36,121 nucleotides of DNA from Phycisphaerae bacterium (GTDB lineage Bacteria > Planctomycetota > Phycisphaerae > Sedimentisphaerales > SM23-30). The notes below the pieces were generated by a model. That model searched no databases, was not told the origin of the DNA, and saw only the letters and a list, made by a program, of their open reading frames with translations. Of this stretch, positions 1-36,121 are shown piece by piece; within the stretch, counting starts at the first letter, position 1; each line of letters opens with the position of its first letter. The translations under genes and the position numbers were made by a program. The stretch lies in NCBI GenBank assembly GCA_016342495.1, contig JAEIOG010000048.1:1-36121 (forward strand), in the 5' to 3' direction.

Positions 1-53
1 TAATCCCCCAAAACAAGTGAAAAATTAGAGCTTAATTTTCTAATAGAATTGTC

Positions 54-887
54 TCATTTTGCTTGACAATTACCGCTGGAAGCAAATACTGGATAGCTGT
101 TTTCAGGCATAAACCACTTGCCAGTCTGGCCGGTATTGAAATCGGTAAATTCCCAGCCTTTATAATAATCTTCGTTTTGCATGTTTGAAGTAGTTGATTG
201 GCCGTAGTCTTTGCCAGCAAGTTCATAATCGCAATATGTATTGGAAGAGTAGGGTGTCTGTGCAAATGCATTGATCTCAGAAGGTAATAGCCTGCTTTCT
301 AATTCCATGGCAGAATAATTGGTGGGAAAATAGTTGTTATCGGATTCATAAAATGTACCTGCGACGCCATAAGCACCAACATCAGCAGATATTTTCCCGG
401 TTATGTAGCAGTTGTTAAGCTTACCTGCAAAATCCCATGCGAGTCCAGCGACTGAAAATCTGCCATTAACTTCAATATTTTCAATGCCCAGGTCATATAT
501 AAAGCCATGTATTTTACCAAACAGGGCCATCTCCTGACCTTCGGGGTTATCAATTCTGGCATTACTTATGATATGCTCGCAGCCAAAGATTACGCAATTT
601 AATCTTGGTCCGGAAACCGGGGCGATGATGGAATCCGAAAAGCTTCCATCGGGGTTATCGCCCATACCTGCCAGGTCGATGTCGGCTGTGATCTTAAAAA
701 ACAGCATTTCATCGGTGCCGAGATCCTGATTCATGCTGAGGAAATGCTCGGCGGTAGCAATTTCGTAGGGATGTTCCAGCGAACCATCGGTCAGCGGGTC
801 GTCACTGTTGGCGTAAATACCTGTGGCTAAAACCTTTAGCGTCGACAATAATACGACCGCCATCGCCATTAACAAAATCTTCTTCAT
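54..887 (-). CDS. Secreted GLUG-motif repeat protein
   Basis: A 277-aa exported protein. Residues 1-22 form a signal peptide (MKK, hydrophobic core, cleavage near VLATG). The mature part begins like secreted planctomycete GLUG proteins, with a short GSLEHPYEIATAEHF segment typical of the start of a beta-helix 'information' domain. One clear GLUG-like repeat lies around residues 145-170 (AGLAWDFAGKLNNCYITGKI). The C-terminal part ends with the W-F/Y-P-V motif these proteins usually carry. An AAGGAG Shine-Dalgarno 7 nt before the ATG supports the start. The family is surface-exposed or secreted, with adhesion or structural roles suspected but not proven. It has fewer GLUG repeats than most relatives. 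Monocistronic; the upstream region is AT-rich. Family assignment is fairly secure, function unknown. Confidence 0.75.
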   Translation of the reverse strand: MKKILLMAMAVVLLSTLKVLATGIYANSDDPLTDGSLEHPYEIATAEHFLSMNQDLGTDEMLFFKITADIDLAGMGDNPDGSFSDSIIAPVSGPRLNCVIFGCEHIISNARIDNPEGQEMALFGKIHGFIYDLGIENIEVNGRFSVAGLAWDFAGKLNNCYITGKISADVGAYGVAGTFYESDNNYFPTNYSAMELESRLLPSEINAFAQTPYSSNTYCDYELAGKDYGQSTTSNMQNEDYYKGWEFTDFNTGQTGKWFMPENSYPVFASSGNCQAK

Positions 888-1242
888 TGCAATTCTCCTT
901 AAGTAAAAAAAGTATGAAAAATATTAATCCGACAGCCAAACAATATAATATTTATAACTTTTAAAAAATAAGGCTGTCGTAACTGTATGTATTCCAAGGC
1001 TTTAGCATTAAAAACGCTAAAAGCGGGGATGGTGCGGATGAAATATTTTCTTTCTCTGTATTAATTATACAAGGTGTCCAGTATGAACGACCACACAAAA
1101 TGTTAAAAAAGTACCTAGAATTTTTTTTCATGTTCATTAGCGAGTAATTATTCACATAATGTGTTTGTTTTTGGTACCTGAATTGTCTAAAGAGGTAGCT
1201 ATGTCCCCAATTTTGCCATGATTATCATTTATGGAGTTTGTT
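888..1242. other. Divergent intergenic region between GLUG gene and beta-propeller lipoprotein gene
   Basis: About 355 AT-rich bases separate two divergently read genes, so promoters for both should lie here. A 7-bp inverted repeat (GACAGCC at 931-937, GGCTGTC at 972-978) flanks an AT-only stretch just upstream of the GLUG gene and could frame its promoter. A 64-codon minus-strand frame (961-1155) has no SD and an unconvincing composition, so I do not call it a gene. No other feature is recognised. Confidence 0.4.
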
Positions 1243-2160
1243 ATGTTGAAAAAGATTTTAGTTGTTTTGTCGTTTCTGGTAATTGCTGGTTGTGGGGGGC
1301 TTTCGGGCAATTTCTCAAAAGAGTTGAGGCCTGAGCTGATTGTTTGCGGGGCAGATGAGGTTTATATCTTTGATATGAGCGATTATGATGGCAGTGCACC
1401 TGAGAAAATATGGAGCTGGAAAGCTGATGGCCAAAAAGGCCTTTCGGGACAGATGCAGAAATTGTTTGGGACCACTGATGACTGCAAACCTGTCGATGGT
1501 GGCGATAAAATATTAATAACATCTTCCGGTGGTGCATTGGCTCTGGTAGACCGCAGCAGTGGCAGGACATTATTCAGTGCTTATGTGCCCAATGCTCATT
1601 CAGCGGAGATGCTGCCGGGTGGGCGGATAGCTGCGGCCAGTTCGGTGTCATCAAAAGGTAATAAGATTATGCTGTTTGATCCGGCATTATCAAGTGAAGC
1701 GATATATGAAGATGAATTGTATTCTGCCCATGGAATTGTATGGGATCAAAAACGGGAAGTGTTATGGGCGATAGGGTATGATCAGCTGCGCGAATATAAG
1801 CTGGTGGATTGGCAGACGGCAAAGCCAAAGCTCAAGCAGGTTGCGGCACATGCTTTACCGGATGAAGGAGGCCATGAATTACAGGCGGTTCCTGATTCAG
1901 CTGATTTGGTGCTTAGCACCCATGGGCATGTATATTTATTTGATCGGGATAAAAAGAATTTTGCATTACATAAGTATCTGGGAGATAAAGCCAATATTAA
2001 AGCAGTTACGATATTGCCAGAGACCAGACAAATTGCTTATGTTCAGGCTGATACCAGTTGGTGGTCTGAAAAAATCCATTTTCTTAATCCTGAAACCGAG
2101 CCGATTTATATTAAAGGCGCTTGTATATATAAGATAAGGTGGCAAAGCCAAAATCGGTAA
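1243..2160 (+). CDS. Beta-propeller-like lipoprotein (DUF6528-type)
   Basis: A 305-aa lipoprotein. The N-terminus MLKKILVVLSFLVIAGC carries a lipobox (VIAGC), so the mature protein starts at a lipidated Cys17 and should sit in the envelope. The rest is made of short beta-rich segments recalling WD/YVTN-type propellers. It has features I associate with DUF6528: TTDDCKPVDGGDKILIT, then NAHSAEMLPGGRI, then STHGHVYLFDRD. The start at 1243 is chosen over an in-frame ATG at 1231 because GGAG (1233-1236) lies 6 nt before 1243 and inside the longer version. Propellers of this type have no established activity. A strong terminator-like hairpin follows 113 nt after the stop. DUF6528 is recalled from memory; the fold is an inference. 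Confidence 0.7.
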   Translation: MLKKILVVLSFLVIAGCGGLSGNFSKELRPELIVCGADEVYIFDMSDYDGSAPEKIWSWKADGQKGLSGQMQKLFGTTDDCKPVDGGDKILITSSGGALALVDRSSGRTLFSAYVPNAHSAEMLPGGRIAAASSVSSKGNKIMLFDPALSSEAIYEDELYSAHGIVWDQKREVLWAIGYDQLREYKLVDWQTAKPKLKQVAAHALPDEGGHELQAVPDSADLVLSTHGHVYLFDRDKKNFALHKYLGDKANIKAVTILPETRQIAYVQADTSWWSEKIHFLNPETEPIYIKGACIYKIRWQSQNR

Positions 2161-2272
2161 ATATTATACAATTGTGATATCGACAGAAACAGTATGGGAA
2201 AAACAAATTTTAACCATATGCTACTCTTAATCTATCACACAAAAAACGGTGAGATGTGGTGGTTAATGCGTT

Positions 2273-2310
2273 CAAAACTCCTTTGACGGATAGCCAAAGG
2301 AGTTTTGATT
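2273..2310 (+). terminator. Hairpin terminator downstream of the beta-propeller lipoprotein
   Basis: A perfect 13-bp inverted repeat: CAAAACTCCTTTG (2273-2285), a 9-nt loop, CAAAGGAGTTTTG (2295-2307), then ATTGTTT. The T-tract is partly inside the stem, so it is an imperfect intrinsic terminator. Its position 113 nt after the lipoprotein stop fits that role. It could also stop minus-strand transcripts from blaI. Confidence 0.65.
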
Positions 2311-2471
2311 GTTTCGCATCAGATTATTGTCAAATGATTAACAATGACGCCAGAGTAAACATATGCTGATCCCTTTGATATTGGTGTCAGAGGGCGGTAT
2401 TTTTAGCATAAATTTGGCTTTTGGCGTGGCCATCAACAATAATGAAAAAATACTATAGGAGCTTATGTGCT

Positions 2472-2508
2472 GTTGTCTCATAAAGTAGCCAGTACATTTT
2501 GAGACAAC
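2472..2508. repeat. Inverted repeat of 9 bp with 19-nt spacer
   Basis: GTTGTCTCA (2472-2480) and TGAGACAAC (2500-2508) are perfect inverted copies lying 18 nt beyond the blaI stop on its downstream side. There is no T-tract on either strand, so it is not a classic terminator. It could be a decayed mobile-element end, a protein-binding site or an mRNA 3' stabiliser. Nothing here decides between these. Confidence 0.45.
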
Positions 2509-2526
2509 ACCCCCCAGCTCTTTAAG

Positions 2527-2898
2527 CTATTTTTTCTTAGCTGCAGCAACGATTTCCTGGATTTCTTTTAGATCTTCTTTGTTGGTGCATTGTTTGATAA
2601 TCATGCTAATGGCCGCTGAAGCTTTGCCACCAAAGATGTTTTGAACCATTCTGGTTAGATATGGTGTCAAAATCTGCTCCTGGCTAATAGTTGGTTTGTA
2701 AACATGAGCGGTACCCTGTTTACGGTGAGTCAATAAGCCTTTCTTTTCCATTACCTGCATAACAGATAAAATCGTAGTGTAGGCTCTTTCTTTGCCATCA
2801 GGCATGCTGTTTAATGCATCTCTTACAGTGCTGGGGCCTTTTTCCCATAATACTGCCAATACCTGCATTTCCAGTTCGGAAGGTTTGGTAGGTTTCAT
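2527..2898 (-). CDS. BlaI/MecI/CopY-family transcriptional repressor
   Basis: A 123-aa winged-helix repressor. Residues 1-75 match the BlaI/MecI DNA-binding domain: the start LEMQVLAVLWEKGPSTVRD, the recognition helix AYTTILSVMQVMEKKG, and the wing (LTHRKQGTAHVYKP). The rest is the helical dimerisation region. The ATG at 2898 is preferred over an upstream GTG at 2919 because GAGG lies 5 nt before it. In the family, a membrane metalloprotease sensor of the BlaR1/M56 type cleaves the repressor; no such gene is in this window, so its signal is unknown. The divergently placed phosphatase gene starts about 760 nt away and could be a target, but that is only inference. Length and motifs are normal. 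Confidence 0.88.
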   Translation of the reverse strand: MKPTKPSELEMQVLAVLWEKGPSTVRDALNSMPDGKERAYTTILSVMQVMEKKGLLTHRKQGTAHVYKPTISQEQILTPYLTRMVQNIFGGKASAAISMIIKQCTNKEDLKEIQEIVAAAKKK

Positions 2899-3661
2899 GA
2901 TACCTCGCTTTCTCTCCACAATCTATCACGTTACATTTATAAGACTTTTTACCACACCGGCGGTAAAAGCTGTGCCTTCAATTTCTAATATAGTTAAGGG
3001 ACACATAAATTTTTTAAGAAATTGCATATCCATATTGGGATTATAGTGCTGTGTCCATTTGATTAGTACATAATTTTCTTTTTTTTTGTCTATCGAAGCT
3101 AGACGCGACTTATTATGGTCATTATTTTAAGTATTACAACGATATTATTATTTAATTTATTAAAATTAATTTAAAATATGGCGTATTCGACATGTTTATA
3201 GCCAGTATTATACTGATATTTAGATAGGTGTTTATACTTATGACTAGATATAAATACTGGAATGAATAGTTAATATGGGACATATGGGTCTTTTGGGGTT
3301 AATAATTACAGTTGACATGCGACTATGGGCATAAATAGTTATTATAAGGGAAAAAAAAGATAGATAAATAGTGAAAAATTAAAAGATACACTGTACTTTT
3401 ATTATTTTTTCAGTCATATATTTCAATAGTGACGGCACAAGGGTCATAAAGAGGCATGGCCGGGGTCTTGGGGTGGCTGAAATTCGGGGCATAAAGGGAG
3501 GTCGCCTGAATATTTGCCGCAATACACTGATTTTTTTGACTAAAATGCTTTACCTCAGACATAACCTCAGTAATATATATACTACTGAACTATAAATTTT
3601 AGCAGTCAAGCTGGCGGCTTGACCATTAATTATAACTAAACCACATAAGGGGTTCTCAGAC
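2899..3661. other. Long AT-rich intergenic region between blaI-type gene and phosphatase gene
   Basis: 763 bases without a credible gene. It must hold divergent promoters. A consensus-like TTGACA occurs at 3312-3317, without a well-spaced TATAAT. Near the phosphatase gene, TCAGTA (3567-3572) and TACTGA (3583-3588) form a 6-bp inverted repeat with a 10-nt AT spacer, a possible operator. The stretch 3430-3530 is clearly more GC-rich than its surroundings and may be a gene or repeat remnant. Nothing else recognised. Confidence 0.35.
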
Positions 3662-6307
3662 ATGAACAGAACGATTGTTATCCTGTTGCTTTTATCATTA
3701 TTATTTATCGCCGGTTGTTTCGGCAATGCTCAATCGGTAAACCTGATGGATCAAACATCTATTACCGCCGATGTTCCGGACCGCTGGTTTGTCGCCCCGG
3801 AAGTTTGGGCCTGGCCCTGGGAGAACTGGAAGGTTCAGCAGGGCCGCATCACTGTGGTAGATGAGCCGATCAATGTCAAAAAACCTATGAACATCCAGCA
3901 TCTTACCGCTCAGGTCAATACCAATGCCGCAAGGGCGTTAATGTCAGCTTCGATTAAGCTTGAAGGGCTGTATCTGAAGTTTGCTAAAAAGGGCATCGCC
4001 GCATCAGGTTCTGCCGGCTTTGCTTATGGGATTCGTGTAGATGACCCGATTGATGATTATCGCAGTCGAATCCTGCGGGGCAAGGGTGTTTATGCCGGTT
4101 TTAATTCGCTGGGTCAGCTTTTTATTGGTGATAAGCGCAGCGATGAAGTCAAAGCTCTGGCTATGGCCATCGCCAATGGTCAATCGATTCGCCTGAGTCT
4201 GGAAATGGTTCCGGTTACCGATAAATACATGTTATTTCTGGTCGCCTATGATGAACAAACTGGTGAAATGCTGGCTCAGCTGGGCCGCAGCAATGTCGCC
4301 CCGGATACTCTTATCGGCAATGTCGCCTTAGCGATCAATATGCCGCGGGCAATCACCAATGCCGCAGCCGATACCAGATGGTCTTTTGACAACTGGAGAC
4401 TTACCGGCGATAAATTCACGGTTAAGCCCGAGCAGGCCTTCGGCCCGATTTACTGGTCGCAATACACATTATCCAATAATATCATGAAAATGACTGCTCA
4501 GCTGGCTCCGATCAGTCCCGATGACAATCAGACAGTCTTGCTGCAGGTTAAAAAGAGCTTTAATCGCTGGGAAACTATCGCTAAGTCAACTATTCTTCCG
4601 GATAGCTGGACAGCGCCATTTCGGGTGGAGAACTGGGATCCTGCCAAAGAAGTTGATTATCGCATAGTTTACACGCAAAATTACACTAATGGCCAAACTG
4701 AAGATTTTTACTGGTCAGGAACGATTCGCAAAGACCCGGTTAATAAGCAAATCATCGATGCGGCGATCTTCTGCTGCTTTACCGATTTCCTTTTCCCCAA
4801 TAAATTAATCGCCGACAATGTCAAAGCCCAGGATCCTGACCTGCTTTTGTTCACCGGCGACCAGATATATGAAGGTAATACCGGCGTGGGCGTTTTGCGC
4901 AAGGGCGATCATGACCGGATGATGGTCAATTATATGCATAAGCTGGCACTATGGGGCTGGAGCTTCCGTGATATCATGAAGAATCGGCCCACTGTGACCA
5001 TGCCGGATGACCATGATGTCTATCATGGCAATGTCTGGGGCGATGCCGGTCGCAAAATCACGCTGGAGGAGTGGTCTTCCAAGAGCGGGTACAAAAATAG
5101 TGCGGTTGTGGGCAATAAAGGCGGCTATGTTCAGCCAATAGAGTTTGTCAAAGCCGTCGAAGCCACCCAGGTCTCCCATTTACCGGATCCGGCCTGCACC
5201 AAAACCTTCAAACAGGGACTGACTGGCTATTTCACTTCGATGAATTATGGTAAAGTCGGCTTTGCTATTCTGGAAGATCGCAAGTTTAAATCTGCCCCGA
5301 TGTCCGAAGGTTATTTCAAGCATTCCGGGCCGCGTCCTGATCATATCCCGCTGGTAGGTGAGACCCTGTCAGCCAATTTACCGGACCGCAAACTTCTGGG
5401 CGATGACCAGATTGCCTTTTTGCGTAAGTGGTCTTTGAACTGGAAAGATCAATCGATGAAATTCGCCGTCAGTCAGACCGGTTATGCCGGCACCGCCACC
5501 CATCATGGCGGCTATGATAATTATTTAGCTGCCGATATGGACTGCGGCGGCTGGCCCCAGGTTGGCCGTGACAAGGCTGTCGATGCCTTAAGACGCGGTG
5601 CGGTGGTTTTATTAGCTGGCGATCAGCATTTGCCGGTGGTTTATCGCAATGGTATCGAAGCTCCCGGCGATGGCAATATCTGTTTTATCACTCCGGCCGG
5701 CGCTACCGGTTATCAGCGCTGGTGGAGACCCGAAGATATCAAGAAACTGCCTATCTCCGGCGGGCGTCACAATGATTTGCCCGATACCGGCCTGTATTAT
5801 GATGGCTTTAATAATATTGTCGATATTCTGGCGGTGGGTAATCCGCCGGCTTCTACTGCCGGGGCGACTTGTCTGGAAGATCGCGGTCATAAAGTTTCTG
5901 CCGGCTGGGGTATCGCCAGCTTTGATAAGTCAACCGGAAAGATTACCATGAATGCCTGGCCGGTTAAACCCGGTCAAAATGCCATGGACCCGGCAAAATC
6001 TGTGCAGTTTGCCGGTTGGCCGATCACTATCAGCCAGCATGACAACTTTGGTATCAGTGTCGCTCAGTTGCCGACAGTTACTCTGGAAGGGAAGCTGCCT
6101 GAAACCATGCCGATTGTGCGGGTGCTGGATTCATCTGCGAATATTGTCAGCTCAGCGCGAATGTATGATGGCAGTTTCATCCCGAAAGTTTATGCCGATG
6201 GCAGCTATACTGTCCAGATCCTTTCCCCAGCGGATGACCAGAGGGTAATTAAAGAGTTTAATAATCTCAAACCCGGCGATAAGGCGGCTCTTAAGTTCAA
6301 GCTTTAG
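3662..6307 (+). CDS. PhoD-like phosphatase lipoprotein with N-terminal extra domain
   Basis: An 881-aa envelope protein. The start MNRTIVILLLLSLLFIAGC gives a lipobox. Residues about 30-250 look like a beta-sandwich of the concanavalin/LamG class (EGLYLKFAKKG, RWSFDNWRLTGDKF). Residues about 365-780 match the PhoD-like calcineurin-fold metallophosphatases: a Cys-rich first strand (FCCFTDF, near 370), LFTGDQIYEG (GDQ near 399), MPDDHDVYHG (DDHD near 448), GTATHHGGYDN, and LLAGDQHLPV (GDQH near 653). These supply the expected metal ligands. Known relatives hydrolyse phosphodiesters or phosphomonoesters outside the cytoplasm; the substrate here is unknown. A C-terminal beta-rich domain of about 90 residues follows. 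AAGGGG lies about 10 nt before the ATG. It is unusually long for PhoD (commonly 450-600 aa). Monocistronic, followed by a strong terminator. Confidence 0.85.
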   Translation: MNRTIVILLLLSLLFIAGCFGNAQSVNLMDQTSITADVPDRWFVAPEVWAWPWENWKVQQGRITVVDEPINVKKPMNIQHLTAQVNTNAARALMSASIKLEGLYLKFAKKGIAASGSAGFAYGIRVDDPIDDYRSRILRGKGVYAGFNSLGQLFIGDKRSDEVKALAMAIANGQSIRLSLEMVPVTDKYMLFLVAYDEQTGEMLAQLGRSNVAPDTLIGNVALAINMPRAITNAAADTRWSFDNWRLTGDKFTVKPEQAFGPIYWSQYTLSNNIMKMTAQLAPISPDDNQTVLLQVKKSFNRWETIAKSTILPDSWTAPFRVENWDPAKEVDYRIVYTQNYTNGQTEDFYWSGTIRKDPVNKQIIDAAIFCCFTDFLFPNKLIADNVKAQDPDLLLFTGDQIYEGNTGVGVLRKGDHDRMMVNYMHKLALWGWSFRDIMKNRPTVTMPDDHDVYHGNVWGDAGRKITLEEWSSKSGYKNSAVVGNKGGYVQPIEFVKAVEATQVSHLPDPACTKTFKQGLTGYFTSMNYGKVGFAILEDRKFKSAPMSEGYFKHSGPRPDHIPLVGETLSANLPDRKLLGDDQIAFLRKWSLNWKDQSMKFAVSQTGYAGTATHHGGYDNYLAADMDCGGWPQVGRDKAVDALRRGAVVLLAGDQHLPVVYRNGIEAPGDGNICFITPAGATGYQRWWRPEDIKKLPISGGRHNDLPDTGLYYDGFNNIVDILAVGNPPASTAGATCLEDRGHKVSAGWGIASFDKSTGKITMNAWPVKPGQNAMDPAKSVQFAGWPITISQHDNFGISVAQLPTVTLEGKLPETMPIVRVLDSSANIVSSARMYDGSFIPKVYADGSYTVQILSPADDQRVIKEFNNLKPGDKAALKFKL

Positions 6308-6365
6308 CAGGTTGAACCTGCAGACAACTTGCTCTTGATTGAAATATTGCTTTAACGGCGTCGTT

Positions 6366-6415
6366 GCCGCCTGCTCCCGGATGCACCATATCGTGCGGGG
6401 ACCAGGCGGCTTTTT
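6366..6415 (+). terminator. Intrinsic terminator of the PhoD-like gene, built from repeat sequence
   Basis: Arms GCCGCCTGCTCCC (6366-6378) and GGGACCAGGCGGC (6398-6410) pair over 13 bp with one mismatch, followed directly by TTTTT, 59 nt after the phosphatase stop. The left arm and its flank (GTCGTTGCCGCCTGC) are the core of the dispersed repeat family seen elsewhere in the window, so the terminator appears to be an adopted repeat copy. Confidence 0.8.
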
Positions 6416-6534
6416 AATTAAGTTAAGAGTCAGCCCGCCGCTGGCCAGCCTGTCTAAGAAAATATCATATTCAGATTTATTTCAAGTGAAAGCATTTACC
6501 AATTGGCATCGCCAGCGTTCATTAATATAAGAGA

Positions 6535-6682
6535 TCGTCCGACATTCAGCCGGCAGCAGCGCCCAACGGGTGCTAGACGCACGGCCCACTCTTTTAAATG
6601 AGCCGCAGCGTCTGTATTCTATTTGGTCTGTGTCACCCGCGTCGGACATTTGGCCTGATGCAGGCGGCAACGACGCCGGGTT
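6535..6682 (-). repeat. Dispersed modular repeat, inverted copy
   Basis: Read on the minus strand this carries the family core (GTCGTTGCCGCCTGCATC, then a GATGTC-like step, then GACACAG), a module with AAAGAGTGGGCCGTGCG, and GCACCCGTTGGGCGCTGC. The same order and near-identical wording occurs on the plus strand at about 8230-8340. It is non-coding; open frames across it are accidental. Confidence 0.8.
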
Positions 6683-7112
6683 TGGTTGCCTTTACGAGCT
6701 TACCGGGGTTATCAATACTGATAAAAACAAATTTATAACTTTTGGCATCAGGGCCCAAGCCGGATAAATCAAAGATATTTTTGCCAGTTACCCCCTGACA
6801 ATGTCCAATAATAAAATCATAACCGCCGATAATCGACATCAAACAGACAGATGTAAGCTTCAAAGAGTAAGATGTAAGCATCGAATTGTCTATATGAACC
6901 TTCGAATCGGTGTTAATCGGTGTAAAACCAAAAGCCGGGGGGGATATGTGATAAAGCTTTTGATCTTATCAGCGAAAATCCGCCAAATCCGCGTCATCTG
7001 CGTTCTATATATTTATCAACTCCCTGTGGCGCTGATTATTTGATGGTGAAGCTAAGCTTAAATGAATCGGCAAAAAAAAGCTTGCAAAGTCTGGCAAATA
7101 GTTTAAATTTAG
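6683..7112. other. Intergenic spacer with short repeat-like phrases
   Basis: No credible gene. It contains the phrase AATCGGTGTTAATCGGTG (about 6904-6921), which recurs in similar form near 21168-21187. It also contains a phrase of the kind CCGCGTCATCTGCGTTC (about 6990-7006), echoed near 19019-19040 and 19108-19120. Both look like very short dispersed repeats. Nothing else recognised. Confidence 0.4.
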
Positions 7113-7237
7113 TATCTGATGCTATTTTATGAAGATATCTGGATTTTGGAGCTTTTTGCCGGGAAACACTGGCAAAGACAGCTGGGAAAAATTTAATATC
7201 TGATGCTATTTCACGAAGATATCTGGATTTTGGAGCT
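7113..7237 (+). repeat. Tandem duplication of a translation-start region
   Basis: A 41-nt segment at 7113-7153 recurs at 7197-7237 with only two mismatches (offset 84 nt), and weaker similarity continues into the first codons of the following gene. The second copy supplies that gene's TGGAG ribosome site. In the first copy the ATG equivalent reads CCG. It looks like an old 84-bp tandem duplication of leader plus 5' coding end. Confidence 0.75.
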
Positions 7238-7243
7238 GGTTTG

Positions 7244-7801
7244 ATGGAAAATAATGGCAAAGACAACTTAGTTAATATTGTAATTGTTTCGGTGACCGCT
7301 ATTGTCTGCGTGGTTTTGTCCCTGGCGATTTATACCACGCGGATGGGGCCCAAAAGTCAGGCTGACCCGGCCATTTATCAGGATCAGCAGCTGATCGGCC
7401 AGTGTGAACTGGCTAAAAAGCTCATTGCCGATAGTCACAAACCCGGCCCGAGCCGCACTAAGGTGCTGGGTATTTGTCAGGTGCATCTCGATAGCAATCC
7501 CAGTGACTGGGAAATTGTCCATTATTTCTATATATTACAGGAAATTAAGGCCGTCAAACAGCTTAACAGCTATTGCAGTGATAGCGATGTCCGCAAAAGA
7601 TATGCAGCAGCGGTGGCTTTGGGCCATTTGCAGGATAAAAATGCCCGAACGTTGCTGGTGAAGCTGGCCGATGATGATACGCTGGTCAAAATGGAGTATC
7701 CTCTGCCGGCAACTCCGGCTGATGCCTATGTTTATTCGCATAAGACCATTCATAGCAATATCGCCACCGCAGCTAAGATAGCCCTAAAAGCCATTCAATA
7801 G
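7244..7801 (+). CDS. Small membrane-anchored HEAT-repeat-like protein
   Basis: A 185-aa protein with one N-terminal membrane span (about residues 9-28, VNIVIVSVTAIVCVVLSLAI) and a helical soluble part. Residues about 110-145 (DVRKRYAAAVALGHLQDKNARTLL) look like a HEAT or PBS-lyase repeat, a protein-interaction scaffold; the final helix (ATAAKIALKAI) fits a second unit. The ATG at 7244 is preferred over the TTG at 7241 because TGGAG (7231-7235) sits 8 nt upstream. The soluble domain probably faces the periplasm, since the N-terminus is short and uncharged. I recognise no specific family. It sits alone, facing cstA tail to tail across a repeat block. Confidence 0.65.
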   Translation: MENNGKDNLVNIVIVSVTAIVCVVLSLAIYTTRMGPKSQADPAIYQDQQLIGQCELAKKLIADSHKPGPSRTKVLGICQVHLDSNPSDWEIVHYFYILQEIKAVKQLNSYCSDSDVRKRYAAAVALGHLQDKNARTLLVKLADDDTLVKMEYPLPATPADAYVYSHKTIHSNIATAAKIALKAIQ

Positions 7802-7802
7802 C

Positions 7803-8475
7803 CCACCCCAGCTTGAAGCTGAACCCACCCAGCTTGAAGCTGGACACAACTTACATAAGGATCACTGGATGGTGGGTTTTCCGCTTCCGTTGGGCGCTGC
7901 ATCAGCCAGAACGTCATAAGCTGGGGCCAAAGTCAAGTAGGACAAGCATCCTGCTTGTCTTTTATCCCTTTGACGTTAACTAATATATTTAACGTTGCCG
8001 CCTGCATCCGGCCAGATGTCGGGCGCCGGGGCCAAAAGGCAGGCTGAGCCTGCACCCACCCAGCTTGAAGCTGGACACAACTTACATAAGGATCATTGGT
8101 CGGTGGGTTTTCCGCTTCCGTTGGGCGCTGCATCAGCCAGAACGTCATAAGCCGGGGCCAAAGTCAAGTAGGACAAGCATCCTGCTTGTCTTTTATCCCT
8201 TTGACGTTAACCAATATATTAAAGTTTACCACCTGCATCAGCCTGAATGTCAGGCGCTGGGGACACAGGTCAAATAGAACATTGGCATTATAACTCATTT
8301 GAAAGAGTGGGCCGTGCGCCTAGCACCCGTTGGGCGCTGCATCAGCCAGAACGTCATAAGCCGGGGCCAAGGTCAAGTAGGACAAGCATCCTGCTTGTCT
8401 TTTATCCCTTTGACGTTAACTAATATATTAAACGTTGGACGCTGCATCAGCCTGAATGTAGCTGACGGGGGGGCA
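7803..8475 (+). repeat. Tandem block of three modular repeat copies
   Basis: Two copies start at about 7824 and 8055 (offset 231 nt) and are nearly identical. A third, lacking the first module, starts at about 8329. Module order is CCCAGCTTGAAGCTGGACAC, TTACATAAGGATCAYTGG, CCGCTTCCGTTGGGCGCTGC, a stem GACAAGCATCCTGCTTGTC, CCTTTGACGTTAAC, then a CCGCCTGCATC core and the palindrome GCAGGCTGAGCCTGC. Several modules are self-complementary. The block fills the gap between the convergent HEAT-like gene and cstA. Apparent frames in it (such as 8065-8277 and 8299-8520) are by-products of the repeat. Confidence 0.9.
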
Positions 8476-8485
8476 AAAGATAAGG

Positions 8486-10267
8486 TTAATTATCTGCTTT
8501 CTTCCTTAGCAAGACAATAATGGTCTCAAAGACCATCCATAAGGCCAGAATGAAGATGCCAATCCCTAAAATTACCAGCAGCCAGTTGCGATCACGATAA
8601 AATGCGAGCTGATTGACAATCATGGCCCAGCAAGTGATAGTCAACATGGCGATACAGGGAATGGCCGCCACCAGATACTTCTTTGTCCCCTGAGTTTTTA
8701 AGTACATGGTGATAACCAGCAGGGCCAAAGCCGCTAATAGCTGATTGACTGCGCCAAATAAGGGCCACAGTTTCATGGCCCCGGCGCCATTTGCCCCGGC
8801 GCCAAAGGCCAGAGCCGCCGCGGTCGCCACGGCAAAGATGGTCGAAGGCAGTCTTTTACTCAGCAGGGGCAGCTTCAAATCCCCGGCCAGCTCACCGATG
8901 ATATAACTCTGGATGCGAACGGTGGTGTCAAGGGTGGTCCCGGCAAATGAAGCGATGAAAACCCCCATTAGCGTTATGCCGGCCATGGTTGAAATGCCGA
9001 TTGAGTTAAATATGTTAGCCGCTCCGATGACCACGGCATTTAATTTACTGCCCAAGCCCTGAGCCCCGCTCCAGCTGGCATAATGCTGCTGGAAAGCGGC
9101 GCTGCCAGTGAATGGTTCACCGCTGCTATTGGTATAAGCCAGCCCGATACCGGCACTGACACAGATCAAAATCAATACCGCAAGGAAACCTTCCACCAGC
9201 ATCGAGCCATAGCCGACAAACTGGGCATCAGTTTCGCTGGCAATCTGCTTGGGAGAAGTCCCCGAAGCTACCAGAGAATGGAAACCGCTGATGGCCCCGC
9301 AGGCGATAGTGACAAACATCAAAGGCATAAGGGCCGGGATGTCACTGTCGGGGTTATTGGCGGCAGAATTGATCGCCGGGGCGACAATACCCATGCCATT
9401 TATCGCTGAGACAATAATGCCGATAATCAATAAAGCCATCATCACGAATAATTGCCAGGCATTGATATAATCCCGAGGCTGCAGCAGGGTAGTTACCGGT
9501 AGAATCGAGGCGATCAAAGCATAAAACAGAAGGATGATTGTCCAGATGCCCGTTGCCGGGATCGATAAAAGTGATTCAAAGGCCCATAAGTTCTCATAGC
9601 GAACCTGCAGATAAGCACCACCTGCGATAAAGGCATACATCACAATCACCGCAAACAATGTCGCAAGCGGTATACTGGCATTCCTGCGATAAATCAGATG
9701 CCCCAGGCCGATAGCGATGGGGATCTGCAGCCATACCGGGATAATCGAGCTGGGAAATATCTTAAAGACATTGGCGATAATAACACCGAAGATCGCGATG
9801 ACAATCAGCAAGGCAAAAAACACCACTATGAAGAATATGAATTTGACTCGCGGATTAATATATTTGGCCGCCACCTCAGAAATGCTCCTGCCTTCATTAC
9901 GCATCGACACTACCAGTGAACCAAAGTCATGAACGGCGCCCATAAAGATGCTGCCCAGGCACACCCACAGGATTGCCGGTAGCCAACCCCAGATAATCCC
10001 GATAGCCGGACCGACAATCGGACCGGTTCCAGCGATAGAGGTGAAATGATGGCCGAAGATGATGCCCTTTTTGGTGGGGACATAGTCTATGCCATCGTTA
10101 AATTCATGACTGGGAACCTGCCTCTGGGGATTAATCTTAAAAATCACCCGTGCAAGAAAGCGGCCATAAGTTTTATAGGCCAGGATAAAGCCAAACATGG
10201 GAACCAGCAGCAGTAATAAGGTATCGACTCCGCTGCTTAACGAAAATGAAAACAAGATATTAAACAT
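8486..10267 (-). CDS. cstA: CstA-family pyruvate/peptide transporter
   Basis: A 593-aa inner-membrane protein with about 16 hydrophobic segments. It matches the CstA family end to end: the N-terminal block GHHFTSIAGTGPIVGPAIG (about residues 73-91), then GAVHDFGSLVVSMRNEG, then SGFHSLVASGTSPKQIASE in the middle, and FAGTTLDTTVRIQSYI later. E. coli CstA and its paralogue BtsT import pyruvate, with peptides suggested for CstA. Either substrate suits a fermentative heterotroph, but the substrate is not decided by sequence. Length is shorter than E. coli CstA (about 700 aa) and typical of the shorter subfamily. GAGG precedes the ATG by about 10 nt. Monocistronic, with a candidate promoter 40 nt upstream; no usual two-component partner is adjacent. 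Confidence 0.95.
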   Translation of the reverse strand: MFNILFSFSLSSGVDTLLLLLVPMFGFILAYKTYGRFLARVIFKINPQRQVPSHEFNDGIDYVPTKKGIIFGHHFTSIAGTGPIVGPAIGIIWGWLPAILWVCLGSIFMGAVHDFGSLVVSMRNEGRSISEVAAKYINPRVKFIFFIVVFFALLIVIAIFGVIIANVFKIFPSSIIPVWLQIPIAIGLGHLIYRRNASIPLATLFAVIVMYAFIAGGAYLQVRYENLWAFESLLSIPATGIWTIILLFYALIASILPVTTLLQPRDYINAWQLFVMMALLIIGIIVSAINGMGIVAPAINSAANNPDSDIPALMPLMFVTIACGAISGFHSLVASGTSPKQIASETDAQFVGYGSMLVEGFLAVLILICVSAGIGLAYTNSSGEPFTGSAAFQQHYASWSGAQGLGSKLNAVVIGAANIFNSIGISTMAGITLMGVFIASFAGTTLDTTVRIQSYIIGELAGDLKLPLLSKRLPSTIFAVATAAALAFGAGANGAGAMKLWPLFGAVNQLLAALALLVITMYLKTQGTKKYLVAAIPCIAMLTITCWAMIVNQLAFYRDRNWLLVILGIGIFILALWMVFETIIVLLRKKADN

Positions 10268-10568
10268 TAAAAGTAAGCCTCTTATTAAAATTCAGACAAT
10301 AACTTAGTTCCTGAGTATAATCATATTCTATTAAAAAAACAATAGTGATTTTACAAACACCGATTTGCGCCAAATATTAACCATTTCTCGCAAAGGAGGC
10401 ATCAGATTATCTTGAAATGAAGCTCATCGGCATTAAACCAGCGTAAATCGGTGGTTTTAATACGCGAAGTGGCGTTTTGTCAGGTCGTTTTTTCTAGGAT
10501 AATGTATAAGGTTCATCTAACTATTGAAAGTCTGTCAAGAAATCTATCTGTTTCAAAAGGAATATCAA
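10268..10568. other. Divergent intergenic region between cstA and pseudopilin gene
   Basis: Holds the candidate cstA promoter (10314-10342). AAAGGAGG at 10392-10399 is a perfect SD with no credible reading frame behind it. ATTAAACCA (about 10432-10440) and TGGTTTTAAT (about 10452-10461) make a short imperfect hairpin around a phrase related to the GTAAATCGGTG short repeat. No gene seen. Confidence 0.4.
10314..10342 (-). promoter_or_regulatory. Candidate sigma-70 promoter of cstA
   Basis: On the minus strand TTGTTT (10342-10337) and TATACT (10319-10314) are 17 nt apart, giving an expected 5' leader of about 40 nt before the cstA ATG. The -35 element is weak. Confidence 0.45.
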
Positions 10569-11351
10569 ATGAAAAAGACAATCAAAGCATTTACCTTGAT
10601 TGAATTACTGGTGGTTATTTCCATTATCGCTTTACTGGTAAGTATTCTGATGCCAGCATTAAGTAAAGCCCGCCAAAAAGCCAAGGCTGTGGCCTGCCAG
10701 AATAATATTCGTCAGATTGCTTTGGGGATTATCTATTATGCCAATGAAAATAGTGACCGGCTGTTTCCAATCAATGATAATCAAGGCAAATACTGGTATA
10801 ACTATGTCGCCCAGCATTTCGGCGAAGATGATTATCAAAGCAATGATAATAAAAGCAAGGGCCTGATGGATGTAATATATTGCCCAACAACCAAGACACC
10901 TGTCAGTAATGATACCGGATGGCCGGGAACTGCCGAAAAATCATGGAAATTCCTGCAAGGCCAGGGCAGTTATGGCATGAATATGTGGCTGACTCCCAAA
11001 GGATACTGGAGTGATTATGCCAGAAACAGCCCGCTGGGCGGCGCTGATATGTTTTACAATAATATAACCGAAGCAAAATCTAATGTACCGATGTTTTCAG
11101 ACAGTATGTGGGTCGGCGGATGGCCAGTTGATTATGACAACAGTGTCCTGCCAAATGATTTTACCGGCAAGCTGGGTACTCCGTCAGAATTACAATACAA
11201 TATGCAACGATTCCTGATCGACCGGCATGATATGGCAGTCAATATCTCTTATGTTGATGGCCATGCAGAAAGAGTTCAGCTCAAAAACCTCTGGACACCG
11301 AAATGGCATAAGAAATTTCGGATGAACAGCGAGGTAACGATTACCAAATAA
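10569..11351 (+). CDS. Type II pseudopilin with H-X9-DG motif (planctomycete-type)
   Basis: A 260-aa protein beginning MKKTIKAFTLIELLVVIS. This is a class III prepilin leader: peptidase cleavage before F8, Glu at +5, then a hydrophobic helix of about 20 residues and the usual LMPALSKARQKAKAVACQNN continuation. Near the C-terminus is RHDMAVNISYVDGHAE, a perfect H-X9-DG motif. Such proteins are highly multiplied in Planctomycetota and relatives. They are thought to be minor pseudopilins of a type II secretion-like system, but individual roles are unknown. The ATG at 10569 has AAAGGAA 6-8 nt upstream; a longer upstream frame lacks this. It lies just upstream of the secreted GH95 enzyme, which may be its cargo, though that is inference. 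Confidence 0.9.
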   Translation: MKKTIKAFTLIELLVVISIIALLVSILMPALSKARQKAKAVACQNNIRQIALGIIYYANENSDRLFPINDNQGKYWYNYVAQHFGEDDYQSNDNKSKGLMDVIYCPTTKTPVSNDTGWPGTAEKSWKFLQGQGSYGMNMWLTPKGYWSDYARNSPLGGADMFYNNITEAKSNVPMFSDSMWVGGWPVDYDNSVLPNDFTGKLGTPSELQYNMQRFLIDRHDMAVNISYVDGHAERVQLKNLWTPKWHKKFRMNSEVTITK

Positions 11352-11502
11352 AATCAATCTGGCTTTGTAAGCTATAATTTCAATACCAATGTGTATCCAA
11401 GAAAGCTATATCTATAACAAAAGACGCCACAACCATCTCATAAGGGTGTGGTAAATTAGTGCATTAGGTGGGTTTGCGATAGCAGAAGCGATTTAAGGAG
11501 TA

Positions 11503-11531
11503 TTGACAACTCAATGATTATCAAGTAAGGT
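11503..11531 (+). promoter_or_regulatory. Candidate promoter of the GH95 gene
   Basis: TTGACA (11503-11508) is followed after 17 nt by TAAGGT (11526-11531), a weak -10. The predicted leader is about 47 nt. It suggests the GH95 gene can be read separately from the pseudopilin. Confidence 0.4.
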
Positions 11532-11584
11532 TTTTGTTAATAGTTTTAGTTTTCTCAAAATTTATGTGTGTAAAGGACATTGAA

Positions 11585-13930
11585 ATGCAATTTAAGTTTA
11601 TTTTTTCTGTAATTATTTTACATATAATCATTTGTTTTAGTTTTGTTCAGGCTGATATGGTTGTCAGGCACAACAGCCCGGCGGAAAGCTGGCGAGAAGC
11701 TGACCCTATGGGTAATGGCATGCTAGGGGGTATGATTTGGGGCGGGGTCACCAAAGAAATAATCAACCTTAACGAAGATACATTCTGGTCTGGTGAACCG
11801 GAAGAACATTCCGATGGCAAAAATTGCAAAGACAATCTTTCAAAAGTGAGAGAACTTATTTTTGCTGGTAAAGAATATGATGCTTATATTTTAGCCAATG
11901 AAACTATGTCCGGCAAAAATAACCAGTGTTATCAACCTCTGGGTAATCTCCTGATTTCCATTCCTGATTCCGAAAATAAAAAAATCACAAACTATAAACG
12001 TTCATTGAGTATTTCTCAGGCTCTGCATAACACAAGCTTTATACTTGATGAGGTCCTTTACAGCAGGGAAGTATTCATTTCCCATCCTGATAAAATCATA
12101 GCCATAAGAATCACAGCTTCAAAAGCCAACTCATTAAATCTTGACATAACCATGGATAGCCTGGTAGAACATAAGCTGACTGAACATAAAAACCTTAATG
12201 AATTATTACTTACTGGCCGGGCACCTGTTCATGCCACACCGCATTATGCCGGAACAACTATAGTTTATGATCAGGAAAAAGGTATGCGTTTTGCAAGTTT
12301 TCTGCGTGCATTTCCACAAGGTGGCAGCAGTACAGTCAAGGATAATATCATACAATTGCGGAATTGCGATTCAGCGGTCTTATTACTTTCGGCGTCAACT
12401 TCATTCAATGGTTTTGATAAATCTCCCGCCAAAAATGGAAAAGATGAAATAGCTACGGCGAAAAAAATTATCGAAGATGCTGGCAAAAGAAGCTATTCAT
12501 CATTAAAAGAGTCACATATAGCAGATTATACTAAAATCTTTGATAGGCTTACCATAGAGTTAGGTGATGGGAATTTCCAGGATATGGCAATTTCTGAACG
12601 TATCCACCAGGATTATCAGGGCCATAATGATCCTGACATAGCTGAGTTATTTTATCAGTTTGGCCGTTATCTTCTTATCAGTTCTTCCCGGCGGGGTACC
12701 CAGCCTGCAAATCTTCAGGGAATATGGTCTTATAAGCTTCATCCTTCCTGGTCGGCCAATTGGACGGTTAATTGTAATGCCCAGTTTAACTATTCAGGTA
12801 TTGGCACGGCCAACCTTGATGAATTAACCGAACCATTTCTCCGCATGATTGAGGAAGCGTCCATTGACGGAGCAAAAGTTGCTAAAAGCTGGTATGGTGC
12901 TAAAGGTTGGACCATTCATCATAATATTGACTTGTGGCGCGCGGCAAAACCAACTGGCAATAATATGTTATGGGCAATGTTCCCAGCTGGTGGTACATGG
13001 CTGGTAACAGAATTGTTTGATCACTGGCGATTTAGTCAGGACCAGAGTATGCTAAAACGTCTTTGGCCTCTGCTCAAAGGCAATGCAAATTTCTGGCTTA
13101 GCCATATGGTGAAAGATCCCGAAACTGGAAAACTGGTTTCATGCCCGGATGTTTATTTTGAAAATACTGCTCCGGAAAGAAAATCTCCTCTTTGTGCTGC
13201 TCCAATTTCAACAACCTTAATGATCCACCAGTTATTTGCAGATGTTAAAGAGGCGGCTTCTGCTCTAAATATATCTGATGATCCCATTTTGGCCCAGATC
13301 AACAAAACTATCCCGTTATTACCCCAGATGAAAATAGGTGATAATGGAGAAATATGGCAATGGGACCGGGGTAACTGGAAAGAATCTGATTCGACCCAAC
13401 TGCTGGTTATGTGGGGTGCGATTTACTCTGATCAGATTCACCCTCGACTTAGCCCTGAAACAGCCCAGGCATTAAAAACCATGTTAAACAACAGGGCATT
13501 GGGGCTGAATGGCCAGGGCTCATGGCGAGCCGCTTTCCCTGCCCAGACATATGCCCGGCTTGGCGATGGAAACAGCTCGCTGAAGGTTTTCGATGCAATG
13601 ATGAAAAAGTGGATTAATCCTAATCTCACGGTTCGGTTTATCCAGTCAGACTGGCAAATTGATGGAAATTTGGGCCTTATGACTGCTATGGGAGAATGCC
13701 TGATCCAAAGTCATGCTGGCGAAATAGAACTGCTGCCGGGGATCCCCGATGCCTGGGCCAAAAAAGGTTCTGTTAAAGGAATAAGAGCTCGCGGCAATAT
13801 CACAGTCGATTTCTCCTGGGAGCAAGGCAAAGTGACCCAGTGGAAAATCTTCGGCAATAGTAACAAAACTGTCAAGTTGAGAGTAAATGGCAAACTTATC
13901 ACCGCAACACCGCAAGTGTCCGGTCTTTAA
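11585..13930 (+). CDS. Secreted GH95-family glycoside hydrolase, divergent active site
   Basis: A 781-aa exported enzyme. A signal peptide (residues 1-23, ending FVQA) is followed by the GH95 N-terminal beta domain (HNSPAESWREADPMGNGMLG, LNEDTFWSGEPEE). The (alpha/alpha)6 barrel covers about residues 330-690 and a C-terminal beta domain ends the protein. GH95 enzymes are inverting alpha-L-fucosidases or alpha-L-galactosidases. By motif comparison from memory, the N-x-N pair (N396, N398), the acid Glu (E526 in DVYFENTAP) and the Asp of QIDGN (D693) are kept. The usual TNINxxMNYWP has become VNCNAQFNYSG, and the usual RHxSHL block reads DSTQLL (602-607). Substrate choice may therefore differ. 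ATG 11585 has AAGGA 7-8 nt upstream. Confidence 0.88.
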   Translation: MQFKFIFSVIILHIIICFSFVQADMVVRHNSPAESWREADPMGNGMLGGMIWGGVTKEIINLNEDTFWSGEPEEHSDGKNCKDNLSKVRELIFAGKEYDAYILANETMSGKNNQCYQPLGNLLISIPDSENKKITNYKRSLSISQALHNTSFILDEVLYSREVFISHPDKIIAIRITASKANSLNLDITMDSLVEHKLTEHKNLNELLLTGRAPVHATPHYAGTTIVYDQEKGMRFASFLRAFPQGGSSTVKDNIIQLRNCDSAVLLLSASTSFNGFDKSPAKNGKDEIATAKKIIEDAGKRSYSSLKESHIADYTKIFDRLTIELGDGNFQDMAISERIHQDYQGHNDPDIAELFYQFGRYLLISSSRRGTQPANLQGIWSYKLHPSWSANWTVNCNAQFNYSGIGTANLDELTEPFLRMIEEASIDGAKVAKSWYGAKGWTIHHNIDLWRAAKPTGNNMLWAMFPAGGTWLVTELFDHWRFSQDQSMLKRLWPLLKGNANFWLSHMVKDPETGKLVSCPDVYFENTAPERKSPLCAAPISTTLMIHQLFADVKEAASALNISDDPILAQINKTIPLLPQMKIGDNGEIWQWDRGNWKESDSTQLLVMWGAIYSDQIHPRLSPETAQALKTMLNNRALGLNGQGSWRAAFPAQTYARLGDGNSSLKVFDAMMKKWINPNLTVRFIQSDWQIDGNLGLMTAMGECLIQSHAGEIELLPGIPDAWAKKGSVKGIRARGNITVDFSWEQGKVTQWKIFGNSNKTVKLRVNGKLITATPQVSGL

Positions 13931-14020
13931 GGGTGTATTTAATATTTGCTCTACGTCTTGGCATATCAACTGTCCAGTTAACCTAAGTGTCCTATTCAGT
14001 CAACTTTACCCACTTTTAAC

Positions 14021-14193
14021 AATATAGGGAATCTCTAAAAATTCAATTTCTACTGCGAACGAATATTTTGCCCGCTGGACTGCGGAACAAAAAACCGCGA
14101 ATATCTACAAATATGCACGATTCTTTGTTCCTTGCCAGCAAACAAAATCTTTCGTTCTCGCTACGAAAGCAATTATTAGAGATACCCTATATT
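14021..14193. mobile_element. MITE-like 173-bp long imperfect palindrome
   Basis: The ends are 23-bp inverted repeats (14021-14043 and 14171-14193) matching at 21 positions, with core TATAGGG-W-ATCTCTAA. Similarity between the arms continues inward almost to the centre near 14107, with matching pieces such as GCTGG, GGAACAAA and a central AATATCTACAAATAT-type segment, so the whole element could fold into one hairpin. It has no coding capacity. Length, terminal repeats and intergenic site fit a non-autonomous transposable element. No obvious target duplication beyond A/T bases is visible. Confidence 0.7.
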
Positions 14194-14405
14194 TAATATT
14201 TCCCTGGCGATTATATCAAAATATAGTTGACCTGTCGCTGTCGTTATGGTATATAGAAACATAGGCGTTTATTATAAGTAGCGCCTTTTTTTATCTATAA
14301 TAGTTAATGATTGAGTTTTCGGGTTGTAATTGTAAGTTATAAAGCCTAAAATGATATTTGTTCTATAAATACTTGATATGCAAATAGATATATAATATAC
14401 GGTGG

Positions 14406-15491
14406 ATGATGTCTGACCTCAATGAAATGCGTGATAAAATAGATGCTATTGACAGTAATCTTGTAAAGCTGCTGAATGAACGGGCCAAGGTTGTTGTCGA
14501 AGTTGGCGAGTATAAACGCAAGACCAATGGGGCCCCTCCGATATACGCTCCAGACCGGGAAAGAGCAGTTCTGGACAAAATTAAAAGGAACAATACTGGG
14601 CCATTACCCAATAAAACCTTAGTGGCAGTCTACCGAGAGCTGATGAGCGGCTCATTTTTCCTGGAAAGACCGTTGCGAATCGCGTTTTTAGGCCCGGAAG
14701 GCAGTTATTCACATCAGGCGGCTATTCATAAATTCGGTAAATCCGTAGAACATCTGCCCCAGGCGGATATTAAAGCGGTTTTTGAAGAAATTGATCGCCA
14801 GCATTGTGATCTCGGCATCGTCCCGGTAGAAAATTCCATCGGCGGCGGCGTAATTGATACCCTGGACTCATTTATTAACTCTTCGGTGTCGATTTGTGCT
14901 GAGCTTTTAGTCGCGATCCATCACAATTTATTGGCTAAATGCTCGCTGGATAAGGTTAAAAGGATATATTCCAAGCCTGAAGCTATTAATCAGTGCCGTA
15001 ACTGGATTGCCTCTAATTTTGACCGTGATATAGAAATAATTCATTCCGGTTCGACCGCTCAGGCTGCTAAGCAGGTAATGAACGAAGAGTTTTCTGCCGC
15101 TGTCGGCTCAAAACTGGCCGGTGAACTCTATGATCTCAAGCTGGTATGTGAAAATATTGAAGATACCTCCAATAATGTGACAAGGTTCCTGGTCATAGGG
15201 CGAGAACCATCTGGACGCACCGGTAATGACAAGACTGGCTTGCTATTTAGTACCGCTGATAAAGCAGGAGCCCTGGTAGATGTGCTACTTGCTTTCAGAG
15301 ATAATGGCGTTAATTTGAAAAATATTGAATCTCGGCCGAGTCGTCGCCGTGCCAGCGCTTATAATTTCTTTGCTGATGCCCAGGGCCACTATACCGATGA
15401 GAATATGATAACAGCGATTGAATGTGCCCGTGACCACTGTCTACAATTAAGTGTACTGGGCAGTTTCCCAATAGCCACAGAAGTGGTATAA
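14406..15491 (+). CDS. pheA: Bifunctional chorismate mutase / prephenate dehydratase (P-protein)
   Basis: A 361-aa cytoplasmic enzyme converting chorismate to prephenate and then to phenylpyruvate, the phenylalanine branch. Residues 1-90 are an AroQ-type chorismate mutase (MRDKIDAIDSNLVKLLNERA). Residues about 92-270 are prephenate dehydratase (FLGPEGSYSHQAA, IVPVENSIGGGVIDTLDS, NNVTRFLVIG with the catalytic TRF). Residues about 278-361 are an ACT domain with GALVDVL and IESRPSRR, the two segments that bind phenylalanine in feedback-inhibited enzymes. Start: ATG codons at 14406 and 14409 directly follow GGTGG, with no well-spaced SD. TATAAT at 14391-14396 implies a nearly leaderless mRNA. DAHP synthase follows 305 nt downstream. 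Confidence 0.96.
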   Translation: MMSDLNEMRDKIDAIDSNLVKLLNERAKVVVEVGEYKRKTNGAPPIYAPDRERAVLDKIKRNNTGPLPNKTLVAVYRELMSGSFFLERPLRIAFLGPEGSYSHQAAIHKFGKSVEHLPQADIKAVFEEIDRQHCDLGIVPVENSIGGGVIDTLDSFINSSVSICAELLVAIHHNLLAKCSLDKVKRIYSKPEAINQCRNWIASNFDRDIEIIHSGSTAQAAKQVMNEEFSAAVGSKLAGELYDLKLVCENIEDTSNNVTRFLVIGREPSGRTGNDKTGLLFSTADKAGALVDVLLAFRDNGVNLKNIESRPSRRRASAYNFFADAQGHYTDENMITAIECARDHCLQLSVLGSFPIATEVV

Positions 15492-15643
15492 TAATTAAAC
15501 CAGATGGCATCAAAGCTGTCGGCTATACTTTTAACAGAAAGGAATTAAATATGCTTTGGCGATATTGGCGATTTTATTAAGATTTCCCATATATGAGCAA
15601 TGTCTTTTGTACCATAGCATATTTGATAACCAGACTGTAAAAA

Positions 15644-15680
15644 AAGTAAAAAAAACTCCCATTTCCTCCCTTTTTTACTT
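15644..15680 (+). terminator. Possible weak terminator after pheA
   Basis: AAGTAAAAAA (15644-15653) and TTTTTTACTT (15671-15680) are perfect 10-bp inverted copies, with T-tracts inside the right arm. The stem is almost all A/T, so its strength is doubtful. It lies between pheA and the DAHP synthase gene. Confidence 0.4.
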
Positions 15681-15747
15681 AAAAAGCCAAAAGACGAGCT
15701 CGATTTTTATTGTTTTTTAAAGTAAAATTCACAAGACTGCAATTGTA

Positions 15748-15764
15748 TCAGTTAGACTAACTGA
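15748..15764. promoter_or_regulatory. 17-bp perfect palindrome (candidate operator) upstream of DAHP synthase
   Basis: TCAGTTAG-A-CTAACTGA is an 8+1+8 palindrome ending 32 nt before the DAHP synthase ATG. Its size and place suit a dimeric repressor site. The AGTTA/TAACT core recalls TrpR-type operators, but no repressor gene is in the window. Confidence 0.5.
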
Positions 15765-15796
15765 ACAAATTGTTAAAAATATTAAGGAAAATAAAG

Positions 15797-16798
15797 ATGC
15801 TAGTCATTCTAAAATCACACGCACAGCAGGAAGCTATCGATCATGTTGTCGAAAGAATAGAGTCCCTGGGGTTGAAAACCCATATCTCTCAGGGCGAATT
15901 CAAAACCATTATTGGTGCTATTGGCGAGGAATCTCCTGAACTGCAGGAACAGCTTGCCACCATCGACGGTGTCGAGCGAGTCATGCCTATTATGAAGCCT
16001 TACAAGCTGGCCGGCCGTGAGATGCGTCCCAATGACAGTATGGTGCAGGTTGGCGATGTTAAGATAGGCTGTGGCAATTATGCCTTTATCGCCGGACCTT
16101 GTGCCGTCGAAGATTTTGACACTTGCATGGACACCGCAAAGATAGTCAAAAAGGCCGGGGCCAATATGCTCCGCGGCGGGGCTTATAAGCCACGTACCAG
16201 CCCTTATGCTTTCCAGGGTTTAGGCGAAGAAGGATTAAAGATCCTGAAAGCCTGCCGGGAAGAAACCGGTTTGCCGGTTGTCACCGAAGTTACTGACCCG
16301 CGGAATGTAGATCTCATTTGCGAATATGCCGATATGCTCCAGATAGGTGCCCGTAACATGCAGAATTTTGTTCTGTTGACTGAAGTGGGCAAAGCTGGCA
16401 AGCCAGTTTTACTTAAACGCGGGGCCAATGCGACAGTTAAAGACTGGTTGATGTCCGCTGAGTATATTCTGAGCAATGGCAATGAGAATGTGGTGCTGTG
16501 TGAACGGGGCAGCACCGGTTTTGAACCGGAGTTGCGTTTTAATCTCGATGTCGGGGCGATTGCCCTGGCGCAGATTTATTCACATTTGCCGATTATTGTC
16601 GATCCATCCCATCCAGCCGGGCGGCGTGACCTGGTCAGGCCGCTGTGTATGGCCGGAATGGCCGCCGGAGCCGACGGCTTTATTACCGAAGTGCACAGTT
16701 GCCCGGAAAAGGCCCTGTGCGATGGTAAGCAGGCTCTCACGGGCAAGTTGATTGCTGAACTGATCCAGCAGGTGCAACGATTTATTGATCACAAGTAA
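15797..16798 (+). CDS. aroF: 3-deoxy-7-phosphoheptulonate (DAHP) synthase with N-terminal ferredoxin-like domain
   Basis: A 333-aa enzyme joining phosphoenolpyruvate and erythrose 4-phosphate, the first step of the shikimate pathway. Residues 1-70 are a ferredoxin-like regulatory domain of the type found in Thermotoga-like type I-beta enzymes. The TIM barrel follows: [10 protein letters not shown] (metal-binding Cys), [66 protein letters not shown] and [22 protein letters not shown] 15797 is chosen because AAGGAA (15785-15790) lies 6 nt upstream; a TTG at 15770 only lengthens the frame. The preceding palindrome suggests repressor control, and the N-terminal domain suggests feedback by tyrosine or phenylalanine. 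Followed by a strong terminator. Confidence 0.96.
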
Positions 16799-16813
16799 TG
16801 AAAATGAAAAAAC

Positions 16814-16846
16814 AAAAGGCGTGGCAGTGCAAACCACGCCTTTTTT
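16814..16846 (+). terminator. Intrinsic terminator of the DAHP synthase gene
   Basis: A perfect 11-bp stem, AAAAGGCGTGG (16814-16824) with CCACGCCTTTT (16834-16844), a 9-nt loop and a T6 tract at 16841-16846, sits 16 nt after the stop. The A-rich left flank could make it work in both directions. Confidence 0.92.
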
Positions 16847-16930
16847 ATGGTTTAAATCCTGGCAATCAGAGAAATTCATCCTTATCGGGAACCCTGGTTT
16901 ATGGGGTTTTGTTGCGATAATATCATCTTC

Positions 16931-16958
16931 TTGATAAATAATATACTTCTGTTATAAT
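16931..16958 (+). promoter_or_regulatory. Sigma-70-type promoter of the DUF502-ribE pair
   Basis: TTGATA (16931-16936), a 16-nt spacer and a perfect TATAAT (16953-16958). The predicted start near 16965 leaves a leader of about 28 nt containing the GAGG site of the DUF502 gene. Confidence 0.75.
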
Positions 16959-16992
16959 CGGCCGCTTAAGATTAACTTTTTTGAGGATTAAT

Positions 16993-17622
16993 ATGAAAAG
17001 CTTATTTAAGTATTTTGGTCGCGGGCTGTTGTTTTTGATACCGGTTGGTGCCACAATGTATGTAATATATTGGGTTTTTACCAAAATAGGTGGGACAGTC
17101 TGGGATTTAATTGACAAAGACCCTGAAAACGGCATCAATAACTTCTGGGGCTATCTGGTCGGCATTACCGTTACTATCGCGGTAATCTTAACAGCTGGGG
17201 TTTTGACCTCTTTATTCATTACAAAGCCTTTGACCATGCTGGTGGAGAAACTCTTTGGTAAGCTGCCCTTGATTTCCCTGCTGTATTCATCGATCAAAGA
17301 CCTCATAGGCGCTTTTGTGGGCGATCAGAAGAAGTTCGACACTCCGGTTATGGTCGAGCTGATCCCCGGAACTGCCCGCAGCCTCGGTTTTATCACGCGC
17401 AAGAGTATGGAAGTATTAGATCGGCCTGACGATGTTGCTGTTTACTTCCCCCAGAGTTATAATTTCGCCGGCAGCGTCTTGATTATCCCTGCCAATCGGG
17501 TCGAACCGATCGATATGGACAGTTCCGATGTCATGACTTTCATTGTCTCAGGCGGTGTCTCCGGTCTGCACAAGGGAAAACCTGAAGATAAAGAAGGGGT
17601 AGCAAAATGTTCACCGGAATAA
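16993..17622 (+). CDS. DUF502 family membrane protein
   Basis: A 209-aa inner-membrane protein. Two membrane spans (about residues 8-28, GLLFLIPVGATMYVIYWVF, and 52-75, LVGITVTIAVILTAGVLTSL) are followed by a soluble beta-rich domain. The signature parts of DUF502 are present: the PVGATMYV start, LPLISLLYSSIKDLI after the second span, then PGTARSLGFITR, and VYFPQSYNFAGSVLIIP. No biochemical role is established for the family. ATG 16993 is chosen over TTG 16981 because GAGG sits 7 nt upstream. The last 16 nt overlap ribE, so the two are translationally coupled. The last residues (HKGKPEDKEGVAKCSPE) are variable. Confidence 0.93.
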   Translation: MKSLFKYFGRGLLFLIPVGATMYVIYWVFTKIGGTVWDLIDKDPENGINNFWGYLVGITVTIAVILTAGVLTSLFITKPLTMLVEKLFGKLPLISLLYSSIKDLIGAFVGDQKKFDTPVMVELIPGTARSLGFITRKSMEVLDRPDDVAVYFPQSYNFAGSVLIIPANRVEPIDMDSSDVMTFIVSGGVSGLHKGKPEDKEGVAKCSPE

Positions 17623-18254
17623 TTGAAATAACTCAACCGGTTATTGCCATAGCGGCCAGTCCCATCGGCAAAATCATCAACCTTGACCTGGGTTTCTTAG
17701 CTGAAGATGCCAGAGTCGGCGACAGCATTGCCGTCAATGGCGTTTGTCTTACCATTAGCAAACTGCAAGGCACCAAAGCTCACTTTGATGTGATGGCCGA
17801 GACTCTCAAAGTTTCCACTCTGGGCCATTTAGCGGCCGGTGACCGGGTCAATCTGGAAAGGGCGATGGCCGCAGATGGCAGATTCGGCGGCCATATCGTC
17901 CAGGGCCATGTCGATGGCATTGGCAGTATCGAAAGTATCGATAAACAGAACGATCAATATATCATATGGGTCAAAGCCGATGCCAGAGTCATCGCCAACC
18001 TCATCGATAAAGGCTCCGTTGCTATCGATGGCATTAGTTTGACCGTAATAAGTGTGCAAAAAGATAAATTCAATGTCAGCCTGATCCCCACAACCCTGCA
18101 TGAAACTACCCTGCAAAACAAAAAAAACGGCGATAAAGTCAATCTGGAAGCTGATATTATCAGTAAAATGATAAATAAACGCCTCGATACTATCTTAGCC
18201 GGCGAGAAAAGCTCAAATCTCTCGATCAATAAGCTGCGTGAAATGGGATTTTAA
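17607..18254 (+). CDS. ribE: Riboflavin synthase, alpha subunit type
   Basis: A 215-aa enzyme turning two 6,7-dimethyl-8-ribityllumazine molecules into riboflavin, the last step of the pathway. It shows the tandem lumazine-binding barrels. The first starts with the invariant MFTGIIE and has GDSIAVNGVCLT. The second starts with FGGHIVQGHVDGIG (near residue 93) and has GSVAIDGISLTV. A C-terminal helix for trimer formation follows. Length is normal (E. coli 213 aa). The gene begins inside the DUF502 gene with GGGG 7 nt before the ATG. No other rib gene is nearby, so the pathway is scattered in this genome. It ends 27 nt before the stop of the convergent zincin gene, with no clear terminator between. 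Confidence 0.96.
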   Translation: MFTGIIEITQPVIAIAASPIGKIINLDLGFLAEDARVGDSIAVNGVCLTISKLQGTKAHFDVMAETLKVSTLGHLAAGDRVNLERAMAADGRFGGHIVQGHVDGIGSIESIDKQNDQYIIWVKADARVIANLIDKGSVAIDGISLTVISVQKDKFNVSLIPTTLHETTLQNKKNGDKVNLEADIISKMINKRLDTILAGEKSSNLSINKLREMGF

Positions 18255-18281
18255 CTGACATCGACCCCCAATTACCGGGCT

Positions 18282-18827
18282 TTAATGGCTGTCGGCCTTC
18301 AGCCCGCCATAGATACCGCGGTCGCTGGCATTATCTTCATAATAGTCCAGCATGGTCGATGCCTCAATCAGGTTCGATGGCAGGGTGAGAACAACCGTAG
18401 TGAAATAATACCAGATGCCCAGCTCCCGGGCCTGGAAGTTATGGCCTATTTCATGGCTGATAAGGGAATTTACCCAGCGCCTTTTGTTAAGTGCATCATT
18501 GAAAGTATCCAGAGAAACCCAGACCTGATCGGTACAAGGGGCACAGGAATAGCCGGTAACGGCACTGAAGCGCCACGCGCAGAGCCGAATTTCTATCCAG
18601 TCCCGCTGATCTGGAGAAGTGCCCTGGGTTTTGTCAGCGCCTAAGATAATAGTCTCAGCCAGCGGCCCGCAAATGATATCTTTACTGAGGTCATTGAAGG
18701 CACGCGAGAGCCGATGACAGATATTGTCATTGCCAACCTCAGCGGCCTCGGCGAAACTGGCACTGGCAATGCTGATAATCAGTATGGCCAGTGAACTAAG
18801 CAGTTTAAGGTATATAGTAAGCTTCAT
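18282..18827 (-). CDS. Small exported HEIGH-motif (zincin-like) protein
   Basis: A 181-aa protein with a signal peptide (residues 1-29, cleavage near AEAAE). The HExxH zinc motif is SHEIGHNFQ (H125, E126, H129), and an acidic cluster downstream (LIEAS near 155, YYEDNASDRG near 162-171) may supply the third ligand. This order, with a hydrophobic segment between, recalls small M48/minigluzincin-like or DUF-type zincins. I cannot name the family. Five cysteines (C37, C53, C83, C95, C98) suggest disulphides outside the cytoplasm. It has a very good promoter whose -10 lies only 8 nt before the ATG and no SD, so the mRNA is probably leaderless. Convergent with ribE. Peptidase activity is inferred, not shown. 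Confidence 0.7.
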   Translation of the reverse strand: MKLTIYLKLLSSLAILIISIASASFAEAAEVGNDNICHRLSRAFNDLSKDIICGPLAETIILGADKTQGTSPDQRDWIEIRLCAWRFSAVTGYSCAPCTDQVWVSLDTFNDALNKRRWVNSLISHEIGHNFQARELGIWYYFTTVVLTLPSNLIEASTMLDYYEDNASDRGIYGGLKADSH

Positions 18828-18835
18828 AATAAATG

Positions 18836-18865
18836 ATTATAGCACAACCAGCCCCATAAATGCAA
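18836..18865 (-). promoter_or_regulatory. Sigma-70 promoter giving a probable leaderless transcript
   Basis: On the minus strand TTGCAT (18865-18860), an 18-nt spacer and TATAAT (18841-18836). The ATG begins at 18827, 8 nt after the -10, so transcription should start at or within a base or two of the start codon. Confidence 0.7.
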
Positions 18866-18867
18866 GT

Positions 18868-19010
18868 CCCCCAGCTTGAAGCTGCACCCAGCAGGCTGAG
18901 CCTGCACCCTCGTTACATAAGGATCATTGGATGGCGAGTGCTATCGGCGTCGTTGCCGCCTGCATTCGGCTGAATGTCGGGCGCGGGGGACACAGGTCAA
19001 ATAGAAACAA
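18868..19010 (+). repeat. Dispersed modular repeat, direct copy
   Basis: Modules in order: CCCAGCTTGAAGCTG, GCAGGCTGAGCCTGC, GTTACATAAGGATCATTGG, GTCGTTGCCGCCTGCATTC, then ATGTCGGGCGC and GACACAGGTCAAATAGAA. The last phrase matches 8263-8280 almost exactly. Non-coding, between the zincin and Fn3 genes. Confidence 0.85.
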
Positions 19011-19173
19011 TACATATTATCCGCAGATATACGCAGATAAGAGCTGCTTACCAGCAGCAAAGATATATATTTAATATTTTTGTATTTCATCGACGGTCGC
19101 CGATGTCTTATCTGCGTCACAGTGAAACCGGCTGTGCTGGTCTGCGGACAAAAATTCTTGATTCACATCATCG

Positions 19174-19785
19174 TCAAAGAACAGCGATGACGGTATTTGA
19201 TGCCAGGGCTACACCAGCGGGGTTGGTGGCGGTGACGGTGTATTCTAATTGGGCCCCGCGCGGTTGATCGGAGAGCTGACAGCCGATTTCATAGCTGGTA
19301 GCTACCTGAACCCAGGGGCTAAAGACTCCACTGGCCTCTTCGATTCTTCTGGCAATAATATAACTGGCTACCTTGCCGCCGGTTAAGGGTTTATCCCATT
19401 TGAAAGTGATATTGCCGGGGCCCTGTACGACAGCGACAAAGTTTTCAACCTGACCCGGCGGGCTAAGCGGAACCGGCGGTGCCGGGGGAGCCCAGCCGAT
19501 CAGATAGAGTTTTTCGGGCGTATCGACATTATCTAAGATTGCATGTTTGATATCGACCCGCATCAGTTTGACCAGAGCCTTATACTTGGCTGTTTTGTCA
19601 GCGACGGCCTCGTGATAGGTTCCTTTGGCCGTTTCGACACTGCTGCAGGCCGCTAGATACTCGCTTTGAGCCGTTGCCAGAGCTGCCGGGTCGATACTGG
19701 GGAAATCTGTTGGATGAGCTGCCAGACCGGAGTTCATACTGTTAGCTAAGATAGCTACATCGTTTTGGTTAGTAGGGAATTGCAT
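19174..19785 (-). CDS. Fibronectin type III domain protein
   Basis: A 203-aa protein without a signal peptide. Residues 1-95 are helical (ATAQSEYLAACSSVETAKGTY). A proline-rich linker (WAPPAPPVPLSPPGQ) leads to one fibronectin type III domain over about residues 110-203. That domain has the usual WDKP, a TGGKVASYII strand and LEYTVTATNPAG near the end. Fn3 domains mediate binding; the partner is unknown. GAGG and AAGGA lie 3-8 nt before the ATG. Proteins with this helical-plus-Fn3 layout occur in planctomycete-type genomes, often as strain-specific genes. No neighbour explains its role. Its antisense strand has a 97-codon frame (18974-19267) that I regard as spurious. Confidence 0.75.
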   Translation of the reverse strand: MQFPTNQNDVAILANSMNSGLAAHPTDFPSIDPAALATAQSEYLAACSSVETAKGTYHEAVADKTAKYKALVKLMRVDIKHAILDNVDTPEKLYLIGWAPPAPPVPLSPPGQVENFVAVVQGPGNITFKWDKPLTGGKVASYIIARRIEEASGVFSPWVQVATSYEIGCQLSDQPRGAQLEYTVTATNPAGVALASNTVIAVL

Positions 19786-20128
19786 AGTCCTTACCTCGAA
19801 AAAAAAAGTTTTGAATTTGATTTATCCCCCGCTGCCGGATCACGGATCGGGTGCTTGAGGGCAAATCGTTTTTTTTACGCGGTGTAGATCAAGTTGCTGT
19901 GCTATTTTGAATATTGGCAAATTGCTCAGAGTAGTTTAATTATTTTCATGGGAAAAATTTGATGGCATTACTGTCTGACATCGCTGAGAAAAATTCAGCG
20001 GCATTGGCAATACTGATAAACCCTTTTTGCCTGCTGACATTATCAAGTTGTCCAGCTTAAAAAAATTATCCGCCAGTTTCATATCTACCGGCGATTGTCC
20101 CATAACCAAAAACAAAACAGTAAGAATC

Positions 20129-20359
20129 GTGCCCGATTATGTCTCTGGCGCCCACGATTCTATCTCTGGCCGACACGATTCTGTCAGAATTCACGTCGAT
20201 TCTATCTCTGGCCGACTCGATTCTGACAGAATTCACGTGAAATCAGAAAGAATTCACGTCGATTATGTCTCTGACGCACTCGATTCTGTCAGAATCGCCC
20301 TCAATTATTACTCTCACCGACACGATTCTGTCTCTGGCAAACACAATTATCTCAGTTTT
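20129..20359 (+). repeat. Array of eleven 21-bp degenerate tandem units encoding a heptapeptide repeat
   Basis: Eleven contiguous 21-bp units, with a decayed twelfth at 20108-20128, share the pattern NNCNCGATTCTRTCTCTGGC. Alternate units end in CAGAATT instead of TCTGGC, giving two interleaved subtypes. Only one of the six frames is open through the whole array, and it spells a heptad of the form [RAH][HVL]D[SY][VI][SR][GI] (for example AHDSISG, RHDSVRI, HVDSISG). The open frame runs about 20027-20377 but has only a TTG start without an SD. There are no spacers, so it is not a CRISPR array. It could be a decayed small repeat-protein gene or a recombination product. Confidence 0.75.
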
Positions 20360-20405
20360 AAGCCTGCTTTTATCTGATGTCAGCTGGATTTTGGCCTTTT
20401 TGACT

Positions 20406-20434
20406 TTGACAGAGGCAGTAATTGGCTTTAATAT
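20406..20434 (+). promoter_or_regulatory. Sigma-70-type promoter of the TPR gene
   Basis: TTGACA (20406-20411), a 17-nt spacer, TAATAT (20429-20434). It lies after the 21-bp array, so the TPR transcript should not include the array. The leader is about 44 nt. Confidence 0.65.
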
Positions 20435-20484
20435 TATAGCATTAAGTCAAATGGAAATGTTTTAATGGTTTGTGGAGTTTGGTG

Positions 20485-21141
20485 ATGATGAAGTATAGCT
20501 TGATAATGATGTCTTTGGCTTTGTTTGCAGCTTGCATGATGCTGCGAGTTTCTTGTGATAAGAAACATGACAAGATTCAGAGCCGTATATATTGCCAGGA
20601 TGGCAAGCAGGCTTATCTAGATGGTGACTTGGATGCCGCCATTGATTATTATTGCAAGGCGATTGATTGTGACCCAAGTTGTGCAGATGCTTATCACAGA
20701 CGTGCCTGGCTATATATGTTTCTCGATGAATATGATAAGGTCATCAGCGATTCTACTGAAGCAATTAAACTTGACTCCAAGATTTCTGACGCCTATTTTA
20801 TCCGGGGAGATTCCTATTTATTAACCTGTCATTATGAAAAAGCTATTGAAGATTTTAATAAATGCATTGAGCTTGATCCTTATCTGGCTTTTGTTTATTA
20901 TGATCGGGCCCAGGCGTATCAAAAACTGGGTGAAAATGACAAGGCCATCGCTGATTATACCCATACAATTGAGACAATGTCAGTGAATGAAGCTGATAAG
21001 TTTTATCTTGCCATGGCTTATTTCCATCGGGCCCAGCTATATGATCAAAAGGGCGACCATGACGCCGCTGATGCCGACCGGGCCAGGGCTATCGCCCTTG
21101 ATCCAGAGCTAGCTGAACCACCGACTCCTGTAAATGAATAA
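20485..21141 (+). CDS. Exported TPR-repeat protein
   Basis: A 218-aa protein. An N-terminal hydrophobic stretch (residues 4-20, YSLIMMSLALFAAC) with Cys17 is either a signal peptide or an imperfect lipobox. It is followed by four to five tetratricopeptide repeats from about residue 36 to 210, each with the A/G/Y/A/A/P pattern (GDLDAAIDYYCKAIDCDPS, DEYDKVISDSTEAIKLDSK, YEKAIEDFNKCIELDPY, NDKAIADYTHTIE). TPR units form protein-binding superhelices; no partner is implied by the neighbours. The ATG at 20485 is chosen because GGAG (20474-20477) sits 7 nt upstream. It has its own promoter and is convergent with mutS across a repeat copy. Confidence 0.85.
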   Translation: MMKYSLIMMSLALFAACMMLRVSCDKKHDKIQSRIYCQDGKQAYLDGDLDAAIDYYCKAIDCDPSCADAYHRRAWLYMFLDEYDKVISDSTEAIKLDSKISDAYFIRGDSYLLTCHYEKAIEDFNKCIELDPYLAFVYYDRAQAYQKLGENDKAIADYTHTIETMSVNEADKFYLAMAYFHRAQLYDQKGDHDAADADRARAIALDPELAEPPTPVNE

Positions 21142-21164
21142 ATTACTCTCCGGCATATCCCATT

Positions 21165-21306
21165 AATCGTGGTTAATCGGCGTAAAACATTAAGTTGGCA
21201 GTTCCGAAAGAAACCTGTCTCACACGCCAGAGATCATCCGGCACCAGCGCCCAGCGGAAGCGGCAAAGCCACCAACTGGTGATGGTTATGTAAGCAGCAT
21301 GCAGGC
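21165..21306 (-). repeat. Dispersed modular repeat, inverted partial copy
   Basis: Read on the minus strand: AGACTGAGCCTGC, GCTTACATAACCATCACCAG, CCGCTTCCGCTGGGCGCTG, then GGATGATCTCT. The first three parts match the 7.8-8.4 kb block; the GGATGATCTCT part matches the 6.5 kb copy. The phrase TAATCGTGGTTAATCGGCG just before it belongs to a second, shorter repeat type. It fills the gap between the convergent TPR and mutS genes. Confidence 0.7.
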
Positions 21307-23985
21307 TCAGTCTGCCTCTAATTGGGACTTGATTTCATGTAATAGATTGATGGCATCCATGGGTGTCAGGTTGTTTAGGTCTATATCCCGCAGCTTTTCC
21401 AGGATCGGGTCCGGCTCGATATTATCAAAGAGCAGCATCTGGCCGGTGGGGTTGGCCTTTTCGAGTCTGCCACCCAGCTGGGGCCGATGGGCTTCTCTGG
21501 CAAAGTTGTTTTCGAGCTCTTCGAGAATCTCTTTACTGCGTTTAATGACATTGCCGGGGATACCAGCCAGTTTAGCGACATGGACACCATAGCTTTTATC
21601 GGTGCGACCTTCGATTATTTTGTGCAGAAAGACCACATCATCTTTCCATTCCCGGACCGCGACATTATAATTGACTATATTACTCAGGATATCGGCCAGC
21701 TCGGTGATCTCATGGTAATGAGTGGCAAAGAGAGTGCGGCAGGCGATATTGGTGGCGATATGTTCGGTGATGGCCCAGGCCAGTGAAAGGCCATCATAGG
21801 TGCTGGTGCCCCGGCCAACCTCATCTAAAATGACAATAGAGCGGTCGGTGGCATTATTAATGATATTGGCGGTCTCGACCATCTCGACCATAAAGGTGGA
21901 CTGGCCGCGATTGAGCTCATCGCTGGCACCGACCCGGGTGAAGATCCGGTCAGCCAAGCCGATCTGGGCACTTTTAGCCGGGATGAAGCTGCCCATGTGA
22001 GCCATCAGAACCAGTAAGGCCGTCTGACGGATATATGTACTTTTGCCGGCCATATTGGGCCCGGTGATAATTGCCAGATCACCGCTGTTAGAGTTTTTAC
22101 TTTTGCCTAAGGCGACATCATTGGGGACAAAACCGCTGCCTAAGGTGACATCTAAGACCGGATGGCGGCCATCGATGATTGTCATATCCTTATCGTTGTG
22201 TATGACCGGGCGACAATAGTTGCGGTTGCGGGCGATATGGGCCAGGGCCGCTAAGATATCGATCTGGGCGATGGCATCGGCGACCTGCTGAAGGTGCAGA
22301 GTCTCTGCGGCGATCTGTTTGCGAATCTCCTGAAACATTTGTTCTTCTAATTGCTTGCAGCGATGCTGAGCGGTCAGGGCATCGGTCTCATATTCCTTCA
22401 GTTCACTGGTAATATAACGCTCGGCATTTTTTAATGTCTGCTTGCGGACGAAATCCAGCGGCACCTTGGCGGTATGTAAGTGGGATACTTCGATATAATA
22501 GCCAAAGACTTTGTTATAGCCGGCCTTGAGCGTGGGTATGCCGGTGGCTTCGATGAGTTTTTGCTGGTAATTAGCCAGCCAGGTGCGGCCATCCTGACAA
22601 AGTGAACGCAGCCGATCAATTTCGGCATTGAAACCTTTGTTGATAATCCCGCCATCGCGGATACTCAGGGGCGCATCAGCTGATATCGCTGCCTCGATGG
22701 CATCGGCTAAGCTGTCCAGCGTATCGCATTGATTCATTAAGGTGATAAGTAGCTCCCCTGAGCACTGATTTAAGACCTTGCGGATCGCCGGCAGCTGACG
22801 AAGTGCCTGAGCTAAGCCCAAAAGATCGCGCGGGTTGGCCCTACCGGTGCTGATGCGGGCAGTTATCCGCTCGATATCGGTGACATCTTTTAAGGTGAGC
22901 CTTAACTGATCCCGCAGGGCATCTAATTGTACCAGTTCGGCGATGGAATCCTGACGCAACTGGATTTGAGCGAGGTTATTTAAGGGATAGCAGACCCAGT
23001 GACGCAGTTTGCGGGTGCCCATGGCGGTGGCGGTTTCATTAATGCTATCGAGAAATGATCCGGCGGTGGTATTATCCCGCAGGGTGCGCTCAACTTCTAA
23101 TGATCGCAGGGTGGTTTGGTCCAGTTGTAAGAAGTTTTCCCGCTGTACCTTATGCAAACCGGCGATATGGCCGAGCTGAACCTTTTGAGTTTCGTTGAGA
23201 TATTCCAGAACCACCCCGGCGGCGGCTATACTGGCATCGGCATGCTCAAAACCAAAGCCAGCCAGCGAGGCGGTGCTGAAGTGTTTTTTGAGTATGTCAC
23301 TGCCATGGCTGATATCAAAGGCCCAACCGGGTCTTTTGGATGTAACCGCACCGACAGTATCGCTGAGCTGGTCAATAAAGGCCTTGGGGCAGGCATCGGT
23401 GTCATCGCTAATGAGACATTCAGCAGGGCGAAGCCGGACCAGTTCATCAATTATGTAACGAGCTTCGATGTATTGGGCATAAAACTGCCCGGTAGACATC
23501 TCCACCCAGGCAAGTCCTGCCTTTTCCTTATTGCCCTGGTTTTTAGCGTGCTTGCCGGTGAGACTGCGATCAAAGCAAATCGCCGCCAGAAAGTTGCCCT
23601 TGCCTTCATCCAGCAGGTTTTCTTCAGTTAGGGTACCGGGAGTGATTAATCGAACGACATCCCGCTTGACAACGCCCTTGGCCTGGGCGGGATCTTCGAC
23701 CTGTTCGCAAATTGCGACCTTGTAATTGGCTTTTACTAGCTTGCCGAGATAGCTGCCTAAGGCGTGATAGGGGATGCCGGCCAGCGGAATCGGATTATCA
23801 CTTTTACTATTGCGGCTGGTGAGAGAGATACCCAGTACCCTGGAGCAAATTTTGGCATCTTCATAGAAAGTTTCATAAAAATCGCCCATGCGGAAGAATA
23901 ATACCGCATCTTTATATTGATCCTTGAAATGCATATACTGTTGCATCGCTGGGGTGAGCCTGGGCTTTGGTTTATTTTCGGTCAT
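21307..23985 (-). CDS. mutS: DNA mismatch repair protein MutS
   Basis: An 892-aa mismatch-recognition ATPase of the MutS1 type. Domain I carries the mismatch-probing F-x-E (F36, E38 in MGDFYETF), at the same residue numbers as in E. coli. Connector, lever and clamp domains follow. The ATPase has Walker A GPNMAGKST (642-650), Walker B DEVGRGTSTYDG and the ATHYHEIT segment. A helix-turn-helix and a short C-terminal part end the protein. It binds mispairs as a dimer and recruits MutL; no mutL is in the window. The start is supported by domain completeness; the SD (AGAG) is weak. Length is slightly above the usual 850-880 aa. It appears monocistronic. Confidence 0.98.
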   Translation of the reverse strand: MTENKPKPRLTPAMQQYMHFKDQYKDAVLFFRMGDFYETFYEDAKICSRVLGISLTSRNSKSDNPIPLAGIPYHALGSYLGKLVKANYKVAICEQVEDPAQAKGVVKRDVVRLITPGTLTEENLLDEGKGNFLAAICFDRSLTGKHAKNQGNKEKAGLAWVEMSTGQFYAQYIEARYIIDELVRLRPAECLISDDTDACPKAFIDQLSDTVGAVTSKRPGWAFDISHGSDILKKHFSTASLAGFGFEHADASIAAAGVVLEYLNETQKVQLGHIAGLHKVQRENFLQLDQTTLRSLEVERTLRDNTTAGSFLDSINETATAMGTRKLRHWVCYPLNNLAQIQLRQDSIAELVQLDALRDQLRLTLKDVTDIERITARISTGRANPRDLLGLAQALRQLPAIRKVLNQCSGELLITLMNQCDTLDSLADAIEAAISADAPLSIRDGGIINKGFNAEIDRLRSLCQDGRTWLANYQQKLIEATGIPTLKAGYNKVFGYYIEVSHLHTAKVPLDFVRKQTLKNAERYITSELKEYETDALTAQHRCKQLEEQMFQEIRKQIAAETLHLQQVADAIAQIDILAALAHIARNRNYCRPVIHNDKDMTIIDGRHPVLDVTLGSGFVPNDVALGKSKNSNSGDLAIITGPNMAGKSTYIRQTALLVLMAHMGSFIPAKSAQIGLADRIFTRVGASDELNRGQSTFMVEMVETANIINNATDRSIVILDEVGRGTSTYDGLSLAWAITEHIATNIACRTLFATHYHEITELADILSNIVNYNVAVREWKDDVVFLHKIIEGRTDKSYGVHVAKLAGIPGNVIKRSKEILEELENNFAREAHRPQLGGRLEKANPTGQMLLFDNIEPDPILEKLRDIDLNNLTPMDAINLLHEIKSQLEAD

Positions 23986-24222
23986 TGCATATCTCTATAT
24001 GTAAATATTGGGTTAAATACTGTTTGGTATTTGTAAGTTGCTGTAAATAAAGACTTTAACTTTAAAAAAAGTGTTTTTATTGAACCTCAAATATTAACCG
24101 AATATGGATCTATTATCCAGCCAAAACCCCAACTTTTATCAGGTCGGGTAAAAATCCTGTCAAAACAAGCTTTTCGGCAGTTTTGAATTGTTAGTTATCA
24201 GCTTTTAATTATCAAATTGATA

Positions 24223-24250
24223 TTGACAACCCCTTTTATAACGCTATAAT
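24223..24250 (+). promoter_or_regulatory. Consensus sigma-70 promoter of the 77-aa basic protein gene
   Basis: Both hexamers are perfect: TTGACA (24223-24228) and TATAAT (24245-24250), 16 nt apart. It is the best promoter match in the window. The predicted start near 24257 leaves an 82-nt leader. Confidence 0.9.
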
Positions 24251-24291
24251 GTGTAATTCACTGTTAATTGTAGAAAAATATAAATAATTAC

Positions 24292-24339
24292 ATGGCCGCT
24301 CTATTTGGCCAATATGGAAAGTTACAGGAGTTAAAATAA
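24292..24339 (+). CDS. Possible 15-codon leader peptide overlapping the basic protein start
   Basis: ATG at 24292 opens a frame of 15 codons (MAALFGQYGKLQELK). Its TAA stop shares its last A with the ATG of the next gene (TAATG). It lies wholly within the predicted leader of the consensus promoter. There is no SD before this ATG, so translation is uncertain, but the overlap geometry is typical of translational coupling. Too short for homology reasoning; chance cannot be excluded. Confidence 0.3.
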   Translation: MAALFGQYGKLQELK

Positions 24340-24572
24340 TGGGTCAGAGACGTGACAGACTTGATGGTCGTTTAGCTCGCCAAAAGAGTACTCGTATTAG
24401 AAAATCAACAGTAAAAGAACTGGAACGCGGTCGCCGCGAAAGCCAGATGCTTGAACTGTTGAAAGGCAGCTCGGCACCATATTCGCCAGCAGTTATGAAC
24501 TGGGTTAGCGTACAGCTTGGCAAAAAGACTGCCAGAGTAACCGAAGCAGATATCAAAACTCTGATTGCTTAA
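24339..24572 (+). CDS. Unrecognised 77-aa basic protein, probably highly expressed
   Basis: A small protein with a strongly basic N-terminal half (MGQRRDRLDGRLARQKSTRI, then RKSTVKELERGRRES) and a C-terminal part with AVMNWVSVQLGKK and TEADIKTLIA that looks helical. No signal peptide, membrane span or cysteine is present. Composition and size suggest a nucleic-acid- or ribosome-associated protein, but I recognise no family and it does not resemble bS20 or bS21. Support for a real gene is strong: a consensus promoter 89 nt upstream, GGAG 8 nt before the ATG, and an intrinsic terminator 43 nt after the stop. The promoter and terminator quality suggest abundant monocistronic expression. A 15-codon upstream frame overlaps its start. 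Confidence 0.8.
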   Translation: MGQRRDRLDGRLARQKSTRIRKSTVKELERGRRESQMLELLKGSSAPYSPAVMNWVSVQLGKKTARVTEADIKTLIA

Positions 24573-24615
24573 TGTTACTGGCTATTGCATTGGCAATATC
24601 ACCGATATAAAAATT

Positions 24616-24654
24616 AAAGGACAGCTTATCTTATGATATGGCTGTCCTTTTTTT
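24616..24654 (+). terminator. Intrinsic terminator between the basic protein gene and purU
   Basis: AAAGGACAGC (24616-24625) pairs perfectly with GCTGTCCTTT (24641-24650), with a 15-nt loop and a T7 tract ending at 24654. The opposite strand also has T-rich sequence after the stem, so it may serve the convergent purU operon too. Confidence 0.9.
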
Positions 24655-24675
24655 AATTGTGCATCAGGGGGGCTG

Positions 24676-25527
24676 TTAATCAAAGACAATAGTTCTCTGT
24701 TTGTATACCATGATTTTATCATCGATAAAGGACCTGACCGCTTTGGCCAGCACTTTCTTTTCGACATCGCGGCCCATCGCCAAAAGGTCATCAACGCAAT
24801 GGCTGTGATTGACCCTGGCGGTCTCCTGTTCGATGATAGGGCCGGTGTCAAGTTCGGCGGTGACAAAATGACTGGTGGCACCGATGAGCTTAACGCCTTT
24901 TTCATAGGCCTGATGATAAGGTTTGGCACCTTTGAACGCCGGCAGAAAACCGTGATGGACATTAATGATTTTATTGGGATAGGCATCGATGGTTTCAGGT
25001 TGGATAATCTGCATGTAACGGGCCAGAACTATCAGGTCAATTTGATGTTGTTTGAGTAATTCCAGCAGACGCTGCTGAGCTGATGTTTTGGTGTCTTTGG
25101 TGACCGGGATATAGAAAAACGGGACCTTGAAATTAATCGCGATATTTTCCAGGTCAATATGATTTGAGATGATCATGGAAATGTCGGCTTTGAATTCACC
25201 ATACTGATGACGTAAAAGCAGATCATATAAACAATGGTCATATTTTGAAACCATTAATGCCAGTCGCTTGCGATTTTCAGCAAAGTTGATTTCGGTATCC
25301 ATATTATGTTCCTGGGCGAGCTGGTCTAAATCAGTGGTCATTTGCTGTTTGGTGACAGTTAAGCTACTGCAGTCAAAATGAACCCACATGAAAAAACGCT
25401 CATCCAGTTGTTCATAATGATGATTGGAATTAATGATATTGCCGCCACGTTCGAAGATGAATTTTGAAACGCGATAGACAATGCCAGTAGCATCTGGACA
25501 ATGAAGTTTTAAGGTAGCGGTATTAAT
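24676..25527 (-). CDS. purU: Formyltetrahydrofolate deformylase with apparent ATT start codon
   Basis: A 283-aa enzyme splitting 10-formyltetrahydrofolate into formate and tetrahydrofolate, feeding formate to purine synthesis. Residues 1-80 are an ACT domain (LKLHCPDATGIVYRVSKFI, then GGNIINSNHH). Residues 90-283 are the formyltransferase fold with catalytic N189, H191 and D227 (INVHHGFLPAFKGAKPYHQ, GATSHFVTAELDTGPI). The first in-frame ATG (25389) would remove 46 residues and half of the ACT domain. Upstream there is no ATG, GTG or TTG before the in-frame TGA. AAAGGAG (25540-25534) sits 6 nt before an ATT at 25527, which gives the normal family length. An ATT start is therefore inferred. It is the last gene of the minus-strand cluster, 42 nt after the preceding gene. 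Confidence 0.92.
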   Translation of the reverse strand: MNTATLKLHCPDATGIVYRVSKFIFERGGNIINSNHHYEQLDERFFMWVHFDCSSLTVTKQQMTTDLDQLAQEHNMDTEINFAENRKRLALMVSKYDHCLYDLLLRHQYGEFKADISMIISNHIDLENIAINFKVPFFYIPVTKDTKTSAQQRLLELLKQHQIDLIVLARYMQIIQPETIDAYPNKIINVHHGFLPAFKGAKPYHQAYEKGVKLIGATSHFVTAELDTGPIIEQETARVNHSHCVDDLLAMGRDVEKKVLAKAVRSFIDDKIMVYKQRTIVFD

Positions 25528-25569
25528 GGTATACTCCTTTGTTAAAATTGGGACTGATTTTCAAGAAGG

Positions 25570-26262
25570 TTAATCGTCGGTTTTGTTAATTTCAGTATTA
25601 TTATTATCAGGTTTTTGGAATTCAGTTTGAATGATTTCAGTGCATTGATTTAAGACTTTCCCGGTCAGGGCGTGTATTCTGGTTTTCTGGTCGGTGCTGT
25701 AGCAGGTTTTGCCGGCTATGCGTCGGGCTTCGATGATTTCACCGGTATTAAGGTCAATGACATTAACAATGAATGCTAATTGCTGGGTTTGCCCGCTGTT
25801 ATTGACTGTTTTGGATTCGGGCCAACGGTTGACCTGCATTTGTGACGAACTGAGCAGGGCTTTTGCTTGAGTCTTTGGCTCTGGGGGGATTTGTTTGGCC
25901 GATGTGATATAGAATGAGCCATAGCTTTTGCGGTCCTGAGCATTTTGGGCCCAAACCCTTAACTGATCTTTGGTATCAGCTTTTATGGTTTGGGTAAAGC
26001 TGCCATCGGTATTTAGTTTTACCGGTATTTTTTCGCCTGAGTTTTTATTTTCGATATAAACTTCGGTTTCGCTGTCGCCCTCAATGGCACCGGGCTGGCC
26101 TTGAACTAAAAAACTATTGCTTTGATCGGTTTGCCAGATGGTAATAAATTGTTTATGTACTTTTACTGTTTGGGCTAAGCTGTTAATTGTCAGCAAAGAT
26201 CCGGTGATGATGATTGCGATACTGATAATGATTTTTCGACTGGAATTAATCTGTACTTTCAT
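25570..26262 (-). CDS. Exported protein of unknown function (Ig-like N-terminal region)
   Basis: A 230-aa protein with a signal peptide (about residues 1-30: basic start, then IIISIAIIITGSLLTINSLAQ). Residues about 35-110 are beta-rich, with a GxPGAIEGDSETEVYIEN segment and GSFTQTIKA, reminiscent of a bacterial Ig-like domain. Residues about 135-210 hold AFIVNVIDLNTGEIIEARRI, resembling lipoproteins that assemble or carry ligands, but I cannot name a family. The tail is Asn/Asp-rich. The ATG at 26262 is preferred over 26268: AAAGGAG abuts 26268 directly but lies 6 nt before 26262. It sits between tsaE and purU and is likely co-transcribed with purU (42-nt gap). Confidence 0.65.
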   Translation of the reverse strand: MKVQINSSRKIIISIAIIITGSLLTINSLAQTVKVHKQFITIWQTDQSNSFLVQGQPGAIEGDSETEVYIENKNSGEKIPVKLNTDGSFTQTIKADTKDQLRVWAQNAQDRKSYGSFYITSAKQIPPEPKTQAKALLSSSQMQVNRWPESKTVNNSGQTQQLAFIVNVIDLNTGEIIEARRIAGKTCYSTDQKTRIHALTGKVLNQCTEIIQTEFQKPDNNNTEINKTDD

Positions 26263-26375
26263 TGCCATCTCCTTTATGGTCAGTTTCTTACAAATGAAAT
26301 CTTACGCAAAACATTAGGTTATCATTGTTGTCAGACTTAAGTGCAATCTCTGTTTGATTCCCGTTCCTTATAGGG

Positions 26376-26882
26376 TTAATTGTTTTCCAGGTTTCCCTTG
26401 GAATTTGATTTTACAATCTGGTCATTAATTGTCTCTGCCAGGTAGTCAGGCAGGTTAATAAATTCTATTTGACGTTCATGTTCGCTAATATGGGCAAGCT
26501 TGATGGATATGGTATTATAATTTTTCAGCAGGTCGCAGACAATTTCAGCCCATTCAACCACAACCACGGTCATTCCATGGGATATTTCATCAAAGCCCAG
26601 CGATTCCAGCTGTCTGCCATGGTCAAGTCGATAGGCATCGATATGATAGAGCATTAGGCGGCCTTCATATTCATTGATAAGGGTAAATGTCGGGCTGGTA
26701 ACGCTTTGTTGATCATAGACTTCCAGACCTTGGGCGATGCCCTTGATCAGATGGGTTTTGCCGGCACCGAGTTGGCCATCTAAGGCAAAGATTTCGCCGC
26801 CTTTGATTGCCTGTCCCAGTTTCTGTCCCAGTTCAATGGTCTGAGATACGCTGGTACTGATTAATTTCATTATTTGTGACAT
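26376..26882 (-). CDS. tsaE: tRNA t6A modification ATPase TsaE
   Basis: A 168-aa P-loop ATPase needed with TsaB, TsaC and TsaD for threonylcarbamoyl-A37 on ANN-decoding tRNAs. Visible motifs are Walker A DGQLGAGKTHLIKGIAQGL (near residues 35-53), the switch-like SPTFTLINEY, the family-specific LYHIDAYRL, and VVVVEWAE as the Walker B region. Length is typical (150-170 aa); the C-terminal tail of about 20 residues is variable. No strong SD precedes the ATG, and a second in-frame ATG 12 nt later is possible. It follows thiL by 13 nt, so the two are probably one transcript. The other t6A genes are not in the window. Confidence 0.95.
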   Translation of the reverse strand: MSQIMKLISTSVSQTIELGQKLGQAIKGGEIFALDGQLGAGKTHLIKGIAQGLEVYDQQSVTSPTFTLINEYEGRLMLYHIDAYRLDHGRQLESLGFDEISHGMTVVVVEWAEIVCDLLKNYNTISIKLAHISEHERQIEFINLPDYLAETINDQIVKSNSKGNLENN

Positions 26883-26895
26883 TTTAGTATTATCT

Positions 26896-27810
26896 TTAAA
26901 AATGTTGAAAACCTTTTATAGTTAAAGGCCTTGTTTCTTGTCCATCACGAATATAAACTTTTTCCTCAGAAGCTTCTATTATAATGCCTATTGGAGTAAT
27001 TTGCAATTGACTTTGTATAGAACAATTTTGCTGGATTTTAGCACAATCTGCAGGTTTAACCGTGAAAAGCAGTTCAAAGTCTTCACCATCGGCAAGGGCG
27101 GCAATTAAAGGATCTTTAGTTTTTTGCCCCTGATCGCTAATGGGAATGTCTTTGGCGTTGATGATCGCTGATACCTTAGATTGGTCGCAAATATGGGGCA
27201 AATCGCCAGCTAAACCATCGGAGATATCCATCATGGCATTGATTTTTACCATTTGGGCAAGTTGGCGAGCTTCATTGATTCGAGGCTGGAAATTCAGATG
27301 TTTGCCAGCCAGCGAGCCGCCCAGTGTGCCGGTAACCATGATAATATCGTCAGTTTGGGCACCGGATCGCATTACCGGTTCGATGCCATCGGTCTTAGCA
27401 AACATGGTTATATTGATTGCCAGTGGCTGGGGCCAGCTGGTGGTATCACCGCCGATGACCGGGCAATTGTATGATTTTGCGGCCTTTTGAATGCCAGCGT
27501 GAAGTTTTTGGGCCTGGATCATTGTCATATCGGTTGGCAAAGCGACAGAAACGATAGCAGCGACCGGTAAAGATGCCATCGCAGCACAATCGCTGAGTGA
27601 ACAGGCCATCGCTTTATAACCAACATCTTCAAGGGGCGTCTGATCAAGATCAAAATGACGACCCTGTAAAAGCATGTCAGCGGTAATCAGGAGCTTTTCA
27701 TTGCCAAACTGTACAATAGCCATATCATCGCCAATGTCAGTGAGGATGTCAGAGCCGATCTCCCGATCCTGATTTTTTATCCAGTTTATAAGTTCAAATT
27801 CTAGTGCCAT
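26896..27810 (-). CDS. thiL: Thiamine-monophosphate kinase
   Basis: A 304-aa ATP-dependent kinase making thiamine diphosphate from thiamine monophosphate. It shows the AIRS-like fold in order: DIGDDMAIVQFG (near residue 25), LLITADMLLQGRHFDL, AMACSLSDCAAMASLPVA, VIGGDTTSWPQPLAINITMF, MVTGTLGGSLAGKHL, MMDISDGLAGDLPHICD, and DGEDFELLFTV. The frame is open for a further 67 codons upstream (to 28011), but that part overlaps the next gene and is unlike ThiL. The ATG at 27810 has GAG 7 nt upstream and gives the usual ThiL start (MALEFELINWI). Slightly short for the family (about 325 aa). Followed closely by tsaE. Confidence 0.95.
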   Translation of the reverse strand: MALEFELINWIKNQDREIGSDILTDIGDDMAIVQFGNEKLLITADMLLQGRHFDLDQTPLEDVGYKAMACSLSDCAAMASLPVAAIVSVALPTDMTMIQAQKLHAGIQKAAKSYNCPVIGGDTTSWPQPLAINITMFAKTDGIEPVMRSGAQTDDIIMVTGTLGGSLAGKHLNFQPRINEARQLAQMVKINAMMDISDGLAGDLPHICDQSKVSAIINAKDIPISDQGQKTKDPLIAALADGEDFELLFTVKPADCAKIQQNCSIQSQLQITPIGIIIEASEEKVYIRDGQETRPLTIKGFQHF

Positions 27811-27922
27811 GTTATTCTCGACGTTTTTTTGCCAGGCAATATATACCATATTCCTGGCGCATGGTTTTGTAGCATAGATTGCAGTTGATGCATGTTGATC
27901 TTGGTAGGTCCAAATAGAGACT

Positions 27923-28183
27923 TCATATCTGATTCCTTTTGTGATTACGATAATATAAACCAAGATCGATAAAAACCAGCAGGCTGTTGAAAATATAGAG
28001 CCAGATAACATTGTCCATATTGTAAAAATACTTATGGATTACACCACAAATATAGCCCAACAGCACGATTATCATAAAATATAATGATTTGCCATCATTG
28101 CACCTGGATTTAATTGATTTATAAATACTAACAGGCCAGGCTGCACCAAAGCATGCCATCATGCCGATTTCAAAAATGCTCAT
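27923..28183 (-). CDS. Small PQ-loop/SemiSWEET-like membrane protein
   Basis: An 86-aa hydrophobic protein with three membrane segments (about residues 3-20, 32-50 and 58-77). It resembles small bacterial proteins with CFGAAWPVSIYKSIKSR after the first span and GKSLYFMIIVLLGYICGVIHK in the second, which I associate with PQ-loop or SemiSWEET-like families. SemiSWEETs transport sugars as dimers; transport here is only an inference. There is no clear SD. A TTGATA/TATAAG pair 18 nt apart ends close to the ATG, which could give a short or absent leader. It lies 25 nt after the EEP gene and probably belongs to the same transcript or is read from its own promoter. Confidence 0.7.
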   Translation of the reverse strand: MSIFEIGMMACFGAAWPVSIYKSIKSRCNDGKSLYFMIIVLLGYICGVIHKYFYNMDNVIWLYIFNSLLVFIDLGLYYRNHKRNQI

Positions 28184-28208
28184 ATATTATAAATTCTTAT
28201 ATTGTAGT

Positions 28209-28967
28209 TTAATTATTAGTATCAAGCGATTTCTTCAGGCTCTTTACAACTTCAAAGTCTACCACAATTGGCATATGGTCTGAAAGCTGAATCTGCGGAA
28301 TTTCAAAATGGTTAACCTGAATTGTCGGGCTATGCAAGAAAAAGTCCAGTTGACGTCTGGGTCTGGTGCTGGGATAAGTTGGTAAGCCCTGCAGGTTGGC
28401 ATTTATCAGTCCTGTAGCAGCTTTGAATAAATCCAGCTCATCATCGCCCCAGAGTGGGTTGAAATCTCCAGTTACAATTATCGGTTTTTCGGTTTTGCTG
28501 AATAATTCGTGTAGCTCATACAGTTGCTTATGGCGGTTGCGGTGTCCCAGAGATAAATGTACCAAAAAAATCGCAAAATTTTCAAATTCCAGTTCAATTA
28601 CCAGCTTTTTTACACCTGAACTGAAATAATGAAAGCGTTTTATATGTGTTTGTTCGCCGGTAATGAAAGCATTGCCCTGGCTTTTGACCAGTGGCATCTT
28701 TCGGAGCCAGGAATTCTGACCATATTTTGATTCATAAACATGGCTGTGTTCCAGAGCAACAGCTATTTTTTCAGCCTGATTCTTCTTTCCAGTCCGATAT
28801 GTACCTGAATCTACCTCGACCAGGCCTACAATATCGGGTTTTTTGGTCTTTATGAAGTCAATTATTCGTTTGGCATTGGCCCGGGTGCGTTTGAGATAAC
28901 CGCCCCGAAGGTGGAATTTCCAGCCTGTTCCAGTACAATATCGTATATTATAGAGTAAAAATCGCAT
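28209..28967 (-). CDS. Endonuclease/exonuclease/phosphatase (EEP) family protein
   Basis: A 252-aa protein of the DNase I-like fold, without a signal peptide. Expected motifs occur in order: FLLYNIRY (Asn near 7), IVGLVEVDSG (metal-binding Glu near 51), FLVHLSLGHRNRH, IIVTGDFNP (Asp and Asn near 170), and the closing LSDHMPIVVDFEV with its SDH catalytic pair. Members cleave nucleic acids, phosphoinositides or lipids, so the substrate cannot be fixed from sequence. The early insert GWKFHLRGGYLKRTRAN is seen in a bacterial subgroup annotated as EEP proteins. Start ATG 28967 has no strong SD. It is the first gene of the minus-strand cluster running to purU. Confidence 0.9.
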   Translation of the reverse strand: MRFLLYNIRYCTGTGWKFHLRGGYLKRTRANAKRIIDFIKTKKPDIVGLVEVDSGTYRTGKKNQAEKIAVALEHSHVYESKYGQNSWLRKMPLVKSQGNAFITGEQTHIKRFHYFSSGVKKLVIELEFENFAIFLVHLSLGHRNRHKQLYELHELFSKTEKPIIVTGDFNPLWGDDELDLFKAATGLINANLQGLPTYPSTRPRRQLDFFLHSPTIQVNHFEIPQIQLSDHMPIVVDFEVVKSLKKSLDTNN

Positions 28968-29037
28968 TATGTAGACATTTCATTGTGGCAGTTGATAAAA
29001 ATAATGTAGAAAAAAACGGTCTATTTTAAGTTAATTG

Positions 29038-29066
29038 TTGCATTTATTAAACGATAATAATATTAT
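29038..29066 (+). promoter_or_regulatory. Candidate promoter of the sugar isomerase gene
   Basis: TTGCAT (29038-29043), a 17-nt spacer, TATTAT (29061-29066). It implies a leader of about 165 nt that contains a hairpin (29101-29172). Confidence 0.5.
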
Positions 29067-29068
29067 CG
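29052..29068. promoter_or_regulatory. 17-bp perfect palindrome overlapping the -10 (candidate operator)
   Basis: CGATAATA-A-TATTATCG is an 8+1+8 palindrome that covers the putative -10 of the sugar isomerase promoter, the place where a repressor would block polymerase. AT-rich palindromes arise by chance more easily, so confidence is moderate. Confidence 0.45.
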
Positions 29069-29100
29069 GTACTGTATTTTAGCAAATGAATACTTTGAAC

Positions 29101-29172
29101 TACCTCTAAAAAAACAGTTTTTTGGCCATTTTGGCATAAAAAAAAGTAATCTAAACTGTTTTTAGAGATACC
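29101..29172 (+). repeat. Intergenic hairpin in the leader of the sugar isomerase gene
   Basis: CTCTAAAAAAACAGTTT (29104-29120) pairs with AAACTGTTTTTAGAG (29153-29167), apart from two extra A bases. The right end (read on the minus strand GGTATCTCTAA) is the same wording as the terminal repeat of the 173-bp palindrome at 14 kb, so it may be a relic of the same element type. It could also act as an attenuator. Confidence 0.5.
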
Positions 29173-29239
29173 TGCTTTTAAATGGTTAAATGGAAGTTCG
29201 ATATTAGTAGCTTTTTTTGGCTTACATGGAGATTTTGTG

Positions 29240-30106
29240 ATGTTTAAGGCTGATCGCAGAGATTTTTTGAAGTTGGCAGCAGTTTGTAGCTTCTCGCAGG
29301 TGGCTGGTCCTGATGTTTGTCAGGCTGAACCGGAAAATCCCCCTGAACCTGTCAAAAAGCCCCAAGAAAGGTTGAAAACAGGAATTGCATCCTATACATT
29401 TCTCAAATTTGACCTCGAAAAAACTCTTAAAATGACTCAGCAGGTTGGAATTAGCAATATTTCTCTAAAAGATATGCATTTCCCCTTGGATTCTAATGCC
29501 CAGCAGACTGAAGCTATAGTTGCGGCGGTCAAGGCCGCCAAGATAAATTTCTATACTATAGGTGTTGTTTATATGCGTTCTGTCGAGGAAGTTGATAAAG
29601 CTTTCAAGTTGGGTTCGGCTATAGGGCTTAAAACCATTGTTGGGGTTCCCAATGTCGATTTGTTGGGCCAGGTGGAAAAAAATGTAAAACAGTATGATAT
29701 AAAACTGGCAATTCATAATCATGGCCCACGGGATGAAGTTTATCCAGTGCCTGAAGCAGTTTATGAAAAAATTAAAAATTTAGACAGCAGAATTGGTTTA
29801 TGTATTGATATCGGCCATACCCAAAGGGCAAATGTCTCTCCGGCCCCTGAAATAATTAAATATGCCGACCGGCTTTATGATTTACATATAAAAGATGTAA
29901 CTGAAAAAACCGTTAAGGGCACTACTGTGGAAATGGGCCGTGGCGTTATAGATATGACAGCTGTGGTAAAGGCCCTGTATAAAATCAAGTATCCGGGGAT
30001 TTGCTCCTTCGAATATGAAAAAGATGCAGACAAACCCTTAGTTGGCATTGCTGAATCACTGGGCTATTTTAATGGCATTATGGATGCCGTGCGTTTACAG
30101 GGCTAG
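29240..30106 (+). CDS. TAT-exported TIM-barrel sugar isomerase/epimerase-like protein
   Basis: A 288-aa protein. The N-terminus (ADRRDFLKLAAVCSFSQVAG) is a twin-arginine signal, so it is exported folded. Residues about 45-288 match the xylose isomerase-like TIM barrel (AP endonuclease 2 family): ISNISLKDMHFPL, IHNHGP, GLCIDIGHTQRAN, LYDLHIKDVTEK, and GICSFEYEKD near the end, which carry the expected His, Asp and Glu metal ligands. Such proteins interconvert ketoses or act on keto-sugars. Exported copies beside Gfo/Idh/MocA proteins are common in polysaccharide-using Planctomycetota and Bacteroidota. ATG 29240 follows GGAG by 8 nt; the GTG at 29237 is less likely. It heads a cluster with the oxidoreductase and GH3 genes. 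Confidence 0.85.
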   Translation: MFKADRRDFLKLAAVCSFSQVAGPDVCQAEPENPPEPVKKPQERLKTGIASYTFLKFDLEKTLKMTQQVGISNISLKDMHFPLDSNAQQTEAIVAAVKAAKINFYTIGVVYMRSVEEVDKAFKLGSAIGLKTIVGVPNVDLLGQVEKNVKQYDIKLAIHNHGPRDEVYPVPEAVYEKIKNLDSRIGLCIDIGHTQRANVSPAPEIIKYADRLYDLHIKDVTEKTVKGTTVEMGRGVIDMTAVVKALYKIKYPGICSFEYEKDADKPLVGIAESLGYFNGIMDAVRLQG

Positions 30107-30313
30107 TCAAGGCAAGTCAGGCATCCAGCCTTAATTAATCGCAGATCAATCAATATTTCATTTTAACATGAGTTGCTTACCTGTAAAGTCAACGGTGGCA
30201 ATACAGTATTTGTGCTTATGGAATTTCGCCAATAGCCCCGTTCCGGCAAAATCTTCAAAAAAACAGGCGAAATATCCATGAAAAAGAAATATAATAAAGG
30301 ATTATGAATTACT

Positions 30314-31609
30314 ATGCCTTTATCAACAGGCAAAGACCAGCATCCTGGAGAATTGAAATTGAATAGAAGAAAATTTTTAAAAAATAGTGCATTAGCGACC
30401 GCTACGGTTGTATTTCCGATGGTGCTACCATCATCAGTTATAGGTGCCGATTCACCGTCAAATAGAATTAATTTTGGTTTTATTGGTGTTGGAGGCCGAG
30501 GCTCTGGTTTGCTGGCAAATTTTGTTGCCCGTAGCATAGTTCAGCCGATTGCGATTTGCGATGTAGATAAAGCTCATCGAGACAGGCATGAAAATCTTAA
30601 ATGTGCGATGTATGGTGATTATCGCCAATTATTGCAGCATAAAGATATTGATGTAGTTGTCATTGCTACTCCTGATCATTGGCATGGCGAGATTGCCATG
30701 GCTGCTGCCCGGGCCGGCAAGGATATATATTGTGAAAAACCCCTGACTAATTATGTCAGTGAAGGCCGGGATATGGCTAATACTCTGGCTCTCTATCAGC
30801 GAATTTTACAAACCGGTGCCCAGCAGCGATCCGCTACCGAATTTCGAGTTGCCTGTGAACTTGTTCGTAATGGTTATCTCGGTGATGTCAAGCGGGTAGA
30901 AATATTCCTGCCGGAAAACAGCCGGGGAAATCCGGTAAATTGGCAACCTGAAAAAGTACCCGATGGCTTTGATTATAATATGTGGCTGGGCCCTGCCCCC
31001 TGGGCACCATATACCAAGGCACGCTGTCATTATAATTTCCGTTTTATCATGGATTATGCCGGCGGGCAGATGGCTAACTGGGGCGCACATCATTTTGATA
31101 TTGTTCAATGGGCAATGGATGCTGATAATTCCGGGCCAATAGAAATCGAAGATACCGGCGGGCAATTCCCTGAAGATGGTTTATTTACCACGGCGACCCG
31201 AATCGATTACCGATATAAATATGAAAATGGCACTGAAGTTATTGTCAAAACCAGAGAGACCGGCGATAAGCCTGGATCAATCCATTTCATTGGCAGTGAA
31301 GCTACTGTTGTTGTCGATAGAGGTTATTTCAGATCATCGCTTGGTTCGCCTCAGAATATCAAGTTTAAATCAACAGATAAGCTGCTTTACAAGAGTCTGG
31401 ATCATGGTCAGGACTTTATTGATTCGATTATCACCCGCAGTCAGCCGATTTCAAATATCGAAATTGGCCATCGCAGTGCATCGGTTTGTCATCTGGGCAA
31501 TATTGCCATGCGATTAGGCAAAAAGCTTAAGTGGGACCCTCGGGCTGAACGCTTTGATGATGCTCAGGCCAACCGCCTGCTGACTAATCCAAAACGGGTT
31601 GGCTGGTAA
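30314..31609 (+). CDS. TAT-exported Gfo/Idh/MocA family oxidoreductase
   Basis: A 431-aa NAD(P)-dependent sugar oxidoreductase-like protein. A twin-arginine signal (NRRKFLKNSALATATVVFP) precedes the Rossmann domain: FGFIGVGGRGSGLL (dinucleotide-binding GxGxxG), AICDVDKAHRDRHEN, VVIATPDHWHGEIAM, and the family signature YCEKPLTNYVSEGRDM with catalytic-type Lys. The C-terminal dimer domain has MDYAGGQMANWGAHHFDIVQWAM, typical of the large periplasmic subgroup. The ATG at 30314 is given, but a TTG at 30359 has a better-spaced GGAG (8 nt) and would give the classic short start MNRRKFLKN, so the true start may be there. Exported members probably act on released sugars, with a tightly bound cofactor. 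Confidence 0.92.
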   Translation: MPLSTGKDQHPGELKLNRRKFLKNSALATATVVFPMVLPSSVIGADSPSNRINFGFIGVGGRGSGLLANFVARSIVQPIAICDVDKAHRDRHENLKCAMYGDYRQLLQHKDIDVVVIATPDHWHGEIAMAAARAGKDIYCEKPLTNYVSEGRDMANTLALYQRILQTGAQQRSATEFRVACELVRNGYLGDVKRVEIFLPENSRGNPVNWQPEKVPDGFDYNMWLGPAPWAPYTKARCHYNFRFIMDYAGGQMANWGAHHFDIVQWAMDADNSGPIEIEDTGGQFPEDGLFTTATRIDYRYKYENGTEVIVKTRETGDKPGSIHFIGSEATVVVDRGYFRSSLGSPQNIKFKSTDKLLYKSLDHGQDFIDSIITRSQPISNIEIGHRSASVCHLGNIAMRLGKKLKWDPRAERFDDAQANRLLTNPKRVGW

Positions 31610-31667
31610 TAAATAAGTTAAACGAAAAAGTTTAGGTGTTATATCCTGATTGTTGAGGAGTGGATTT

Positions 31668-34493
31668 ATGCGTAAAAGTTTTATCTTGTTAATATTACTT
31701 GGTTTTATTTCAATAGTTAGTGCCCAGCAAGGTGATATATATCATGGCAACTGGATAGATTTAAATAAAAATGGAAAGATGGATCCTTACGAGAATCCTA
31801 AGCTTGATATTGAAAAACGTATTGACGATTTATTGTCGCAAATGAATGTTCAAGAGAAAACCTGCCAGATGGTTACTCTTTATGGCTATCAGCGGGTATT
31901 AGCCGACCCTTTGCCAACCCCGCAATGGAAAGATAAACTCTGGAAAGATGGTATCGGGGCGATAGATGAACATCTAAATGGTTTCAGAGGCTGGGGCAAA
32001 GCTCCTCAGGATCATGAATGTGTCTGGCCCGCTTCAAAACATGCCTGGGCTATCAATGAAGTACAAAAATTCTTTATCGAACAAACCCGTCTAGGTATTC
32101 CGGTTGATTTTACTAATGAAGGTATTCGTGGTATCGAAAGTTACAAAGCTACCAATTTCCCCACGCAGCTTGGCATAGGCCATACCTGGAACCGTGAGCT
32201 TGTCCGCAAAATAGGCGAAATTACTGGTCAGGAAGCTCGTTTGCTGGGTTATACCAATGTATATGCTCCTATCTTAGATGTTGGTTATGATCAGCGTTGG
32301 GGCCGCTATGAAGAAATTTATAGTGAATCACCTTATCTGTGTGCAGAACTGGGTGTAGAAATGGTTTTGGGTTTGCAAAAAGATTTTCAGGTGGCATCGA
32401 CGGCCAAGCACTTTGCGGTCTATAGTGTTAATAAGGGGGCACGTGAAGGATTGGGGCGTTGTGACCCGAAGACATCTCCCCGTGAAATTGAAAATATTTT
32501 CCTGAAGCCTTTCAAAGAAGCTATCAAGCGGGGCGGGGCTCTTGGTGTTATGAGTTCGTATAATGATTATGATGGAGTGGTTGTCCAGGGCAGTAAATAC
32601 TGGTTGACTGACCGTTTGCGCAATGATTTTGGCTTCAAAGGTTATGTTGTCTCCGATAGTGATGCTGTGGTTTATATGTATAATAAACACAAAACTGCCG
32701 CTACCTACAAAGATGCTATTTACCAGTCGGTGATGGCTGGGTTAAATGTTCGCTGTACTTTTCGCAGTCCTGATAGCTTTGTAGAACCTTTACGTGAGCT
32801 TATCAGTGAAGGCCGTATCCCTATGAATGTTATTGATGACCGTGTGCGTGATATTTTGCGGGTTAAATTTATGGTTGGGATTTTTGACAAGCCTTATGTT
32901 GAAGATACCGCCAAAGCCGACAAAATCGTTAATTGCGATGAACATCAGCAAGTCGCATTGAAGGTGTCACAGGAGTCATTGGTATTGTTGAAAAATGATA
33001 ATCTTTTGCCTTTGAATAAAAATGAAATAAAAACCATAGCAGTCTGTGGACCTAATGCTGATGATGCCAAATATGCTCTGACTCATTATGGCCCGGTTGC
33101 TGTTGAGGTTACAACTGTCCTGCAGGGTATTCGTGACAAGGTCGGCGATACAACAAAAGTTATTTATACCCAAGGTTGTGATATCGTTGATGCCAACTGG
33201 CCAGAGAGCGAAATTTTGCCAATGCCTTTGACTAATGATGAATCCGATGAGATCGCCAAAGCGGTTGCCCAGGCAAAGGCTGCCGATATTGCAGTCGTTG
33301 TTGTTGGCGGTAATGGCCGAACCTGTGGTGAAAATAAATCTCGCACCAGTCTTAACCTACCCGGTCGTCAGCTGGATTTATTAAAAGCCGTTCATGCTAC
33401 CGGTACACCTGTGGTTGTGGTTCTGATTAGTGGCAGGCCATTGTCGATAAACTGGACTGATAAAAATGTTCCGGCTATTTTAGCGGCGTGGTATCCCGGT
33501 TCTCAGGGCGGCAAGGCGATAGCCGATGTGCTCTTTGGTGATTATAATCCCGGTGGTAAGCTTTCAGTTACATTTCCCCGGACAGTTGGTCAGCTGCCAA
33601 TGAATTTTCCGGCTAAGCCTAATTCGCAAATTGATTGTTTTCGGGGTGGTTCCCGGGTTAATGGTGTACTTTATCCATTTGGTTATGGGCTAAGCTATAC
33701 CAAATTCAAATACAGTAATTTGAAAATTACGCCCAAAGTTATCGCTCCTGATGATATTATTACTGTTATGGTCGATGTTACTAATATTGGCAAGGTCGCC
33801 GGTGACGAAATTGTTCAGCTGTATACCCGTGATGTGGTTAGTTCGGTTACAACTTATGAAAAGAATTTGCGAGGCTTTGATCGAATCCATTTGAAACCAG
33901 GCCAGAGCCGAACTGTGCAATTCATTATTAAACCAGATGATATTCAGCTGTTAAATGAGAATATGCAATGGGTGGTAGAACCCGGTGAGTTTTCCGTAAT
34001 GATTGGCGCTTCTTCAGTTGACATCAAACAGAAGGGCGTTTTTACGGTTGTCGCTGCCAGCGAACTGGATCAGGAGCGTCAAAAGCAGCAAGGGCGATTG
34101 AAGTTAGCTGACTATGTCAAAGTGACCAGTCAGGAAGCCGACAATCCTATCGCCAATGCATTTGATGGCGATTTGCAAACCCGCTGGGCCACTTCGCAAA
34201 ATATAGCTTCTGTTGATCTGGAACTGGTAGATAATGCCAGAGCTTCGGAGATATCGATTGCCTGGTATAAGGGCAATGGTCGTAAGTATGATTTTGAAAT
34301 TCAGCTCTCTGGCGGCGGTGGCCAATGGATAACTGTTTTTAAGGGCAAGAGCAGTGGCTATAATAATGGCCTGGAAAAATATGAGTTTAATGCCTCCCCA
34401 GCAACTGACCTGAGAATTATCTGTAAAGGCAATAGTGAAAACAGTTATAATGCCATTACTGAAATTGTCTTATCGGAGTTTAAGGGAAATTAA
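31668..34493 (+). CDS. Secreted GH3 beta-glycosidase with C-terminal F5/8-type domain
   Basis: A 941-aa enzyme. A signal peptide (residues 1-19, ending VSA) is followed by an EF-hand-like segment (DLNKNGKMDPYE) common in this GH3 subgroup. The TIM barrel (about 45-400) has the nucleophile D330 in VVSDSDAV. The alpha/beta sandwich (about 425-680) has the likely acid/base E555 in CGENKSRTSLNLPG. An FnIII-like domain (about 710-790) contains DEIVQLYTRDVVSS. The last 140 residues match a discoidin (F5/8 type C) or CBM32-like domain (NAFDGDLQTRWATSQ). GH3 enzymes remove glucose, xylose or related units from oligosaccharides. ATG 31668 follows GAGGAG by 7 nt. It lies 58 nt after the oxidoreductase gene, hence probably one operon, and ends at a strong terminator. 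Confidence 0.93.
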   Translation: MRKSFILLILLGFISIVSAQQGDIYHGNWIDLNKNGKMDPYENPKLDIEKRIDDLLSQMNVQEKTCQMVTLYGYQRVLADPLPTPQWKDKLWKDGIGAIDEHLNGFRGWGKAPQDHECVWPASKHAWAINEVQKFFIEQTRLGIPVDFTNEGIRGIESYKATNFPTQLGIGHTWNRELVRKIGEITGQEARLLGYTNVYAPILDVGYDQRWGRYEEIYSESPYLCAELGVEMVLGLQKDFQVASTAKHFAVYSVNKGAREGLGRCDPKTSPREIENIFLKPFKEAIKRGGALGVMSSYNDYDGVVVQGSKYWLTDRLRNDFGFKGYVVSDSDAVVYMYNKHKTAATYKDAIYQSVMAGLNVRCTFRSPDSFVEPLRELISEGRIPMNVIDDRVRDILRVKFMVGIFDKPYVEDTAKADKIVNCDEHQQVALKVSQESLVLLKNDNLLPLNKNEIKTIAVCGPNADDAKYALTHYGPVAVEVTTVLQGIRDKVGDTTKVIYTQGCDIVDANWPESEILPMPLTNDESDEIAKAVAQAKAADIAVVVVGGNGRTCGENKSRTSLNLPGRQLDLLKAVHATGTPVVVVLISGRPLSINWTDKNVPAILAAWYPGSQGGKAIADVLFGDYNPGGKLSVTFPRTVGQLPMNFPAKPNSQIDCFRGGSRVNGVLYPFGYGLSYTKFKYSNLKITPKVIAPDDIITVMVDVTNIGKVAGDEIVQLYTRDVVSSVTTYEKNLRGFDRIHLKPGQSRTVQFIIKPDDIQLLNENMQWVVEPGEFSVMIGASSVDIKQKGVFTVVAASELDQERQKQQGRLKLADYVKVTSQEADNPIANAFDGDLQTRWATSQNIASVDLELVDNARASEISIAWYKGNGRKYDFEIQLSGGGGQWITVFKGKSSGYNNGLEKYEFNASPATDLRIICKGNSENSYNAITEIVLSEFKGN

Positions 34494-34547
34494 ATTCAGC
34501 TTTATTCCTGAGATGTGCATTTATCTTTACTGTACCCATTAAATACA

Positions 34548-34592
34548 AAAAAAGCGGTTGGCCTTCTGATTGTAAAGGCCAACCGCTTTTTT
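34548..34592 (+). terminator. Strong bidirectional-type terminator after the GH3 gene
   Basis: A perfect 18-bp stem, AAAAAAGCGGTTGGCCTT (34548-34565) and its complement (34575-34592), with a 9-nt loop and T6 at the 3' end. The A-run on the other side would give a T-tract on the minus strand as well. Confidence 0.95.
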
Positions 34593-34671
34593 AATTTAGT
34601 ATGTCCTGCATCCAATAATCGCACGGATCTCTTTTTGAATGAGTCATCGGGCTGGAATGAATTTATTAACA

Positions 34672-34781
34672 TTTGTCCCCCGCTTACGACATCCAGCCCG
34701 ATGCAGGCGGCAACGCCGCCGGGAGTATTCACCGACCAGTGACCCTTATGTAAGCCGTGTCCAGCTTCAAGCTGGGGGAAA
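34672..34781 (-). repeat. Dispersed modular repeat, inverted copy
   Basis: On the minus strand the modules run CCCCCAGCTTGAAGCTGGAC, GCTTACATAAGGGTCACTGG, GGCGTTGCCGCCTGCATC, GATGTCGTAAGCGGGGGACA. All four modules and their order match the copies at 7.8-8.3 and 18.9 kb. It sits upstream of the HAD gene promoter and is non-coding. Confidence 0.85.
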
Positions 34782-34787
34782 AAGGTG

Positions 34788-34816
34788 TTGTGATATTGTA
34801 TAAAATGTTTTATAAT
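34788..34816 (+). promoter_or_regulatory. Sigma-70-type promoter of the HAD phosphatase gene
   Basis: TTGTGA (34788-34793), a 17-nt spacer and a perfect TATAAT (34811-34816). The predicted leader is about 33 nt. It starts 7 nt after the repeat copy. Confidence 0.75.
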
Positions 34817-34855
34817 CGGGTCTGGCTTATAGTAAATATTTATCAGGATTATATT

Positions 34856-35506
34856 ATGACAAACAAAGCAGTTATTTTCGATATGGATGGCCTTATTATG
34901 GATTCGGAGCGGGTTGCCCGGCTTTGCTGGCAGCGGGCCGCTAATGATATGGGTTATCATATCGATGATATTACTTTTGACAATATGACCGGGGCCAATG
35001 CCCATGGGGTGTCGCTGGTGCTCTTTGATGCTTTGGGTGCTGATCTGGATTATCAAAATCTTAAAAGCACCGCCAGCAGCTATATCTTCGATTATGTCGA
35101 TAACCCCGGTATCCCCATTAAGAGCGGTTTTGCTGAGCTGATGGAATTTATTAAAGCTAATGATATTCCTTGTGCCCTGGCAACTTCGACTTATCGTCAG
35201 ATGGCTATCTATAAACTGAAGGCATCTGATATTGTTGATGATTTCGATGCGATAATTTGTGGCGATCAGGTGGAAAAATCCAAACCCGCCCCGGACATCT
35301 TTCTGAAAGCGGCATCCATGCTGGCTATTGACCCGCAGGATTGTATCGTGCTGGAAGATTCAGCTAATGGCATCAAAGCCGCCAAGGCCGCCGGTATGAA
35401 AGCGATTATGATACCCGATCTGGTCAAACCCACTGATGAGATTATGGCACTGACAGATATGATTTTGACAAACCTGAAAGAGGTAATTGAATTATTAAGT
35501 GATTAA
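34856..35506 (+). CDS. HAD-superfamily hydrolase, beta-phosphoglucomutase-like
   Basis: A 216-aa cytoplasmic phosphatase or phosphomutase. Motif I is VIFDMDGLIMDSE with nucleophile D9 and acid/base D11. A helical cap (about residues 16-85) follows. Motif II is CALATST, motif III is the Lys of EKSKPAPDIFLKA, and motif IV is CIVLEDSANGIKAAKAAGM. This set is typical of the beta-PGM / sugar-phosphatase subgroup. The substrate cannot be told apart within it, though the carbohydrate neighbours make a sugar phosphate likely. The ATG at 34856 has AGGA 8 nt upstream and a promoter at the right distance; a longer upstream frame (to 34757) runs through the promoter and repeat and is rejected. The GH5 gene follows after 33 nt. 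Confidence 0.92.
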   Translation: MTNKAVIFDMDGLIMDSERVARLCWQRAANDMGYHIDDITFDNMTGANAHGVSLVLFDALGADLDYQNLKSTASSYIFDYVDNPGIPIKSGFAELMEFIKANDIPCALATSTYRQMAIYKLKASDIVDDFDAIICGDQVEKSKPAPDIFLKAASMLAIDPQDCIVLEDSANGIKAAKAAGMKAIMIPDLVKPTDEIMALTDMILTNLKEVIELLSD

Positions 35507-35539
35507 TATGATCAGAACAACTTAATTGGAGAAATGGAA

Positions 35540-36094
35540 ATGTACGGTAAAACAATTTTAGCAGCATTTATCTCTATCTTAATGTTCATCTCTATTGCAT
35601 TAGCTCAACCGGCACGAGCTGTACCTTTGCCTGAGCCAACCGCCGAGAAGCTTCCTGGCTATCGCGGTTTCAATCTGCTGAATAAATTCCATAAAGACTG
35701 GAATAACAGCCCGTTTCTTGAAGAAGATTTCAAGCTTATCGCTGAACTTGGCTTTAATTTTGTGCGTCTGCCCATGGATTATCGCTGCTGGATCAAGGAT
35801 AATGACTGGACCAGTTTCAATGAAGAAGTTTTGGCCCAAATTGATCAGGCCGTTAACTGGGGGATAAAGTATAATATTCATGTCTGCCTGAATTTCCATC
35901 GCTGTCCGGGCTATACCGTTGCCAACCCGAAAGAGAAAACCTCGCTATGGACCGATCCTGAAACTCAGCGAATCTGTGCTTTGCATTGGGCGACTTTTGC
36001 AAGACGTTATAAACATATCCCAAATAAGAATCTCAGTTTCAATCTCACAGCCATCCCATATGAGGTGGGGCTAAAACTAAATATTTCAAAATAG
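35540..36094 (+). pseudogene. GH5 cellulase, truncated before its catalytic NEP motif
   Basis: The frame gives 184 aa, about half of a GH5 enzyme (usually 330-400 aa). A signal peptide (residues 1-28, near ALAQPARA) leads to the first half of the GH5 barrel: YRGFNLLNKFH, LIAELGFNFVRLPMDYRCW, NIHVCLNFHRCPGYTVANP, and HWATFARRYKHIPNKNLSF. Relatives continue at this point with a FNLxNEP strand carrying the acid/base Glu. Here FNL (to 36046) is followed by TAIPYEVG and a stop at 36092-36094, so both catalytic Glu residues are absent. The abrupt change suggests an insertion, rearrangement or assembly break at about 36046/36047. GGAG lies 8 nt before ATG 35540 (and too close to 35534). As it stands the product should be inactive. 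Confidence 0.75.
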
Positions 36095-36121
36095 CGGGAT
36101 ATGAGTTACACTGTAGTTACA

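Follow-up and report, generated by a model that had tools for sequence, protein, structure and literature searches.

A probable AUU initiation codon in the purU gene of a Phycisphaerae bacterium, shared with a second genus

The purU gene of a Phycisphaerae bacterium, encoding formyltetrahydrofolate deformylase and located on the minus strand at positions 24676 to 25527 of the window (the whole 36,121-nucleotide stretch analysed, contig C218 of the 5.4-Mb, 221-contig draft assembly G000), most probably begins at a real AUU codon of the infC/pcnB kind, with low and probably IF3-sensitive synthesis of PurU. We place the probability of this reading at roughly 0.78. The proposed initiation codon, ATT at 25525 to 25527, has an exactly homologous counterpart in G006, a Sedimentisphaerales MAG (Planctomycetota, Phycisphaerae); the feature is carried by these two genomes and is known here from sequence alone. 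To our knowledge, documented chromosomal AUU starts are very few, and the prior for such a start at any given gene is therefore low. No AUU-started purU was found in the literature searched, within which this putative infC/pcnB/ccpN-type start would be new for the gene.

The reading frame opened by ATT continues uninterrupted to the stop at 24676 and comprises 283 codons. Its product is identified as PurU by the whole-protein equivalog score and by the two-domain layout, ACT followed by formyltransferase. It reaches 370.2 bits against TIGR00655 (equivalog cut-off 285.95), matching from profile position 2, and 384.3 bits against NF004684; Formyl_trans_N covers residues 87–264, and residues 4–282 align with residues 4–284 of PDB 3w7b. 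The N-terminus has no ACT match in Pfam and a weak match to NF001220 (ACT domain) at residues 11–81. Six solved PurU structures (3w7b, 3o1l, 3nrb, 3obi, 3lou, and 3n0v) align from residues 3–5 onward. The sequence-only reading had claimed that starting at ATT, rather than at the first in-frame ATG, adds 46 residues of the ACT domain (25390 to 25527, minus strand) and yields a protein of 283 aa. This is borne out by the structure alignments and by the TIGR00655 score, which rises from 320.7 bits for the 237-aa protein started at ATG 25389, the latter matching only from profile position 46.

A TGA (25561 to 25563, minus strand) closes the purU frame upstream, and from this stop the sequence runs TGA AAA TCA GTC CCA ATT TTA ACA AAG GAG TAT ACC ATT AAT ACC GCT ACC, the proposed start being the ATT at 25527-25525. 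Sequence and translation agree with the earlier statement that no ATG, GTG, or TTG occurs in this frame of the window from the TGA at 25563-25561 down to 25389. A second in-frame stop, TAA at 25572-25570, ends a co-directional upstream gene (25570 to 26268, minus strand) that has no match in Pfam or NCBIfam and terminates 42 nt before the ATT. Readthrough from this gene was considered and rejected: the frames agree, but both the TAA and the TGA intervene, and the neighbours of purU in G006 are different.

The ATT is preceded by a Shine-Dalgarno (SD) sequence, AAAGGAG at 25534 to 25540 (minus strand), separated from it by the 6-nt spacer TATACC (25533-25528), to the base as had been reported. 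Its base rate was estimated from the 63,488 ATTs in about 1.06 Mb of G000, with the SD required to lie 4–11 nt upstream. The 7-mer precedes 26 of them (0.04%) and the 6-mer 0.37%. Among sampled genes of the genome a 6-mer is present in 11/66 and a 5-mer in 24/66. Strong SDs are rare ahead of random ATTs and uncommon even at genes, and with a 7-mer in the window and a 6-mer at the homologous ATT of G006, a chance origin of both is very unlikely. The properly spaced SD, together with the lack of a canonical start in the window gene, places purU as a candidate member of the AUU/AUH-start class.

A true PurU was found in four of the 161 genomes of the order: G000, G006 (the same family, another genus), and G050 and G103 (another family), so that within the family no genome besides G000 and G006 has purU. 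The G006 gene reads CTCAAGGAGAGAAATC-ATT-CATAAAGCAACT at the exactly homologous codon (G006/L003/L032), with AAGGAG and a 7-nt spacer. The sequence-only reading had looked to the relatives' homologous codon for a check, and the comparison supports it at close range: the G006 gene, 64% identical at the protein level, has ATT with an SD of its own, not ATG, while more distant loci carry ATG, GTG, or TTG there or a few codons upstream. Nucleotide identity between the two genes is 71/82/40% at codon positions 1/2/3, and the protein is therefore under purifying selection, as the 82% at second and 40% at third positions indicate. The codons following the ATT differ (AAT ACC GCT in G000, CAT AAA GCA in G006); the SD and the ATT are kept. 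The two loci are not syntenic, and their neighbouring genes differ. The non-canonical codon is thus retained in the relatives as sampled by one genome, G006, and the MAFFT alignment of raw leaders is informative for the two ATT loci only.

The wider survey of purU starts covered 139 loci, repeats included, from phylum, class, and GTDB contigs, one of which (L172) is cut by the contig end and is uninformative. In G050 and G103 an ATG lies five codons upstream of the ATT column, and in the other loci the start column or its vicinity holds ATG (in most), GTG, or TTG. Hydrogenedentota form the closest outgroup in the tree, and several of their purU genes carry an ATG precisely in the ATT column; a change from ATG to ATT is for that reason the simplest history. 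In the tree, the purU genes of G000, G006, and G050 cluster together (94/91) within a Hydrogenedentota-Lentisphaerota group and apart from other planctomycete PurUs; because of this placement the gene was probably transferred horizontally between phyla.

The infC gene served as a control. In G000 it starts TTAAGGAGATAAACC-ATA-GCG (L117, contig C157 at about 4280), with AAGGAG, a 7-nt spacer, and a stop codon just upstream. At the infC loci compared (L113–L118) the start is ATA in G000, G001, G006, and G008 and ATC in G010 and G050, and in these six genomes no ATG, GTG, or TTG precedes this codon within the open frame. A non-canonical start of the classical infC type is therefore present in this lineage. 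The frequency of such starts was approached by a scan of about 1.06 Mb of G000 against 1.08 Mb of G006, which gave 70 orthologue pairs at at least 150 bits. In this set purU is the only clear gene with homology extending well past the first ATG, GTG, or TTG, which argues that non-canonical starts are not common in G000. Three others were flagged, one a probable antisense ORF and two with alignments reaching a few residues past the ATG; the flagged pairs of the scan also included pilin-type N-termini and one frame-broken gene.

Several known systems resemble the proposed start. In E. coli, infC, which encodes IF3, likewise combines an AUH codon (AUU) and a strong SD at 6–7 nt with no canonical alternative, and the infC genes of other bacteria, that of G000 (ATA) included, start at AUA or AUC. 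The E. coli case rests on discrimination by IF3 (PMC5472188), and the product, IF3 itself, closes an autoregulatory loop, a mode of control not open to PurU as an enzyme of folate metabolism. The pcnB gene of E. coli, according to Binns and Masters (2002) as cited in PMC13009471, has a chromosomal AUU start by which production of the enzyme is limited; like purU it is an enzyme gene, but the enzyme and the lineage are unrelated. In S. aureus, cvfC1 (AUU) and ccpN (AUA) have extended SDs, are conserved among relatives, and were demonstrated by ribosome profiling and reporters; such starts give about 10% of the AUG output, with ccpN rising to as much as 30% in rich medium (PMC13009471). They share with purU the AUH codon and the strong SD, and ccpN is a regulator of central metabolism; for purU the evidence is confined to sequence. 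The sigR gene of Streptomyces begins at GTC behind a strong SD, an arrangement conserved throughout the genus, and is repressed by IF3 according to infC mutants (PMC5472188). It is like purU in joining a non-canonical codon to a strong SD and differs in the codon itself, GTC instead of ATT, and in that the effect of IF3 was established with infC mutants.

By analogy with these genes, the full-length 283-aa PurU would be made from the AUU codon. The initiator tRNA would pair with the first two bases and be mismatched at the third, and the strong SD (AAAGGAG, at 6 nt) would hold the 30S subunit at the AUU and compensate in part. IF3 disfavours a third-base mismatch of the initiator tRNA at AUU, according to an in vitro survey (PMC10158994). 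On this ground the output of purU may be expected to be reduced and IF3-responsive, amounting to a fraction of the AUG level and dropping when IF3 becomes more active, in the manner of infC and pcnB. Such sensitivity is plausible for purU, since infC of the same genome starts at ATA with a matching SD arrangement. PurU converts 10-formyl-THF to formate and THF (PMC10197868), and the weak start might be kept to limit this hydrolysis, protecting the formyl donor, perhaps in a responsive way. We infer the initiation at AUU, the low output, the sensitivity to IF3, and the retention of a weak start against 10-formyl-THF hydrolysis.

The most serious alternative accepts the AUU start and regards it as merely tolerated: little PurU is needed, the shared ancestor acquired the ATT from ATG by drift, and the strong SD makes up for it, with no regulation. 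It differs from the preferred reading on regulation alone, so that the confidences placed in the two overlap, and we give it a little under an even chance. All of the support for the AUU start fits it. The Rfam scan of the window found no known RNA element, riboswitch, or leader, and the fold of the initiation region is ordinary (z = 0.50), its stability not being significantly above that of shuffles in either genome; both results agree with a start lacking regulation. Against it, two genera whose genes are 40% identical at third positions have both kept exactly ATT with ATG one base away, which hints at selection and, with n = 2, cannot prove it.

The remaining explanations deny the AUU start. 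According to the first, G006 initiates at a GTG lying in frame nine codons ahead of its ATT, the purU of the window has lost its start and is poorly expressed or decaying, and the ATT is a shared Ile codon. A GTG start in G006 is possible, because most sampled genes lack even a 5-mer SD. This GTG, however, has no SD, whereas the 6-mer lies 7 nt before the ATT, and the window gene is intact along all 283 codons and has diverged mostly at third positions; we consider the explanation improbable. Less credible still is a start at ATG 25389 (25387 to 25389, minus strand), which a gene caller restricted to ATG, GTG, and TTG would predict and whose product, with the first half of the ACT domain missing, still scores above the family cut-off. 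This ATG lacks an SD (TGGATGAGCGTTTTTTC) and encodes the internal family methionine of the strand 'ERFFMWVHF', a conserved FFM(R/W)V strand in which it aligns with the FFM of PDB 3w7b and with 'EQFFMRVHF' of G006, and the 46 residues upstream of it show protein-level conservation in G006 and agree with the solved structures. A one-base assembly or sequencing error hiding an ATG, or a frame error further upstream, is conceivable in a draft assembly of 221 contigs in which another gene (L192, at about 240–260) is thrown out of frame by one base close to its start, but it is highly improbable given the ATT in G006, a MAG from a different genus with an assembly of its own, and the lack of an ATG in any frame between the stop of the upstream gene and the ATT.

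If the AUU start of purU is real, annotation restricted to ATG, GTG, and TTG removes 46 residues from this PurU and damages its ACT domain. 10-formyl-THF also supplies the formyl group of the initiator tRNA (PMC7949028). If the start is regulated, production of the enzyme that hydrolyses 10-formyl-THF would be coupled to the machinery that uses this compound up in formylating the initiator tRNA, so that a dependence of initiation fidelity on folate status could be tested. A connection of the AUU start with fMet-tRNA formylation is speculation; an ORF with an Fmt-like formyltransferase sequence is present in G000. In its strongest form, which we think unlikely, the AUU codon would act as a sensor, more dependent than AUG on IF3, IF2, and fully formylated fMet-tRNA, so that a shortage of 10-formyl-THF would lead to less PurU and spare the formyl donor. 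Such a sensor would join one-carbon metabolism and the fidelity of start-codon selection in a feedback loop that operates through translation.

In both genomes an out-of-frame mini-ORF covers the SD and terminates at the ATT or immediately past it. That of the window runs from TTG 25564 to TAA 25523, and that of G006 (L003, 2368-2342, minus strand) reads ATG CTC AAG GAG AGA AAT CAT TCA TAA. Frameshifting from them into purU was rejected, the peptides being unrelated between the genomes and the mini-ORFs lacking an SD; they are taken as chance, though they may be a termination-reinitiation feature. Directly 3' of purU, at 24616-24650 of the window, lies an inverted repeat, AAAGGACAGC...GCTGTCCTTT, with runs of A and T at its flanks; facing the convergent ORF at 24339-24572, it resembles a bidirectional terminator. 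Elsewhere in G000, in the response-regulator gene at about 238–270 of L192 (contig C19), the sequence ATGACTAATAAGCAC is shifted by one base relative to the reading frame of the remaining protein; this break near the start means either that the assembly is wrong there or that the gene is broken.
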